From contig JAHHHI010000077.1 in the NCBI GenBank assembly GCA_019359435.1, positions 1 through 64,000 on the forward strand: DNA of 64,000 nt. Reading direction: 5' to 3'. Below, one piece after another: positions 1-64,000 of the stretch. The stretch comes from Kaiparowitsia implicata GSE-PSE-MK54-09C. GTDB taxonomy: Bacteria > Cyanobacteriota > Cyanobacteriia > Elainellales > Elainellaceae. The translations under genes and the position numbers were made by a program. Positions within the stretch are counted from its first letter, which is position 1, and each line of letters opens with the position of its first letter. Below the pieces are notes generated by a model that made no database searches, had not been told where the DNA came from, and was given only the letters and a program-made list of their open reading frames with translations.

Positions 1-2
1 GA

Positions 3-176
3 GCGGTGATTGAATCTGTGATCGACCAGCTCAACAACAGTTCTCAGATTGAGCATTCGCGTCATCGTTCTCCGCTCAACTGCTTGGTCAACTGAGTCTG
101 CCGACTGATCGCCGACTGCCACCAACCTAAGAAGCCTTCTCTGCTCATTGATACCGCTTTGCCTGTTTCTGCTTAA
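3..176 (+). pseudogene. IS982-type transposase, C-terminal remnant
   Basis: The frame starting at base 3 reads as the end of an IS982-family transposase, with the recognisable stretch [15 protein letters not shown] followed by a TGA at 93-95 and then, in the same frame, RLIADCHQPKKPSLL to a TAA at 174-176. Family members usually read through this point (…VNLLAGLIAYCHQPKKPS…), so the TGA is most likely a nonsense mutation. The 5' part lies outside the window. Family assignment rests on recognition of the conserved C-terminal words, not on a search. Confidence 0.7.
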
Positions 177-197
177 CCCGAACTGTCGTTATGTAAC
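174..197. repeat. Right terminal inverted repeat of the IS982-type element
   Basis: Immediately after the transposase remnant the sequence AACCCGAACTGTCGTTATG begins at 175. Its reverse complement closely matches the left end of the small element at 346-479, which supports reading it as the IS terminus. The stop codon of the remnant lies inside it. Confidence 0.55.
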
Positions 198-345
198 AGC
201 ACCACTGTAACAGCATAAAAACCTCTGGCAGACTGCTCACTCACGGCCCAGTCAGCGTCCCCGATGAGGATACCCAATGCTCACAGGCAACTCTGCGATA
301 CACCAACAATACAGAATCCGGCGTTGCTGAATGACAGAGCGAATC

Positions 346-479
346 TATGTAACGTCAGTTCGGGTTAAGAGGGTTTTGGGGCATCGCGCGTTGCGCGATG
401 CCCCAAAACCCTTAATGTGCCGTGCGCGTCGCGCACGGCACATTAAGGGTTTGAGCTTATCCCGAACTCAGGTTATGTA
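346..479. repeat. MITE with IS982-like ends and two stacked palindromes
   Basis: The ends at 346-369 and 456-479 are imperfect inverted repeats of each other (19 of 24 positions by eye) and share the core AGTTCGGG with the IS982 end at 174-197. The interior has two near-perfect hairpins: 370-389 with 393-412 (3-base loop), and 406-428 with 430-452 (single-base apex). The second reuses AAACCCTT of the first, so the two stems compete. There is no coding capacity; an open frame across it is a by-product. Mobilisation in trans by an IS982-type transposase is inferred. Confidence 0.6.
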
Positions 480-679
480 CGGGCGCACTGCCGTAACCAC
501 TTGTGCCTCAGAGGCAAACTTTTTTGACCTTCCTGAAACAAACTATTGAGCCAATTTAGTTAGACAGGCGCGCGCTGCGTGCTACTCAATAGGAGTTTGG
601 AGTTTACGTGTCTGCCTTTAACGTCTACAGCAGGGCAAGCAATGGCCGTGCGCTAATGAAAAGTCAAAAATGAAAACAC
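480..679. other. Intergenic, no gene seen
   Basis: This stretch between the MITE and the next gene shows no convincing coding frame, RNA gene or terminator. Confidence 0.5.
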
Positions 680-949
680 TTATTGCTGAGAGTGATCCCC
701 ACCGGAACCAGAGCCCACTGGAACTGGTTTGGGAGCTGCCAATGCCAGAATGTGATAGCAGGATGGCGTTTCATCACCTAACAGATCGTTGATGCGGTCA
801 CGAATACGGATATGCAAATCTTGAATGGTTTCATTAAAGTCGTGCTCTACGCTAAGCACGGCAGTTTGCATTTGGTAGTTGGTTCCATAGTGCGCCACAA
901 AGTAGGTGTAGCGGTTTGCGGCGGGCGCGTCGAGAACAAAATCCTTCAT
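680..949 (-). CDS. Hypothetical 89-residue protein
   Basis: I do not recognise this protein. The start is supported by an AGGAG ribosome-binding site seven bases upstream of the ATG on the minus strand. The product is soluble-looking, with no signal peptide or membrane segment. A mixed hydrophilic core (YFVAHYGTNYQMQTAVLS) is followed by a probable amphipathic helix rich in I/R/D (IQDLHIRIRDRINDLL) and a low-complexity Gly/Ser/His tail. It stands alone, with an IS-derived region downstream and a gap of about 400 bases upstream. Coding status is likely but rests mainly on the ribosome-binding site and the open frame. Confidence 0.5.
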   Translation of the reverse strand: MKDFVLDAPAANRYTYFVAHYGTNYQMQTAVLSVEHDFNETIQDLHIRIRDRINDLLGDETPSCYHILALAAPKPVPVGSGSGGDHSQQ

Positions 950-1361
950 GGTTGAACTCCTGTTTGGAGATGTAGCGGGCGTTAGTGCTGATGCTGCAAG
1001 GCCAGAGTCGTGAGAAGGCCAATAAACTGAAGCGATGGGATTGCAGAAAGCCTTGCTGTCTTGATGGGGGCCTGGTGAGCATTTATTAATCTATACACTT
1101 AGGATTTACCCAATTATGTACAAATCAATCAAGCTTTATAGACTTTTCATGTCTAAGGATAGGCGCATATTGGCATTGAGATCTCAGTAAAAGCCTCTTG
1201 TTTCTCAAGGCTGTTGCTACTGCGGTTCCGAACCATTTCGATAGACGCTTCTAATCTTAATATTGCTTTCTGTTAATATTGTGCCGCGTTAGAGGGGCTG
1301 TAGCGTCCACCAAGTGGGTGATTAAAGGGGTGATTGGCTGTGAAACGAGTCGGGTGAGCGA
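950..1361. other. Intergenic region, about 410 bases
   Basis: This is the upstream region of the small gene at 680-949 and the downstream region of the dehydrogenase. I see no RNA gene. It is more AT-rich than its neighbours around 1080-1270, consistent with promoter DNA, but no promoter can be assigned with confidence. Confidence 0.4.
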
Positions 1362-2420
1362 TCAGGGCTGGATGGCAACTTTGAGGACGGTGCGATCGCC
1401 CATATCCCAAAAGGCTTGTTCTAAATCTTTGAGAGGGCGGCGATCGCTCACCAGCAATTCTAGCGGCACTCGGTGGCTGGCAATGAGCGCCAGCGCTTCG
1501 CGCACAAAGTAAGGCGTATTGTGGAACACGCCTTTAAGCGTGAGTTCGCTGTAGTGCAGTTGGTCTGTGTTGACGGTGATGGTGGTATCGCGGGGGCAGC
1601 CGCCAAATAGGTTGACTGTGGCACCCGGACGAGCACAGGCGATCGCCCGTTCCCAAACAGCGGGAATACCCGTGGCCTCAATCACCACATCCGCTCCCCA
1701 GCCGTCAGTTAGAGACTTCACCTGCGTTGGCACATCGTTGATCTGGCGGTAGTTGAAGGTTTTTGCGGCGCCCAAGGCTTCTCCAATGCGCAAACGGGCA
1801 TCCCGCCCGCCAAATAAGAGAACCTCTGGCGCTGGTTCCAGCGTACCCATGCCGCCCGCGCCATACCCGTGCGCCAGCGCCGCCACAAACATCAGGCCGA
1901 TTGCTCCATCACCCAACACGACAACGCGATCGCCCGGTTTTACCTGGGATCGTGCAATGCCATGCAGCACACAGGCGAGTGGTTCTGTCATAGCCGCCAG
2001 TGCATCCGTCAAGTCTTGAGGAATGGATAGCAGGTTGTGCTGCACAATCGGGGTAGGAATTCGCAGGTATTGGGCAAAGGTGCCGTTGTTGAAGCACAGG
2101 TGAGGGCAGAGAGAATATTCTTGCCGTTGGCAAAAGAAGCAGGTGCCACAGGGGGCAGAATTATTGGCGACGATGCGATCGCCCACCTGCCATGCGGTCA
2201 CGCCATCGCCTACTGCTGCTACGATCCCAGCAGCTTCATGGCCAAAGGGAGTGGGCAGCGTGAGCATTTTGGCATGGCCCCCTCGCCGCCAGACTTTTAG
2301 GTCAGTGCCACAGGTCGTTGCTGTTGTCACCTGCATGATTACTTCTCCGGCTGCAGGCGTTGGCTCTGCAATCTGCTCCAAGCGCAAATCTTCTTGTCCA
2401 TACAGCAGCGCTGCCAGCAT
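1362..2420 (-). CDS. Zinc-dependent alcohol dehydrogenase (MDR superfamily)
   Basis: A medium-chain dehydrogenase/reductase of 352 residues from the preferred ATG (MLAALLYGQED), the usual family length; a start 48 bases further upstream would add an unlikely tail. Catalytic-zinc ligands are visible as Cys37 (TTCGTD) and His61-Glu62 (GHEAAG), and the structural-zinc lobe as Cys91, Cys94, Cys97 and Cys105. The nucleotide-binding motif is GDGAIG near residue 180, followed by an acidic/basic region typical of NAD(P) binding and the family word GADVVIEATG. It should oxidise an alcohol or polyol, or reduce the matching carbonyl; the threonine-dehydrogenase/sorbitol-dehydrogenase-like layout does not fix the substrate. 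It is monocistronic as far as can be seen. Confidence 0.85.
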   Translation of the reverse strand: MLAALLYGQEDLRLEQIAEPTPAAGEVIMQVTTATTCGTDLKVWRRGGHAKMLTLPTPFGHEAAGIVAAVGDGVTAWQVGDRIVANNSAPCGTCFFCQRQEYSLCPHLCFNNGTFAQYLRIPTPIVQHNLLSIPQDLTDALAAMTEPLACVLHGIARSQVKPGDRVVVLGDGAIGLMFVAALAHGYGAGGMGTLEPAPEVLLFGGRDARLRIGEALGAAKTFNYRQINDVPTQVKSLTDGWGADVVIEATGIPAVWERAIACARPGATVNLFGGCPRDTTITVNTDQLHYSELTLKGVFHNTPYFVREALALIASHRVPLELLVSDRRPLKDLEQAFWDMGDRTVLKVAIQP

Positions 2421-2745
2421 CGTTGGGTTCCTCGTCTCAGGCTCACGAATTATAGCGGTTGTGCCCATGCAGACCCTATCCCAAAGTCAAGGAGCGATCC
2501 CGCTTTACAGTTCAGTCCGCGTTAGCTGCGTAGCCGCCACATAAGCAGCCCACCGGCCACGGCCACGCTAAGTGACTGTCTCGCCTCGCAATTGAGCGAT
2601 CGCCGCAATCAGAGCATGAGAGCCGCCAGCGCCAGCACTTGGGCATTGGCTGGGTGTTCAATATCTATATAAGATAATCACCTGCCGACGGTAGCTCACT
2701 AGGGCGATCGCCCTATTCTGCCTGGAACACAGAGATCTAAACCCA

Positions 2746-2778
2746 CAACGGCTCCCACACGATGTATGGGAGCCGTTG
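2746..2778 (-). terminator. Hairpin terminator downstream of moeB
   Basis: A 12-base-pair perfect stem (CAACGGCTCCCA with TGGGAGCCGTTG) and a 9-base loop lie 45 bases past the stop of the MoeB gene on the minus strand. On that strand the stem is followed by TGGGTTT, a weak T tract, so termination is probable but not ideal. Confidence 0.55.
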
Positions 2779-2822
2779 CAGTTCGTGCGTTGCTAGGAGA
2801 CCCTTAATGCCCAATGGACAGT

Positions 2823-3995
2823 TTAGTATTCTGGCACGGATGGATCGACTTCACGACTCCAGGCCAGGATGCCACCCTTAACGTTGGTGCCTTCGATCCC
2901 TGCGTCTTTTAGCAGGCTCAGTGCCTTCGCTGACCGCATTCCCGACTTGCAATGCACCACGAGGCGGTGCCCGTTCATCGCGTCTTTGACCTGGGCTACG
3001 CCATCGCCATTTTCGATGTCTGGCAAGGGAATCAACACCGATCCGGGAATTTTGCCAATTTCGTACTCATGGGGATTGCGCACATCCACCAAGACAAAAT
3101 CATCTGCACCGCTGTCGAGAAGCTGCTTCAGTTCTACTACAGTTATCTCGGGTGCAGCAGCTTGCTCCTGTGCTTCAGCCGCTTGCGCTTGGGGAATGCC
3201 ACAGAACTCTTCATAATCGATCAGGGTTTCGATCACCGGACGCTCAGGATTGGGGCGCAGCTTCAGTTCTCGGAACTTCATATTGAGGGAATCGTAGAGC
3301 AACAGCCGCCCGCTGAGGGTTTCCCCAGCGCCCAGAATAATCTTGACGGTTTCGGTCGCTTGAATGGTGCCGATGATCCCCGGTAAAATGCCTAGCACCC
3401 CGCCCTCTGCGCAGGAGGGCACTAGTCCTGGCGGAGGCGGCTCGGGATAGAGGTCGCGATAGTTGGGGCCATCCTGGTAGTTAAACACCGTGGCTTGCCC
3501 CTCAAACCGGAAGATTGAACCGTAAACATTGGGCTTGCCGGTTAGCACACAGGCGTCGTTGACTAAGTAGCGAGTGGGGAAGTTATCGGTGCCGTCCACC
3601 ACAATGTCGTAGGGGGCGAACAGGTCGAGGGCGTTTTCTGACGACAGCCGCGTTTCGTAAAGATCGATCTGGCAGTAGGGGTTGATCTCTAAAATGCGGG
3701 CTTTGGCAGACTCGATCTTAGGCTTGCCCACCCAAGAGGTGCCGTGGATCACCTGCCGTTGCAGGTTGGAGGTGTCTACCACATCAAAATCAACAATGCC
3801 AAGGCGTCCGATGCCAGCGGCAGCGAGATAGAGCAAGAGCGGCGATCCCAGTCCGCCAGTGCCAATGCACAACACGCTGGCGGCCTTAAGTCGCTTTTGC
3901 CCCTCTACCCCCACTTCTGGCAGAATCAGGTGGCGAGAGTAGCGCTCGTAATCGTCTTTAGTGAGCTGGATGTCATCCAGATTAGGGTTCAGCAT
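2823..3995 (-). CDS. moeB: MoeB/ThiF-type adenylyltransferase with C-terminal rhodanese domain
   Basis: An E1-like enzyme that adenylates, and passes sulfur to, the C-terminal glycine of a small sulfur carrier (MoaD or ThiS type) in molybdopterin or thiamine/cysteine sulfur pathways. Residues ~15-260 form the ThiF fold, with ATP-binding GTGGLGSP, the arginine word QRQVIHG, and DGTDNFPTRYLVND. Residues ~290-390 are a rhodanese domain with the active cysteine in VVHCKSGMRS. The zinc-binding CxxC found in many homologues (CYRC before FPEPPP) reads NYRD here, so that site lacks its cysteines; I believe this is common in cyanobacterial versions. The JAMM gene lies upstream on the same strand, 140 bases away, and a terminator follows. 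Confidence 0.9.
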   Translation of the reverse strand: MLNPNLDDIQLTKDDYERYSRHLILPEVGVEGQKRLKAASVLCIGTGGLGSPLLLYLAAAGIGRLGIVDFDVVDTSNLQRQVIHGTSWVGKPKIESAKARILEINPYCQIDLYETRLSSENALDLFAPYDIVVDGTDNFPTRYLVNDACVLTGKPNVYGSIFRFEGQATVFNYQDGPNYRDLYPEPPPPGLVPSCAEGGVLGILPGIIGTIQATETVKIILGAGETLSGRLLLYDSLNMKFRELKLRPNPERPVIETLIDYEEFCGIPQAQAAEAQEQAAAPEITVVELKQLLDSGADDFVLVDVRNPHEYEIGKIPGSVLIPLPDIENGDGVAQVKDAMNGHRLVVHCKSGMRSAKALSLLKDAGIEGTNVKGGILAWSREVDPSVPEY

Positions 3996-4135
3996 GGTCT
4001 GTGTGTAGGGTCTGTCTAGGATGTATGGGGTTAGGATGCTCGGCTGATTTGGCGTCGGCTATCGGGTGGGCATGGGCTCAACGGAAAGCCTAGTCAGCAT
4101 AGGAATTGAGTAGATAGGGAGAGATAGATCAGCGG

Positions 4136-4696
4136 TTAGCTCAAGTCTTCAGTGAGGGGCTGGAGGGCTTCGGGCTGAAACTGGTGCTGATCATCTAGAC
4201 TCCAGCATAGTAAATCTTGGGCGCTGCCTTGCAGCACCGAGACAATTATGTAGGAATAATCGACCCAGGCAAAGGTGCGATCGCACTCTGAGGGCACGGC
4301 TGAATGGTTAGGGTGAGAATGGTACACGCCAATCATATCAAGCTGGCGATCGCGCCCATAGCGCTGAGCCGTCAGCAAATCGCGGGGATCAATCCAGTAG
4401 CGTCGAGTTTTGTCTAACGAGGCTGTGGCTGACGGTGCTAAGGGTGTGGCAGTGTCTATGTTGGTATCTGCGTCATTGGTATCTGTGTCATTGGCGATCG
4501 CTCGACTGTGGGGTCTGTAGTCTTGCACCGCCTCGGCTGACCAGCGGTTGTCGGCGCGCCATAGCTCCACTACCGTGCGGGTCTGGGTGGTGCGGTCAAT
4601 GTGACCCAGAAGCAGTCCACAGCACTCGTTAGGATAGACTTGCTCCGCGTGGATGCGGATGTCGGTGAGATGTTGAGACGAAACATGCAGCGTCAT
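4136..4696 (-). CDS. JAMM/MPN+ domain metalloprotease (Mov34 family)
   Basis: A 186-residue zinc isopeptidase of the JAMM class. The catalytic set is visible: Glu in YPNECCGLLLGH near the N-terminus, and the zinc motif HSHPNHSAVPSECD (HxHP…SxxD) in the C-terminal third. Between them is a low-complexity D/T/N-rich insertion (about residues 70-95), unusual for the minimal fold. Bacterial JAMM proteins next to MoeB/ThiF enzymes cleave sulfur-carrier or ubiquitin-like proteins after their Gly-Gly end, for example to release cysteine; the adjacent moeB fits such a pair. No carrier protein gene is visible here, so the partner is unknown. Confidence 0.82.
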   Translation of the reverse strand: MTLHVSSQHLTDIRIHAEQVYPNECCGLLLGHIDRTTQTRTVVELWRADNRWSAEAVQDYRPHSRAIANDTDTNDADTNIDTATPLAPSATASLDKTRRYWIDPRDLLTAQRYGRDRQLDMIGVYHSHPNHSAVPSECDRTFAWVDYSYIIVSVLQGSAQDLLCWSLDDQHQFQPEALQPLTEDLS

Positions 4697-4792
4697 CGCA
4701 GGGACATTGGCTAATGGGGTGGGGTGATCGCTCTCATCTTCCCATGCATCCTGCGGATCGAATTCTCAAAATTCTGCCCTGTGTGGCCTGAG

Positions 4793-5513
4793 TTATCCCG
4801 ATGTATCCTGCTGATTCTGCTGATTTAATCGCTCTAGCAAGGCAGGTGGCCCAACGTCGCTGATGTCATAGCCCTGGGGATAGCTGCGGATGGCTTGATC
4901 GACAAAAAGTCGGGCGATCGCCGGGGTGGAAGATGGCGCTGTACTTGGCCACCTGCTGATTGGAGTCTGCAAAGCGAACGTGCTGCCGGTCATACGCTCG
5001 ATTAAAGTAATCGAGATCGTCGTAGGTCGAGGGCAGGTCGTGGATGCCCATCCGTTGACCAATCGCATGCCAGAAGTAGAATCAGGCGTGGATTTCTGTA
5101 GGGCTGAGCGATCGCCAGCCATATCGCTCGCACCAGCGAATGGGTTCTAGTACAAAAGTCGAGAGCACGCAGCAATAGTCGTCGTTGCGAATAGGAAAAT
5201 GGCGATGGATCACATTCATCTGCTGGAGTGCCGCTTGCCCGCGGGGACTGTGGTAGCCCCACTTGAATAATTCCGACACCACAATGCCTGTATCGTCATA
5301 GCGTTTTTGGGCATGGTGGCGAAACTCCCCCGTGCGGTTTAGCATCTCGGCAATGGTGGGAGTGCAAAATGTTCGCAGCAACGCCAACTCGAGCGATCGC
5401 GCGATGTCCCACAGAAACGTATAGCCCGCCACTCAATGGCAAATTTCTAGGTGGTCGCGTTGGGGATCAAGCTGCTGAAGGCGCTGGAGTGTGGCGTTGC
5501 AGTTGGGGATCAT
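4793..5513 (-). pseudogene. Broken DUF2236 (MpaB-type) oxygenase gene
   Basis: Three segments together read as one oxygenase of the DUF2236/MpaB family. From the ATG at 5513 the frame runs through DPQRDHLEICH to a TGA at 5433-5435, continues in frame (VAGYTFLWDIARSLELALL…LSTFVLEPIRWCERYGWRSL) to a second TGA at 5082-5084, resumes as FYFWHAIGQRMGIHDLPSTY, and shifts frame near 4930 into AIARLFVDQAIRSYPQGYD, ending at 4793. Two nonsense codons and one frameshift make function very unlikely. Family proteins are haem-binding oxygenases of varied role. The gene lies 10 bases downstream of the ferritin-like gene on the same strand, so the two were probably co-transcribed. Confidence 0.75.
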
Positions 5514-5523
5514 GCGGGATCGA

Positions 5524-6354
5524 TTAGGCGACTGCTTTTAAAGAAGGCGAAGCCGTCATGCTCTCAGTCGATGGTTCAGACGTGACGGGTTCAACTGAAT
5601 TGGTAGACCCCCCGCTCTCTACACCATCCGATAGCTCAGCCGGAACGCCATCGGTCGCCAGAGATGGCATTTTGCCGCCTTTTTGCAACAGATTGCTGAC
5701 CATGCTGAACATCGCATTGACTTTTCGCGTGCGCCACGCATCAATCTGCGCCTCCACTTCGGAATAGGGGAGGTAGCGCTCAAGCGCCTCGCGCAGGTAG
5801 TTAGCGTGGCCAGTTTCATCCTGCGCTACGCTAAATAGTCCCTTGCACAGACTGGCGCTGGTGGGGTCGTCTTCCAGCACCGTTGCCATCCGCACAAAAT
5901 CCTTGCTGGCGTCGAGCTCCAGAATATAAGTGCTGGCAAAAAACACCACCCAGTCGATCGCCTGGGGGCTGAGCTGCTCTGGTGTGTAATCGCTGAAGTA
6001 AGCCTCAAAGAACGGGCTGCGACGACGCTCGTCAGGCGCACCCTCTGCCGTAGTTTTAGGCACGCTTTTTAGGTCAATGGCCTGTTTATCTAGTTGCTTG
6101 AGCGCGTTGGCAAAGATTTGGCCGTGGCGACGTTCATCTTGGGCATGTTTGGCCAGCTTGTCTGCGAGCCAGCGATCGCCCTCCTGCTCGGCGCGATCGC
6201 GCAGGGCTTCGAGAAAGGGGACAGAACCCGACTCTGCCAATTGCAGACCCGCCAGCATATTGGGGCGTGTTTTCCGATCGCGTAGATTGGCCGCTGTGAC
6301 ATAGGCCACTGCACCAGAACCGAGCACGTGGAGCGCTTGAGTTAAAAGATTCAT
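5524..6354 (-). CDS. Ferritin-like diiron protein
   Basis: A 276-residue protein from the preferred start MNLLTQALHVLG (a start 39 bases upstream would add a Pro-rich tail). It is all-helical, with the paired carboxylate/histidine motifs of the ferritin-like superfamily: an N-terminal Glu-rich helix (LRDRAEQEGD), then QDERRHG (ExxRH type), a third helix with ELD, and AQDETGHANYL (ExxH). Such proteins bind a diiron centre; relatives include MiaE-like hydroxylases, rubrerythrin and desaturase-like oxidases, so an oxidative reaction is plausible but not assigned. Residues ~225-276 are low complexity, rich in Ser/Glu/Thr, and probably disordered. The broken DUF2236 oxygenase gene follows directly. 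Confidence 0.7.
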   Translation of the reverse strand: MNLLTQALHVLGSGAVAYVTAANLRDRKTRPNMLAGLQLAESGSVPFLEALRDRAEQEGDRWLADKLAKHAQDERRHGQIFANALKQLDKQAIDLKSVPKTTAEGAPDERRRSPFFEAYFSDYTPEQLSPQAIDWVVFFASTYILELDASKDFVRMATVLEDDPTSASLCKGLFSVAQDETGHANYLREALERYLPYSEVEAQIDAWRTRKVNAMFSMVSNLLQKGGKMPSLATDGVPAELSDGVESGGSTNSVEPVTSEPSTESMTASPSLKAVA

Positions 6355-6468
6355 AGGGGATTGAGGAAGGTGAGGGGGGCACGGTACCCGCATCGCCCAA
6401 AGGCCATGCAGTTGCCTCTATATTATGGACGTGTTGCTCAAAATATGCTGCAACGGCTCTGATGCCCT

Positions 6469-6545
6469 AACGAACCGCAAAGGTAGAGGCATTGGCCTTT
6501 CCACCGAATGGCAAGCAGGTTCAAATCCTGGTTCAGTTCATCCAT
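6469..6545 (+). other. Degenerate tRNA-like sequence
   Basis: Several tRNA hallmarks occur in order: AAAGGTAGAG as a D-loop, CTTTCC in the anticodon region, CAGG-TTCAAAT-CCTG as a T-arm, and TTCATCCA at the 3' side. The acceptor arms (AACGAAC and GTTCAGT) pair at only five of seven positions and the anticodon stem is poor. It may be a decayed tRNA or att-site remnant beside the IS1 remnant, or chance. A functional tRNA is not supported. Confidence 0.25.
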
Positions 6546-6619
6546 TTTGCATCAATGTCCACTTCCCCAATTCTTTCTCAGGCATTGCATCGTTGAGATA
6601 TGAACTAGGGTAATCTGCG

Positions 6620-7048
6620 ATGTAATGTCCAGAGTGCGGAGCTACTCATATCCGTAAGAATGGCAAGAGGAAAGGTGAACACAACCACATTTGTGTAGCC
6701 TGCGGTCGTCATTTATCGAGACCTATGACTCTCACCGAGGGGACTCGGATGAGGTGAAACGCGACTGTCTCAAGATGTACGTCAACGGCTCCGGGTTTCG
6801 AGCAATAGACCGAGTCAAAGGGGGTGCATCATACGACAGTGATTACTTGGGTGAAGCAAGTAGGCGAACGACTCCCCGATGCTTATGACCCTGAAACGAC
6901 CCCAGCGGTCGGCGAACTCGACGAGTTAGAAACCTTTGTGGGCTCAAAAAAACAAGATTTGGCTGTGGACGGCCGTTAATCCCTTCAGAACAGGAATTTT
7001 AGATTGGGTCTTGGGTGTCCACAGCGCCGAGACGTTTCAACCGCTAAG
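6620..7048 (+). pseudogene. IS1-family transposase remnant
   Basis: The sequence begins ATG TAA where a CAA would restore the family's MQCPECG start, then reads CPECGATHIRKNGKRKGEHN and HICVACGR (zinc-finger-like N-terminus). It shifts frame into YDSHRG…EVKRDCLKMYVNGSGFRAIDR, shifts again to TTVITWVKQVGERLPDAYDP and ELDELETFVGSKKNK, and loses the end after HSAETFQPLR. The IS1 order (zinc finger, helix-turn-helix, first catalytic Asp region in LDELETF) is clear. At least two frameshifts, one nonsense codon and a missing 3' end make it dead. Confidence 0.8.
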
Positions 7049-7057
7049 GTTCATCCC

Positions 7058-7690
7058 TTAATTCGGCAGTTCTGAACCCGAAAATAACTCGTCGGCCCGC
7101 TGGCGGATCGCTTGCAGATTCACCACCATATTTTGCCGGAGGCGGCGCTCAATCATCCCCACAGGCATGGCAAGAGGAGGAACCACGGACAACACATAGT
7201 GAAGTTCGGTGACTCGGTCTTCTAAGGGCTGGAGCTGCCACATCCCCGAAAATGATTTGAAATCGCCTTCTACCATGTTGAAGCCAATCTCATGGGGAAA
7301 GGTCTCCAGCATGTCTAATACCACACGGGCGCAGAACTTCAGCCGAAATAGCGATTCAGCCCCAATTTGCTCGACTCGAGTGCCCCCTTCGGGATGAATT
7401 AAGCAACGGCTTTGCACCAAGCTGGGAATAAAATCTGCCAGATGCTCATAGTCCGTCAAGATTTGCCAAATCTGGGCGGCGGAGTAAGGCAGCGCGATGC
7501 AGGCGTGGATGCGCCGCTGTCGTCCCTGAAGCGCATGGCTTTCTACGGTGATCCCGTCTGTAATACTGTCTGCGGGCGATCGCTCGTCTAGGCTGTTACT
7601 TTCGTCATTCCGCATACCTTGGTCGGCGGCACTTGTGTCGTAGTAAACGGCATCGCCTGACGAATGAGAAGTTGCAAACTCAGAACTCAT
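7058..7690 (-). CDS. SRPBCC (START/cyclase-dehydrase) family protein
   Basis: A protein of 210 residues. The first ~60 are hydrophilic and probably disordered (D/S/N-rich). From ~65 onward it matches the coenzyme Q-binding/polyketide-cyclase-like SRPBCC fold: IALPYSAAQIWQILTDYEHL, then FIPSLVQSRCL, a central RLKFCARVVLD and a C-terminal helix ending VNLQAIRQRADEL. Cyanobacteria carry several such proteins; the hydrophobic cavity usually holds a lipid, quinone or pigment, but the ligand is unknown here. It lies next to the IS1 remnant, whose lost 3' end meets this gene's 3' end. No operon partner is visible. Confidence 0.75.
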   Translation of the reverse strand: MSSEFATSHSSGDAVYYDTSAADQGMRNDESNSLDERSPADSITDGITVESHALQGRQRRIHACIALPYSAAQIWQILTDYEHLADFIPSLVQSRCLIHPEGGTRVEQIGAESLFRLKFCARVVLDMLETFPHEIGFNMVEGDFKSFSGMWQLQPLEDRVTELHYVLSVVPPLAMPVGMIERRLRQNMVVNLQAIRQRADELFSGSELPN

Positions 7691-8274
7691 GGCACGGGTG
7701 CAGTGATTGCAGGTTATATCAGCAAGACTAGAACGAAATCAACCGAGAACTGCAGGATACAAGCAATTCTGGCTGGCTACCCGTTGTTTGTTGCTGCTCT
7801 TTTTATAGAGTACCCGCTTCAGCACCGGCAATTGAACCTTGGGTAGGACTTCTGTAAAAACCTAGCGGTTGCAGCGCTGATGGCTGTTTCATAGCCAACC
7901 CGGTGAACCAACCGAATTAGCCGATTTAATAGAAATGGCAATCAATACGTAGAGCGCTTCAAACTCAGTGCAGAGATCCGCTCTGACTCAGTTCTAGGGC
8001 TCAGAGTTTTTTGCAGCTCAGCATGTCATAAGCGACAGTTTTGATATCTAGCAAATAAGTCAGATTTATAGAGAATTGCTAAGCACGCTAGCACTATCGA
8101 AAGACTCGATCTATGTTGATGGAAAACATACGGGCGATCGCCCTAAAGAATTCAAGCTGTTCAGTCTGACAGTCTTTTGTAGATGTCGGCAGTGCTATTT
8201 CATGACTCGCACAAATTGATTGATACTATGCCAACTTAAACGGCAACCTGTACCCATATAGTGAGGAGAACATA
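7691..8274. other. Divergent intergenic region, about 580 bases
   Basis: This is the upstream region of two divergent genes. It is AT-rich near 8030-8260. GTGAGGAG at 8261-8268 is a strong ribosome-binding site for the radical SAM gene. No RNA gene is evident, and no cobalamin-riboswitch B12 box was recognised despite the B12-binding product. Confidence 0.45.
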
Positions 8275-9873
8275 ATGAAGACATTATTACTCTATCCTCT
8301 CTTTCCTAAAACCTTCTGGTCGTATGATCGGTTTATAGAAATGGCTGGATTAAAGGCGTTTATCCCGCCATTAGGAATTATTACAGTAGCCGCGTTGTTG
8401 CCAAAAGTTTGGGAGATTCGATTCTTTGACCGAAACGTTGAGTATGAAACGGAGGCAGATTGGGAATGGTGTGACATGGTTATTCTGTCCTCTATGGTGG
8501 TTCAAAAAGATGACTTTCACCATCTCATCCTTAAAGCTGTAGCGCTAGGAAAAAAGGTGGCTGTCGGTGGGCCATATCCCACCTCAATGCCTCAGCATGC
8601 ACTTGACTCAGGTGCTGATTATTTAATCTTGGATGAAGGGGAAATTACGGTTCCTCACTTTCTTGATGCGCTTGCTAGCGGTCAAGATAAAGGGATTTTT
8701 CGAGCTCCTGAAAAACCCGATGTGACGAGCAGTCCTATGCCTCGGTTTGACTTGCTTCGGCGAGACGACTACTTGATGATGGCGGTTCAATTCTCTCGTG
8801 GGTGCCCCTTTAACTGCGAATTTTGTGACATCATCACCTTATATGGCCGCAAGCCCCGAACTAAGGAAATAGACCAGACTTTAGCAGAGCTGCAGAGGCT
8901 TTATGATTTGGGTTGGCGCGGCTCAATATTTATGGTGGACGACAATTTCATTGGGAATCAACGGAATGTAAAACGATTATTGCGAGCGTTAATTCCCTGG
9001 ATGCAGGAGCGCAACTATCCCTTTACGTTTATAACAGAAGCTTCTGTCAATCTTGCAGAAGACTCAGAACTGCTGGACTTGATGACAAAGGCAGGCTTTT
9101 ATGGCGTGTTTCTGGGCATCGAAACCCCAGACCAAGATAGCCTCAAGGTGACAAAAAAGCAGCAAAATACGCGCAACCCGCTGACTGAAGCCTGCCGCAA
9201 AATCAACCAGGCTGGGCTGATGATTTACGCTGGATTTATCATTGGCTTTGATGGAGAGAAATCGGGGGCAGGACAACGAATTCAGGCATTTGTAGAAGAA
9301 ACGGCGCTGCCTCAACCGATGTTAGGTATTTTGCAGGCTCCTCTCAATACGGCTCTGTGGAATCGACTTAAACAAGAAGAACGGCTGATCGAAAATTCAG
9401 GCTATGTAGAGTTTGGGGATCAAAACACCTTGATGAATTTTGTCCCGACTCGTCCACTGCCTGAAATTGCGCATGAGTATGTGGATGCGCTGTGGCAAAT
9501 GTATGAGCCTGCCGCTTATCTCAAGCGATGTTTGCGGCAGTGCCTAGAGATTACGCCCAATCACGTGCTGCGACAGCAGATTTACTTTCCAAAAGAAAAG
9601 GCGATTCGACTGATTGCGCGATTGATCTGGACGCAGGGGATTCGGATGAGCACAATTCGGGCACAGTTTTGGCAGCAGCTGTGGGTGTTGTGCAGAGCAA
9701 AGCCACAGTTTCTCAGTCTGTATTTGGGGCTGTGTGCAGCAGGCGAGCATTTTTGGGAATATCGTGTTTTAGCCAGAGAGCGGATTACCCAGCAGCTTGG
9801 CTATGATCCATTGGTGGCGACGCCTGCAAGCCAACTGGACACCACCCCTCTGGTCAGCAGTGGCAGTTCTTAG
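8275..9873 (+). CDS. B12-binding domain radical SAM protein (DUF4070, HpnP-like)
   Basis: This 532-residue protein has an N-terminal cobalamin-binding Rossmann domain (~1-150, with VGGPYPTSMPQHALDSGADY), a radical SAM domain whose [4Fe-4S] cluster motif SRGCPFNCEFCDI gives Cys177, Cys181 and Cys184, the word FMVDDNFIGN typical of this group, and a DUF4070-like C-terminus. Class B radical SAM enzymes of this kind methylate or rearrange unreactive carbons; the closest family I recall is the hopanoid C-2 methylase HpnP, but cyanobacteria also carry paralogues of unknown substrate, so hpnP is not assigned. A strong GAGGAG site precedes the ATG. It is monocistronic, with no hopanoid gene next to it. 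Confidence 0.85.
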   Translation: MKTLLLYPLFPKTFWSYDRFIEMAGLKAFIPPLGIITVAALLPKVWEIRFFDRNVEYETEADWEWCDMVILSSMVVQKDDFHHLILKAVALGKKVAVGGPYPTSMPQHALDSGADYLILDEGEITVPHFLDALASGQDKGIFRAPEKPDVTSSPMPRFDLLRRDDYLMMAVQFSRGCPFNCEFCDIITLYGRKPRTKEIDQTLAELQRLYDLGWRGSIFMVDDNFIGNQRNVKRLLRALIPWMQERNYPFTFITEASVNLAEDSELLDLMTKAGFYGVFLGIETPDQDSLKVTKKQQNTRNPLTEACRKINQAGLMIYAGFIIGFDGEKSGAGQRIQAFVEETALPQPMLGILQAPLNTALWNRLKQEERLIENSGYVEFGDQNTLMNFVPTRPLPEIAHEYVDALWQMYEPAAYLKRCLRQCLEITPNHVLRQQIYFPKEKAIRLIARLIWTQGIRMSTIRAQFWQQLWVLCRAKPQFLSLYLGLCAAGEHFWEYRVLARERITQQLGYDPLVATPASQLDTTPLVSSGSS

Positions 9874-9978
9874 GTCATTTCTCGAAAAGAATGTTCCTGC
9901 ATTGAACGAATGGCTGGTTGCCCTGACGGTAGCACTGCTGATTGACATAACATCCGTGCAGGTTAATAGGGCAGGTTA

Positions 9979-10014
9979 ACAGGGTTTGAGCGTATCCCAA
10001 ATTTAGGTTGAAGC
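9979..10014. repeat. Solo end of the IS982-type repeat family (remnant)
   Basis: GGTTTGAGCGTATCCCAAAT followed by TTAGGTTGAA resembles the right end of the MITE at 449-476 (TTTGAGCTTATCCCGAACTC…). There is no second end nearby. It is read as an eroded solo terminus. Confidence 0.35.
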
Positions 10015-10072
10015 AGGCTGTTCGTGGGCAGAAATCGCCTTCAGGGTGCGTCGGTGGCGGGATGAGGAAGTC

Positions 10073-10750
10073 TCAGGAGTTTGTTGAGGGCTGACCAGTG
10101 GGTGGTGCAGTAATTGACTGCTGAACAATTGTGCTGGCGTCAGCTTGATTGTGTTCTTTGCGTTCGCTGTAGCGATCGCTCAAATAATCTGCCTGACTTC
10201 GCAGCAGCAGGGTGAACTTATAGAGTTCTTCCATCACGTCTACCACGCGATCGCGGTAGGGCGAGTCTTTCATGGTGCCGTCGTCGTTAAATTCTTGATA
10301 GGCCTTGGGGACAGAGGATTGATTGGGAATAGTAAACATGCGCATCCAGCGTCCTAAGATGCGGAGTGTATTGACTGCATTGAACGACTGGGAGCCACCA
10401 GAAACCTGCATCACCGCCAATGTTTTCCCCTGTGTCGGGCGGATGGCATTGAGGCTGAGGGGAATCCAGTCAATCTGAGTTTTGAGCAATCCTGAAATGT
10501 TGCCGTGCATCTCTGGGCTAGACCACACTTGGCCTTCAGACCACATCACGAGATTCAGCAGTTCTTGCACTTTTGGGTGGGTGTCGGGCTCGCTGCCATG
10601 GAGCGGGAGCCCGTTGGGATGAAAGAAGCGCACCTCTGCGCCTAGGCTGGTCAGGATGCGGGCGGCTTCTTCGGCGAGTAGGCGGCTGTAGGAGCGATCG
10701 CGCAACGACCCATACAGCAGCAAGATACGAGGCTTGTGGTCTAGGCTCAT
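10073..10750 (-). CDS. arsH: ArsH-type NADPH-dependent FMN reductase
   Basis: A 225-residue flavoprotein from the preferred start MSLDHKPRI; an ATG 30 bases upstream is possible. Flavodoxin-like motifs are clear: the phosphate-binding loop [12 protein letters not shown] at the N-terminus and the isoalloxazine-side loop [17 protein letters not shown] in the middle, followed by TQIDWIP. ArsH reduces FMN with NADPH and oxidises trivalent organoarsenicals; cyanobacterial ArsH also reduces quinones and metals. The usual neighbours (arsB, arsC, arsR) are absent here, so its control and role in arsenic resistance are uncertain. The Ser/Gln/Pro-rich tail is a little longer than usual. Confidence 0.85.
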
Positions 10751-10790
10751 CAGCTTTAATTTATAGACGCTTCTATACAAATACAGTCAT

Positions 10791-11720
10791 TTAGCGATGT
10801 AGTATCACGATGTCTGTTCCGACTACGGGGCTGCGGGCGAGCAGTTGGTCTGCTTCATCGACGAGTTCTAGCTTGCTAAAATCTAACGTTTTAGAACGGC
10901 GTAGCATTTCGCTGGCAAGCTGATCTTGCTGCGTTGGGCTGAGGCTATACCAGTCGGTGCTGACTTTTACTAAAAGTAGGCTGCGGCGAAAGTTTGCCTG
11001 AATAGAGGTGACCAATTGATCTCGATAGGTGCGGGTGACATCTGCCACTTGGTCTTGAATGGAGGCGATGAGCTGTTGCTCTGGCGTGAGTTCGAGTCGA
11101 GGGGTGGGGATGGAGTCTTTAGAGGCAGGGTCTGAGGTTGAATCGGCATCTGGAGCGGCGGGTGGAATGGTGAGGGTGTCTGGGATTTGCGGACTCGGGA
11201 CTGGGGTGGGGCTAATGGGTGGGTTGCTGGCGGTGGCGGGTGAGGATGACGACAGGCCACCCCAGACGCTAGAGCCAAGCCACAGCAGCAGTAGTAATAG
11301 CATTGCTAACGCTGCACTCAACGGGCGATCGCCCCATCCCTGCACTCCCCTGGGCAGGCGCGATCGCACGTTGGGCAGTAGCGCCTCGCGCCACAGCTCC
11401 CAGCCGCGCTGTGCGATCGGCTGCACAACGGCGCTAATCGTGGCTGCAATCTGCTGCACCTGAGTCCAGGTTTTTTGTAGGGTTGATTCTGTCGGGGAGG
11501 GTGGCGCTGGTTTGGGTGCTGGCTGGGGCGCTGGTTTGGGGGCTGGCTGGGGCGCTGGTTTGGGGGCTGGCTGGGGTGCTGCTGCGGAGGGGCGATCGCC
11601 CCCGCTGCCTTTGACATTGGCAGAAGCGCGGGTCTCTGAGCCATTTGCATCTGACGTATCGCCATTCGATGAATCAAACGAATCAGATGGATCATTAGAT
11701 GGAACAATGGGTTGCGACAT
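10791..11720 (-). CDS. Hypothetical single-pass membrane protein with Pro/Ala repeats
   Basis: I do not recognise the family. From the preferred start (MSQPIVPSNDPSD) it has 309 residues. Residues ~1-100 are acidic/Ser-rich and then carry three tandem copies of PAPQPAPKPA, encoded by a short DNA tandem repeat at about 11515-11585. A strongly hydrophobic helix (ALAMLLLLLLWLG) follows near residue 165, then a Pro/Ser/Thr-rich linker, and a C-terminal globular part of ~90 residues (SIQDQVADVTRTYRDQLV… STDWYSLSPTQQDQLASEML… VGTDIVILHR). The topology suggests a Pro-rich cytoplasmic arm with a periplasmic or lumenal C-domain. It is 40 bases upstream of arsH on the same strand, but functional linkage is doubtful. 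Confidence 0.6.
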   Translation of the reverse strand: MSQPIVPSNDPSDSFDSSNGDTSDANGSETRASANVKGSGGDRPSAAAPQPAPKPAPQPAPKPAPQPAPKPAPPSPTESTLQKTWTQVQQIAATISAVVQPIAQRGWELWREALLPNVRSRLPRGVQGWGDRPLSAALAMLLLLLLWLGSSVWGGLSSSSPATASNPPISPTPVPSPQIPDTLTIPPAAPDADSTSDPASKDSIPTPRLELTPEQQLIASIQDQVADVTRTYRDQLVTSIQANFRRSLLLVKVSTDWYSLSPTQQDQLASEMLRRSKTLDFSKLELVDEADQLLARSPVVGTDIVILHR

Positions 11721-12017
11721 TCCAGACACTCCCCGCCCAAGCGGCAATCACAACAAGTCTCCAATCTCTAGCCAGACCACCCTAAGCTGCATCAAGCTTA
11801 CCCCCTTACTCGCGTCACCCTTGGGCTCAGCAGCTCTGCCAGATTGCAGCAGGAACCATCGGTTGATAAACCAGTCATGGCCTGATGAATAGAGCGGACT
11901 GATCTAGGATGTGAAACAGGGCGAGTCCCGTTTGGGGCAACGGCGCAACGCCCCAACACTGCTATAGGGCAGGGCGGTTGCTATATCATCACCCTATCAC
12001 CTAGCGAGCCGTCCCTC

Positions 12018-13187
12018 ATGAGTTGGAATCGACGCCGAATGCTACAGTTGAGCGCTGCGTTTTTGGGCGGCGGAGCAGTGGGCTATGGCCTGCACGGTCT
12101 GCGTCTGGGGCGGTCAGCACAAGCTGATAAGGGCGGCAGCCGTCTATGGAGCTCAGCAGAATCCTCAATGCCCTATGGGTTGCCCAATCCGCCCCGAGGC
12201 GATGCGCGGATTGCGGTGATTAGCGACCTGAACGAAGCCTATGGGTCGACGGCCTATAGTGACGAGGTGAAATGGGCGATCGCCCTGCTGCCCGAATGGC
12301 AGCCTGACGTGGTGCTGTGTGGCGGTGACATGGTGGCCGGGCAAAAGCGCGACCTGAGCGATACCCAGGTTCAGGCCATGTGGGCTGCCTTTGATGAACA
12401 GGTTGCCAAACCTCTGCGCGCTGCTGGGCTGCCCTTTGGCTTTACCATCGGCAATCACGATGCCTCACGCGCCGTGCGAGAGAACGCCTACTTTTTTCAA
12501 AACGAACGGGCGATCGCCGCTAACTATTGGACTGATCCGGCTCATGATCCCGGCTTGCCGTTTGTCGATCGCTACCAGTTTCCCTTTTACTACAGCTTTC
12601 AGCAGCAGGGCGTGTTTTATTTAGTGTGGGATGCCTCGAGTGGTGCGCCTATGCCGGTGGATGATATGGCGTGGGTGAAGCGCAGTTTGGGCAGCCCCTT
12701 GGCGCAGCGGGCCAAGCTGCGCATTGTAATTGGGCATCTACCGCTGTATGCGGTGGCCAAGGAGCGCGATCGCCCAGGCGAAGTGATGGATCACGCCGCC
12801 GACCTCCAGGCATTGCTGGAAGAGTATGGGGTTCATACCTACATCAGCGGCCATCACCATGCCTACTATCCGGGGCATGTCGGGCAGTTGCAGTTGCTCC
12901 ACACCGGGGCGCTGGGGTCGGGGCCGCGCCAGTTGCTCCAGGGCGATGCCCTGCCTCGCAAAACTCTAACGCTGGTGGATGTGGATCTGACGCGCGCGCG
13001 CACGGACTACACCACGTTGGATATGCAAACGCTGTCGCTGATTGCGGTGCAAGACCTGCCCCGCCTCATGCCCAGTGCCAACGGCGCAGTGATCCGCCGC
13101 GATCTTACATGGGACGCTCTGAATGCACAAGAGCAGGCAGACTGCGTCGCGCACTTAACGAAATCGGTATGTGAGACGACGACGTGA
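12018..13187 (+). CDS. Tat-exported metallophosphoesterase
   Basis: A calcineurin-like phosphoesterase of 389 residues. The N-terminus MSWNRRRMLQLSAAFLGG looks like a twin-arginine signal, so export to the periplasm is expected. Metal-site motifs appear in the usual order: AVISDLNEAYG (DxN in place of the common DxH), CGGDMV (GDxxx), TIGNHD, GHLPLYA, and SGHHHAYY near the C-terminus. The DxN variation at the first motif is worth noting, since this Asp/His pair binds a metal. Substrate is not predictable; relatives hydrolyse phosphomonoesters, nucleotides or phosphodiesters. A short hairpin (TTGGGGC…GCCCCAA, about 11933-11957) lies in the upstream gap. Confidence 0.82.
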   Translation: MSWNRRRMLQLSAAFLGGGAVGYGLHGLRLGRSAQADKGGSRLWSSAESSMPYGLPNPPRGDARIAVISDLNEAYGSTAYSDEVKWAIALLPEWQPDVVLCGGDMVAGQKRDLSDTQVQAMWAAFDEQVAKPLRAAGLPFGFTIGNHDASRAVRENAYFFQNERAIAANYWTDPAHDPGLPFVDRYQFPFYYSFQQQGVFYLVWDASSGAPMPVDDMAWVKRSLGSPLAQRAKLRIVIGHLPLYAVAKERDRPGEVMDHAADLQALLEEYGVHTYISGHHHAYYPGHVGQLQLLHTGALGSGPRQLLQGDALPRKTLTLVDVDLTRARTDYTTLDMQTLSLIAVQDLPRLMPSANGAVIRRDLTWDALNAQEQADCVAHLTKSVCETTT

Positions 13188-13652
13188 CATTGCCCGGTTT
13201 GGACATACCGCTCGCCTCCGTACCTGCCTCCATAGACTGTTCACCTAAAAGCCCAACCCGTATGATGCCTGTGACTCCAATGAAAGACCCAAACAGCGCA
13301 ATTCAAACAGAGTGCTTACATTTAGATAAAGTGACTAAATCACCCAACGGCACAAGTCCTCTACTAAATTACAAGTCCTCTAAATTAATTGATGCGTCGG
13401 CGCAGAATCCGTTACTATTACACATATTTTGGCAAGCCTAGCTCTAGGGATAGCGTCTGATAATCTTGTTTGGGGAGTGGAAACGCTACTGAATGAGGCG
13501 TATGCAGATAAGGGAGCGATCGCCCAGTGAGATTCGAGAGATGATCCCGAGGGCGATCGCCCAGGCGAACCGACCAAGCTTAGAGAGATGGGCTCCCGGC
13601 ATTGGCCCAGCAGCACTGGCACAATAGATAGGCCATCGCGGTCGTGACACAC
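13188..13652. other. Intergenic region, about 460 bases
   Basis: It contains HIP1-type palindromes near 13515 and 13555 but no gene I can support. An 85-codon frame at 13184-13441 has no ribosome-binding site and odd composition. Confidence 0.4.
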
Positions 13653-15860
13653 ATGGCAAAGCATCCGCTCAACAAATCGCCTCGCTTGAATCCCCCGGCT
13701 GTGCTGGATGAAAATTCTGCAGATTGGGTGAGGGCGCTGCCGCTGCACGATGACCCTGTGCTTGTGCCCCCGCCCCGACGGGCTGCACCGCGCCGCCGCC
13801 CCCCGTCTCAAACCCGTCGGCGTAAACCGCCCGCCTCGTCTCGCCCTCCGAGTCGTCGGGTACCGCCCGAGGGCAGAGGGCGATCGCCCCGGCGGCGTCC
13901 GGCGCGCCGTCTGCGAACGTCATCCAGAGGGCGATCGCCTTCTCTTCTACAAAAATGGGGTCAATCCCTCGCAACTCTGCGGCTTCCCAAACGGGTGAGG
14001 CCGGGGGCATCGTTGCAGGGCGCGGCGCTGCTATTAGCGGCCTTGGGCATTTCAGGCGGATTGGGGATTAGTGGCCTGCTGGTGTTGACGCAGCTACCGC
14101 CCCTGCCTGAATGCCAAACCGTTTCTACCGCATCGGCTGATGTGGAGCAGCTTCACTGTGCCCGCGAAGCCGCACGCGGGGGCGACCTGCCCGGCCTGTT
14201 GGCGGCGATGACTCTGGCAGGCAGTTGGACAGACCGTCATCCGCTCTATGCCGAATCCCAAACGCTGCTTGCCACCTGGTCTCAAGCGGCGCTCGATCTG
14301 GCCCGCAAAAAATACAGCGAGAGCGACATGCAGGGGGCCATTAGCATTGCCCAGGCGGTGCCCACCAACAGTAGCCTCTACGCAGAGGCGCAAACGCTGA
14401 TTGCAACCTGGAATAACGAGTGGCAGGACGGTGAAGCCATCTATGCTACCGCCCAAGACGCGCTGAAGGCGCAAAACTGGACGCTGGCGTCAGAACAAAT
14501 TACTGAGCTGGGCAAGGTGTCCAATCCCTATTGGGCAGAGCGGCGGATGGCCGAACTGACCGATCAGGTTGTGGTGGAGCAAGAGGCGTGGAAAACGCTG
14601 CAAGCCGCGCGAAATGTTGCCACAGGGGCCACGCCAGATGCGCTCAGGGGGGCGATCGCCCAGATCCTGACCATCAATCCCCAAACCCATGTGTGGCAGG
14701 CCGCGCAAACGGAGCTGCAAGCCTGGAGCACCGGGCTAGCCGCCGTGGCGCTGCAGCGGTGGCAGGCGGGCGATATCGAGGATGCGTACGACCTAGGACG
14801 GCAGATTCCGCTAGAGGTGGCGCTGCCTGCCGAGTCTCAGCATTTGGTTTTGGTCAGTCATGCCCATCATCTCTCCCAGTGGGATTCCCAATTGGATTGG
14901 CAGCCGTCCATTCCCCAAATGGTGAAGCTGCGAGAGGCGATCGCCGCGCTCCGCACAATTCCCCTCAACAGTCGGTTCCACCCAACGGCGCAGGCGCTGT
15001 TGCAAAGCGGCGAAGCGCAACTGGCGGATGTGGCGCAGTTGAACTATGCCCAGGCGCTGGCTGCATTGGGGCAGCGCGCCACCTTGGAGTGGGCTATGGC
15101 GCAGGCCAGTTTGGTTGAGCGCGATCGCCCTCGGCGCATCCAAGCGCAAACCCTGATCGACCACTGGCAGCAAGAGATCCAGCGCATCGAAGACATGCCG
15201 CTAATGGCTCGGGCCTATGAGCTGGCGCAGCCGGGAACGATTGCCGACCTCAACGCGGCGATCGAGGCAGCCGGCCAAGTGCCCCAAACCCGCGCGCTAT
15301 GGGCCGAGGCCAAGGGTGCCATCGACACTTGGACAGCACAGATTCAGACCCTCGAAGATCGCCCCATTCTCACTCGGGCTGAGCGCTATGCGGCAGATGG
15401 CAACCTAGCCCGCGCCGTCCGCGAAGCGCGCACCGTGCAGCCCCAACGCGCGCTTTACGAAGAGGCCCGGGCTGCCATCCGCCAGTGGCAAATTGAGCTA
15501 GATCGCGTCCGCATGGCCGATGATCGCAAGGTGCTAGACGAGGCCACTGCCCTGGCTAACCGCAACCGCCTCACCCAAGCGATTAATATCGCCAACCAAA
15601 TTGGGGGCGATCGCCCCTTACATGGTGAAGCCCAGCGGGCGATCGCCCAGTGGGATGCGCAGCGCGCTGCCCTATGGCAGCAATGGGAGGCAGACGGCGC
15701 CGAACCCTCTCCCCGCAGTGAATCTAGCGCCCCCAGCTCTGAACCCATAGAGCCCAGCCCCACACCCGAAGCCGCCAATCCCTCTCCAGAGCCGTCCCGT
15801 CCCGTTGTGACGCCTCCACCACCTGAGGCGTCCACTATTCCGCTCTATCCCAACCCGTAA
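13653..15860 (+). CDS. Membrane-anchored helical-repeat protein, cyanobacteria-type
   Basis: I do not recognise a named family. From the ATG at 13653 (MAKHPLNKSPRL) it has 735 residues. Residues ~30-110 are extremely Arg/Pro/Ser-rich. A single transmembrane helix (LLLAALGISGGLGISGLLVL) lies near ~125-145. The remaining ~520 residues are built of degenerate helical repeats with a recurrent word of the form LYAEAQTLIATW, seen about nine times (for example HPLYAESQTLLATW, SSLYAEAQTLIATW, RALWAEAKGAIDTW, RALYEEARAAIRQW), resembling TPR/SEL1-like solenoids. The last 60 residues are Pro/Ser/Glu-rich. A basic cytoplasmic arm with a lumenal or periplasmic scaffold is the likely layout. Confidence 0.7.
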   Translation: MAKHPLNKSPRLNPPAVLDENSADWVRALPLHDDPVLVPPPRRAAPRRRPPSQTRRRKPPASSRPPSRRVPPEGRGRSPRRRPARRLRTSSRGRSPSLLQKWGQSLATLRLPKRVRPGASLQGAALLLAALGISGGLGISGLLVLTQLPPLPECQTVSTASADVEQLHCAREAARGGDLPGLLAAMTLAGSWTDRHPLYAESQTLLATWSQAALDLARKKYSESDMQGAISIAQAVPTNSSLYAEAQTLIATWNNEWQDGEAIYATAQDALKAQNWTLASEQITELGKVSNPYWAERRMAELTDQVVVEQEAWKTLQAARNVATGATPDALRGAIAQILTINPQTHVWQAAQTELQAWSTGLAAVALQRWQAGDIEDAYDLGRQIPLEVALPAESQHLVLVSHAHHLSQWDSQLDWQPSIPQMVKLREAIAALRTIPLNSRFHPTAQALLQSGEAQLADVAQLNYAQALAALGQRATLEWAMAQASLVERDRPRRIQAQTLIDHWQQEIQRIEDMPLMARAYELAQPGTIADLNAAIEAAGQVPQTRALWAEAKGAIDTWTAQIQTLEDRPILTRAERYAADGNLARAVREARTVQPQRALYEEARAAIRQWQIELDRVRMADDRKVLDEATALANRNRLTQAINIANQIGGDRPLHGEAQRAIAQWDAQRAALWQQWEADGAEPSPRSESSAPSSEPIEPSPTPEAANPSPEPSRPVVTPPPPEASTIPLYPNP

Positions 15861-16072
15861 ACCATCCAAACACCTGTGATGAGGATGACGCCCAATGGGT
15901 TGAGTTAGGGGTAAACCTTGGCTTTAGAGCCCGATCCCGCCTGGCGCTGCAGCCCTCCCCGATCTGATCCCCACGCCCATCTCCTCAGTCTGAATCCCAA
16001 TTTCCCTAAATTTCGCCTTAAACCGCAAAACCCCATTAAGCTGAATACAACCGTTTGTACTGCGTTCCCCCA

Positions 16073-18013
16073 ATGGCTAATGCTGCGCCTCCGCTACAAC
16101 TGGTGCTAATTGACGAAGATGCCACATTTCGCTCTGGATTCTGCCTGTGGATTGAGCCCATTGCCGACGTGCAGCTCGTGGCAGAAAGCGGCAACGGGAT
16201 GGAGGCCTTAGAGCGATGTCGCGACTGGTTGGCCGAAGCGAGCGACCCTGCGAGTGCCCCTCGACTTGTGATTATTAGCGCCAGCTTAGGGCGGGATGAT
16301 AGCAGTCAGCTTCAAGGGTTGGCGTTGTGTCGGCATTTGCGCGATCGCCATTCCGCCTTGCCCATTCTGCTGTTGGGCACCGCCACCGAGCCGATTGTGC
16401 TAGCGGCAGCCCAGCAGGCTGGGGCCAGCGGCTATTGCAGCAAGCAGAGCGAACCTACCCTGCTGCTCGATGTGATTCAGCGCGTGGCCCTAGGGCAATC
16501 CTACTGGCCTGCCCGTGCTGCTGCCTCGGGTGCAGTAGGGCAGGCCGAAGGGCGCACCTCTATCCGCAAATCTATCCCTGGATTTCTCAGCGGAACCCGA
16601 CGCAATCTGCGCTACCGGGGCATTCAGCAAATTGAGCAGGCGCTGGCCGAGGTCAACGCTGAGCTGCGCTATGGCAATTTAACCGTGTGGGATCAGGCGG
16701 TGCTAGCGGGGCGGCGGCGAGAGCTGCGCACAGCACGGTGGATGGTGTTGCGCTTGTTGGCAACGCCCGCACTCTCCGACCCGATGTCATCTGAGCCGCT
16801 GCCCGAGCCTCGCTGGGGTGAACCGCTGTCTTCTAGCCGAGGCCAAAACACAGACCCGCGCGGCGGCACTGTTAGCGGCGGCACTGTTAGCGCCAGCAAC
16901 ATGACCGGCGGTAGTCCATCCGGGGCCTCGTCGAGCGGCGGCAGGGGCGGGGTTCCGCCAGAGGGGGGAGCGCTGCAGCCGAGGCCAGAGGGAGGGGCGA
17001 TCGCCCCAGAAGCCGCTTCTATTGATGCCAGCATCACGGCTCGCAGTCTGCGGGCTGTCTTGTTCGACGCCATTCTGGGGCACTTGCAGGGCAGCATCGA
17101 AAACCGCACCGACAGCCCGATGGAAACTGACATCTTGCGGGGCGACAAAAAGCGGGACTTGTTCTATCTGATTTTGCGCAAGCTGGAAGACCTGCTGGAA
17201 GACCTACGGCTATCGCAATGGGCGCCAGAACAGCTAACCGAGAAGCGATCGCAAATCCTCCTTGATCTGTGGGAAGCCGTAGTGACTGACTTTTTCGGCA
17301 AGTACTACACTGTGCCCACCCTCACGGGCGATGTCGAGTTGGTAGCCTTGCTGCTGGAGGAGGCCCCCGTTGTGGATGCAGAAATTCTCGACCGGATTCC
17401 CTATGTGCCAGATTTGCTGGCTCACCTGCTGTTTCAAACCCCGCTGCTGATTGATGGCGTTTCGTATACGGCGGGCAATCCCGAAGCGGTGCTGCGGGCT
17501 GAGCTGTTGCTGAGTCATATGGTGATTCAGGTGGGCAATGCGGTGGTGCAGCCCTTGCTTAACCAAGTGGCTGATTTTGAGGTGATTAAACAAGCCTTTT
17601 ACGATCGGCGTCTGTTGTCGAGCCGCGAAATTGAGCGCTTTCGCAATGACCTCTCTTGGCGCTACCGCACTGATAAATATTTTGCTGAGCCGAAGGATAT
17701 GTTTGAAAGCCAGTATCGCCTGCTCACCTTCCAGCCCTTTGGCATCAAGCAGCAGTCGATCTACGCGCCGCGCCGGGGGGAGCTTGAGCAATTGCAGGGG
17801 GTTCCCTATTTGGTGACGCTGGCGCTGGAAACTCGGGATGCGATCGCCCCTCGGGTGCGGGCGGCAGTGTCTGTGGTGGGCAGCGGCCTAGTCTACCTGC
17901 TGACAGAGGTGATTGGGCGCGGCATTGGCCTGGTGGGGCGCGGCATCGCGAAAGGCGTGGGAAATGTTGTGCAAGATACCAGATATTCTCGCAAGAGCGA
18001 ACGGCAGCGATAG
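16073..18013 (+). CDS. Response-regulator-like DUF3685 protein (Ycf55-related)
   Basis: A 646-residue protein from ATG 16073; a TTG 18 bases upstream is less likely. Residues ~1-150 form a receiver-like domain (LQLVLIDEDATFRSGF… LVIISASLG… ILLLGTATEP) in which the acidic pocket is present (DED) but the phospho-acceptor position reads Ser/Ala-rich rather than a clear Asp, so it may be a pseudo-receiver. A low-complexity Gly/Ser/Pro linker (~240-310) follows. The C-terminal ~330 residues match my memory of the DUF3685/Ycf55 domain of cyanobacteria and red-algal plastids (DLFYLILRKLEDLLEDLRLS, PYVPDLLAHLLFQTPLLIDG). Function is unknown. It is followed after 50 bases by the next gene on the same strand. 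Confidence 0.75.
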   Translation: MANAAPPLQLVLIDEDATFRSGFCLWIEPIADVQLVAESGNGMEALERCRDWLAEASDPASAPRLVIISASLGRDDSSQLQGLALCRHLRDRHSALPILLLGTATEPIVLAAAQQAGASGYCSKQSEPTLLLDVIQRVALGQSYWPARAAASGAVGQAEGRTSIRKSIPGFLSGTRRNLRYRGIQQIEQALAEVNAELRYGNLTVWDQAVLAGRRRELRTARWMVLRLLATPALSDPMSSEPLPEPRWGEPLSSSRGQNTDPRGGTVSGGTVSASNMTGGSPSGASSSGGRGGVPPEGGALQPRPEGGAIAPEAASIDASITARSLRAVLFDAILGHLQGSIENRTDSPMETDILRGDKKRDLFYLILRKLEDLLEDLRLSQWAPEQLTEKRSQILLDLWEAVVTDFFGKYYTVPTLTGDVELVALLLEEAPVVDAEILDRIPYVPDLLAHLLFQTPLLIDGVSYTAGNPEAVLRAELLLSHMVIQVGNAVVQPLLNQVADFEVIKQAFYDRRLLSSREIERFRNDLSWRYRTDKYFAEPKDMFESQYRLLTFQPFGIKQQSIYAPRRGELEQLQGVPYLVTLALETRDAIAPRVRAAVSVVGSGLVYLLTEVIGRGIGLVGRGIAKGVGNVVQDTRYSRKSERQR

Positions 18014-18063
18014 AATGGGAAGCGCTTTGGATGTCCCGGTGTTTCTCAAGGAGCGATCGCCCC

Positions 18064-19050
18064 ATGCCAGAACCAGAGAAAAGCCCAGAGAAAAGCCCAG
18101 AGAAAAGCCCAGAGAACCAACCAGAGAATCAGCCAGGAATCCAACCAGAGAACCAACTAAACGACAGCCTAGACAAGACTGCAAAACCCGCCTCACCCCT
18201 CCCGCCTGACGCGCCGTCAGATCCCCAACCCGAACCGGCCCCTGAGGTTCAGCAGCTAGAAGACCCAGCAAACAAACCCGATGCTACCGCCGTCACCTAT
18301 GGGGATCTGGGACGGGCGATCGCCATTGTGCTGCTCGTAGGGGTCGCGCTAGCAGCCGTGATGGTGGAATCGGGACGCTTTGGCCCTGCTCCCGATATCA
18401 CAACTGACCCGGAGCCAGAGGGACCGCTGCCCACAGTGCCCCTGCCCCAACCGCCCAACGTGGTCACGCGGGGCAACGTCTTTGCCGCACCCGATAATTC
18501 TGCCGAGATTGAACGCGTTCCTGGTTGGCAGCCAGAGCCTGGGCTCAATCCCATCGCTCAGATTCAGGTCGCCAATCCCGAAGACGACATGTATATGATT
18601 GTGCTGTCGCAGTCAAAAGAAGAACTAGGCGGCATCACCATCGAAGAGCATTCCGAACTGGCACGCCAAGTGCTCACCAGCCGACTGTCCCAATCTGAAA
18701 CCTTGGGCCCCAGCGACGAGGTGACTCAGGTCGCAGGTTATCCAGCTATTCAGCACCAGATTTATGGCTCCCTTAACGACATCAATGTGGTTTATCTGCA
18801 CACCACCGTAGAGACACCGCAAAACTTCGTGCAGCTTCTCGCATGGACGGCGACAGCAGACTTTCAGCGACTAGAGCCAGAAATGCAGCAGCTCGTCCAG
18901 AGCTTCCGCGAGCCAGAAAATGGAGACGCACCACCTGCCGCATCTCCACCTGCCGCATCTCCATCCCCAGCATCCCCATCTCTAGAACCTCCCGCGTCCG
19001 AGGCTCCTGCTGCGCCCGATAGTTCCCCCGTGCCCAGTCCGGCTAATTAA
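18064..19050 (+). CDS. Hypothetical single-pass membrane protein with DcrB/PsbP-like domain
   Basis: The start is taken at ATG 18064 (MPEPEKSPEKSPEK) giving 328 residues. The N-terminus has a tandem repeat of EKSP encoded by a 12-base DNA repeat. A transmembrane helix (AIAIVLLVGVALAAVMV) lies near ~85-105. Residues ~145-290 look like a small alpha/beta domain (ERVPGWQPEPGLNPIAQIQV… AGYPAIQHQIYG… VQLLAWTA… LQQLVQSF-like end) of the DcrB/Mog1/PsbP-like kind, a weak structural guess. The C-terminus is Pro/Ala/Ser-rich. It probably sits in the same transcript as the DUF3685 gene. Function unknown. Confidence 0.6.
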   Translation: MPEPEKSPEKSPEKSPENQPENQPGIQPENQLNDSLDKTAKPASPLPPDAPSDPQPEPAPEVQQLEDPANKPDATAVTYGDLGRAIAIVLLVGVALAAVMVESGRFGPAPDITTDPEPEGPLPTVPLPQPPNVVTRGNVFAAPDNSAEIERVPGWQPEPGLNPIAQIQVANPEDDMYMIVLSQSKEELGGITIEEHSELARQVLTSRLSQSETLGPSDEVTQVAGYPAIQHQIYGSLNDINVVYLHTTVETPQNFVQLLAWTATADFQRLEPEMQQLVQSFREPENGDAPPAASPPAASPSPASPSLEPPASEAPAAPDSSPVPSPAN

Positions 19051-19063
19051 TGGCACCTGAGGA

Positions 19064-19194
19064 CTAGGGCGTGTCATCAATTCCAACCAAACGCCTGATG
19101 CTATGAGCGGTGCCACACCCGACTCAAAAATCAGGCTAGGGGCTGTGACTGTTGGTTTCTGGGATATCAGAGGCTAATTGATGACAGCCCCTAG
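19064..19194. repeat. MITE copy A (131 bases)
   Basis: The ends are CTAGGGCGTGTCATCAATT at 19064-19082 and the near-complement AATTGATGACAGCCCCTAG at 19176-19194. A second copy with the same ends and a related interior (GCCACACCCGAC…CAGGCT) is at 20489-20618 in the same orientation. The outer CTAG may be target duplication or part of the end. The last bases supply the stop codon of the AI-2E transporter gene. Confidence 0.75.
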
Positions 19195-20306
19195 TCTCGA
19201 GTGCCGACCTCCGATGGGGTATCAGCAGGCCGTTCGGCATCGCCTCCCTCACTTACCACTGCTAGCGTTAGGGTGGGTGAGTTGCGCACTGTATCGATGG
19301 TGGCTTTGGTAAAACTGGCCAGCGGCACTGCAATCAGTAGCCCTAAAAATCCACCCAGCTTCAGTCCAACATCCAGAGAAATCAACATCCATACTGGATT
19401 TAGCCCAATTAAGTCGCCCACAATGCGCGGCCCCAGCAAGTTTTCGCACACCTGGTTGATCACAATTGCAATCACCAAGACCTTGACCCCCAGCCAGAAA
19501 TTTTGCAGCGCCAGTAAAATGCAAACGATCACAATAGTGGTGGTGCCGCCAAAGGGGATCAGGCTAGCAAAGCCAATGCCAAAGCCAAAGAGCTGCGCCA
19601 GCGGAATTCGCAGAATCAGCATGGCGGTGGTTTGCACAATGCCGATGATGGTAGCTAGTGTCACCTGTCCCGCAATAAAGCGCTCAAAGTTTTGTGGCAG
19701 CGACTCGCGGATCAATACACTCCAGCGACCCGGAAGCCAGCTAAGCAGTCCGGTCCACAGTTTTTCGCCCCGCAGCACCAAAAAGATGGTGAACGCGGCG
19801 GTCAGAAAGATGTTGACGATGCTGCCGATCGCCCCAAAGATGAAGCTGATGGCCTGACTGGTGAGCGATCGCGTCACACTCGACAAGCGCTCAATAATCT
19901 GATTCAGGTTCGTGCTGAAATCGACTGGAATTTGCTGCTCCCGTGCCCACATCTCCAACGATTTAATTTGCTGCTGCCCTGATTTAATCCACTCTGGCAG
20001 GCGGTTAATCAGCTCATTGGCCTGGCGCAAGATGACAGGCCCCAAAAAGAACACCAGAACTCCCACAAGCACCGCAAACAGAAGCAGCACAATGCTCACC
20101 GACAGAATGCGCTTGACGCCCCGGTCTTGCAAGAAGCGAATGGGATAGTCCAACAAAAAGGCAATCAGCGTAGCTGTGATGAGCGAACTTACCATCGGCT
20201 GAAGGGAATTAGCCAGCAGTAGCAGCAGCCAGCCATTGAGAAAAATCAGCGGAAAGGCAAGACCAATGGTGTAAATGCGAGGCAGTTTTGAGAAAGAGTC
20301 CAGCAT
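19191..20306 (-). CDS. AI-2E family (PerM-type) transporter
   Basis: A 371-residue polytopic membrane protein. Hydrophobic segments cover much of the length (FPLIFLNGWLLLLLANSL, VSIVLLLFAVLVGVLVFFLG, then a long periplasmic helix region, and a C-terminal group including FGIGFASLIPFGGTTTIV). The IPFGGT-type word is typical of this family, which exports diverse small solutes and was named for TqsA/YdiK-type AI-2 exporters; the substrate here is unknown. The last ~30 residues are hydrophilic and the TAG stop lies inside the terminal repeat of MITE copy A, so the original C-terminus may have been altered. MITE copy B lies upstream. Confidence 0.85.
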   Translation of the reverse strand: MLDSFSKLPRIYTIGLAFPLIFLNGWLLLLLANSLQPMVSSLITATLIAFLLDYPIRFLQDRGVKRILSVSIVLLLFAVLVGVLVFFLGPVILRQANELINRLPEWIKSGQQQIKSLEMWAREQQIPVDFSTNLNQIIERLSSVTRSLTSQAISFIFGAIGSIVNIFLTAAFTIFLVLRGEKLWTGLLSWLPGRWSVLIRESLPQNFERFIAGQVTLATIIGIVQTTAMLILRIPLAQLFGFGIGFASLIPFGGTTTIVIVCILLALQNFWLGVKVLVIAIVINQVCENLLGPRIVGDLIGLNPVWMLISLDVGLKLGGFLGLLIAVPLASFTKATIDTVRNSPTLTLAVVSEGGDAERPADTPSEVGTRD

Positions 20307-20488
20307 AGTAATTTGCGATGGGCGGCAGGGGCGTAACGCGAGAGCAAGGGATTAAACCCCAAGGGAATCAGCCGTTTGGATGAACCGTCGAGCAGTCCCC
20401 AGAAACGGAAGCTTGAACCGTAGAATGGCGCACTTGCTTTCCAGTGTAAAGTTTCGATGTGTTATTATCCGCGATCTCTTCAGTCTCT

Positions 20489-20618
20489 CTAGGGCGTGTC
20501 ATCAATTCTGGCTAAAGTCCTTATTTTATAGGCGTTGCCACGCCCGACCCAAAAACAGGCTGGGGGCGGCAACCGTTGATTTTTGCGCCATCAGCAGTCA
20601 ATTGATGACAGCCCCTAG
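20489..20618. repeat. MITE copy B (130 bases)
   Basis: The ends CTAGGGCGTGTCATCAATT (20489-20507) and AATTGATGACAGCCCCTAG (20600-20618) are identical to those of copy A, while the interior is only partly alike (GCCACGCCCGACCCAAAAAC against GCCACACCCGACTCAAAAAT). This fits an older pair. A non-autonomous element of an IS5-like or similar transposase is likely; no matching transposase is in the window. Confidence 0.75.
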
Positions 20619-20900
20619 CATTGGGGCGACTACTGAGCAGGCATCTGCTCCTGCAACAGCCCACCTCAATAGTTGGATGAATTAGTTGGATGAATGGCTT
20701 ATCCCAGGCTCACCCTTTGAATGTTGGGATGCGATCGCCGGACTCTGAACTTGGGCGGCAACTCATCCTGCAAAGTTCTCAGGCTCCCCTTCTCAGAACA
20801 TCAGACCCGATAGCCTCTAGCGGATTCTGCAGCGTGGACGCGCTAGGCGCTGCTCTCACCTCTCGCGTTACCATGAAGCTTGCCAATCTTTTGCGTGCCC

Positions 20901-21692
20901 ATGAGCAGTAATCCACTAGATGACGATAAGCCCGACTCAACCGCCCCATCTGGCAATGGCACTGATGCTGATTGGGAGGATGAGTTTTTTTCGGCAGATG
21001 CGACGCCACCGATAGCAGAATTCTCAGCGCCAACAGCGATTCGTCAGCAGAGCACGCCGCCGCCCCTCAGCTTGGTAGAATCAGCGTTTTTGGCGAGCAC
21101 AGCCAGTCTGCTGTGGCTAGCCAGCTACTATCTCAGCCTAGTGCCTTGGATGCGAATTCTATTTCCTTTGCCTGCGGCGCTGGTATACCTGCGCTGGGGC
21201 GGGCGGGCCGCGGTGATGACCACGCTGGTAACGGGGTTGCTTCTGTCGATTCTGATGGGGCCGTATTTGAGTGTGCTGTTTATGCTGCCCTATGGCTTGC
21301 TAGGGTTGCAGTTGGGGGCAACCTGGGCGCGAGGTATGTCTTGGGGCGGCTCGATCGTGACGGGCACGCTGCTCTCAACGGTGTGCTTTTTTCTGCGCAT
21401 TGCGCTGGTGTCCCTCTTCCTCAGTGAAGATCTCTGGGTTTACCTCACGAATCGAATTGCGGACTTTGTACAGTGGCTGGTGCTGCGCCTGGTGGACTGG
21501 GGCATTTTGGGCGTGGGCGCACTGGGCGCGGTGGATGTGTCGGTTATTCAGCTTTTTGCCGTGGGCGCGTTGCTGTTAAGCGACTTAGTGTATGTGTTTA
21601 CTATTCATCTAGCCGGATGGACGCTCCTCGGTCGGCTGGGTAATCCCATCCCCGATCCTCCGCGCTGGGTGCAGGTTGTGTTTGAAGATTGA
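20901..21692 (+). CDS. DUF2232 membrane protein
   Basis: A 263-residue integral membrane protein from ATG 20901 (MSSNPLDDDKPD). Residues 1-55 are acidic and hydrophilic; about seven hydrophobic segments follow, including ASTASLLWLASYYLSLVPW, ALVYLRWGGRAAVMTTLVTG and VDVSVIQLFAVGALLLSDLV. The pattern matches DUF2232/YybS-like proteins, widespread in cyanobacteria and Firmicutes and of unclear function (some relatives resemble ECF-type S components). Its TGA stop overlaps the ATG of the cobT-like gene by one base (TGATG), so translational coupling with that gene is likely. That coupling hints at a link with cobamide metabolism or transport, which is inference. Confidence 0.75.
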   Translation: MSSNPLDDDKPDSTAPSGNGTDADWEDEFFSADATPPIAEFSAPTAIRQQSTPPPLSLVESAFLASTASLLWLASYYLSLVPWMRILFPLPAALVYLRWGGRAAVMTTLVTGLLLSILMGPYLSVLFMLPYGLLGLQLGATWARGMSWGGSIVTGTLLSTVCFFLRIALVSLFLSEDLWVYLTNRIADFVQWLVLRLVDWGILGVGALGAVDVSVIQLFAVGALLLSDLVYVFTIHLAGWTLLGRLGNPIPDPPRWVQVVFED

Positions 21693-22828
21693 TGAGACGT
21701 TCATTGCAGAGGGCTGAGGCCAGTCAAGCGATTCGCGCTTATACGCGACCTAGGGTGACGGCAGCATGGCTAGAGCGCTATGGCGATCGCCCGACTCAAT
21801 TTGCCTGTGTGCTGGGATTTACTGAGACAGGGCTGGTGCCTGGCATCTCAGCAGCGGGCGCAACGCCTGCCGATCGGGCCTATACGGCGATCGCCGATGC
21901 TGAGTTTTTGGTGCAGGGGCCTCAGTCGCAGCCGCGCTTTCCGCTGCCGCCGCTGTTGGCGGGGGCTTCTCCTGTGTTGATCACGCGGGCTGTATTGACC
22001 GGCCGCAGCATTCCGCTGCATGTGTTTGATGCGGGGTTGCGTCATGCGCCCACGGTGCCTTGCATTGACTTGGGTGGCACATCGGCCCGCTGCGTCAGCA
22101 CGGGAGCAGCGCTACCGCTATCCCAAGTGCAGCACCTGTTTCAGCAAGGCTTGCAGTGGGGATCGCGGCTGGCGCAGGCGCTGCCGACCGGCTACTTAAT
22201 TTTGGGGGAATGCGTGGTGGGCGGCACAACTACCGCGCTGGGGGTGTTGCTGGGGCTGGGCTTTTCTGCCAGTGGCATGGTCAATAGCAGTCACTCTACC
22301 TGCAATCACGGCCAAAAACTGGCGCTGGTACAGCAGGGGTTGGCGCAGATTCCCCTGGAGACGGCTACGCCGCTGCAGATTGTTGCAGCGGTGGGCGATC
22401 CCATGCAGGCGGTGGTGGCGGGGATGGCGATCGCCGCCGCTCAGCACAGTGGCGTACTGCTAGCAGGTGGCACGCAAATGCTGGCAGTGTATGCCCTCGC
22501 GCGGGCGATCGCCCATTCCCAGGCGCTGCCCTGGCCTGAGTCGCGCATTGTGGTGGGCACCACCCGGTGGGTCGCTGACGACCCGACAGGCGACACAGTG
22601 GGCCTAGCGACGCTGCTCCGGGCGCCGCTGCTGGCGACGCAGCTTACCTTTGCCCAGTCCTCCTTACCAGAACTGCGTGCCTATGAGCAGGGCTATGTCA
22701 AAGAAGGCGTGGGGGCAGGTGGGTGTGCGATCGCCGCCCATTTGCACGGTTGGGACATCCTGACGTTACGCCAGCAGGTGGAATTGCAGTTGATTGCGCG
22801 TCGTGCAGCCGAGACCCAAAATGCATGA
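21692..22828 (+). CDS. cobT: CobT-type nicotinate-nucleotide phosphoribosyltransferase
   Basis: A 378-residue protein of the cyanobacterial/archaeal CobT-like group, which transfers ribose phosphate from nicotinate mononucleotide to the lower-ligand base during cobamide assembly. Recognisable words are GISAAGATPADRAYTAIADAE, TCNHGQKL, DPMQAVVAGMA, and the Gly-rich KEGVGAGG near residue 335 containing the putative catalytic Glu. Cyanobacteria make pseudocobalamin with adenine as lower ligand, so the base may not be dimethylbenzimidazole. The start overlaps the stop of the DUF2232 gene. No riboswitch is seen upstream of the pair. The B12-binding radical SAM enzyme at 8275 is a possible consumer. 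Confidence 0.85.
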   Translation: MRRSLQRAEASQAIRAYTRPRVTAAWLERYGDRPTQFACVLGFTETGLVPGISAAGATPADRAYTAIADAEFLVQGPQSQPRFPLPPLLAGASPVLITRAVLTGRSIPLHVFDAGLRHAPTVPCIDLGGTSARCVSTGAALPLSQVQHLFQQGLQWGSRLAQALPTGYLILGECVVGGTTTALGVLLGLGFSASGMVNSSHSTCNHGQKLALVQQGLAQIPLETATPLQIVAAVGDPMQAVVAGMAIAAAQHSGVLLAGGTQMLAVYALARAIAHSQALPWPESRIVVGTTRWVADDPTGDTVGLATLLRAPLLATQLTFAQSSLPELRAYEQGYVKEGVGAGGCAIAAHLHGWDILTLRQQVELQLIARRAAETQNA

Positions 22829-22831
22829 CAC

Positions 22832-22894
22832 CCTTCCCGAGCTATCCCGAGCTATCCCGAGCTATTGCGTGAAATCTTGTGCGTGAAATCTTGG
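22832..22894. repeat. Short tandem repeats after cobT
   Basis: The word CCGAGCTATC occurs three times in a row just after the cobT stop, followed by two copies of GCGTGAAATCTTG. No hairpin with a T tract is formed. Confidence 0.6.
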
Positions 22895-23079
22895 CTGAAC
22901 CAAGCTCTCACGCAGCTATGATCTGATCTAACTCAGCTCCAACTCACCAGATGCATGATTGCAATCCACACCTGCAACCGCTACCGCAAGGCACGCGGCC
23001 CATAGCAGCTTGTAGAAAAGCTAAAAATCAGCCTAACCGCCGTTAGGCATCAGACCTTTGCAAGGTTTCTTTGCAAGGT

Positions 23080-23451
23080 TTAATGGTGAATGCGCTTGGA
23101 GAGCAGTTGCTCTTCTAGCGCAGCAATGCGGTTATACGCTGCCGTGAGCTGAGCGGTTAAACGCTGAACCTGCAACTCAGGAGAAAGACTGTGCTCTCCG
23201 CTCTGGCTATTGGAATCGACCAAGCCTGAATCTGCAATGATATCTTTATGCTCCATATCCGCATCCATCGCGCTCCGGTGAGCTGACCCATAGCGGATGC
23301 TAGAGGAATTGCCATAGCTACGATCATCCCGGATGCTGGCCGTTGAATTTAACGGTGAGCTCGTCATCTTTTCAGTTAATTGCTCAATCTGATTGCGCAC
23401 CGCGTCAATTTTGGCATTTAGGTTTTCAATTTGTCCTTGGAGAGAATCCAT
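23080..23451 (-). CDS. Hypothetical coiled-coil protein
   Basis: A 123-residue protein not assignable to a family. Residues ~1-30 (MDSLQGQIENLNAKIDAVRN) and ~95-118 (AQLTAAYNRIAALEEQLL) show heptad-like spacing of Leu/Ile and should form coiled coils; between them is a Ser/Asp/Asn-rich linker. There is no signal peptide or membrane helix. Such short two-helix proteins often act as oligomerisation partners, but nothing here fixes a role. It stands alone between cobT and a gap of more than 1 kb. Confidence 0.6.
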   Translation of the reverse strand: MDSLQGQIENLNAKIDAVRNQIEQLTEKMTSSPLNSTASIRDDRSYGNSSSIRYGSAHRSAMDADMEHKDIIADSGLVDSNSQSGEHSLSPELQVQRLTAQLTAAYNRIAALEEQLLSKRIHH

Positions 23452-24627
23452 TTGACGCCTTATCGCTTAAGTGTGACACCTCATCATAAATAGTCAAATT
23501 GGGTAGACCCCCGTTATTCCTGATTCATTTAACGTTTTACAGATTTGACGATTGACTGAGTTGGCCAGCCGTCAAAGCAGTGCCCAAAATACAATTCCCT
23601 AGAGTGTCTATATCAGAAGAAGCTCAGAGATGTAGGTCTAGATTTTGGGCGGGTCAGTGCACATTGGGTTAGGAGTCTCAATGCAGCTTCAGCAGCTTTG
23701 TCGGCGCGAATTATGAGGTGTATCAGGTGTATATCAGGAAACATCCTAAATGCACTGGAATTGTCGATTGAGGCGGTCAGACCTTATTTCTCATCCGCTT
23801 TTTATCAATTCGTGCGATCGCACAATCACCCAAAGGCCTACGCACCGAGAGCAACCATTGATCTTGGGGTATCGCAGTCAATCTATCAAGGGTCTGAACC
23901 TACGCTAGAGCGATCGCCCTAGCCATGTGTCAACCTCTGTATACCTTGATGTCAAATAAGTTCAGCTATTTATCTAGACTTGGGTTGCAAAACTCAGAAA
24001 TCCAATAGTTTCAGTAGCTTGTGGAAGCGTTGTAGCTGCACCGTCATCAGGAATGTTGCTAAAACTTTGAAATATTATCAAATTCTGGGGCTTTGTTCTA
24101 AACTTTGGCAAATCAGCGTGTGAGAGTCAATTCAAATCATGAGCCACGTTCGCTAAATTTTTCAATGAAACTGTTTACTGTGTACCCTCTTGAGGCTTCT
24201 TAGAGGGAATCTACAGACTGCGATTTTTTGAACGCTCAGCGCCTAAAGAACCGATCTAAGGCGTGGCTATCTTGCAAGGCAGAATAGGCTCCATGAATCT
24301 GATGGCGCATCGTTTTAACGGCTCTAAATCTCGCCGTTAGCCGAAAGATAACGATTTGCATTCAAGCCCACATCTCTGATGTTCTAACTCTCGGTGAAAG
24401 ATAAGAAGCCCTGCTGAGAAGTTCTAGTTTGATCATGATGTTGTGTGAGGTGGACGCAGCCTGCCTCACACAACATCATGATTTGCATTCCTCTACCCAG
24501 CGATTGAATGCTGATCTACCTAGGACAGTCTAGGCAAGTTGCTGAAATTGCCACTGCTGAGGCTTATGATCTGATGGTTTAATAAGAGCAGGCTCTTACA
24601 ATAAAAAAATGCTGTATAAAGTTTGGC
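23452..24627. other. Gene-poor stretch, about 1.2 kb
   Basis: No coding sequence could be supported. The region is AT-richer than its surroundings. It contains a perfect long hairpin (24432-24482) and an 11-base direct repeat GATTTGCATTC at 24353-24363 and 24480-24490 that brackets about 120 bases. A short frame at 23698-23922 has no ribosome-binding site or domain. Confidence 0.5.
24432..24482. repeat. Perfect 19-base-pair inverted repeat
   Basis: ATCATGATGTTGTGTGAGG at 24432-24450 is exactly complementary to 24464-24482, with a 13-base spacer. No T tract follows on either strand, so a terminator is not favoured; a MITE core or a small structured RNA is possible. Confidence 0.65.
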
Positions 24628-25299
24628 ATGCTGAGTTTTCACGATTTTTTTGCGTCCTGTAGCGGTTTGTGGATGACGGAGCGTACGTATCATTTCGTTG
24701 AACGAGATGAGATTGAGCGATCGCACACAGAGTTTCGCGTTTCGGTGCTAGATTCAGCAGCCAAACGGCAAATCTTAGGAGACTCAGCCTTTTCTGGGTC
24801 AAGCTTGGGGCCGCGCTCTGGGCCTCTGACGCTAGTGCAAGAGCCAGAAACCGCCACGCAGGAGTGCCCCGGCTTTGCCATTGCCTTTGATACTGTGTCA
24901 GAACGAGGGGAGCGGGTGTCGATGCAGCTCAACGCGCTGTTTGTGCCCGACGCCTGTGTCGCCAAGACCGATGATCCCGAAGAACTTTTGCAGGAAATGT
25001 TGACAGTCCCTGGTGCATCGGCGGTGTCTGCGACAGATGCCGAAGTGGTTCGTGGCTATTACTTGCGAGATGCGGGCTATTCAGAAGCAGGGGCGATCGC
25101 CGGACGATTTACCTATCAGCCCACCCGCCAAACTCTAGAAATGACGACGTTCTACAATCGATCTATAGCGGTGGATCAGATGCGGTTTGTCGCGCCGATG
25201 GTGCGGATGCGCACGATCGTGACCTATCGCCGCCCCGCCGCGGGCGACATTCCCACCCAAATTGATTTGATTGGCTTTGGAGTAGAACATAAGCAGTGA
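24628..25299 (+). CDS. Phycobiliprotein lyase, CpcS/CpeS family
   Basis: A 223-residue protein of the lipocalin-like CpcS/CpeS group, which attaches phycocyanobilin or a related bilin to cysteines of phycobiliproteins. The N-terminal word FFASCSGLWMTERTYHF and the following ERSHTEFRV match the family opening, and the C-terminal MVRMRTIVTYRRP and IDLIGFGVEHKQ match its end. The insert of about 25 residues after AAKRQILGDSAF may be lineage-specific. Its TGA overlaps the GTG of the next gene by four bases (GTGA), implying one transcript with a lipoprotein binding protein, an odd pairing. It is not beside phycobilisome structural genes. Bilin and target cysteine are unknown. Confidence 0.75.
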   Translation: MLSFHDFFASCSGLWMTERTYHFVERDEIERSHTEFRVSVLDSAAKRQILGDSAFSGSSLGPRSGPLTLVQEPETATQECPGFAIAFDTVSERGERVSMQLNALFVPDACVAKTDDPEELLQEMLTVPGASAVSATDAEVVRGYYLRDAGYSEAGAIAGRFTYQPTRQTLEMTTFYNRSIAVDQMRFVAPMVRMRTIVTYRRPAAGDIPTQIDLIGFGVEHKQ

Positions 25300-26564
25300 C
25301 CAAGCGGCAGAGCAATGGGCAGATCGGGCAGATCAGTCGGCGATCGCTCTTGATTGGCATGGGCAGTTTGGGGATCAGTGCACTTCTGGCGGGCTGCAAT
25401 CGCAGTGGACGAGGAGCCGCCTTGCATCTCGATCTATTAAGTGGCTCTGTGCCGCCCCAAGTACTGTCAGACTTTCAACGACAGATTCGGGGCGCCCGCG
25501 GACTTAGCGTGCGATCGGTCGAATCCTTGGATGGGCTCTATCGGTTGCTAGAGCAGCGGCAACCGATAAAGCCCTCGGAATCCTCGGAATCCCCAAATGC
25601 ATCAGAGTCGAGCGCAACGGCAGACGAGAGAACGCTGGATCAGCGAACCACGCCAACCCTGATGTCTCTGGGCGATTTTTGGCTCTCTGCGGCCATTCAG
25701 CAGGGGTGGATTGCACCCCTGCCCCTATCGACTGTGGCCGGTTGGGATCTGCTGCCACAGCCCTGGCAGCAAATGGTGACGCGCAATGCTGACGGTGAAC
25801 CCGACCCCAACGGGCAAATTTGGGCGGCACCCTATCGCTATGCTCCGTTGGCGATCGCCTACCGTGCCGATCGCCGAGACGAGTTGGGCCGTGCGCCAGC
25901 CGACTGGGACGATTTATGGAACCCTGCGATTCAGGGACGGTTGACGCTACCCGACAGCGCTCGCAGCGTCATTGGCCTAACGCTGAAAAAATTGGAGCGG
26001 TCGATCAACACCGACGATCTGAACGATGTGCCGCAGCTCAGGGCAGAGCTTGATGCTCTGCATGGCCAAGTTCGGCTCTACAGTTCTGATGCCTACCTGC
26101 AACCGCTGCTGCTGGCCGATACCTGGGTGGCGGTGGGCTGGCTCAGCGATTTGTTGCCTCTCGTGCGTCGAGATCCTCGCGTCGCGGTGGTGATTCCCCC
26201 AGCGGGGACGCTCCTCTCGGCAGATATGTGGGTGATGCCCACGGCGACCCCAGCCTCAACTCAAGCGGCAGAGCCCCTAGAAAACAGCGTCGATTTGGTG
26301 CAAGCCTGGATTGAGTATTGCTGGAATCTGGCGATCGCCACCCGATTTTCGCTCTTAGGTGATGCACCCTCCCCTGTGATTTTGGGTGCTGCCTCACAGG
26401 CTAATGGGCCAGCCAATGCGGCGCTACCCGACAGCGTTCGCAACAATCCGCTCCTCGTGCCGCCTGCTGATACCCTTGAGCGCAGCGAGTTCCTGTTGCC
26501 GCTGTCTGCACCGAGCACTGAGCAATATCAAGCGCACTGGCGGCAGATGCGGCTGCCCAGCTAA
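25296..26564 (+). CDS. Tat-type lipoprotein, extracellular solute-binding protein
   Basis: This 422-residue protein begins at a GTG that overlaps the previous stop. Its N-terminus carries a twin-arginine motif (SRRSLLIGMGSL) and a lipobox (ALLAGC), so it should be exported folded and lipid-anchored. The mature part resembles PotD/PotF-like or iron-type periplasmic binding proteins: LHLDLLSGSVPPQVLSDF, LGDFWLSAAIQQGWIAPL, IWAAPYRYAPLAIAYRAD, WDDLWNPAIQGRLTLPDS, and YCWNLAIATRF. Polyamine or similar substrates are typical of the group. No permease or ATPase gene is adjacent, so the transporter is elsewhere or the protein serves another role. The S/E-rich stretch near residue 95 is probably disordered. 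Confidence 0.78.
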   Translation: MTKRQSNGQIGQISRRSLLIGMGSLGISALLAGCNRSGRGAALHLDLLSGSVPPQVLSDFQRQIRGARGLSVRSVESLDGLYRLLEQRQPIKPSESSESPNASESSATADERTLDQRTTPTLMSLGDFWLSAAIQQGWIAPLPLSTVAGWDLLPQPWQQMVTRNADGEPDPNGQIWAAPYRYAPLAIAYRADRRDELGRAPADWDDLWNPAIQGRLTLPDSARSVIGLTLKKLERSINTDDLNDVPQLRAELDALHGQVRLYSSDAYLQPLLLADTWVAVGWLSDLLPLVRRDPRVAVVIPPAGTLLSADMWVMPTATPASTQAAEPLENSVDLVQAWIEYCWNLAIATRFSLLGDAPSPVILGAASQANGPANAALPDSVRNNPLLVPPADTLERSEFLLPLSAPSTEQYQAHWRQMRLPS

Positions 26565-26570
26565 CACGCG

Positions 26571-27134
26571 CTATTCAGTTCCCGTCAGGCCCCGACCCCC
26601 CACTCCGTCTAGCAGAATGCGGCAGCGGCCCGCCGCCCGGCTAGCCACCACATCTGAATCAGGGCAAATGTAGGCGGCCAGCAATGCCCCCTGGCGGTCA
26701 AACACGCGGGTGTTATAGCCATAGCCTGCGCCCGCCGTGCCAAAGTGGTTCACAAAGCCATAGCGCTCCATGTAGTTAAACAGGCTCCACACCTGCGCGT
26801 TTACCACTAAATCAACCCGAGGGGGGATCTCTGCATCTGCAGGAAAGGCGAACCAAGTGGTCAGCAATTGCCCGCCAAACTGTTGATCAACCCACCACAG
26901 GCTTGGCAACGTCAGCCCCGTCTGCGAGATAGTGGTGGCAGACACAACGCCAGGTTCTAGCGGCGCAGCAGACTCAAGCAGCGCCGGGTTAAAGGGATTA
27001 CCCAACAGAATTAACGTTTGGCGGTCGAGCCCGGTGGAGGCGATCGCCCCACTGGGCATTCCCAGCCCAACGATCAGTCCGGCCAGGCTGCTGAGAGTTG
27101 TGGCGATCGCACGCTGCATGGGTCGTATTGGCAT
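26571..27134 (-). CDS. Hypothetical exported protein
   Basis: A 187-residue protein I cannot name. The N-terminus (MQRAIATTLSSLAGLIVGLGMPSGAIAS) is a typical signal peptide, so the product is probably periplasmic or secreted. The mature part is compact, with the words TISQTGLTLPSLWWVDQQFGG, AQVWSLFNYMERYGFVNHFG and DRQGALLAAYICPDSD, and ends GRCRILLDGVGGRGLTGTE. The length and even composition suggest a small globular domain conserved in cyanobacteria. It is convergent with the binding-protein gene, only six bases separating the two stops, with no obvious terminator between them. Confidence 0.6.
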   Translation of the reverse strand: MPIRPMQRAIATTLSSLAGLIVGLGMPSGAIASTGLDRQTLILLGNPFNPALLESAAPLEPGVVSATTISQTGLTLPSLWWVDQQFGGQLLTTWFAFPADAEIPPRVDLVVNAQVWSLFNYMERYGFVNHFGTAGAGYGYNTRVFDRQGALLAAYICPDSDVVASRAAGRCRILLDGVGGRGLTGTE

Positions 27135-27704
27135 GTTTGAATCAAGTTTGAAGCAAGGGCAAGCAGTCTAAACGGGCGACGTTATCAGCCAACCGGCTGG
27201 CGTTGATTGGAATCACGATCCCGTTTACAAGCTCGCCTTTAATTGTAGGCGTTCTGTAGAGTGCTCTTGATGCCGCCCCCGCCTGTCTACAGAGGCTGTC
27301 GTCACGGCTAGAACCTGCGCTGCATTCCAACGCAGAGGTCAGGGCTGAGGCAATGTCCTTCGGCAGACATATCCGCATTGATAAGCCGTATTAATCAGCA
27401 GTGATCCCGCAGGTGCAATCGGCGGTTTGCTCAATGCAGGGCTGATTTATATAGAGGAACAGGTTGAGAAATGGCCTAAAGCCGTGCGATCGCCCCGCAG
27501 CCTCCTAAAATAGGGAGGAGTAAAAAATGACGAATTAACATGCGCGGGTGAGCAGCGCCAACCGCCCAGTAAAGCGCCACAGCGATTGCATCGTTAACGA
27601 TAGGCTGCTCGCTTTACGCGATCTGAGCCTGTTCTAACTATTCCGAATTCTACGGTTTTGAATTCTACAGTGCTCTGATTGATTTCCCTTATCCCCCACC
27701 CTCT
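27135..27704. other. Intergenic region, about 570 bases
   Basis: This is the upstream region of two divergent genes. I see no RNA gene. A 78-codon minus frame at 27142-27378 lacks supporting features and is not called. Confidence 0.4.
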
Positions 27705-29108
27705 ATGCTTGTTGCCTTACCCGACGCCAAAAGCCTGCTCACCGATCTGCTGGCGCGCTACCGTCACCGTGCCGACTTTCTCTCAGTTCGCATCGAAGAA
27801 GCAGAAGGCACTGATATTTTACTGCGCGGTAGCAAGGTCGAAACCCTCAGCGAGGGCATTTCAGTCGGCGGGCAGGTGCGCGTCTGCCACCAGGGCGGTT
27901 GGGGGTTTGCCAGCTTTAACCGCCTAGAGCAGTTGAGCGATCGCTTAGAGGAGGCGATCGCCGCCGCCCATCTCGTGGGAGATGACGAAACATTGTTGGC
28001 CCCCATCCCCATCTTGCAAGACGCATACCATCTGCCCCTCACGGGGAGTGACCCCCGCCACATTCCCCTTGCCCGCAAAAAAGATCTGTGCCGCCACTAT
28101 GCCGAGATTCTCCGCAGTTTGGATGACCGCATCACCACCACCTCTGTGCGCTACGGCGACAGCACCCAGCGCGTGGTAATTGCCACCTCAGAAGGCACGC
28201 TGATTGAGCAATCTTGGTCAGATATGGAAATGCGCTTTGCTGCGACCGCCCGCCATAGCGACATGGTGCAAACGGGGCGCGAAACCACCGGCTCTCGCTG
28301 CGCCTATGAAGATCTAGAGCAGTTAGACGAGCAGGTGCGGAGCGCAGCCCAGCGAGCAGTGGATGCATTGGCCTTGCCCCCGGTTAAGGGCAATACCTAC
28401 ACCGTCGTGATTGATCCCATCCTAACCGGGCTGTTTGTGCATGAAGCCTTTGGCCACCTGTCAGAATCTGACATGATCTATGAAAACCCCGACCTCATGG
28501 AAGTGATGACCTTGGGTCGGCGGTTTGGCTCGGATGAGCTGCAAATTTTTGATGGGGCTGCACCGCTCGGGCATCGGGGCAGCTATGCCTATGACGATGA
28601 GGGCGTGCCGGCCACCACCACCCAGCTAATTCAGGATGGGGTGCTGGTGGGGCGGCTGCACTCGCGCGAAACCGCTGGCAAGCTCGACGAAACCCCCACG
28701 GGCAACGCCCGCTGCCTCAACTATCACTATCCCCCGCTGGTGCGCATGACCAATACCTGGATCGAGTCGGGCACAACCCCCGTGGCTGATCTGTCGAGCG
28801 ACATTCGGGAAGGCGTCTACGCCCGTAACTGGATTGGCGGCATGACCAATGGTGAAATGTTTACCTTTACTGCTGGCGAAGCCTGGATGATTCGCAAGGG
28901 CGAGTTGGCGGAACCCGTGCGAGATGTGACGTTGTCGGGCAATGTGTTTACGACCTTGGCCGATATTGAAGCGATTGGGGATGATTTTTTCTGGGATGAG
29001 TCGGGCGGCTGTGGCAAAGGCGGTCAGAGCGGCTTGGCGGTCGGATGTGGTGGCCCGAGCTTGCGCATTCGCAACATTGTGGTAGGCGGTGAGGCTGTAG
29101 AAGATTAG
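27705..29108 (+). CDS. tldD: Metalloprotease subunit TldD
   Basis: A 467-residue TldD, catalytic subunit of the TldD/TldE protease that degrades unfolded peptides and matures some modified peptides. The zinc motif HEAFGH (HExxxH) lies at residues 246-251, followed by LSESDMIYENPDLM. The C-terminal Cys/Gly-rich segment SGGCGKGGQSGLAVGCGGPS is characteristic. Length is normal. The TldE partner is not in the window. It is followed after about 115 bases by the hydrolase-fusion gene on the same strand, with no terminator visible between them. The ATG at 27705 has no strong ribosome-binding site. Confidence 0.9.
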   Translation: MLVALPDAKSLLTDLLARYRHRADFLSVRIEEAEGTDILLRGSKVETLSEGISVGGQVRVCHQGGWGFASFNRLEQLSDRLEEAIAAAHLVGDDETLLAPIPILQDAYHLPLTGSDPRHIPLARKKDLCRHYAEILRSLDDRITTTSVRYGDSTQRVVIATSEGTLIEQSWSDMEMRFAATARHSDMVQTGRETTGSRCAYEDLEQLDEQVRSAAQRAVDALALPPVKGNTYTVVIDPILTGLFVHEAFGHLSESDMIYENPDLMEVMTLGRRFGSDELQIFDGAAPLGHRGSYAYDDEGVPATTTQLIQDGVLVGRLHSRETAGKLDETPTGNARCLNYHYPPLVRMTNTWIESGTTPVADLSSDIREGVYARNWIGGMTNGEMFTFTAGEAWMIRKGELAEPVRDVTLSGNVFTTLADIEAIGDDFFWDESGGCGKGGQSGLAVGCGGPSLRIRNIVVGGEAVED

Positions 29109-29222
29109 GACGCATGGGCGGTTGAATCGCGCGGTTGTTGAGCCAGCGGCACCCTTTGGTCTGCCCGCTGCAATTTAGGTTAGGATTTGGCAGCCATCTA
29201 CTGTTCTGTGCCGTCCTCAGCC

Positions 29223-31709
29223 ATGATTTCATCTCATCTGTCCTCGATTGCTCAGCGCTTAGTTTCTGCCGGAATTAGCCTCGTAATGGGAGCGGGGGGG
29301 CTGGCGCTGCTGGCGCAACCCGTTCGCAGTGCCGAGCGCATCACCACCTTTTTGGGGCCGCTTCAGCTCACCGTGTCGCTAGATGCACTAGAAACATTTG
29401 TGGAGGAGGGGACGGCCTCAGGTACACTGGCGCTGATGCTGCGGGCCGTGAACGAGCCGACTCGTGCTCAACTGCGCCAAGGCTTAGGGCGATCGCTCAC
29501 GGTCAATGCCGAGACGGTAGCCCGCATCACCTACGTGCCGATGGTCGAACAGGTGTTGCAGAGTGCGGGGCGAGCCTTCACGATGCCGTCGGGGCGCAAC
29601 GGCTTTTCGGGGCTTCGGTCAGCGCTAATCTTGACGGCGGCCAACCAGCCGGAGGGGTGGACGGCTATCGACGTGCTGCGGCAGTTTCCGGGAGACGAAG
29701 TGCGGGTGGATTTGCGCTATCTGCAGGCGATCGCCCGCGAACTCTCTGCGGTGCTCGTGCATCGCGATGCGGCGGTTGAGGTGATTCGGCAAGCGGCGCA
29801 GCAAGAGGCCGCTGCCCAGCCCCTGCCCACCCCGGCTCTAGCCGATTTGAGCCAGCCCGGCCCCTACACCTATCGGCGTGAGCAGTTGAGTTTCGACATC
29901 CGCGCCACCCGCGCCACCCTCCAGGGCTTGGCCACTCGCTATACCCTCCGCGCCGACGCCTACCTGCCTGAGGGCGTCTCTGGCCCAGTGCCCGTCGTGG
30001 TGTTTTCCCACGGCTTTGGCGGGCGGCTCACCGATGGTGCAACCGTAGCCGACCACCTCACCTCCCACGGTTTTGCGGTGCTGGTGCCCGAGCATATCGG
30101 CACGACTGACACCTTCCGCAGCAACTTCTTGCAGGGACGCTCGGGTGACATCATGAGTCCCATCGAGTATGTCAGCCGCCAGCTCGACATTATTTACATG
30201 CTAGACGAGTTTGAAGCTCTAGCCGAGCGGGATCCCGCCTGGGCGAATCGGCTCGATTTGCAGCAGGTGGGGGTGATTGGGGCCTCCTTTGGTGGACTGA
30301 CCACGATTTCTGCAGCAGGCGCTAGCTTCAATCCGGCGGAGTTTGATGCCGCCTGTGCAGATGGCCTAACTCAGTTCAACCCGGCCTTTTTGCTGCAGTG
30401 CCATGCCCGCTTTTTGCCCCCGACGGAGTATGCGTTTACCGACCCGCGCATCCGGGCGGCCTTTGCGCAATATCCCATGGGCGCGACGCTCTATGGCCCG
30501 GCGGGGATGGCAAATATCGAAATCCCCACGCTGATTCTGGCGGGAAGCCACGATCTCTTAGCCCCATCGGTGTATGAGCAAATCCCGATGTTTGCGTGGA
30601 TGAACTCTCCCGATAAGTATCTGGCGATGATGGTGCCGGGGAACCACTTCTCGACCAGCAGCCCCAGCAATCTGGAACTGGTGCCCAGGGCGCTGCATGG
30701 CCCCGATGCCAGTATTGGACGCGCATACCAGCGATCGCTCAGTGTGGCATTTTTCGGCACCTACCTGAGTGAGGAGCCCGACGCGTCGCCCTATCGGCCC
30801 TATCTGACGGCAGCCTATGCCGATCGCATGAGCCAGCCTGAAATGCCGATCTATGTCGTGCGATCGCTCCCCCCCGATCAGCTCAATGCCGCCTATGGGG
30901 GAAATTTCCCGACTGCCGTGACTGCAATAGTTCCCTCAACGACCTCGGCGTCTGTATTAGAAGATATTCAGCAAACAGGCCTCTTGCGGGTGGGCATTCG
31001 CACCGACTCGGCTCCGCTGGGCTCCATTGATCGCGAAGGCCGCTGGGATGGCTATTGCTTTGACCTAGCGACCGCGCTAGCGCAGCATGTATCTCGAAGT
31101 GAAGGGAGCGGCGATCGCCCCTTGGGCATTGATGTCATTCAACTGCCATCAAACGCCAGCACCCGCGCCGATCTGGTGCAAAGCGGCGCGGTGCATCTGG
31201 AGTGTGGCCCCAACGTGATCGAGGAAAGTGACCGGGGCGTGGCGTTTTCAGAACCGTTCATGGTGTCGGGAACCCAGGTGCTCGTCAGTGCGGCAACGGC
31301 AGAGGCGGTAGATTTAAATCAGGGCTTGGCAGGGCTGGCGGTGGGGGTGGTGGATGACCGCACCGCGGCTAACCTGCGGCAGCGCTATCCCCAAGCGGAG
31401 ATTCGGGCGGCTGAGGAGCTAGATCTGCAAGCCCTGCTGAGCGGAAGCCTGGATGCCGTAGCCGACGATGGCCTGCGGCTGCTGGGCGAAATCGCTCGCG
31501 AGGGAGAGTCGCCGACGGCGTTTGCGCTGGTGCCCGCGACACCGCTCTCCTGCAACTTTTATGGACTGCTGCTGCCTGCGGGCGATCGCCCCTGGCAGAC
31601 CACCGTCAACCGGTTCCTGCGCAGCGAGGCCGCTCTGCAAGCTCGCCGCGATTGGCTGGGCGACTTTTCCGACAATGCCCTCACCACCCTCGACTTCTGC
31701 TTCCGGTAA
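29223..31709 (+). CDS. Exported DUF1400/alpha-beta hydrolase fused to a solute-binding domain
   Basis: An 828-residue protein from ATG 29223 (MISSHLSSIAQRL). A signal peptide (~1-37, ending LLAQPVRSA) precedes a DUF1400 domain (AERITTFLGPLQLTVSLDALE), common before cyanobacterial secreted hydrolases. The alpha/beta-hydrolase spans ~220-560, with oxyanion-type VFSHGFGG, nucleophile GASFGG (Ser355), Asp444 in GSHDLLAPS and His475 in GNHFS. From ~578 to the end is a second domain of the SBP_bac_3 kind (ILEDIQQTGLLRVGIRTDSA… WDGYCFDLATALAQ… VAFSEPFMVSGTQVLV… VADDGLRLL). Hydrolase alone is known; the C-terminal fusion is unusual and suggests ligand sensing or product capture in the periplasm. The frame is continuous across the junction. 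Confidence 0.82.
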   Translation: MISSHLSSIAQRLVSAGISLVMGAGGLALLAQPVRSAERITTFLGPLQLTVSLDALETFVEEGTASGTLALMLRAVNEPTRAQLRQGLGRSLTVNAETVARITYVPMVEQVLQSAGRAFTMPSGRNGFSGLRSALILTAANQPEGWTAIDVLRQFPGDEVRVDLRYLQAIARELSAVLVHRDAAVEVIRQAAQQEAAAQPLPTPALADLSQPGPYTYRREQLSFDIRATRATLQGLATRYTLRADAYLPEGVSGPVPVVVFSHGFGGRLTDGATVADHLTSHGFAVLVPEHIGTTDTFRSNFLQGRSGDIMSPIEYVSRQLDIIYMLDEFEALAERDPAWANRLDLQQVGVIGASFGGLTTISAAGASFNPAEFDAACADGLTQFNPAFLLQCHARFLPPTEYAFTDPRIRAAFAQYPMGATLYGPAGMANIEIPTLILAGSHDLLAPSVYEQIPMFAWMNSPDKYLAMMVPGNHFSTSSPSNLELVPRALHGPDASIGRAYQRSLSVAFFGTYLSEEPDASPYRPYLTAAYADRMSQPEMPIYVVRSLPPDQLNAAYGGNFPTAVTAIVPSTTSASVLEDIQQTGLLRVGIRTDSAPLGSIDREGRWDGYCFDLATALAQHVSRSEGSGDRPLGIDVIQLPSNASTRADLVQSGAVHLECGPNVIEESDRGVAFSEPFMVSGTQVLVSAATAEAVDLNQGLAGLAVGVVDDRTAANLRQRYPQAEIRAAEELDLQALLSGSLDAVADDGLRLLGEIAREGESPTAFALVPATPLSCNFYGLLLPAGDRPWQTTVNRFLRSEAALQARRDWLGDFSDNALTTLDFCFR

Positions 31710-31772
31710 AGAATCAAAACGACTGATTATCAAGGGTTGTAGCCTTACCGATGGAATTTCAGGTCTAGGAGT

Positions 31773-32495
31773 TCAGTCAGGTAGTTTGATCATGCGATAG
31801 GTGCAGCGCCGGGCACCTGCCACAATATGTTCGGTGCGTTCTATCTGCACCGACGATCCTACAATCTGCTGAAAGACCTCCTGCTCGCGATCGCACAGCC
31901 CCGTGCAAGCTGTCGCCGCCGCGCAGATCGGGCAGTGATGTTCAATCAATAGAAACGAGCCATCTGCCTGGGGTTGCACCTCGGCCATATAGCCCTCCGC
32001 CGTGCGCAGTTCCGCCAGCGCCGCCAACTTAGCAGGCAGCGTTGACTGCGGCGAAATTTGAGCATGATAATCCACCAGTTGGTTCCGCGTGCGGATGTCG
32101 AGCAGGCGATCCAGTCCCGCATCGCCAAAGGCTTCGGCCACCGACTGCAACAGCCCCAGCGTTAGCTCCGCATAGCCCTCGGGAAAAAAGCGATCGGCAG
32201 CAGGGGTTAGCCGCCACAGCTTAGCCGGACGCCCCATCGCCCGCGCCTCTTCCTCAAAGCTGACGAGGTGCTCGTCTTGCAGTGCATACAGGTGTTGCCG
32301 CACCGCCATTGCCGACACGCCCATCACAGCGGCCAACGCCTGGGCATCCATTGCCCCCTCTCGTTTGAGGCAGTGGATGATGGCTCGGCGGGTGCGTGTG
32401 GCCTTGGATGTAGCCTTGGATGTGGCCTTGGATTGAGACGTTGATGATTGACTCGACTGCTTTGATGCGTTAGATGGGGTTTGAGAGAGTGCCAT
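31773..32495 (-). CDS. SufR-like winged-helix regulator
   Basis: The preferred start is ATG 32495 (MALSQTPSNASKQ), giving 240 residues. Residues ~1-40 are Ser/Lys/Thr-rich with a KATS tandem repeat. A winged-helix domain follows (AIIHCLKREGAMDAQALAAV, MAVRQHLYALQDEHLVSF). The C-terminal part has the Cys-rich motif HHCPICAAATACTGLC, as in SufR [4Fe-4S]-binding repressors, and ERTEHIVAGARRCTYRM at the end. It is not beside suf genes but divergent from an SDR gene, so it may be a SufR paralogue rather than the suf repressor. Palindromic CTTTNNAAAG sites lie in the shared promoter region and in its own promoter. Confidence 0.75.
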   Translation of the reverse strand: MALSQTPSNASKQSSQSSTSQSKATSKATSKATRTRRAIIHCLKREGAMDAQALAAVMGVSAMAVRQHLYALQDEHLVSFEEEARAMGRPAKLWRLTPAADRFFPEGYAELTLGLLQSVAEAFGDAGLDRLLDIRTRNQLVDYHAQISPQSTLPAKLAALAELRTAEGYMAEVQPQADGSFLLIEHHCPICAAATACTGLCDREQEVFQQIVGSSVQIERTEHIVAGARRCTYRMIKLPD

Positions 32496-32501
32496 GTGAA
32501 C

Positions 32502-32530
32502 AAAGTAAAGAAAACTCTTTACAAAGTCAA
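32502..32530 (-). promoter_or_regulatory. Putative promoter of the SufR-like gene
   Basis: On the minus strand TTGACT (32530-32525) is followed by 17 bases and TACTTT (32507-32502), a moderate sigma-70-type promoter. The operator-like CTTTACAAAG (32517-32526) sits across the -35 end and spacer, which would suit autorepression. The 7-base inverted repeat GTAAAGA/TCTTTAC at 32505-32522 overlaps it. Confidence 0.4.
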
Positions 32531-32573
32531 GAGGAATGGCTATGATGCTTTCTAAAGTTTTTTCTTTAGAAAG
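32517..32573. promoter_or_regulatory. Cluster of three CTTTNNAAAG operator-like palindromes
   Basis: CTTTACAAAG (32517), CTTTCTAAAG (32548) and CTTTAGAAAG (32564) all fit CTTTNNAAAG. The last two also form a perfect inverted repeat of 10-base arms with a TTTTTT spacer at 32548-32573. They lie in the divergent region between the SufR-like regulator and the SDR gene; the natural guess is that the regulator binds them. The published SufR site CAAC-N6-GTTG, as I recall it, is not seen here. Confidence 0.5.
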
Positions 32574-32586
32574 TGGGGGGATGGTC

Positions 32587-33306
32587 ATGGCAGGCACGCC
32601 AAAGAAGGTGGCAATTGTGACGGCGGCGAGTCGGGGAATTGGGGCGGGCTGTGCGCGGGAGCTAGCGGCGCAGGGCTATGCCGTGTCGCTGATGGCGCGA
32701 TCGCCCAGTATTAACGACCTCGCACAAGCGCTGGGCGGCATTGCTACTCAGGGTTCAATGGCCGACCCGCAAGACTTGCAGACACTTGTGAACCACACCC
32801 TCAACACCTGGGGACGCATTGATGCCGTCGTGAACAGCTTTGGCGATCCGCCGCGTCCCGATTTGCTGTCTATTTCTGACACCCTATGGCTAGACCAGTT
32901 TGATCTGCTGTTTTTGAGCGTCGTGCGGCTGATGCGGCTGGTGACACCAACTATGCAGCGGCAGGGGGGCGGCGTAGTGGTGAATATTTCGGCTTCCGAC
33001 TCGCGAGAGCCATCATTGGGCACTCCCTTTAGCGGCACCTTGCGGGCAGCTATGGAGGGCTTTTCAAAGCTGTATGCCAAGCGCTATCGGAGCGATCGCA
33101 TCCGCATGATTTGCGTGGCCCCCTTCTTTGTCGCAGACAGCCTCGCAGAGCTCGACGGGTGGGAGGTTCCCACAGATCTCACTTGGGGACGCCCCGCCAC
33201 CTACGCTGAGTTCGCGAAGACTGTCGTGTTTCTGATCTCCGACGACGCGCAATTCATCTCCGGTACAACACTAAAGGTTGATGAAGCCTATTCAGCAGCA
33301 CTGTGA
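32587..33306 (+). CDS. SDR-family protein lacking the usual catalytic YxxxK
   Basis: A 239-residue short-chain dehydrogenase/reductase. ATG 32587 is preferred because GGGGGG lies six bases upstream. The N-terminal cofactor motif TAASRGIGAG (variant of TGxxxGxG) and the words AVVNSFGDP and NISASDS (the catalytic Ser region) are present. At the position expected to read YxxxK the sequence is PFSGTLRAAM, so Tyr is Phe and Lys is Leu or Arg. The C-terminus keeps the family's FLISDDAQFISGTTLKVDEA. NAD(P) binding is likely, but classical dehydrogenase activity is doubtful. It is divergent from, and probably regulated by, the SufR-like protein. Confidence 0.75.
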   Translation: MAGTPKKVAIVTAASRGIGAGCARELAAQGYAVSLMARSPSINDLAQALGGIATQGSMADPQDLQTLVNHTLNTWGRIDAVVNSFGDPPRPDLLSISDTLWLDQFDLLFLSVVRLMRLVTPTMQRQGGGVVVNISASDSREPSLGTPFSGTLRAAMEGFSKLYAKRYRSDRIRMICVAPFFVADSLAELDGWEVPTDLTWGRPATYAEFAKTVVFLISDDAQFISGTTLKVDEAYSAAL

Positions 33307-33490
33307 CTGAACTAGGGCTGGCACAGTTGAACTCTGCACAAGGTACGTATGGCCGTTGACGTGAGATGGGTGTAATTTAAGGCCGCTATTTCATCACGGA
33401 TGAAACAGATGGCAACAGATTTAACTCTATGCTTTGAAGTCACCAGACTAGAATAGTGAGCAATTGTCTTTAATCCTTCAGCCGTTAGCA

Positions 33491-36091
33491 ATGTCGCAGT
33501 CTCACCATTCCTTTGATGCCGCCAATGGTCGCAAGTTCGAGCTTCCTGGTGCCAAGCCCCACTACAATCCCGATCGTCCGGGCCAAGTGGAGCACATTGC
33601 GCTGGATCTAGCGCTCGACATTCCCAACCAGTGCTATAGCGGCACCTGCACTATTCGCCTGCGCCCCGTGCGCAACGGCATTGACCGACTGGTGCTGGAT
33701 GCGGTGAACTTGCAAATTGAGTCGGTGAAGATTGGCAAAACGAAGCAGACGTTTGACTATGACGGCGACGTGCTCACAGTACACCTTAAGCAGCCAACCC
33801 AGGATGGCAAGGTGATCGAGGTGGCGATCGCCTACCACAATGACAACCCCCAACGCGGCATCTACTTTATTGCGCCCAACGAACACTATCCCGACAAGCC
33901 TGTGCAAGTGTGGACTCAAGGCGAGGATGAAGACTCTCGCTACTGGTTCCCCTGTTTTGACTATCCAGGGCAGTTGGCCACCAGCGAAATTCGGGTGCGG
34001 GTACCCAAGCAATTGCTCGCGATTTCTAACGGCGAATTGGTAGACACCGCCGAAGATGGGGACGACAAAATTTACCACTGGCATCAAAAAGAGGTGCACC
34101 CTACCTATTTAATGACGCTGGCCGTGGGCGACTTTGCGGAACTGCGCGATGAGTGGCAGGGCAAGCCCGTCACCTACTATGTTGAAAAAGGGCGCGAACA
34201 CCAGGCCACGCTGAGCATGGGCAAGACGCCCCAGATGATTGAGTTTTTTAGCACCGCGTTTGGCTATCCCTACCCCTTTCCCAAATACGCCCAGGTCTGC
34301 GTGGATGACTTCATCTTTGGCGGCATGGAAAACACCTCCACCACGCTGCTGACCGATCGGTGTCTGCTGGATGATCGCGCCGCCTTAGACAATCCCCGCA
34401 CGGAGTTTTTGGTGGCGCACGAACTGGCCCACCAGTGGTTTGGCGACTTGGTGGTGATCAAACACTGGAGCCATGCTTGGATTAAGGAGGGGATGGCCTC
34501 CTATTCAGAAGTGCTGTGGGCCGATCATGAGTATGGCGCAGACGAAGCCGCCTACTACCGCCTCAACGAAGCGCGCAGCTACATTTCTGAAGACAGCTCA
34601 CGCTACCGCCGTCCCATTGTCACCAACGTCTATCGCGAGGCGATCGAGCTATACGATCGCCACCTCTACGAAAAAGGCTCCTGCGTGTACCACATGATCC
34701 GCACTGAGTTAGGGGATGAAGAGTTCTTCGACGCGGTGCACACCTTTGTCAACGACAACGCTCACAGCACGGTGGAAACTGTGGATCTGCTGCGGGCGAT
34801 TGAAAAAGCCAGCGGTCGTAATCTCAACTTTTTGTTCGATCAATACGTGTATCGCGGGGGGCACCCCGACTTTAAGGTGGCCTATTCCTGGGATGGGGAC
34901 AGCAAGCTGGCTAAGGTGACCGTCACCCAAACGCAGGCCAAAGACGGTGAAACGCCTCTGAACAGCGACCTATTCGACCTCAAAATTCCCATTGGCTTTG
35001 GTTATGGAGCGGCGGAGACTGCGGCCATGGTCAAGCCCTTTACGGTACGGCTGCACGAAAAAGAGCAAACCTTCTACTTCCCGCTGGAGGAGAAGCCGCA
35101 GTTCATCAGCTTTGATGTCGGCAACCACTATCTCAAAACGGTGTCGTTGGAGTATGCCGTCGCGGAACTGAAGGCTCAGCTGGCCTACGATCCTGACCCG
35201 GTCTCGCGTATTTATGCGGCGATCGCCCTCTCTAAAAAAGGCAATCTAGAAGCCGTCAAAGCCCTCGGCAACGCGCTGCTCACCGATCCCTTCTGGGGGG
35301 TGCGAGCGGAGGTAGCGGGGCAGCTTGCCAACATCAAGCTCGATCAAGCCTGCGAGGCTCTGTTAGAAGGGCTGATGGATGACAACCCGCGCGTGCGCCG
35401 GGCCGTGCTCGATGCCTTGGGCCAAGTGAAGACGCTATCCAGCTACAAAGCGCTCAAGGCCGTTGTGGAACGGGGCGACCCCAGCTACTATGCTGAAGCA
35501 GCAGCGGTGCGATCGCTCGCCAATGTCGCCACCACGCAGATCAACGGCAAATCCAAAGAAGACAAGGTGATCAAGCTGCTAAAAGCGGTGTTAGAAAGCC
35601 GGGCGGGCTGGAACGAAACGGTGCGGAGTGGGGCGATCGCCGGACTCAGCCGCTTCAAAACCTCTGCCGCCGCCCTTGATCTCATTTTGGAATACACCGT
35701 CTTAGGCGTGCCCCAGCCCTTGCGGTTGGCCGCCATGCGCGCCCTGGGTGCCATCTCTACCGGGCAAACCACGCCCAATCTCGATCGCATTCTAGAACGC
35801 CTCAACGTGCTGGCCGATGAGCCCTTCTTTCTCACCCAAGTTGCCGTGGTGGGCGCACTGGGGCAAATGGAAACGACCCGAGCCGTCACCATCCTCAACT
35901 CCTTGACGGAGCGCACCCCCGACGGGCGCGTGCGCCGCATCGCTGAAGAGGCCAGTCAGCGGGTGCTAAAGCGGTCCGGCTCTGACCAAGCGGTGAAAAA
36001 GCTGCAAGAAGAACTGGATCAGCTCAAGAAAGATAATCAAAATCTCCGCAGTCGGCTAGAAAGTTTAGAGGCAAAAGCGGGGATTCAGTAG
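33491..36091 (+). CDS. M1-family aminopeptidase with C-terminal HEAT-like repeats
   Basis: Start ATG 33491 (MSQSHHSFDAANG), 866 residues. A zinc metallopeptidase with the substrate motif GGMEN near residues 277-281 and HELAHQWFGD, the HExxH site at residues 310-314, with the third ligand Glu further on in WIKEGMASYSE. The N-terminal beta domain carries the CYSGTCTIRLRP-type opening. From about residue 560 the protein becomes a string of helical repeats (VSRIYAAIALSKKGNLEAVKAL, DPFWGVRAEVAGQLA, NPRVRRAVLDALGQV) of HEAT/PBS-lyase style, and it ends in a coiled coil (LQEELDQLKKDNQNLRSRLE). It cleaves N-terminal residues from peptides. It is followed by clpB 146 bases later, so a protein-turnover neighbourhood is plausible. 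Confidence 0.88.
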   Translation: MSQSHHSFDAANGRKFELPGAKPHYNPDRPGQVEHIALDLALDIPNQCYSGTCTIRLRPVRNGIDRLVLDAVNLQIESVKIGKTKQTFDYDGDVLTVHLKQPTQDGKVIEVAIAYHNDNPQRGIYFIAPNEHYPDKPVQVWTQGEDEDSRYWFPCFDYPGQLATSEIRVRVPKQLLAISNGELVDTAEDGDDKIYHWHQKEVHPTYLMTLAVGDFAELRDEWQGKPVTYYVEKGREHQATLSMGKTPQMIEFFSTAFGYPYPFPKYAQVCVDDFIFGGMENTSTTLLTDRCLLDDRAALDNPRTEFLVAHELAHQWFGDLVVIKHWSHAWIKEGMASYSEVLWADHEYGADEAAYYRLNEARSYISEDSSRYRRPIVTNVYREAIELYDRHLYEKGSCVYHMIRTELGDEEFFDAVHTFVNDNAHSTVETVDLLRAIEKASGRNLNFLFDQYVYRGGHPDFKVAYSWDGDSKLAKVTVTQTQAKDGETPLNSDLFDLKIPIGFGYGAAETAAMVKPFTVRLHEKEQTFYFPLEEKPQFISFDVGNHYLKTVSLEYAVAELKAQLAYDPDPVSRIYAAIALSKKGNLEAVKALGNALLTDPFWGVRAEVAGQLANIKLDQACEALLEGLMDDNPRVRRAVLDALGQVKTLSSYKALKAVVERGDPSYYAEAAAVRSLANVATTQINGKSKEDKVIKLLKAVLESRAGWNETVRSGAIAGLSRFKTSAAALDLILEYTVLGVPQPLRLAAMRALGAISTGQTTPNLDRILERLNVLADEPFFLTQVAVVGALGQMETTRAVTILNSLTERTPDGRVRRIAEEASQRVLKRSGSDQAVKKLQEELDQLKKDNQNLRSRLESLEAKAGIQ

Positions 36092-36237
36092 TCGAGGGTC
36101 TGCGCGGAACCGGGCTGGGTCTGGCATCGCCCCCTCAACCGTGCAAATGCCGCGATTATCGCTCCTGCTTAACACGAGCGATATGATGAGGGAGAGAACA
36201 CGCTTCAATTATTTGGATACTACTCGCGACGAATACC

Positions 36238-39072
36238 ATGCAGCCAACTGACCCCAGCAAGTTCACCGAAAAAGCGTGGGAGGCGATCGTCAAGTCTCAG
36301 GACGTGGCGCGCAGTTACCGCCAGCAAAACCTAGAGGTAGAACATGTGGCGATCGCCCTGCTGGATCAAGAAGACATGGCGTCTACAATTCTCGACAAGG
36401 CAGGGTTAGACCCGCGGCAACTGCGGCAAAAACTCGATGCCTTTGCCGCACGACAGCCCAAAGTCACCTCAACCGACCTGAGTCAACTCTTTTTGGGGCG
36501 TGGCTTAGATGTATTTCTCGACAAAGCCGATGCTGCCCGCACCGCAATGCAAGACGAGTTCGTGTCCGTCGAGCATTTGCTGCTGGGGCTGTGTGATGAC
36601 GATCGCGTGGGGCGGCGGCTCTTTCGTGCGGCCAACATTGAGGGCAAACAGCTCGAAGCAGTTGTCAAAACGGTGCGCGGCAGCCAGCGCGTCACCAATC
36701 AAACCCCCGAATCGCAGTACGAAGCCCTCGAGAAGTATGGGCGTGACCTCACCGAATTTGCCCGCGAGAATAAGCTCGATCCCGTGATTGGGCGCGATGA
36801 AGAAATTCGCCGGGTGGTGCAGGTGCTATCGCGCCGCAGCAAGAACAATCCTGTGCTGATTGGGGAACCCGGGGTGGGCAAAACGGCGATCGCCGAAGGC
36901 TTGGCCCAGCGCATTGTAAAAGAAGACGTCCCCGAATCCCTCAAAGGACGCAAGCTGATTTCTCTAGACATGGGCGCGCTAATCGCCGGAGCCAAATATC
37001 GCGGCGAGTTTGAAGAACGGCTGCGCGCTGTGCTTAAGGAAGTCACCCATTCTGAAGGGCAGATTGTGCTGTTTATCGACGAGCTGCACACCGTCGTTGG
37101 GGCAGGATCTGCCAACGGCACCAACGACGCTAGCAACCTGCTCAAGCCCATGCTGGCGCGGGGTGAACTGCGCTGCATCGGTGCCACCACGCTGGATGAA
37201 TACCGCAAGCATATTGAGAAAGACGCCGCCCTCGAGCGCCGCTTCCAGCAGGTTTACATCGGTCAGCCCACCGTAGACGACACCATCTCCATTCTGCGCG
37301 GGCTTAAGGATCGCTACCAAGTGCACCACAACGTCACCATTACCGACGCGGCCTTGGTGGCAGCGGCCTCGTTGAGCGATCGCTACATCACTGACCGCTT
37401 CTTGCCCGACAAAGCTATCGACTTAGTTGACGAATCCGCCGCCAAGCTCAAAATGGAAGCCACCTCCAAACCGGTTCAGTTGGAGACCATTGAGCGCCGC
37501 ATCCGTCAGCTTGAAATTGAGAAGCGATCGCTCGAAAGCGAGGGCATCCAGATCGGCTTCACCAGCCCTGCCTTCCGCGCCTCCAAAGAAAAGCTCGATC
37601 GGCTAGAGGCTGACATTGCCCGGCTCACCCCCGAGCAAGACCGCCTCACCGAACAGTGGCAGGCTGAGAAAACGATCCAAAACGACATCAAAACTCTACG
37701 GGAAGAAGAGGAGAAACTGCGTCGCCAAATTGAAAAGGCCGAACGCGAGTATGACCTCAATACCGTAGCCCAGCTTAAATATGGGCGGATGGAAACGGTG
37801 CATCAGGAGCTAGAAGCCAAAGAAGCCACCCTGCTCGATATTCAAAACCGCAATGGCTCAGCCCTGCTCAAGCAGCAAGTTACAGAAGAAGACATTGCCG
37901 AAATTGTCGCCAAGTGGACGGGCATTCCCGTCAATCGCCTGCTCGAAACCGAGCGGCAAAAACTGCTGAACCTAGAAACCTACCTGCACGAGCGGGTGAT
38001 TGGGCAGCAAGAAGCCGTCGCCTCCGTGGCCGCGGCCATCCGTCGCGCCCGTTCAGGGCTCAAAGATCCCGGTCGTCCCATTGGCTCCTTCATGTTCTTG
38101 GGGCCAACGGGTGTCGGCAAAACGGAGCTGGCTCGCGCCCTAGCCGAATGCCTGTTCGACTCCGACGATGCCCTCGTCCGCATCGACATGTCGGAATATA
38201 TGGAAAAACATTCCGTTTCGCGCCTGGTGGGGGCACCTCCAGGCTATGTCGGCTATGAAGAAGGCGGGCAGCTCACAGAATCAGTGCGTCGCCGCCCCTA
38301 CTCCGTCGTATTACTCGATGAAGTAGAAAAGGCTCATCCTGATGTATTTAACATTCTGTTGCAAGTGCTAGATGATGGCCGCATTACTGATTCTCAGGGA
38401 CGCACGGTAGACTTTCGCAATACTATCGTGGTGATGACCAGCAACATCGGCAGCGAATATATTCTAGATGTAGCCGGTGACGAATCCACCTATGAAGACA
38501 TGCGTAAGCGGGTGATGGATGCGCTTCGCAACCACTTCCGACCTGAATTCCTCAACCGAGTGGATGACATTATTCTCTTCCATGCGCTGACGCTAAAAGA
38601 ACTGCGGCAGATTGTAGGCATCCAAATGCAGCGGGTCATTCGTCTGCTCAGAGAGCAAAAGATCGGGCTGGAACTCTCGACCGCCGCACAGCACCATATT
38701 GCCGATGTTGGTTATGACCCCGTGTATGGAGCACGGCCTTTAAAACGCGCAATCCAGCGAGAGATTGAAAACCCCCTAGCCACTAAGCTTCTAGAGAACA
38801 CCTTTGTGTCGGGCGACACCATTATGGTGGATGTGAAGGAGAGTAAGCTGGTGTTTGGCAAGAAAAAGCCAGCGTCTGCAAAGCCCGCAAAAGCTGCATC
38901 GCAGCGGCCATCTGCCCCAGAAGATTCCTCAAAACCAGCGATCGCCAAGTCACCAAAGTCCGAGGCCGCAACGCCTGAGGCCGCAGCACCCGAGGCCGCA
39001 CCGGTTAAATCATCATCACCTAAATCGGCCCCGACGCCCGCCCCCACGTCGCAGCCGACACAAATCAGCTAG
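36238..39072 (+). CDS. clpB: ClpB disaggregase with a low-complexity C-terminal tail
   Basis: A 944-residue AAA+ chaperone. The N-domain opens [23 protein letters not shown]1 has Walker A GEPGVGKT (residues 209-216) and [14 protein letters not shown]; a coiled-coil M-domain (~410-530) follows; AAA2 has GPTGVGKT (622-629) and [16 protein letters not shown]. It works with DnaK/DnaJ/GrpE to dissolve aggregates. The common length is about 860-880 residues; here ~75 extra residues after ~870 are Ala/Pro/Ser/Lys-rich with an AAPEAA-type repeat, probably disordered. No CIRCE-type inverted repeat was seen in the 146-base upstream gap. Cyanobacteria often have two ClpB; which one this is cannot be told. 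Confidence 0.93.
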
Positions 39073-39782
39073 CGGGTCAATTCAGTAATCCACCAGTCCC
39101 CCCCACCGGCTTAGACGCTTTGAGCCGGGTGTTGGTGCAGCGAACAAGCCCCCTACCTCTATCGCCAAGCGTGTTCCATAACCAAAACTGCCCTGCATGA
39201 CCTTGTTTGAGACTATTGGTGTGCGATCGCCCCCTTAGCGGCTCGTTTGCACAGTAACCCCGCGTGCTATCTCAGCACCAACTTGTTTTTTAAGGGGCGA
39301 TCGCTCACGATCACGATCTGATGGTCTGAGCGATCGCCCCTTATGCCGTTGATCAATTACCCTAATCGCGAATATCGAAGAGACGTGAGTTCGACGAGAA
39401 TCAAAGCTTGAAAGCCTTGCAGAATAAAGAGCCTGGAAATTAAGACTTTTCAGATACCTATCAATAAGATCCTTATTGATACAAGGTTGCTTGGGCAATG
39501 ATTTCTGAAACGTTCTTCTGTAGAAGATTCAGCGATTGAATTTCATCGAACTAACGTCTAGATAAATTGTGCGCGTCGCGACGACCCATCTAGGGTTTTA
39601 TCTAGGGTTTTGGGACACCGCCCATCAGGCGGCGTCCTAAAACCCTTTTAACCTAAACTGACGTGGAAATAAGTTAACCCGTGAATTTGCGTAGGTAGCG
39701 GTAGCGTTACGTTGTGTAGGACTAGCGCTCGATACGCGCCGTAAGTATGTTCTAACTCTATTCTTCAAGGATGCAATTCTGT
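39073..39782. other. Gene-poor stretch, about 700 bases
   Basis: No gene is supported. It holds several HIP1 octamers (for example near 39225, 39297, 39330), and a repeat element at 39604-39665. A minus-strand frame of 87 codons (39235-39498) has no support and is rejected. The 3' half is AT-rich and probably contains the desaturase promoter. Confidence 0.45.
39604..39665. repeat. Palindromic repeat related to the MITE at 346-479
   Basis: A hairpin with about 19 pairs and a 5-base loop (39604-39622 with 39628-39646, one mismatch and one G-T pair) starts AGGGTTTTGGG as in the first MITE. Right beside it TTAACCTAAACTGACGT (39648-39664) is the near-complement of ACGTCAGTTCGGGTTAA at 352-368. 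It is a partial, inverted relative of the first element; its other end is not clear. Confidence 0.55.
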
Positions 39783-40796
39783 ATGAGACAGTATAGTCCG
39801 CTCACGCTCAGTTCCTATATATTGGGCCCAATTTTCATCATTGCTAGCCATTTAGGCTCAGGGCTTGTCGTTTGGACTGGTTTATCTTGGGGAGCTGTTC
39901 TGTGGGTTGTATCACTGTATTTAATTCGAATGTTGGCAATTACCAGCGTTTACCATCGACTGCTGACCCACAGAAGCTATCAAGCTCCGAGTTGGGTTTT
40001 GTGGGTGGGCAGTATCATCGCTTCAGGAGCAGGGCAGATGGGCCCCAGTTGGTGGAAGGCCCACCACATACATCATCATCAATATACCGACCTGAAGCCC
40101 GATACCCATTCCCCCTATCGGTTCTTGCCTAACCTTTCGCACGATAAAGGTAACCACGAGAGTTCTCCCGTAATTTCTGAGGGCGCACAGCAGAAAAGCC
40201 ATGCCATCCCGAGTCTAAAAAATTGGTTTCAAGTGCTTAGAGGATTCTGCTGGTCTCACTATGGATGGCTCTTATCGTCACGGTTTTTTCCCGTTAAACT
40301 GCCCAACGACGTGGAGAGAGACTGGGTGCTGAAAAGCATTGATCGGTTGCATTTTTTGCCTCTGTTGGCACTTGGGGCGGTGTCCTACGGCATCGGTGGC
40401 ATAGAGTATCTGGGTGCTTTTTTTCTCAGCACCACCCTGCTATTCCATGGTGTGCAAACCGTCAACTCTCTTAGCCATATGTTCGGAGCACAGCCCTTTC
40501 TCACCGATGACCACAGTCGCAACAATGGGTTTGTTGCATTGTTAACCCTTGGCGAAGGTTGGCATAACCTTCATCATGCGTTTCAGTCGTCCTGTCGGCA
40601 GGGCATTACCGTTCGTGCTGGACAGGTGAGCTATCTTCTAGACCCCACATTTAGCTTTATTAAGCTACTAGCATCTCTGAAGTTAGCCTCAAAGCTGAGA
40701 GTCCCGACAGAAGGTGAATTGCTGGCACGAGCCAATCAACCGTCTATTCAGCATCAGGAATACTCTGCCATCCTCCAACCCTTGGTAGATTCTTAA
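39783..40796 (+). CDS. Membrane fatty-acid desaturase (acyl desaturase type)
   Basis: An integral-membrane di-iron desaturase of 337 residues from ATG 39783; an ATG at 39771 is possible but AAGG lies directly against it and better placed for 39783. The three His boxes are visible: YHRLLTH, HHIHHHQYTD and WHNLHHAF. The middle box reads HHIHHHQ rather than the common HRxHH. Several transmembrane segments lie between. These enzymes place a double bond, usually delta-9, in lipid-linked or ACP-linked acyl chains with ferredoxin as electron donor. It is followed, after a 350-base gap, by a cyclopropane-synthase-like methyltransferase on the same strand, suggesting a lipid-modification pair. Confidence 0.85.
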   Translation: MRQYSPLTLSSYILGPIFIIASHLGSGLVVWTGLSWGAVLWVVSLYLIRMLAITSVYHRLLTHRSYQAPSWVLWVGSIIASGAGQMGPSWWKAHHIHHHQYTDLKPDTHSPYRFLPNLSHDKGNHESSPVISEGAQQKSHAIPSLKNWFQVLRGFCWSHYGWLLSSRFFPVKLPNDVERDWVLKSIDRLHFLPLLALGAVSYGIGGIEYLGAFFLSTTLLFHGVQTVNSLSHMFGAQPFLTDDHSRNNGFVALLTLGEGWHNLHHAFQSSCRQGITVRAGQVSYLLDPTFSFIKLLASLKLASKLRVPTEGELLARANQPSIQHQEYSAILQPLVDS

Positions 40797-40967
40797 CACT
40801 GAAAATCTAATAGCTCGACTACACTAATGCTCAAGGTAGGACGTTACCTCTGAGGCTCGTTCTAGATCCTTGCTCGAATGCCATCTCCTCGTGGTAGAGA
40901 AGGTTCGTTCGAAAATTTTCACTCGATGGTTATGTTAGCGCTAGGCATTTGAGTAATGGCAATTCAG

Positions 40968-41003
40968 TTTGATAGAGCTGTGCACCATGCAGGCTCTATC
41001 AAA
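40968..41003. terminator. Hairpin between desaturase and methyltransferase genes
   Basis: TTTGATAGAGC (40968-40978) is exactly complementary to 40993-41003 with a 14-base loop. It is followed by AACTCTTCC, not a T tract, so it may be an attenuation hairpin or a partial terminator. It lies about 170 bases beyond the desaturase stop. Confidence 0.35.
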
Positions 41004-41148
41004 ACTCTTCCGGTTTTGCTGGGATAGCTATAGCCATAGCTGACTAAACTCAGAAAAAAGCCGGAACAATAGATCCTGTCTGTCTGTTGAGAAATGAGAT
41101 CCTCTCACTTTTTTCTTAGGTCAATCGCCATACACTGAGAGAAATACA

Positions 41149-42282
41149 ATGACATCTACCAATGCATTTTCGAACCTGCAAAAGCATATCCCAGTAGTGG
41201 GCGATATGTCTTCAAAAAGTCCCGTGGCTTATAGGGCAACGCGATTCGCGGCTGGCATTGTGAATACGGCTCAAATGACTCTAGCCGAGGCCTATATCAA
41301 CGGCTTAGAAATACCAGACTCCGTCTTTCGAGCAGCGTTCCATACCTCGATGCCTATTTTATTTAAACATCTCCCAGGTCTTCTCGCTCCCTACGAATGG
41401 GTGCTCAACGAATCTGATCATTTGGCAGAATCGTCACGAGAATTAATGGAGGTACAGTACGACCGCCCGCAAGCCATGCTAAATAGAATGTTGGGAGATT
41501 GGCAAGTCATTTATCCAAAATACAGTACTGGATTTTGGCAGAATGGGGCAGTTGACCTTGAAGAATCTCAAATGCACATGATTGACCAGGTGATTGAGCG
41601 CTTGGAAATTGTGGATGGTGACACTATTTTGGACTTTGGCTGTGGTTGGGGCTGCGTGCCCAACTACATCATGTCGAAGTTTCCCAATGTGCGGTTTACT
41701 GGGCTGAACCTAAGCCATGAACAGTGCGAATATATGCGTCGTAAGATGCAAGACCCAGAGAGCTACCTAAGTTCAGGGCGCTTTACGCTGGTTGAAGGCG
41801 ATTTAAACGAGGTGCAGTTTGCCGAGAAATTTGACAAAATTCTGTCTATTGGAGTCTTTTGTCATGTTGGCAATCTAACCAATTCCTTCCAAAAGCTTGC
41901 ATCATTTCTCAAAAGCAATGGCAAGGTGTTTATTCATATCATCACGGCTCGTATTCCGAACAATATGTCGTCTGGGTTTACCCATAAATACATTTTTCCA
42001 CATGGGCGCTATTGGAACCATGACGCGGTGCCGAGCCATGATCGCGACCTAAAAACAGTCCAGCGATGGTACATGAATGGCATCAACTATCACAAAACCT
42101 TAACCGCATGGCTGGAGAGATTTGACGAGTCTCAAGAGTTCGTTAAGACGTTAGACTACGGCATGGATTACGCCAAATTCCGTCGGATATGGCGCTTCTA
42201 CTTACTCATGCTGGGAACAATCTTCGCTACCTGCGATGGCGAATATAACGGGAACGGTCAGTATCTCATGACCCATGCTTGA
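41149..42282 (+). CDS. Cyclopropane-fatty-acid-synthase-like methyltransferase
   Basis: A 377-residue class I SAM methyltransferase. The SAM motif is DFGCGWGCVPNYI, followed by FTGLNLSHEQCEYM and VEGDLNEV, as in CFA synthase/mycolic-acid methyltransferase proteins; the end INYHKTLTAWLERFDES…FRRIWRFYLLMLGT is very CFA-like. The N-terminal ~110 residues differ from bacterial Cfa and carry no clear motif. Relatives methylate or cyclopropanate unsaturated acyl chains, or N-methylate small molecules; with a desaturase upstream, methylation of a membrane lipid double bond is the natural guess. The SD-like GAGAG is suitably placed before the ATG. An 18-base palindrome and T tract follow at 42443. 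Confidence 0.8.
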   Translation: MTSTNAFSNLQKHIPVVGDMSSKSPVAYRATRFAAGIVNTAQMTLAEAYINGLEIPDSVFRAAFHTSMPILFKHLPGLLAPYEWVLNESDHLAESSRELMEVQYDRPQAMLNRMLGDWQVIYPKYSTGFWQNGAVDLEESQMHMIDQVIERLEIVDGDTILDFGCGWGCVPNYIMSKFPNVRFTGLNLSHEQCEYMRRKMQDPESYLSSGRFTLVEGDLNEVQFAEKFDKILSIGVFCHVGNLTNSFQKLASFLKSNGKVFIHIITARIPNNMSSGFTHKYIFPHGRYWNHDAVPSHDRDLKTVQRWYMNGINYHKTLTAWLERFDESQEFVKTLDYGMDYAKFRRIWRFYLLMLGTIFATCDGEYNGNGQYLMTHA

Positions 42283-42318
42283 TAGAGAATAGTGCTGCGT
42301 GCGTTGATTAGCAGAAAG

Positions 42319-42439
42319 GGCTCTTCTGGGTACCTGGCGAGAAGCTAGGCTTATGCCTTACATGGCAATGTTTTCAGCTATTCTTGTAAATACAAGGCGT
42401 ATCCCAATATACAACGTCGGTCAAAAACCCAGAAGAGCC
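42319..42439. repeat. Thirteen-base perfect inverted repeat
   Basis: GGCTCTTCTGGGT at 42319-42331 is exactly repeated in reverse complement at 42427-42439, 95 bases apart. It lies in the gap after the methyltransferase. It could be the ends of a small MITE or a long-range RNA pairing. Confidence 0.45.
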
Positions 42440-42442
42440 AAG

Positions 42443-42465
42443 AATGATGAGCTCATCATTTTTCA
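42443..42465 (+). terminator. Palindrome plus T tract after the methyltransferase
   Basis: AATGATGAGCTCATCATT (42443-42460) is an 18-base perfect palindrome, followed by TTTCAG. It may end the methyltransferase transcript; on the minus strand it abuts the stop of the small ORF at 42463. Confidence 0.45.
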
Positions 42466-42648
42466 GAAAAAATAAACAGCCAGCAGAGCAGCACCGCAAT
42501 TAAAGCAAAGCAATCCGACTACTATCCACAATCCGTAGACGCTAGCTAATGTCGGAAACAGAATAAAAAGCAAAATAAATTGCCCAATGGTCGTACTTAT
42601 CCCGCCTACAAATGCAACTAAAGTCTTCAAAGTTTTGTCATGATTCAT
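42463..42648 (-). CDS. Small membrane protein, hypothetical
   Basis: From ATG 42648 (MNHDKTLKTLVAF) it has 61 residues with two hydrophobic segments (TTIGQFILLFILFPTLASV and LWIVVGLLCFNCGAALLAVYF). A short, two-pass membrane protein is a sensible reading, but no homologue is recognised and no good ribosome-binding site precedes the ATG. It may be a real small protein or chance. The stop lies against the palindrome at 42443-42460. Confidence 0.4.
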   Translation of the reverse strand: MNHDKTLKTLVAFVGGISTTIGQFILLFILFPTLASVYGLWIVVGLLCFNCGAALLAVYFF

Positions 42649-42657
42649 TTTGACCAC

Positions 42658-43059
42658 TTATTAAATGAGCTACAGAACATGCGGATTTCTATCAATTCAT
42701 CGAATTTAGAGGTAAATGCGCTATTTCACAGCAAGGGCTCCACAAAAAAAGCTCCTTATTAATCTAATGGTTGCAATAGCCTGATGAGGCAACGATCAGT
42801 TGGTTCAATCAGAATCATCGTTTGAGCAAGGACAATGAACTCCTGCCAGAGCATGGATGAGGCAATGATTTGGTGAGTTAATAATTGATTGACAAATACG
42901 CTCTAAAGGGGGATGAGTTGTTTGAAAGACATGCATTTATGCAGGATATGTACTTGCGTATGTCCAGTCAGGGAAGCCAATTTGAGAGCTGTTGCGTAAG
43001 ATAGAACTAGACAGAACCTAGCCTTCATCGTCTTAGCTCTCATTGTCTTCGGAGGCGCC
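42658..43059. other. Intergenic region, about 400 bases
   Basis: AT-rich, with no supported gene. It is upstream of the RDD gene; no promoter is assigned. Confidence 0.4.
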
Positions 43060-43593
43060 ATGCGGCGGCAACTCGCACCGATTCCATTTCCTATTGTGCC
43101 TCGGTGGCGTCGGGCAGCAGCGCTGGGCATTGATGGGCTGTTGGCGGGTATAGCTAGCACCTTTGTGGGCTATGGCTTTTGGCTTCAGGCGGTGATGTTT
43201 GCGCTCGTATGGCTGGTGCTGCGGGTGCTGGTTGTGTCAAACAATCGGGGGCAAAGCTTGGGCCGTTGGGCAATGGATATTCGCCTGATTGAAATCCGCC
43301 GTCGCATTACTCCTACGCTGCTCACGCTGACTCAGCGTGAGGCATTGTTAGGGATTTGCGCTTTTCTGGCGTTTTGGGGTGCGTTGCACTTTAGTCCCAC
43401 TGCCGCATGGACGCTGCTGTTGCTGATTCCGCTGGGAGTCGTCGCTGCATCCACCCTGTCTGACGACAATGCAGGAGTGGCAATCCATGACCAATACACT
43501 AAGACGCGAGTGGTTCCGACCGATCGAGGCTATTCGCTCGATATAAAGATTCGCAATTTAGTTGCCGAACTGAGGCAACGTGTGAAAAAATAA
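43060..43593 (+). CDS. RDD-family membrane protein
   Basis: A 177-residue membrane protein. The word RWRRAAALGIDGLLAGI at the N-terminus carries the Arg/Asp pattern of the RDD family, and two to three hydrophobic helices follow (WLQAVMFALVWLVLRVLVV, LLGICAFLAFWGALHF, AWTLLLLIPLGVVAA). The middle word RGQSLGRWAMDIRLIE is also typical. RDD proteins are small polytopic proteins, some involved in Na+/H+ exchange or osmotic tolerance, others unknown. It precedes rpmG by 46 bases on the same strand and may share its transcript. Confidence 0.75.
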   Translation: MRRQLAPIPFPIVPRWRRAAALGIDGLLAGIASTFVGYGFWLQAVMFALVWLVLRVLVVSNNRGQSLGRWAMDIRLIEIRRRITPTLLTLTQREALLGICAFLAFWGALHFSPTAAWTLLLLIPLGVVAASTLSDDNAGVAIHDQYTKTRVVPTDRGYSLDIKIRNLVAELRQRVKK

Positions 43594-43639
43594 GAGTTTG
43601 TGTCTAAACACCTATTTCCTGAGTTGAGACGTTAGAGCT

Positions 43640-43834
43640 ATGGCTGCAAAGAAAGGCGCACGAATTATTATTACGCTGGAATGTACAGAGTGCCGCTCGA
43701 ACCCGGATAAGCGATCGCCCGGTGTTTCGCGCTACACCACCACCAAAAACCGCCGAAACACTACTGGGCGGATGGAGCTGAAAAAGTTTTGCACCCACTG
43801 CAATTCCCACACTGTTCACAAAGAAATTAAGTAG
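43640..43834 (+). CDS. rpmG: 50S ribosomal protein L33
   Basis: A 64-residue ribosomal protein. It begins [18 protein letters not shown] and keeps the zinc-ribbon-type cysteines (CTEC and CTHC near the C-terminus), [19 protein letters not shown], and the usual end. It is followed by rpsR, as in many cyanobacteria. Confidence 0.95.
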
Positions 43835-44011
43835 CGCTTAGCGATTTCTATTATCTCTGACGCTCAGTTTACACCTGTCTGCTCCTATTAATGTGCATTC
43901 ATTGCAGCATGATTATTGCGTCGCATTGGCGTCGCATACTGGTATGGCATTGGTTTAGACCTGAGTTAGCCTGCACACCCATCCATTCAATTCGAATCTT
44001 TATAGGTATCC

Positions 44012-44227
44012 ATGACTTACCATCGTCGCCGTGTTTCTCCAATCAAACCCACAGAGCCCATCGATTATAAGGATGTGGAACTGCTGCGGAAGTTTGTCAC
44101 TGAGCGGGGCAAAATCTTACCCCGTCGCATTACCGGGCTCACTGCAAAGCAGCAGCGTGACCTAACTCAGTCGATTAAGCGCGCCCGGATTTTGGCACTG
44201 CTGCCCTTTGTTAATCGCGAAGGCTAA
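44012..44227 (+). CDS. rpsR: 30S ribosomal protein S18
   Basis: A 71-residue S18, with the conserved words [40 protein letters not shown] and [11 protein letters not shown]. It binds S6 and 16S RNA in the small-subunit platform. The order rpmG-rpsR-RNase II/R is a recurrent cyanobacterial cluster. Confidence 0.96.
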
Positions 44228-44311
44228 GATTAATCAGCAGCGTGCTGTAGCGTCTGCGGCTCATTGGCTGTTAGATGGGCTGCTTCTGAACACCTCATCG
44301 TGGTTGGGCCG

Positions 44312-46330
44312 ATGGAAAAGGGAAGCCTGATTGAATTTCGGCTACAGGGCGATCGCCGCCTAGCAGTGGTTGACCGCCCTGAGGGCAAGCGCGATTGGAT
44401 AGTGCTTGACGCGGGCGGACATTCCCATAAGCTGCATCCCCGCGATGTTACCTATACGGTGGCAGCTTCAGGCTACAAACCCAGCGATATTGCCGGTTTT
44501 TTGCAGCAGGTGCAGCCCTATTTAGACCCCTCGAGCTTAGAGGTTGCCTGGGAACTGTTGTTAGAAACAGGAGACGCAACAAACCCAGCAGAAATGGCGC
44601 TGTTGTTGTTTTCGAGTCAGGATGCGCCGCTGTGCTATGCGGCCCATGTTTTGCTATCTGACGACAAGCTGTATTTTAAGCAAAAGGGCGATCGCTATGA
44701 GCCACGTCCTGCGACCCAAGTTGAAGATCTAAAACACCACGTGGCGATCGCCCAGCAGCGTCAGCACGAATGGCAACAGGTTCTAGATCGGATGCAGCAG
44801 GCGATCGCCGGAACATCCGTTGAGTGGGAACCGGGCGATCGCGGCTGGATTGAATCTCTAGAGCGGTTTGCCACCCTGGGCGAAGACGCTACCCATCGCA
44901 CCCCTGCGCTTGATGTATTGTCTGCCCTAGATCGAGCCACAACCTCAGAAGCGGCATTCAAGCTCTTGGTGGACATGCGACACTGGAGCCAGCACGAAAA
45001 CCTATCGTTGCGGCGCAGCCAGATCCCTATGCAGTTTCCCAACCGCGTTTTAGAGGTGACTCATTCCACGCTCACCAATCCCCCGCCCGACTCTAGTCCC
45101 GATCGGCGAGACCTCACTCACATCAAGGTTTACACCATCGACGACGAGAGCACGCGTGAGATTGACGACGGCCTCAGCGTAGAATTTTTGGATGCTCAAA
45201 CCCAGCGCATCTGGATTCATATTGCCGACCCTACTCGCTGGTTAACGCCCGGGGATGTGCTGGATCTAGAAGCGCGGCGACGCTGCACCACTGTTTATTT
45301 GCCGACCGGCATGGTGCCGATGTTTCCGGCTGAGCTGGCAACTGGGCCGATGAGCCTCATCCAGGGCCAAGTGTGCCATGCCTTAAGCTTTGGCGTGGTA
45401 CTGGATGCCACGGGTGTGGTTCAGGACTATGAAATTTGCCCCACCCTCATTAAGCCCACCTATCGTCTTACCTATGAGGATGTAGATGAGATTTTAGAAC
45501 TGGGAGTACAGGCAGAGCCAGAGCTGCAAGCCTTGCACCACTGGGCCACGCAGCGGTTTGCGCTGCGATTGGCTCAAGGCGCCATCAGCATTCGCCTACC
45601 CGAATCATCCATCAAAGTGCTCGGTGATGACATCGTCATTGATGTATTTGACGACTCCGCATCGCGCCAGCTTGTGGCTGAGATGATGATTTTGACCGGT
45701 GAAGTTGCTGGTCGCTATGGGCAAGCGCATCAGTTGCCCCTGCCGTTTCGTGGGCAAACGCAGCCTGAGTTGCCATCAGATGACGAGCTCAACCAGCTCC
45801 CAGCCGGCCCAGTGCGCTATGTCGCGATTCGGCGCTGCATGCCGCGCAGTGAGGTGAGTATATCTCCCTTACGCCACGCTAGCTTAGGGTTGGACACCTA
45901 TACGCAGGTTACATCACCCATTCGCCGTTATTCTGATATGCTGGCTCATTTTCAGATCAAAGCGCATTTGCGTGGAGAGGCTCTGCCGTTTAACGAAGAG
46001 CAACTTCAGCAGGTGCTGCAAGCGGTTGGCACGACGGCCTACGAAGCCACGATGGTAGAACGGCAAACCAATCGCTACTGGAGTCTAGAGTTTCTTCGCC
46101 GTCACGAAGGGCAGGTGTGGAATGCGCTCATGCTACGCTGGCTGCGTGAGCACGAAAGCTTAGGGCTCGTGCTGCTAGAAGATTTGGGGCTAGAGCTAGC
46201 AATGCGGTTTGATCGAGATATCTATCCGGGCGATCGCCTTGATGTTCGAGTCTCCTATGTTGATCCCCGTCAAGATGTCATTCATTTCCAAGAAGTGTTG
46301 AATCCCGTGCCTGAAGCAGCGCTCGGCTAA
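44312..46330 (+). CDS. RNase II/R-family exoribonuclease
   Basis: A 3'-to-5' exoribonuclease of 672 residues from ATG 44312 (MEKGSLIEFRLQ); a TTG 48 bases upstream is less likely. The N-terminus is a cold-shock-like domain, the RNB catalytic domain holds the metal-binding TIDDESTREIDDGLSVEF, and the family words TSPIRRYSDMLAHFQIKAHL are near the C-terminus. Length suits RNase II more than full-length RNase R; cyanobacteria have one enzyme of this family involved in mRNA decay. The gene is directly after rpsR. A run of long hairpins follows the stop and may act as a transcription end. Confidence 0.9.
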   Translation: MEKGSLIEFRLQGDRRLAVVDRPEGKRDWIVLDAGGHSHKLHPRDVTYTVAASGYKPSDIAGFLQQVQPYLDPSSLEVAWELLLETGDATNPAEMALLLFSSQDAPLCYAAHVLLSDDKLYFKQKGDRYEPRPATQVEDLKHHVAIAQQRQHEWQQVLDRMQQAIAGTSVEWEPGDRGWIESLERFATLGEDATHRTPALDVLSALDRATTSEAAFKLLVDMRHWSQHENLSLRRSQIPMQFPNRVLEVTHSTLTNPPPDSSPDRRDLTHIKVYTIDDESTREIDDGLSVEFLDAQTQRIWIHIADPTRWLTPGDVLDLEARRRCTTVYLPTGMVPMFPAELATGPMSLIQGQVCHALSFGVVLDATGVVQDYEICPTLIKPTYRLTYEDVDEILELGVQAEPELQALHHWATQRFALRLAQGAISIRLPESSIKVLGDDIVIDVFDDSASRQLVAEMMILTGEVAGRYGQAHQLPLPFRGQTQPELPSDDELNQLPAGPVRYVAIRRCMPRSEVSISPLRHASLGLDTYTQVTSPIRRYSDMLAHFQIKAHLRGEALPFNEEQLQQVLQAVGTTAYEATMVERQTNRYWSLEFLRRHEGQVWNALMLRWLREHESLGLVLLEDLGLELAMRFDRDIYPGDRLDVRVSYVDPRQDVIHFQEVLNPVPEAALG

Positions 46331-46505
46331 CCCTACGCAATCGCTATTACAGATAAATGTAGGCCCTGCACGACATGCTAAACTCTAACTTCATAACATT
46401 TCGGCTACATCCTGCTGGCTGAGCGAAGTCGAAGCCAGCTTCCCCTTAAGTAGCATCGAGTGGGATATCTATAGCGCTCTCATAAAGAATTGGTGAATCG
46501 ATATC

Positions 46506-46540
46506 AACCTGTTCTGCCCGAGACGCGGGCAGAACAGGTT
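46506..46540. terminator. Long hairpin H1 after the RNase gene
   Basis: AACCTGTTCTGCCCG at 46506-46520 pairs perfectly with 46526-46540 over 15 bases around a 5-base loop. No T tract follows. It is the first of three hairpins in 165 bases. Confidence 0.5.
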
Positions 46541-46541
46541 C

Positions 46542-46580
46542 GCTGTGTTTCAACTCCACGGCAAGGGGCTGAAACACAGC
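46542..46580. repeat. Hairpin H2
   Basis: GCTGTGTTTCA (46542-46552) pairs with TGAAACACAGC (46570-46580), 11 perfect pairs around a 17-base loop. It follows H1 by one base. Confidence 0.5.
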
Positions 46581-46617
46581 TGTCAAACTGACGTTCTAGG
46601 AGCCTGTAAGCGCGCTA

Positions 46618-46670
46618 GGGATAAAACAGGGGAGTGGAGCATGCTGCGCTCCACTCCCCTGTTTTGTCCC
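46618..46670. terminator. Long hairpin H3, about 23 pairs
   Basis: GGGATAAAACAGGGGAGTGG begins at 46618 and is complementary, with one G-T pair, to 46648-46670 around a 7-base loop. On the minus strand it lies 39 bases past the stop of the TPR gene and on the plus strand well past the RNase gene, so it could end both transcripts; the T content at its ends is modest. Confidence 0.5.
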
Positions 46671-46708
46671 TACAACATGCACAGCGATCGCTCTCTCGCC
46701 CTAATGGA

Positions 46709-47398
46709 CTACGGCCACTGGGGTGAGCCGCTGGCTTGCTGCTCAAGATATCCAGCCTGTTCTCGTAAATCGCGAGCCATGTCAGGCTCACCTTGTTGCT
46801 CATAGAGCTGTGCTGCATGCAAGTAATGATGAATTACGGCAGCCGCATCCTCTGGCTTGAGTCGAGTTGCCTCGGCATAGACTGCTTCGGCTAGCTCAAC
46901 GTGAGCTCTAGGCTCGGTAGAATCCATCGCAATAGCACGCTCAAAGGCAGTGATAGCCTCAGCAAAATTACCCTGGCGAGCCAACGATCGCCCTTGGCTC
47001 AACGCCACCACATAGGGCGTGGCAGCCTCCACTCGGACTGTATAGTCGCCGCCATTCCCGTAGAGCGATCGCGCCACGACCTCATAGCTGCCGGTTGTCG
47101 GCAGCACCAATACCAGCGGAGACTCGGGACTCCAATACTCGTCAGACAGCCCAATTTCGTTACCTGCAGCATCAAAGACCTGCATCGATCCTTGAAACTG
47201 CTGGCTTTCAAGCGTGATGCTAACGGCCTGATCCGCCATGCCGTTAAACAGATGTTCTTGCTCAGGCGCTTGCAGCATTCCATTGCGCTGTAAAATCACC
47301 CCTGGTGCAGACTGTGACACACTTGGCGTAGCACTCCCTAGGGCGATCGCCACCATTCCCACACTCACGACCATCCACTGAGTCATTCGGCTATTCAT
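46709..47398 (-). CDS. Exported PPC-like/TPR protein
   Basis: A 229-residue protein. A signal peptide is visible (VSVGMVAIALGSATPSVSQS). Residues ~30-125 resemble a pre-peptidase C-terminal-like beta domain (LQAPEQEHLFNGMADQAVSI, LPTTGSYEVVARSLYGNGGDY). From ~135 the protein has TPR-type helices (NFAEAITAFERAIAMDSTEP, AAQLYEQQGEPDMARDLREQ). Combining a surface-binding beta domain with TPRs suggests a periplasmic or outer-face scaffold. It is convergent with the RNase gene, with the hairpins at 46506-46670 between them. Confidence 0.7.
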   Translation of the reverse strand: MNSRMTQWMVVSVGMVAIALGSATPSVSQSAPGVILQRNGMLQAPEQEHLFNGMADQAVSITLESQQFQGSMQVFDAAGNEIGLSDEYWSPESPLVLVLPTTGSYEVVARSLYGNGGDYTVRVEAATPYVVALSQGRSLARQGNFAEAITAFERAIAMDSTEPRAHVELAEAVYAEATRLKPEDAAAVIHHYLHAAQLYEQQGEPDMARDLREQAGYLEQQASGSPQWP

Positions 47399-47536
47399 AC
47401 ATGTGTTCCTTCCATAGCAACCGTTAAAGCGTTTAAAACCAACAAATAGAGGCGATCCCCAGCAATATAGGACAAACTCGCAGCGCCAGACACTCCATTA
47501 TTCCCAGCAAAGGTAATCCCTCTGCAGAGATCCCTA

Positions 47537-47650
47537 ATATCAATTCTCTAAATCAAAACGACGAATTATTTGAGGAGGGGGGTGGGGAACGCAGTTCCCC
47601 AGAAGGGGGCGAGGCCCCCCATTTGTAGCCCAAATTTTTGGAATTGATAT
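47537..47650. repeat. Small MITE-like element with ATATCAATTC ends
   Basis: ATATCAATTC at 47537-47546 and GAATTGATAT at 47641-47650 are perfect inverted repeats bounding 114 bases. Inside are two GC-rich palindromes: GGGGAAC-GCA-GTTCCCC (47584-47600) and GGGGGC-GAG-GCCCCC (47605-47619). No coding capacity. It sits in the gap between the TPR and lipoprotein genes. Confidence 0.6.
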
Positions 47651-47871
47651 AAGTCATGGGTAGATCACTAACATTCGAGAGTCACCCATCAACAACTAGA
47701 TCGCTAAAACGAAATCGAATAGTTCAGCGCGCTTTGATATGTTACACCTCCTAAACCATCCGAAGGATTCAAGACCGTCCAGAATTTGAGGTAGATCCAG
47801 AGCCCTGTTGCTGTTCTCTGACGTTCACTCAACGGTTATGTATAAATTCAAAACACCCTGAGCCTTAACAG

Positions 47872-48444
47872 CTAGCAACCTGCATCACCCACAACCGCCA
47901 CTTCAACCGCTGCATCGCCCCGTTCAACTTGCACAGTACCGCTGTCAATAGCAACGGATTCTATTTCTCCAGGCTCTCCCAGTTCTACATCAACATCAAC
48001 CGTGATTCCGCCATCCTGACTCACGAATGTTTGAGACTCGGCTTGCCCATAGAACTCTTCACCACCCATCTCAGTCCGATTAAACCGGGTCACATCTCCA
48101 TCAATCCGCATAAGCATGGTGTCATCGTCCAACCCATTGATTAGCAAAAACTCTCTCTCTGCGGCTGATTTTGCGTTTTCTTCAACAGTCCACAGGGTCA
48201 TACCGCAGCCGAGCGCGTTCAATTCCGCAAACTCATCAAATTGAAAGGTGCCTAGTTCAATAGAGTTACCCTGAGCAGCAGTCCCTACGGCTCCCGGTGC
48301 GGGTGCGTCTGGGGTAGGGGCTGTCGCGTCCAGGGAAGGAGACGCCGCAGGAGTTGTCCCGACCTCTGGCTGTGATGGGCCATCACAGGCTGCTAGGGCA
48401 CCTGCCATCGCCAGCATCACCAACAACTGTGTTAATCGTTTCAT
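47872..48444 (-). CDS. Hypothetical lipoprotein
   Basis: From the preferred ATG 48444 (MKRLTQLLVMLAMAGALAACDG) it has 190 residues with a clear lipobox (ALAAC), so it should be anchored to a membrane. A Pro/Ala/Thr-rich linker (~20-65) precedes a C-terminal domain that I cannot assign (FQFDEFAELNALGCGMTLW, FLLINGLDDDTMLMRIDGD, GGITVDVDVELGEPGE). It has two to three cysteines that may pair. It lies alone downstream of a MITE; psaAB is upstream on the same strand but separated by a strong terminator. Confidence 0.65.
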   Translation of the reverse strand: MKRLTQLLVMLAMAGALAACDGPSQPEVGTTPAASPSLDATAPTPDAPAPGAVGTAAQGNSIELGTFQFDEFAELNALGCGMTLWTVEENAKSAAEREFLLINGLDDDTMLMRIDGDVTRFNRTEMGGEEFYGQAESQTFVSQDGGITVDVDVELGEPGEIESVAIDSGTVQVERGDAAVEVAVVGDAGC

Positions 48445-48748
48445 CCCAAGTCTTTCTCCCACATTAATTTAGGACTGGCGCGGTTTCAGGATATCGCAGC
48501 TCTGCTGGAAACCCTGTCACCCTCAGTTCCTCTGTTCTTTTAGTGTAGGAGCGGATAGATCAAAGAATGGCAACAGTTACAACTTTTGTAACTCCACCTG
48601 AACATTGCAGCAATTGACCTGAGAACGACTGAAGCGTTGTGCCCAACGCGCGCTACACCCAACAGAAGTCTTGAACTTTTGATTGTTTGAGTTGTCCTGG
48701 GGAATTCAAAGCTAGGGCAGGGAGCTAAGCGGAGTCTCCCCAATCGCA

Positions 48749-48786
48749 GCAAAAAGGCCTCCACCCGCAGGCAGAGGCCTTTTTGC
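48749..48786 (-). terminator. Strong terminator of psaAB
   Basis: GCAAAAAGGCCTC and GAGGCCTTTTTGC (48749-48761, 48774-48786) form a perfect 13-pair stem with a 12-base loop. On the minus strand the descending arm ends in TTTTTGC, a classic intrinsic terminator 29 bases past the psaB stop. Confidence 0.85.
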
Positions 48787-48814
48787 TTAAGCGCACAGAT
48801 TAACTACGGAGGCG

Positions 48815-51043
48815 TCAGCCAAAGCGGCTAGACGTAGACGCAATTAAGAATGCAGCGTAGGTAAGGATATAGCCCACCGTGAAGTGTGCCAACCCGACCA
48901 AGCGACCTTGAACAATGGACATTGCCACAGGCTTATCTTTCCAGCGAACCAGGTTCGCTAGCGGAGTCCGCTCATGGGCCCACACCAAGGTTTCGATCAG
49001 CTCTTGCCAATAACCACGCCAGCTAATCAAGAACATGAAGCCCGTAGCCCAGACCAGGTGCCCAAAGAGGAACATCCAGGCCCATACTGACAGATTGTTC
49101 ATGCCAAAGGGGTTGTACCCGTTGATTAACTGAGCTGAGTTTAGCCACAGATAGTCTCGCAGCCAGCCCATGATTGTGACTGAGCTTTCGTTAAACTGAG
49201 CAACGTTGCCGCTCCACACGCCCAGATGCTTCCAGTGCCAGTAGAAGGTAACCCAACCAATGGTGTTGAGCATCCAGAACATAGCCAGATAGAACGAGTC
49301 CCAAGCAGAGATGTCGCAAGTACCGCCACGACCAGGGCCATCACAAGGAAAGGCATAGCCGAAGTCTTTCTTGTCGGGCATCAGCTTAGAGCCACGAGCA
49401 TCCAGCGCACCCTTGACCAAGATCAGGGTGGTGGTGTGCAGACCCAGGGCGATCGCATGGTGAACCAAGAAATCGCCAGGGCCAATGGTCAAGAACAGCG
49501 AGTTACCGCCGCTGTTAATCGCATCCAACCAGCCTGGCAGCCACACGTTTCCGTGGTTGGGCCAAGCCGTTGCCGCAATACTGTCAGGGTTTGACAGCAG
49601 CGTATCAAAGCCATACAACGCCTTACCTGAGGCAGCTTGAACAAACTGAGCAAACACTGGCTCAATCAGAATCTGCTTTTCAGGGGTTGCAAAGGCCTGC
49701 ATAACGTCGTTATGAACGTATAGACCCAAGGTGTGGAAACCCAAGAACAGCGATACCCAGCTCAAGTGAGAGATGATCGCTTCTTTATGGTTTAGCACCC
49801 GATCCAGCACGTTGCCCTTATTCTGCACGGGGTCATAATCCCGAACCAAGAAGATGGCACCGTGAGCAAACGCCCCCACCATGATGAATCCAGCAATATA
49901 CTGGTGGTGGGTATAAAGCGCTGCTGTTGTCGTGTGATCCTGCGCGATGAACGCGTAGGGAGGCAGCGCATACATGTGCTGCGCCACTAACGATGTGATC
50001 ACACCCAGAGCGGCTAGAGCAAACGCCAACTGGAAGTGCAACGAGTTGTTCATCGTTTCATACAAGCCTTGGTGAGGCAAGTTGAACTGACCTTCACTCT
50101 TTGCACTGAGTAAACCCTTCTTCGAGTCGAGCATTTCCTTAATGGTGTGCCCGATGCCAAAGTTGGTGCGATACATATGCCCTGCGACGATGAACAGAAC
50201 GGCGATCGCCAAATGGTGGTGCGCCATATCTGTCAGCCACAGTGACTCAGTCTGTGGATGAAAGCCACCCAAGAACGTGAGGATTGCAGACCCAGACCCT
50301 GTGGCCGTGCCGAACAAATGACCCGGCGTATCAGGACTTTGGGCATACACGCCCCAGTTCCCCGTAAAGAAGGGCAGCAAACCATCGGGGTGCGGCTTCA
50401 TCGACAGGAAGTTGTCCCAACCCACATGAACACCCCGAGATTCGGGAATGGCAACGTGAACTAGGTGACCGGTCCAAGCCAGTGAACTGACACCAAACAA
50501 ACCAGCCAGGTGGTGGTTGAGGCGTGATTCAGCATTCTTAAACCAGGACAGAGAAGGGCTGAACTTAGGCTGCAGGTGCAGCCAACCTGCAAACAGCATG
50601 ACTGCTGCCAGAATCAGCAAAAACACTGATCCTTGATACAGGTCTCCATTGGTGCGCATGCCGATGGTGTACCACCAGTGATACACACCTGAATACGCGA
50701 TGTTAACCGGGTTAGACGCTCCAGCCTGCGTAAACGCATCCACAGCGGCCTTACCGAAATGGGGATCCCAAATTGCGTGGGCAATGGGACGGACTTTGAG
50801 TGGATCTTGAATCCACTGCTCGAAATTACCTTGCCAGGCGACATGGAACAGGTTGCCAGAAGTCCACAAAAAGATGATCGCCAGATGACCGAAGTGAGAA
50901 GCGAATATCTTCTGATATAGCTTCTCCTCCGTCATGCCATCGTGGCTTTCAAAGTCGTGGGCCGTGGCAATCCCGTACCAGATCCGTCTTGTGGTTGGAT
51001 CTTGTGCCAAGTCCTGGCTAAATTTTGGAAACTTAGTTGCCAT
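48815..51043 (-). CDS. psaB: Photosystem I P700 apoprotein A2
   Basis: A 742-residue reaction-centre subunit with eleven transmembrane helices that carries half of P700 and its antenna chlorophylls. [20 protein letters not shown] begins the protein. The F-X iron-sulfur cysteines are in [19 protein letters not shown]. The C-terminal helix region keeps [27 protein letters not shown] ribosome-binding site precedes the ATG. It lies 23 bases after psaA on the same strand, as in nearly all cyanobacteria, and a strong terminator follows. Nothing about the sequence looks truncated or unusual. Confidence 0.98.
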
Positions 51044-51066
51044 GACTTAACGAATTCTCCTCGTGC

Positions 51067-53322
51067 TCATCCTACAGAAATGATTCGAGCCAGGAAGAAC
51101 GCCCACGTAGTGGCGATGCCTCCCAGGAGGTAGTGAGCCACCCCAACGGCCCGACCCTGAGTGATGCTCAGAGCGCGAGGCTGAATGGCCGGGGCAACCT
51201 TCAACTTGCTGTGAGCCCAAACGATGGACTCGATAAGCTCTTGCCAGTAGCCGCGGCCGCTGAACAAAAACATCAAGCTGAAGGCCCAGATAAAGTGTGC
51301 ACCTAGGAACAGCAACCCATACGCAGACAGCGCAGACCCGTAGGAGCCAATGACCTGTGTGGCTTGTGCCCACAAAAAGTCACGGAGCCAACCATTGATC
51401 GTAATTGCGCTTTGAGCAAAGTTGCCGTTGGTAATGTGCGACACGGTACCATCGGGCGCTACCGTTCCCCAGACGTCTGACTGCATCTTCCAACTGAAGT
51501 GGAAAATCACAATCGAGATGGAGTTGTACATCCAGAACAGTCCAAGGAAGACATGATCCCAACCAGAAACCTGGCAGGTACCACCCCGACCGGGGCCGTC
51601 ACAAGGGAAGCGGAAACCTAGATTCGCCTTGTCGGGAATCAGGCGAGAGCTGCGGGCAAACAGAACACCCTTCAGCAAAATCAACACCGTCACGTGGATG
51701 GTGAAGGCGTGAATGTGGTGCACCATGAAGTCTGCCGTGCCTAGGGCGATCGGCATCATGGCGACCTTGCCACCCACTGCTGCAACTCCACCGCCAAAGG
51801 CGTAGCTAACCGGAGCTAGCGCATTGGGAGCAGTGCCCCCAGGAGCCAACGTGTGGATGTTCTGAATCCACTGAGCGAACACTGGCTGAAGTTGAATCGC
51901 TGTATCCGAGAACATGTCTTGGGGGCGACCCAACGCACGCATTGTGTCGTTGTGAATGTATAGCCCAAAGCTATGGAAGCCTAGGAAGATACAGACCCAG
52001 TTGAGATGAGAAATGATGGCGTCGCGATGCCGAAGCACCCGATCCAACAGGTTATTAACGTTTTTGGCGGGGTCGTAGTCGCGCACCATAAAGATGGCGC
52101 CATGAGCCCCCGCACCCACAATTAAAAAGCCTCCAATCCACATGTGGTGGGTAAATAGAGACAGTTGCGTGGGGTAATCCGTCGCCAGGTACGGATAAGG
52201 TGGCATGGCATACATGTGCTGCGCCACGATGATCGTGAGCGAGCCCAGCATCGCTAGGTTAATGGCTAACTGTGCATGCCAAGAGGTAGTCAGAATCTCG
52301 TAAAGCCCGGTGTGGCCTTCTCCAGTGAAGGGGCCTTTGTGGGCTTCGAGGATTTCTTTCATGCTGTGACCAATGCCCCAGTTCGTGCGGTACATGTGGC
52401 CCGCAATAATGAACAGAACGGCGATCGCCAAGTGGTGATGCGCTGTATCTGTTAGCCACAAGCCACCCGTGACCGGGTTCAACCCACCCTTAAAGGTTAG
52501 GAAGTCAGCGTATTCACCCCAGTTCAGCGTGAAGAAGGGCGCTAACCCTTTAGAGAAACTAGGATAAATATCTGCCATCAGGCTGGAGTTCAGAATGAAC
52601 TCGTGCGGCAGGGGAATATCCTTTGGTGCTACGCCAGCATCCAAAAGAGTATTAATGGGTAGCGAGACATGAATTTGGTGCCCGGCCCAGCCCAATGAAC
52701 CCAAGCCCAGTAATCCGGCCAAGTGGTGGTTCATCATGGATTCCACATTCTGGAACCACTCTAACTTGGGAGCAGCCTTGTGATAGTGGAACCACCCGGC
52801 GAACAGCATCAAACCGGCCATGACTAGACCGCCGATCGCTGTTACGTAGAGCTGATAGCTATTTGTGAAACCGGACGCACGCCAGAGTTGGAACAAGCCA
52901 GAGGTGATTTGAATTCCCTGGAAGCCCCCACCGACATCTGCATTCAAAATCTCTTGACCAACAATCGGCCAAACCACCTGTGCACTGGGCTTGATACCCG
53001 TGGGGTTGGTTAGCCAAGCTTCGTAGTTTGAAAATTTAGCGCCATGAAAGTACATCCCGCTCAGCCAAATAAAGATCACCGCGAGGTGACCAAAGTGAGC
53101 GCTGAAGATCTTGCGGGAGATGTCTTCTAAGTCGCTGGTGTGACTATCGAAATCGTGAGCGTCTGCATGAAGGTTCCAAATCCAAGTGGTGGTTTTTGGA
53201 CCTTTAGCCAAAGTGCGATCAAAATGACCTGGCTTTGCCCACAACTCGAAAGAGGTGGGAACCGGATCGCGATCAACCGCTATCTTTGCCTTTGCTTCTC
53301 GCTCCCGTGGGGAAGTTGTCAT
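51067..53322 (-). CDS. psaA: Photosystem I P700 apoprotein A1
   Basis: A 751-residue reaction-centre subunit, partner of PsaB. The opening [20 protein letters not shown], the helix words [20 protein letters not shown] and [19 protein letters not shown], and the F-X cluster segment [19 protein letters not shown] are conserved. With PsaB it binds P700, A0, A1 phylloquinones and the F-X cluster. GGAGAG precedes the ATG. The upstream region is long (about 1 kb to the next gene), as is usual for light-regulated psaA, but I cannot assign its promoters with confidence. Confidence 0.98.
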
Positions 53323-54189
53323 TAGAGACTCTCCTCTCTCTAGACAAGGAACGATGGAGACCCAATGTCCAGGTATCGCGAGACCTGCTACGGCCTCGGT
53401 TCATCTCGCTGGCGGCCTGCAAATGATCACAGAGTGACCAGGCTCTATAACTGCCGGGGAGCGTCGCAGAACCGCACAGGCAAGGGCCGAACGAGGTCTG
53501 CGCTGAATGAGATGAGAGGGATGCGATCGCCCTATGACGTCTGGGCAAGTGGTCGAGATGCTCAACATGAGAGGCTCGATCAATTACCAACAACCGCCAG
53601 AGTGACAATGCAGCCTAAACCTGGGTTGGGCTCCCTGAAATTATAAAGCGGTGTTCTGCCCAACTTTAACGAGGATTAACAATAATTCAAACTCGGCAAA
53701 CCGATAGCTAGTCACCCTTTTGACTTATGCAGTCAACTATGCAAAGGGCCTCACGGGCTAAAAGTTTACACATCGACACAAGTCAATCCAAGCAATAGGA
53801 AATCTATTTTATGTTCTGGGCTAACGCTGACCTCAGCATTGGGCGATCGCCCAATCAACCTACCCGCAAGGCATAGCCAGATCGAGATGGCTCTGACCTG
53901 CAATAGCTTGCCTAAACGAAATAATAATGACGCAGTTGCCCAATCGCTAAATCCTACTCAACATGAAACGAATTATTAAAAAGATCTTAATCATTTGGAT
54001 TTTATGCAAGCTGCCTAATACGTTTAATCTCGGCTTACATCAATGGTTGAAATTAAATTTGATCATGAATTTACGCAGATTTATTTCTCTTAAACCTGAG
54101 CAACTGCGTTCGAATGCACCATGCGGTTGGTATAGTTCCGATGGAGTGCGAGGAGAGCAAGGGCGATCGCCCACCTGCATTCATCTCTT
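53323..54189. other. Upstream region of psaA, about 870 bases
   Basis: This gap separates psaA (minus) from the lipoprotein gene (plus). It is AT-rich at 53640-54090. Frames at 53273-53646 and 53963-54202 have no supporting features. Light-responsive promoters of psaA are expected here, but no motif is certain. Confidence 0.5.
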
Positions 54190-54277
54190 GCTCCGGGTAT
54201 GACCGCCGCTAGGGCGAACCTCGAGATCAAGTGTGAAAGCCATGGGGCAACCCCATCCCGGCGACCGGCAACGGAGC
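54190..54277 (+). ncRNA. Structured 5' leader; candidate c-di-AMP (ydaO/yuaA-type) riboswitch
   Basis: Nested pairings are clear: GCTCCG (54190-54195) with CGGAGC (54272-54277), CGCCG (54204-54208) with CGGCG (54259-54263), and a hairpin ATGGGG-CAA-CCCCAT (54242-54256). Between them lie AGGGCGAACC and GTGTGAAAGCC, and near the 3' end ACGGAGCTAC. The order recalls the ydaO/yuaA c-di-AMP riboswitch (GGGGAACC, GGGTGAAT, CAGCTAACC). The match is from memory and imperfect. It ends about 47 bases before the lipoprotein start. Confidence 0.35.
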
Positions 54278-54324
54278 TACATAGGGGGACTATATATAGA
54301 GATCGGTTAGAGGAGTAAGAACGC

Positions 54325-56037
54325 GTGCTGGGTTCTGCAAAGCAAACATCTGCGAAGCGACTAAATAGATACCGACTGGCCCTATTAGGACTCACCCTGA
54401 TGCTGTGTGTCGGGCTATGGGGCTGTGGCAGCAGCGTACGCCGCCCTGCCAATGTGTCAGGCCTTCAACCTGGGGATGAGGCTACCCTGTCCGGCAAGAT
54501 CACTGAAGTCTCGCCGCCATCTGCCATCCAGGCTCTACGGAAAGAGCTAGAGCGCTACCAACCCCAGGTCAAAATTCTCAGTCCTAAGCCCAATCAGGTT
54601 CTTAAAGATGACCAGGTGACCGTGCAGTTTCAAGTCATGGATCTGCCCCTGTTTAAGAACCAGGAGTTTGGCCTAGGGCCGCACCTGCATGTGTTTCTAG
54701 ACAACCAGCCTTATCAAGCCGTCTATGACCCGGCCCAGCCGCTCACTCTTTCAGACCTGACGCCAGGAACCCATACGCTGCGGGCGATCGCCTCTCGCCC
54801 CTGGCACGAGCTGTTTAAAAACGACGGCTCCTATGCCCAAGTCACCTTCCATGTATTCACAAAAACCCTTGACAACAATCCCGATGCGCAGCAGCCGCTG
54901 ATTACCTATAGCCGCCCCCAAGGCAGCTATGGTGCAGAGCCAATCATGCTCGACTTTTACCTCAGCAACGTGCCACTGCACCTGATCGCCCAAGAACGAG
55001 ACGACGATGACATTAAAGATTGGCGGATTCGCGCCACCGTCAACGGGCAAAGCTTTGTCTTCGACGAATGGCTGCCCATTTACCTCAAAGGCTTTAGTCG
55101 CGGCAAAAACTGGGTGCAGCTTGAGTTGTTAGATGAAGAGGGTGGCGCGATCGCCAACACGTATAACAACACCGCTCGCATCATCAACTACGAACCCGGT
55201 GGCAGCGACCCCCTCTCCCAACTGGTGCGGGGCGAGATCGCTGTCGCTAAGGTGAAAGGCATTGTAGATCCCAACTATGTTTACGTGCCCGAACCGGAAC
55301 CCTCTCCAGAACCGGAACCCATTCCCGAACCGGAACCCATTCCCGAACCGGAACCCTCTCCCGAACCGGAACCCTCTCCCGAACCCACGCCGTTGCCAAC
55401 GCCCAGCCCAGAACTGTGGCCCCTGTCGAAGCCGTCTCCAGAGCCGCAGCTACCGACTCCCTCAGCCGCAACCCAGCGCCCATCGTCCGTGCAGGATGAG
55501 CCAGACAGTGGTGAATCAGACGATCGGACATCTGGCGATGGTGAATTGGGCGATCGCCCCAGCGAGTCCCCTAGCGAATCCTCTAGCAACCCGCCGAACC
55601 CGATTCCCCAACAACTGCGCCAGCCAAACCCCGCCACCTTACCGAAGGGGGGCGCGCCTGCTCCCGCCACCGCTGATGATGTCGAGGATTTACAGGACTT
55701 CCAAAAAATGGAAGACCCCGCAAACGCAGATGATCCGCGCTTGGGTAATGCTGCCACACCGGATGATCCCCCGTCTGAGGAATCATCCCTAAATCAGGAC
55801 GACGCCACTCGCTCTGGGGTAGAAACCGAGCGATCGCCCACTCGGCTACCCAGTGCGGAGCCAGATGCCCCGCCCCAGCGCAATCGTTTTTTCCAAACGT
55901 TGCAGAATCGGGCTGCCCAGTTTCGACAGCAGCCGAAGGACTTAGTGGAACCATCATCCGAAGAGCGATCGCTAGAGCAAGTCCCAGACTCTGTGGATTC
56001 GCCAGTCGATTCCACACCTATTCCCGGCGTTGCATAA
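54325..56037 (+). CDS. Lipoprotein with Pro/Glu repeats
   Basis: A 570-residue protein that starts at GTG 54325, with AGAGGAG (54310-54316) as its ribosome-binding site. A lipobox is visible (LWGC, near residue 37). Residues ~80-300 form a folded, probably beta-rich domain (VKILSPKPNQVLKDDQVTV, GLGPHLHVFLDNQPYQAVYD, RPWHELFKNDGSYAQVTFHV, FSRGKNWVQLELLDEEGG), reminiscent of immunoglobulin-like modules. From ~315 come tandem PEPEPSPEPEP units and then ~200 low-complexity Pro/Ser/Asp residues. I do not recognise a function; an envelope-anchored stalked protein is likely. The upstream structured leader may control it. Confidence 0.7.
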   Translation: MLGSAKQTSAKRLNRYRLALLGLTLMLCVGLWGCGSSVRRPANVSGLQPGDEATLSGKITEVSPPSAIQALRKELERYQPQVKILSPKPNQVLKDDQVTVQFQVMDLPLFKNQEFGLGPHLHVFLDNQPYQAVYDPAQPLTLSDLTPGTHTLRAIASRPWHELFKNDGSYAQVTFHVFTKTLDNNPDAQQPLITYSRPQGSYGAEPIMLDFYLSNVPLHLIAQERDDDDIKDWRIRATVNGQSFVFDEWLPIYLKGFSRGKNWVQLELLDEEGGAIANTYNNTARIINYEPGGSDPLSQLVRGEIAVAKVKGIVDPNYVYVPEPEPSPEPEPIPEPEPIPEPEPSPEPEPSPEPTPLPTPSPELWPLSKPSPEPQLPTPSAATQRPSSVQDEPDSGESDDRTSGDGELGDRPSESPSESSSNPPNPIPQQLRQPNPATLPKGGAPAPATADDVEDLQDFQKMEDPANADDPRLGNAATPDDPPSEESSLNQDDATRSGVETERSPTRLPSAEPDAPPQRNRFFQTLQNRAAQFRQQPKDLVEPSSEERSLEQVPDSVDSPVDSTPIPGVA

Positions 56038-56399
56038 GTTGCATAATGCATAATGAGGATATGAAATCAGGGTAAAACCAATACCTCAAATTTAGTGATA
56101 TCCCTGTTCCTCACTGAATCATATTCCTATTCTGCAACGCCCTTACCAAGATACACTTAATGCGCAGAGCCAGTGAGGTAGTCAATCAGACACCAGCAAG
56201 CGAGGCCGCGCCGGGTACTGCACCCGTTAAATGGCTTGAGTCAGCACTTTGGGTCTACTTGTCGCAGCAGCCAAGAGCCTCAGCAGCACTGCGCATGAAG
56301 CAGGTATGGCACTATGCTAGAACAGCACGAGTAGTTTTCGGATTGTGAGGCCGCTACCCAGTCGCAGAGCTGAAATTGCAAGGGGAGTAGCAGCCGCCT
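56038..56399. other. Intergenic region, about 360 bases
   Basis: No gene supported; a 62-codon frame at 56160-56348 lacks a ribosome-binding site. AGGGGAG at 56379-56385 serves the next gene. Confidence 0.4.
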
Positions 56400-56843
56400 A
56401 TGAAGCTAACAACACGGGGACATTACAGCGTTAAAGCAATGTTGGATTTGACGCTGCATCAGCGGGAATCGCCGTCGTCCGTGCGGGCGATCGCCCAGCG
56501 CCAAGATCTACCGGCTCCCTATCTAGAAAAGCTGTTGATCGAGCTCCGGCATGCCGGGTTGGTGGTGTCATTGCGAGGGGCACATGGGGGCTATCAACTG
56601 GCGCGATCGCCCAGCCAAATTTCCGTTGGGCAAATTCTCGAAGCCGTAGGCGAAACCGTTCAGCCGCTTCCTCAGCACACCCCAGATAGTGAACAAACCG
56701 GCGATTGGGTCACCTTTACCCTGTGGAACCGCCTGCACCAAAAGCTAAAGGACGCCCTCTTCAGCATTTCTCTTGAAGACCTATACTATGACGCTCGCAG
56801 CCGCCAAGCCGCCCAAGGCGAAGCCACAAGCTTCATGGTGTAG
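56400..56843 (+). CDS. Rrf2-family transcription regulator without cysteines
   Basis: A 147-residue winged-helix protein. The opening MKLTTRGHYSVKAMLDLTLH and RAIAQRQDLPAPYLEKLLIEL with LRGAHGGYQLAR is a textbook Rrf2 domain. IscR/NsrR-type members hold three Cys for an Fe-S cluster; none is found in this protein, so it cannot bind such a cluster and is closer to CymR-type regulators, which control cysteine metabolism through a partner enzyme. It is just upstream of the rplU-rpmA pair on the same strand but separated by about 180 bases. AGGGGAG precedes the ATG. Confidence 0.88.
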   Translation: MKLTTRGHYSVKAMLDLTLHQRESPSSVRAIAQRQDLPAPYLEKLLIELRHAGLVVSLRGAHGGYQLARSPSQISVGQILEAVGETVQPLPQHTPDSEQTGDWVTFTLWNRLHQKLKDALFSISLEDLYYDARSRQAAQGEATSFMV

Positions 56844-56970
56844 GCAAAAAATCCACACACCTACAGGGCTTGAGTCCTACAGCAGAGATTTATCTCGCGC
56901 ATAAGCGGTTAGATATTGACACTAGGCTGATATCTAACTGATAATATTAGACTGTGTTAAATGCACGGAT

Positions 56971-56998
56971 CAGGCATACAAAGCGCACGCGCTGCCTG
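56971..56998 (+). promoter_or_regulatory. Leader hairpin before rplU
   Basis: CAGGC (56971-56975) pairs with GCCTG (56994-56998) and, inside, AGCGC with GCGCT around AC. It ends 26 bases before the rplU ATG. Ribosomal operons often have autoregulatory leaders; whether this is one is inference. Confidence 0.35.
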
Positions 56999-57024
56999 TA
57001 CGGCACTTTTTAAGGACGTGAACG

Positions 57025-57471
57025 ATGCCCTACGCAATTGTTGAAACCAGCGGTACCCAGCTTCGAGTAGAGCCTGGTCGCTTTTATGACGTAAACCGCC
57101 TTGAAGCTGATGAAGACAGCACCATTACTCTAGATCGAGTGCTGTTCATTGAAGATGATGGCACTGTGTCAATCGGTCAGCCGCTCGTCGAAGGGGCAAC
57201 TGTAGAAGCTACAGTGATGCGCCACCTACGAGGTCGCAAAATCATCGTCTATAAAATGCGCCCTAAGAAAAAGACCCGCAAAAAGCAGGGGCACCGCCAA
57301 GACCTGACTCGAATTATGATTGACTCTATTCAAGTGGGTGGAAGGCAGTTAGGTTCTAAAAAAGCGAGCGCCTCGCAACCTGTTGTAGAGTCTGCTACCG
57401 AAGCTGAAACCGCAGACGCTCCAGCGCCTGCGCCTACTGCAGCAGCATCTGGAGCATCCGAAACGGAGTAA
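57025..57471 (+). CDS. rplU: 50S ribosomal protein L21
   Basis: A 148-residue L21. The conserved [20 protein letters not shown] and [20 protein letters not shown] are present. The C-terminal ~45 residues beyond the usual end ([20 protein letters not shown] onward) are Ala/Glu/Pro-rich and probably disordered. TAAGGA precedes the ATG. It forms the usual pair with rpmA. Confidence 0.97.
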
Positions 57472-57646
57472 GCTTCCAAGCGCGACGAGAAAGGGCGTTT
57501 AGGCTAGATCTCAAAGCTTTTTTGAATAAAAGCAATTGATAATCTAATGTAGATGGCCTAACTGATAGTGATAAGCAGCGGCAAACCCGCTATAGTCAAA
57601 GATCTAATAAGTAAACGCGCAGCAATTACGAGTTGAGGCAGTCAAC

Positions 57647-57922
57647 ATGGCACACAAGAAGGGAACAGGCAGTACACGCAACGGTCGCGACTCTAACGCT
57701 AAGCGCTTAGGCGTTAAGCGCTATGGCGGTCAAGTAGTCAAAGCAGGCAATATTCTGGTACGCCAGCGCGGCACTAAAATTCATCCCGGTACAAATGTGG
57801 GTCGTGGCAACGATGACACCCTGTTTGCATTAACGGATGGTATCGTCACCTTTGAGCGACGCGGCAAAAACCGCAAAAAAATCAGCGTATATCCGGCAGT
57901 GCTAGAAGCTGTATCTGCATAG
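57647..57922 (+). CDS. rpmA: 50S ribosomal protein L27
   Basis: A 91-residue L27 that lies near the peptidyl-transferase centre. It starts [20 protein letters not shown], with [20 protein letters not shown] following. No N-terminal extension of the firmicute type is present. It is 175 bases after rplU. A strong terminator follows about 100 bases on. Confidence 0.97.
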
Positions 57923-58020
57923 ACACGGCTAAAGCTCAGCTCAGATCGGATCGATTGTTTCTTGCAACACCTGAGCACAGCTCTGGTTTTAGCAAAAGAC
58001 AACACCACTTTACCCCTTGC

Positions 58021-58051
58021 CAAAAAGCCCGGACAATGTCCGGGCTTTTTG
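58021..58051. terminator. Strong terminator after rpmA
   Basis: CAAAAAGCCCGGACA and TGTCCGGGCTTTTTG form a 15-pair nearly closed palindrome (58021-58051), with A and T runs on the two sides. It should work on both strands, chiefly to end rplU-rpmA. Confidence 0.85.
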
Positions 58052-58114
58052 CATCTTTAGTGGCGGCGGCTACTGGGTCAGCAGCGAGAACAATATCCCC
58101 TACCTTTGGGGATT

Positions 58115-58430
58115 CGATCGCCCTTTTCCCTTTAGGTGAGAGGGTGGTGCAGGTGCGATCGCGCAAGTGCTTAATCTGTGAGGGGTGGAGCGATCGCTCT
58201 AAGCAACCCCAGACCCAATACTCACCGTTGAAGCAGTGGACACAACCGCCGGAGTCTCTGGCGATCGCCCTTTTCCCTTCAGGTGTGAGCGATCGCCCCG
58301 ATGCAGTTTTCTCGAAGTTAGGGCGATCGCAGTTCAATCTAGACTGATTGTGTTGCAGTCGTATTCTATGCCTCAACCGTTGCGATCGCCCTTTTCCCTC
58401 CAGGTGTGAGGGTGGTGCAGATGCGATCGC
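58115..58430. repeat. Three related HIP1-linked repeats
   Basis: GCGATCGCCCTTTTCCCT or its near form occurs at 58115, 58261 and 58382, each followed by AGGTGTGAG-like words and, in the first and third, GGTGGTGCAG and another GCGATCGC. A minus-strand frame across the region (57936-58628) consists of these repeats and is not called. It occupies the gap of about 620 bases to the next gene. Confidence 0.6.
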
Positions 58431-58676
58431 CCTAGTCAGTAGCACAGGCTCACACATGCATAGTGAGGTGTGGCAACTAGGGAGCGATCGGATTGACTCA
58501 GGAAAAGCCTGATATGGGTAGCGTTCAGACAATGCCGCTGCGCTCGAATTGCTCTTGAAGGCGTTGTGAACCCTATTGATCAATTCAACAAGCTTTGATA
58601 GGTTCTGCTGCTGCTGGTCGCGTAGCATGTGTGGTGTGCGGTATCTTTAAGGTAAGTGGCTCATGATTAATCCGAG

Positions 58677-59117
58677 ATGAAGCAAATATTTTTAAGTGCG
58701 ATCGCCCTCATGTTAGTAGCCTGCGGTGGCAACCCTGACAGCCGCACCATATCCAGTAATGTGCCACGGAACTATGTACCGCCTGAGCAACGCGAGGAAG
58801 TAGCGCCCGCTCCATCCCTAGCCCAGCAGATGAATGAGTACGACAGCAGCCAACCTGCAACCTGGTATGAGACGCGGATCAATGCCTTGGATCGCAAGTG
58901 CAATGAGAGCGATCGCCATATTGCCAATATTGCAGCAGCGATGTCCAGGCGTTCAAGCCGTAGCGCGACAGTCGAAGCATTCACGCTATCAGAAGCCGTT
59001 GCAGCATTTGGGACAGCCTTGGATGAAATGGCAGCGGGAACCGATTGTGCTCGCTTCCTTGCAGCAATGGCTGTAGGTATGGATATTGATATGGTTGGTG
59101 AGAGCCCAACGTTTTAG
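58677..59117 (+). CDS. Small lipoprotein, hypothetical
   Basis: A 146-residue protein starting MKQIFLSAIALMLVACGGNP, with a good lipobox (LVAC). The mature part is rich in Ala/Ser/Glu and helices (NALDRKCNESDRHIANIAAA, SEAVAAFGTALDEMAAG) and is not recognisable. It is located at the border of the eroded mobile region; the broken IS4-type reading frame meets its 3' end head-on, with the two stops overlapping. Whether it is part of the chromosome backbone or of the mobile region is unclear. Confidence 0.55.
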   Translation: MKQIFLSAIALMLVACGGNPDSRTISSNVPRNYVPPEQREEVAPAPSLAQQMNEYDSSQPATWYETRINALDRKCNESDRHIANIAAAMSRRSSRSATVEAFTLSEAVAAFGTALDEMAAGTDCARFLAAMAVGMDIDMVGESPTF

Positions 59118-59956
59118 CCCTCAGCCAGTCTAGAGAGGAGCGATCGCCCCTCATCCCAACCACCGGCACTCATCAAACAGCGAGTTTTTGTCGGTGACTT
59201 TTGGCAGTGCGTTCGCTGCCAATAAACGGCTAAGTTAAAGGGGCCGATGCCATCGCCTTTATTGCACAAAATCCCCTCGTAAAATCGAGACTGTCCCGGC
59301 TTGAATCTAACTTCTTTGAGGATTTGATAGTCTGTTCCGGCATCTGTCTTAAAATGGAAGTCCTTTTTCTGTCGAAGCGCAAAGGAGACCCTGCGCTGAT
59401 TCAACCAGGCCGCCAGTTTAGGACTATGGAACTCTCGGTCACCTAACACTAGAACTGGATAGGACTTAAACAACGACAAGGCCGCTTTGAGCAGTCGCTG
59501 TTGCGTTTTCAGGTCACTATTGCCCCCTTTCCCCAAGAGTTCCCAATAGACCGGTAAGGCATGGGTTCCCCACACCACACTGACCATAAAGATATTTCGC
59601 CCTTTCCATTCCGTGCGGTCGATAGCGAGGATCCAATAGCCGTGTTGATGGTGTTTGAGCGTGCTCAGACGGCGACGGTGGTTGCGATTCAATCCCCGTC
59701 CCGTTTCCACTTGTCGAATCCAGTATTTCAGCAGCGGAAACCACAGCACCTTAAGGGTCAGGTTCGGTAAGGCTAAAAATCGCTGTAAGTTGCGTTTTCG
59801 GCTTTGATACTGAATCGGCTGAGGAAAGACGCTGGCCAACACCGAGAGTTTGACCTAGCGATGCGCCTGTAGCAATAACAACAACAGCTCTAAGGTCAAG
59901 TACTGGGCTTCACTGAGGTGAGCGCGAAGGGTGGTTTGGTAGAATGCAGGAAACAT
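59114..59956 (-). pseudogene. IS4-type transposase, interrupted and truncated
   Basis: From the ATG at 59956 the frame reads MFPAFYQTTLRAHLSEAQYL…LQAHR, meets TAG at 59855-59857 (probably from CAG), and continues in frame as VKLSVLASVFPQPIQYQSRK. Catalytic segments are visible: ILAIDRTEWKGRN (first Asp) and VLVLGDREFHSPK (second Asp). The C-terminal part with the third catalytic residue is missing; after NLAVYWQRT the protein no longer looks like a transposase. A single nonsense codon and loss of the 3' third make it non-functional. Confidence 0.75.
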
Positions 59957-60056
59957 ATTGGTTGAGGGGCGCTGCACTAAGGCTCCCTATTTTTTGTCTC
60001 TGCTATTATTTCAAAGCTTTGTACCGTATGACTTTGAATCCTCTTGTCACCCGTTA

Positions 60057-60230
60057 AGCCAATTCCCTAACCTAGGTCGTCCACGCGACGAAATCCTCCC
60101 AGCACTGCGTAGTCTCTCAATGGAGAGCTACCTCATTCTCTATACCGCAACCGAATTTAGAGTAGACATCTTGCGAGTCGTCAGTGGCTACCGCGATCTG
60201 ACGAGCTTGTTCACAGACGACGACGAGTAA
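60057..60230 (+). pseudogene. ParE/RelE-type toxin, C-terminal fragment
   Basis: SQFPNLGRPRDEILPALRSL… SYLILYTATEFRVDILRVVSGYRDL is the typical second half of a ParE/RelE-family toxin. The first half is absent: upstream lies the end of the IS4-type element, so insertion or deletion has removed it. The open frame extends to 59958 but the extra residues are not toxin-like. No antitoxin gene is next to it. Confidence 0.65.
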
Positions 60231-60239
60231 TCAATTTTC

Positions 60240-60462
60240 GGTAGACACGGTAGACGCCCGGTAGACACAGTGTCTACCGGGCAAAAGCCTTTATCCACAA
60301 GCCCTTCAGCCATTTCGGTAGGCAGTAGACACTTTCCTAGCAATTCCCCATTGGTAAACCCTGTCTACTTGTCTACCGTTTCGCTATAACCCTTATCCAT
60401 CAATATTTTCAGCGGTAGACACCCTGTCTACCGTTTCCTCAAATCTGTCTACCGCGTCTACC
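60240..60462. repeat. Iteron-like cluster of GGTAGAC words
   Basis: The heptamer GGTAGAC or its complement GTCTACC occurs nine times exactly in 223 bases (60240, 60249, 60260, 60272, 60371, 60414, 60426, 60447, 60456), with near copies at 60324 and 60363. Both orientations occur and some are paired as hairpins (60260-60278, 60414-60432). The cluster spans the 3' end of the primase-like pseudogene, so part of it is translated. A plasmid-type replication or copy-control site is the obvious idea. Confidence 0.65.
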
Positions 60463-61339
60463 GTTGCTCGCCACCGCAATCGATTCCCCATTCCCTGGGT
60501 TTCTCCGTACCCCATCGCCTCCAGCTCCAAAAAATGAGCACGAATCACCTCCACTCCCGCCTTCCGTAAACTGCGCTCATAATTCCGCACATCCTTTGCC
60601 CGTAGCCACCCCCGCACCCGCGACAGCTGTATCAGCTTCGTATAGACCAGCTCCAACGCTCCATTCACCGTATTCCCGTCCGCATAGAGCAGCTTCACCT
60701 GACCAATAAACCAACGCCCCAACTTAATTGCCGCCTGCATCTGGCTCGCTTCCACCGCATGGGTCGGCAAATGCCCCTCCACCGCCGCATTCAGACAGTG
60801 CAGAATTAACGCCAGCCGTCCTGTGTAGCCCTGCATTTTGGAATAGACCGCCTGCAAGCCTGGGTGCGTCTCCGTCACCCGTAGCTGATCCAGCTGGTCA
60901 TACCAATCCGCAAACAAGGCCTTGGCCTCAGGGCTCAGCCGGTAGCACTGGGCCGTTAATCTCTCCAACTGCTGGTAGAGGCTATAGAGCCGATCCGACA
61001 CGTCATGGCGCACCGTCCGTCGGGGAAACGGCGCAGGCTTCAGCGGCAGCAAACACCACAAAAACCTGGCCTACTGGCCACTGGCATCCGAGCAATCCCC
61101 CATCATCTCTCGCAGAATATCCGGCTGAATCGTCCCCGTCAGGCTCAGGCTGGTGCGCGGCAGGCTGATACGCAGGCCGCTGGTTCGATTCACCTTCAGC
61201 CCCGAGCCATCAAAGGCCGTCAGCAGCGATTCCTTATCGTTCCCCCGACCATTGCGGTACTGGTTCTGCCCTTTGAACAAGCCCGCCAGCTCATCGGGCG
61301 TTACCAAAATGCCCCGCTCTGGCTGCTGAGACTGAATGC

Positions 61340-61370
61340 GGGCGTTCGCGAAGCGTGTTCTGAAAGAACA
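61340..61370. repeat. Small dispersed repeat (SDR-like), insertion 1
   Basis: GGCGTTCGCGAAGCG followed by TGTTCTGAAAGAAC is a double-hairpin of TTCGCGAA and GTTC/GAAC. It interrupts the DUF3987 frame: removing about 26 bases restores ATREAIV directly to RIQSQQPERG in one frame. Confidence 0.6.
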
Positions 61371-61828
61371 ATCGCCTCCCGTGTCGCATCCGAGGTGTGA
61401 TACTCCCGTGGCATTGGCTTCCTGGGTCGAATGCCCCTATCTTCCGCTCGGGTCTGCTCCCAATCCCGCAGGTCAACCTCATATTCTGAAGCGGCATACT
61501 CATACTCCTGATCCGCCTCCGCCTGGAGCAGCGAGAGCGGCCCCAAAATCTGCCGCTGAATTGGGCTCTTTTTGCTGCCCGAAGGGGCCACTAACCCGGT
61601 GAACACAATCGGCGGCACCGAGAACCCCATCCCGGCATCAATCTCCAGCTCCGTACCCACCCGCAGCAATGATGCTGCCACCGGCAGCAGCGTCACCAGC
61701 ATCGCCGCTGGCGTCGCCCCAATCCAGTCAGCAATCTGCTCTAAGGGGTCTGCCAGCTCAGCATGGAGATACTCCCCGAGACATAGCTGGTAGTCGCCAA
61801 TTTTGAGCAGCTGGTGAATCTCAGCCCG

Positions 61829-61860
61829 GCGTTGGCGTAGCCTCTCCGATAGGAGAATCA
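61829..61860. repeat. Small dispersed repeat (SDR-like), insertion 2
   Basis: GGCGTTGGCGTAGCC and TCTCCGATAGGAGA form two hairpins (GGC-GTA-GCC; TCTCC-GATA-GGAGA), the same two-stem plan as the first copy. It lies exactly where the reading frame changes between EERD and RAEIHQLL. Confidence 0.6.
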
Positions 61861-62845
61861 TCCCGTTCCTCGGTTTGCTCCAATTCTGCCTGCACCAGGG
61901 TGACCAGGTTCCCGATATCCCTGGCCGATATCCCCGTCTCCTGGTGCCACTGAACCACCTGCGCCGCCAAAGCCAATTCGGTGGGGCTGTTGCCCAGATA
62001 GGTGCGTATCTGGTCTTGCAAGGCCTGTACCGACAGTCGCTCAGGGTCTTGAGTAGGGCTGACCTCCAGCTGCCGCAGGTCTTGCACCGCCGCTCGAATC
62101 TGCTCCGCTGTGGCCCCATCGTGAATCCAATCCACCACGTCCAGCCCGCCATGCTTCGGCAGGTTCTGCCAGCGCAGGCTGTCAGGATAGGGATAGCACC
62201 ACTGAGCTGAGGGACAGTCCTGGGCGACTTCCTCCATGTGAGCAATGCCGACCTGATCGCGATCTGGGCACAGCACTAAGTTCGCATCCTGCAAATCCTG
62301 ACGGTAGTCGCCATAGCTGCGGTACTTCTTCGAGCCCCCCAGGGTAGTGGTCGAGGGAATGCCGATCGCCCACAGGGCATCCGCGCAGCCTTCCCCCTCC
62401 ACCATCCAGACGGGTTGACCGATGGATATGGCATTCTGGATATCACGGTACCGGTAAATTGGCACCTGGGCTCTAATCTCAGAGGTTAGCCCCTTGATCC
62501 ACTGTTGCCCATTCCAGTGATACTGGACAAAAAACTTCGCACCGTTGCCCCGATCCACCCGAGTCACCTTCACCAGGGGCTGCCCTGCCCGACTGGGATA
62601 AAAATAGTCCTGCCGCTGCTGGGGTCGAACCGGCTTCTCGGGTGAGGCGGTGGCTGCAAAGTATTGCCCCCACATGCCATCGGCTGTCGCGCCCCGGTAA
62701 ACGTAGCCGTCTACCGCGCCATCCTGATCTACGTGGGTGTGGCAGAACACCACCTCCTGATTCCAGCGGCAGTCTTGGTCTTTGGTTCGTCCACAAATCG
62801 GACAGGGGCGCGATCGCCCCGAGTAAATGTACTGTGCCATGGTTA

Positions 62846-62863
62846 GCTCCTAAATTTAGGAGC
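62846..62863. promoter_or_regulatory. Perfect palindrome covering the ribosome-binding site
   Basis: GCTCCTAAATTTAGGAGC is an 18-base perfect palindrome. In the mRNA of the primase gene it can fold into a 7-pair stem with an AATT loop that hides the AGGAG Shine-Dalgarno six bases before the ATG at 62840. It could alternatively be a protein-binding operator. Confidence 0.6.
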
Positions 62864-62884
62864 CGGGCCATAATCACCAATTGG

Positions 62885-62992
62885 CTAGTACTCAAGGGCG
62901 TAAATATCCCAACCGGTTAGCTCATGGACAGACTGATCAGCCTGAAATTCAACGATCTGGATAGTGGTGTTAATTGTGCCGTTGAGTACTAG
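62885..62992. repeat. Eleven-base perfect inverted repeat upstream of the primase gene
   Basis: CTAGTACTCAA at 62885-62895 and TTGAGTACTAG at 62982-62992 are exact inverted copies 86 bases apart. No gene lies between them, nor in the rest of the gap to 63275. They could be ends of a small element or paired binding sites of the element's control region. Confidence 0.5.
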
Positions 62993-63275
62993 TTTCCACT
63001 AATGGGCGTAACCAGAGTAGACATTTCAAATGACTTTGCTATAGTTGAAGACACTACTTCTAGCAGCACATTGATGCCCTAACTGGTTCAGCGAAAACCA
63101 CATCAGGATGTTGATTGGCCTGGCTCAGAAAATGAACAAAAAAAGTCTGAAACCCTTGCTGTGCCGTAGTTAGGATGTTTTTTCATAGGTCTTAAGAGTG
63201 AGATTTCAAGCCAAGCTCGCCATCATATACTTGGTGAACTATCGATATATTAAGGATGGTTTGATGCCCATGAGG

Positions 63276-63545
63276 TTATCGACGACTAGATCGCTGAGGA
63301 ATCTTGCGCTGATTGCTTAGCAGACTGGCCTGATAGACTTCGATAGCTCGCTGATGGGCCACTGGGTCATGGCGGTTTTGGAGCCAATCTTTGATGAGCT
63401 CCAAGTTGTAGCGGGTACAGCGGCTATTAATGCGAACCCAGTGAATGCCCTCGATTAACAGGCCCTGCAATCTGTATTTTTTTAAGGTAGTGCTGCTGAG
63501 ATTGAGATACCGTAACGCTTCCTGTTTGCTGACAAACTGATTCAT
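63276..63545 (-). CDS. Excisionase-like DNA-binding protein
   Basis: An 89-residue protein with a strong GGAGG ribosome-binding site before the ATG at 63545. The first half (SKQEALRYLNLSSTTLKKYR, GIHWVRINSRCTRYNLELIK) resembles the winged-helix of MerR/excisionase-like proteins that bind att or control sites; the second half is a helix rich in charge. In this eroded element it could have controlled excision or the early genes. It is downstream of the Ner-like gene on the same strand. Confidence 0.6.
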   Translation of the reverse strand: MNQFVSKQEALRYLNLSSTTLKKYRLQGLLIEGIHWVRINSRCTRYNLELIKDWLQNRHDPVAHQRAIEVYQASLLSNQRKIPQRSSRR

Positions 63546-63750
63546 GGGTTACCCCTCCTTTATAACGTTGAGGCCAGATCTCCCGAGGAGACAGGCCGAG
63601 CTTGGCCGCGATCACTTTTTCAACCCTGCGAGACCGTTGCTGCGTCAGGGCATGGGAGATTGCGGAAGGCCCCACACCGAGTTCCTTAGCAATGCCTGCC
63701 AACGTCCAGCCTTACTTACGAAGAGCTGCCTTAATGTCCTCTACGTGCAT
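63427..63750 (-). pseudogene. Ner/Nlp-like DNA-binding protein with nonsense codon
   Basis: From ATG 63750 the frame reads MHVEDIKAALRK, meets TAA at 63712-63714, and continues GWTLAGIAKELGVGPSAISH, SRRVEKVIAAKLGLSPREIW. This is the Ner/Nlp helix-turn-helix family of Mu-like phages and related elements. One nonsense codon after residue 12 removes it, unless translation restarts inside at GTG/ATG (63702), which would lose part of the first helix. The frame stays open past the excisionase start to 63427, but the family match ends near 63546. Confidence 0.6.
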
Positions 63751-63761
63751 AAGATCAACAA

Positions 63762-63791
63762 AGCTCCATCAATTTGTATATTGATGAAGCT
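63762..63791. promoter_or_regulatory. Operator-like palindrome between the divergent regulators
   Basis: AGCTCCATCAAT (63762-63773) and ATTGATGAAGCT (63780-63791) are inverted copies with one mismatch and a 6-base spacer. It lies 12 bases in front of the Ner-like ATG and about 60 before the repressor gene, a suitable place for a lysogeny-type switch. Confidence 0.55.
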
Positions 63792-63809
63792 AACAATTAA
63801 TAACGCGCA

Positions 63810-63825
63810 TGTCAAGCGCTATAAT
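63810..63825. promoter_or_regulatory. Putative divergent promoter elements
   Basis: On the minus strand TTGACA (63815-63810) is a perfect -35; the -10 region would fall in the right arm of the palindrome at 63780-63791. On the plus strand TATAAT (63820-63825) is a perfect -10, 28 bases before the repressor ATG, without a good -35. Confidence 0.4.
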
Positions 63826-63852
63826 TTGCAATACTAAATCTCTGGACTTGCG

Positions 63853-64000
63853 ATGAATGACACGCCTTCTAATGAGGGGCAGGCGGTACTGGCCGACTCA
63901 AACGACTTCCCCCAGCGCTTAAAGCAGGCCGTTGGAGAGAATAGCATTCGAGGATTTGCACGAAGTTGTGGATTCTCTGACACAGTCTTGCGCCAATACC
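63853..64000 (+). CDS. Helix-turn-helix repressor-like protein, partial at edge
   Basis: Starts MNDTPSNEGQAVLADSNDFP and continues RLKQAVGENSIRGFARSCGF… to the window edge. The second part is a typical helix-turn-helix of phage or element repressors (RLKQAVGENSIRGFARSCG resembles many Mu-type or cI-like N-termini). 49 codons are visible and the rest lies outside. It is divergent from the Ner-like gene, as in transposable-phage control regions. No strong ribosome-binding site is visible. Confidence 0.6.
   Translation, partial: MNDTPSNEGQAVLADSNDFPQRLKQAVGENSIRGFARSCGFSDTVLRQY

Follow-up and report, generated by a model that had tools for sequence, protein, structure and literature searches.

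The window, a stretch of 64,000 nucleotides from Kaiparowitsia implicata GSE-PSE-MK54-09C (contig JAHHHI010000077.1, positions 1 to 64,000), carries a DUF3987 gene, the product of which we take to be primase/helicase-like. Its frame runs from an ATG at 62840 to a TAA at 60395–60393 and shifts twice, at two short elements termed B and A.

60393–62840, minus strand: DUF3987 gene, with PF13148 in three pieces; 799 codons including the stop when the inserts are omitted; broken by B, A and a TAG
61832–61856, plus strand: element B, 25 bp; TT, a hairpin with a 3-bp stem and a hairpin with a 5-bp stem; lies between two codons
61345–61370, plus strand: element A, 26 bp, of B-like design, in the context GCG-insert-ATCGC; falls after the second base of a codon
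61071–61073, minus strand: premature TAG in the C-terminal part of DUF3987; TGG in the other two filled copies (C16, same genome; G307, another genome) and in the G037 and G047 copies

The spacing of A and B is 487 bp. B adds 1 base modulo 3 and A adds 2; with both omitted, a single DUF3987 frame results, interrupted solely by the TAG. A preliminary description had placed double-hairpin stretches at both frameshifts and had stated that removing a length not divisible by three restores the frame; both statements hold, and alignment gives the lengths as 25 and 26 bp. Element A separates the C part from what we assume, by eye, to be a Walker-A-like motif.

The carrier mobile element and its filled copies

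An S24/HTH repressor and a tyrosine integrase stand next to both gene copies of this genome and next to the G307 copy; in G307 these neighbours were assigned to families by resemblance to their C16 counterparts. Family search found small HTH proteins around the window copy only. Two further features flank the gene there.

63276–63545, minus strand: HTH_17-like small protein; its 21.9 bits fall short of the Pfam cut-off, 27
60240–60462, strand not assigned: densely clustered GGTAGACR octamers in direct and reverse-complement orientation, next to the DUF3987 gene on its downstream side

We infer that the HTH_17-like protein is excisionase-like and part of the mobile element. Its frame overlaps a second small HTH frame (HTH_35; 63427–63702, minus strand), and one of the two may be frame-shifted against the other. 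The GGTAGACR cluster is present in all three filled copies, in the other two at L005 15580–15802 and L231 3301–3523; it looks iteron-like and may be a replication origin with iterons. Immediately downstream, the mobile element is followed by a DDE transposase gene (PF01609; 59114–59842, minus strand). At about 64480–65800 of contig C84 (L006 7480–8800), a short way beyond the window, an integrase-like gene belonging to this mobile element has two in-frame stops; the integrases of C16 and G307 are open, with 393 and 389 codons. Judged by the integrase stops and the TAG, the window copy of the element appears to be decaying.

The C16 copy is 91% identical to the window copy over 2.8 kb and has A and B exactly. 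In G307, a genome of another species and another family, the mobile element is present on contig C236, A and B agreeing in 51 of 51 letters, and contig C135 has an empty DUF3987 copy. The filled copies sit on ~9% different sequence despite letter-identical inserts. This sharing, with a second copy in the genome and with a copy in the genome of another family, is apparent from the alignments and is new. The preliminary description had held that two repeats broke one gene, overlooking the TAG lesion and the second gene copy. Both repeats do insert and shift the frame, but C16 and G307 share both, and the TAG is a third lesion. A recent insertion into a single copy was dropped as a candidate when C16, and then G307, proved to carry both inserts.

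The window and C16 copies share a long identical tract.

61494–61859, minus strand: tract identical between window and C16; 341 sites outside the element, a run reached in 0 of 20000 permutations

Because of this run, which begins 3 bp beyond B, the two copies have probably exchanged sequence lately, by conversion or another exchange. In the comparison of the window with G307, each insert is bordered on both sides by only 3 to 15 matching bases before differences resume, and a long gene-conversion tract behind the G307 sharing was rejected on this ground.

Empty homologous sites and the insertion target

The DUF3987 alignment comprises 27 rows, 3 filled and 24 others, of which several end early at contig ends. 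Site B is empty in 24 of 24 other homologues and site A in all 22 that are readable there (the other two rows are G088, which departs from the alignment right behind the site, and G332d, which lacks sequence there). Alignment with intact homologues, as envisaged earlier, thereby fixed the insert limits and the exact lengths. No further filled allele turned up in 63 family genomes (23 matches, E 1e-20 or better) or in 387 class genomes (24 matches, 1e-50), and in 22 more distant loci, covered by the family model alone, that model found no element. With the middle protein as query, viral contigs gave no relative; 17 plasmid records matched, all less than 60% identical.

Because A sits in GCG-insert-ATCGC, its empty site is GCGATCGC (HIP1), with insertion between letters 3 and 4; the junction is not slidable. 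This octamer is found in 17 of the 22 empty alleles readable at A. The context of B is HIP1 with one mismatch, entered at the same position (ACGATCGC in C16 and G307, ATGATCGC in the window), and HIP1 proper is found in 4 of 24 empty alleles there. The window contains 115 HIP1 sites, compared with 1.4 expected from base composition. With such a target, the repeats may move through cutting, nicking or annealing at the palindrome.

A family of SDR5-like repeats

By size, hairpins and target, the inserts are assignable to SDR5-like small dispersed repeats, a known kind, so that the likeness to cyanobacterial small dispersed repeats noted in the preliminary description can be narrowed. Elhai et al. 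reportedly gave the SDR5 unit, in 2008, as 21–27 nt; empty-site alignment puts the present inserts at 25 and 26 bp. On the plus strand, both consist of TT, a 3-bp stem with a 3-base loop, and a 5- or 6-bp stem with a 4- or 3-base loop. RNA folding of B alone is better than that of shuffles (z −2.2 and −2.9 for the two strands), and that of A alone is not or hardly better (z −0.4 and −1.1); in 65–66 bases of gene context, the predicted folds keep just one of the two hairpins per site.

The two-hairpin design is supported by compensatory changes. The flank-free pattern TTGGCGWAGCCTNTCCN{3,5}GGANA, scanned in genome contigs, gave at least 116 stretches; among 80 matches listed, 78 are titled cyanobacterial and the other two Enterococcus and Pseudarthrobacter. 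In the 78 distinct copies among the matches listed that have room on both sides, some of them mutually related, the free stem pair is Watson-Crick in 74 (54 C-G, 13 G-C, 7 T-A), the remaining four being T-G, A-G, C-A and G-A. An alignment of 24 copies, picked by patterns that fix part of the stems, shows pairing in 192 of 192 cells, with three of eight pairs changed on both sides, against 47–60% pairing in slid controls.

The same 78 listed copies served for the junction test. Their joined flanks equal GCGATCGC in 15 cases and come within one mismatch of it in 24 (random sites, 0.06% and 0.25%); junctions shifted by one to four bases never do. More than half of these listed copies lie outside HIP1. 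The HIP1-flanked pattern occurs in 57 of 388 class genomes, the present one included, compared with 0 of 388 for the reversed control. Empty homologous sites, frame-breaking lengths, a HIP1 target and covarying hairpins together bear out the earlier claim that tiny elements had inserted.

Among the copies listed, the 27 from Chamaesiphon are flanked by TCG/ATCGA in 5 cases and GCG/ATCGC in 1, the other 51 in none and 14, respectively. At Chamaesiphon loci L055, L109, L114, L128 and others, the empty site would be TCGATCGA, a HIP derivative of the genus, given in Elhai 2015 (PMC4390886) as the dominant octamer of Chamaesiphon minutus. On the strength of the 5 of 27 copies, the target may follow the host's own palindrome. 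The copies at Chamaesiphon L057, L084 and L118 lie within TTG/ATAGTTGATAG heptamer-like tandem repeats. Rfam families gave no match up to E 1 within 60000–64000.

In the present genome, seven matches to the covariance model exceed 40 bits. A and B of the window and C16 genes supply four of them; C65:103480, C65:82656 and C56:103870 make up the rest and had all gone into model building, so that the seven include no independent find. Seven more score 24–27 bits (E < 0.01). The 24-bp copies at C65:103480, C65:82656, C65:81855 and C109:45950 each lie inside an open stretch, of 485 to 876 codons; the copy at C56:103870 has the same length but lies outside such a stretch. G047 has a close relative of the C65:103480 copy at the equivalent site, and in G037 the stretch around that site is shorter and reads GGGCGATCGCC.

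C65:81855 and C65:82656 (L181, L169) fall in a long open frame of repeated TPR-like units, identified by eye, inside which SDR5-like 24-mers recur (VREAFPxES, three times); duplication of the protein units may have multiplied the repeat as well. The weaker matches at C20:17686, C56:84657, C90:236 and C90:78848 resemble a longer composite repeat that ends at or near CAAACGACTTCGCT and contains an SDR5-like core, similar ones occurring in other cyanobacteria (L051, L059).

Frame neutrality across the family

Frame was counted in 112 distinct copies lying at least 500 bases from locus ends, with 22 copies nearer to an end omitted; a stop-free stretch of at least 200 codons across the site, insert present or absent, stands in for a gene. 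Repeats of 24 bp, which add eight codons, account for 48 of 54 copies in open stretches versus 37 of 58 elsewhere (Fisher p 0.002, copies not being independent), and the bias is also seen at cut-offs of 150 and 250 codons (p 0.0008 and 0.0006). Earlier tallies had given no clear difference (78 copies) and then 33 of 35 in open stretches versus 19 of 25 (p 0.057). Copies of 25 and 26 bp are rarer in open stretches, so that two out-of-frame copies in one gene are unusual. The predominance of frame-neutral 24-mers in open frames also argues that the repeats are not generally removed, spliced or skipped before translation.

Probable recombination among alleles

Linkage was computed for 15 close alleles, 12 of the 27 rows being omitted as distant, partial or duplicate. 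The r2 is 0.26 at up to 3 bp and 0.10 at 15–25 bp, with a background of 0.07, and the third-position spectrum of these alleles is close to 1/i. With linkage near background within ~25 bp and such a spectrum, the alleles look like a heavily recombined pool; the low linkage could instead reflect a star-like tree with recurrent third-position changes, which the 1/i spectrum does not separate from recombination. Differences are somewhat clumped along the gene (dispersion 0.73, compared with at most 0.70 in permutations), indicating some block structure. Segment trees of the N, middle and C parts leave the three filled copies apart and contradict each other, and no branching order was taken from them. 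Since the alleles look heavily recombined, we regard the inserts as indel alleles that related mobile elements have exchanged and now share. In such a pool an insert would reach new backgrounds, and the conserved frame around it would be that of functional donors.

A and B occur together: 3 of 3 filled alleles have both, and of the 22 other alleles readable at A and B none has a single insert. By simple counting, the chance of this joint presence is 1 in 2300 draws, or 1 in 276 with window and C16 counted once. Fine shuffling should separate A from B over 487 bp, and their joint presence speaks against that reading; co-transfer, homing or a joint effect may keep them together. Among private changes, those altering an amino acid make up 33 of 83 in the three filled copies versus 108 of 299 in 13 empty copies (p 0.61); the TAG excepted, decay of the filled copies is not visible in such changes.

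Origin of the double-insert state and alternative explanations

Based on these findings, the best explanation, and one we hold to be probable, is that the DUF3987 gene of an integrated mobile element took up two SDR5-like repeats, of 25 and 26 bp, at sites that are HIP1 or resemble it. The double-insert state would have arisen once, and fine allele-shuffling recombination would then have passed it between related mobile elements, placing it on differing backgrounds. The full DUF3987 protein would no longer be made from the filled gene, and the window copy, with its nonsense codon and broken integrase, would be decaying further.

The inserts are identical, yet the window and G307 copies diverge after only a few bases, which also invites a reading in which the filled state copies itself, as the element plus a few bases, into empty alleles in the manner of a mobile intron, flanking differences persisting. 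The joint travel of A and B would fit, as would the scarcity of other sources: element A, allowing three mismatches, occurs in the present genome only in the two gene copies and among 387 class genomes only in G307. No machinery for such homing is known, however, and with linkage generally lost within about 25 bp, ordinary shuffling is explanation enough. We therefore consider homing unlikely.

The middle segment, out of frame after B, differs between window and G307 by 38 synonymous and 3 amino-acid changes (dS 0.43, dN 0.009), and of 16 codons changed between B and the first in-frame ATG, 14 keep their amino acid. Taken alone, this divergence would say that the frame beyond B was selected while the insert was present. 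The inserts would then be old and the gene functional, SDR5-like repeats of any length being skipped at translation or lost from the message; T4 gene 60 and the byp elements of yeast mitochondria are precedents for bypass. The identity of all insert letters, and the lack of any other stop or frame shift in the C16 and G307 genes, would agree. However, the family-wide 24-bp bias in open frames implies that copies out of frame do harm; the net shifts required at B and A are opposite, the two sites differ in codon phase, and the window copy has a TAG. The loops, free to vary in the rest of the family, do not differ here, a sign that the inserts are young, and recombination with functional alleles yields an equal pattern of synonymous change. 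Bypass was once weighed as the main reading; the 24-bp bias and the loss of linkage lowered it, and we now judge it very improbable.

Production of the N part, middle and C part as three polypeptides acting together is so improbable as to be nearly negligible. Three open frames are indeed left in C16 and G307, and a TTG overlaps the stop that precedes the C part. Yet in G307 the middle frame has no start between B and an ATG 43 codons on, although changes in that interval are largely synonymous, and A parts the presumed Walker-A-like motif from the C part. In C16 and the window, the middle frame extends upstream to other start codons, so that the argument from a missing start applies to G307 alone. 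Sequencing or assembly error is scarcely credible at all: the assembly is a draft of 109 contigs and the 341-site tract could conceal a mis-join between two copies, but both inserts also occur in an independent genome and match a family of like length and design, and the same letters in a 91% identical second copy and another genome make a read error very unlikely.

Significance and comparison with known systems

These repeats are among the smallest mobile elements proposed, and cases with many matched empty alleles are valuable in that length, target letter and frame effect are fixed. A double insertion common to two copies and another species offers a natural test of how repeats travel, with their carrier, by homing or through recombination on a fine scale; selection on them can be measured simply, by the 24-bp bias in open frames. 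Bypass, if true, would give bacteria an equivalent of the mobile translational bypass elements, and it would account for frame conservation beyond each insert in doubly filled copies. The case is ordinary in kind, being SDR5-like, and unusually well documented; its cross-species sharing is worth following.

Rickettsia palindromic elements are short palindromic repeats of about 100–150 bp inserted in frame inside genes. The present inserts are likewise short palindromic repeats within genes, but the family here measures 24–26 bp and the two copies studied are out of frame. REPINs (PMC3116915) are REP doublets with RAYT transposases as proposed movers. They too are short, palindromic, dispersed and non-autonomous; the repeats described here differ as single 24–26-bp units, about half of those sorted lying in open frames.

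Literature searches for SDR5 in the small-dispersed-repeat sense gave only Elhai 2015 (PMC4390886), which describes precise insertion between letters 3 and 4 of HIP1. Element A is in HIP1, and B is at the same position of a HIP1 with one mismatch. The repeats share with SDR5 a size of 24–26 bp, the position between HIP1 letters 3 and 4 and two adjacent hairpins, evident from compensatory changes, the single-element fold of A being weak against shuffles. What differs is the TCG/ATCGA context of some Chamaesiphon copies (5 of 27 listed) and, at the present locus, the occurrence of two out-of-frame copies within one mobile-element gene, common to copies across species.
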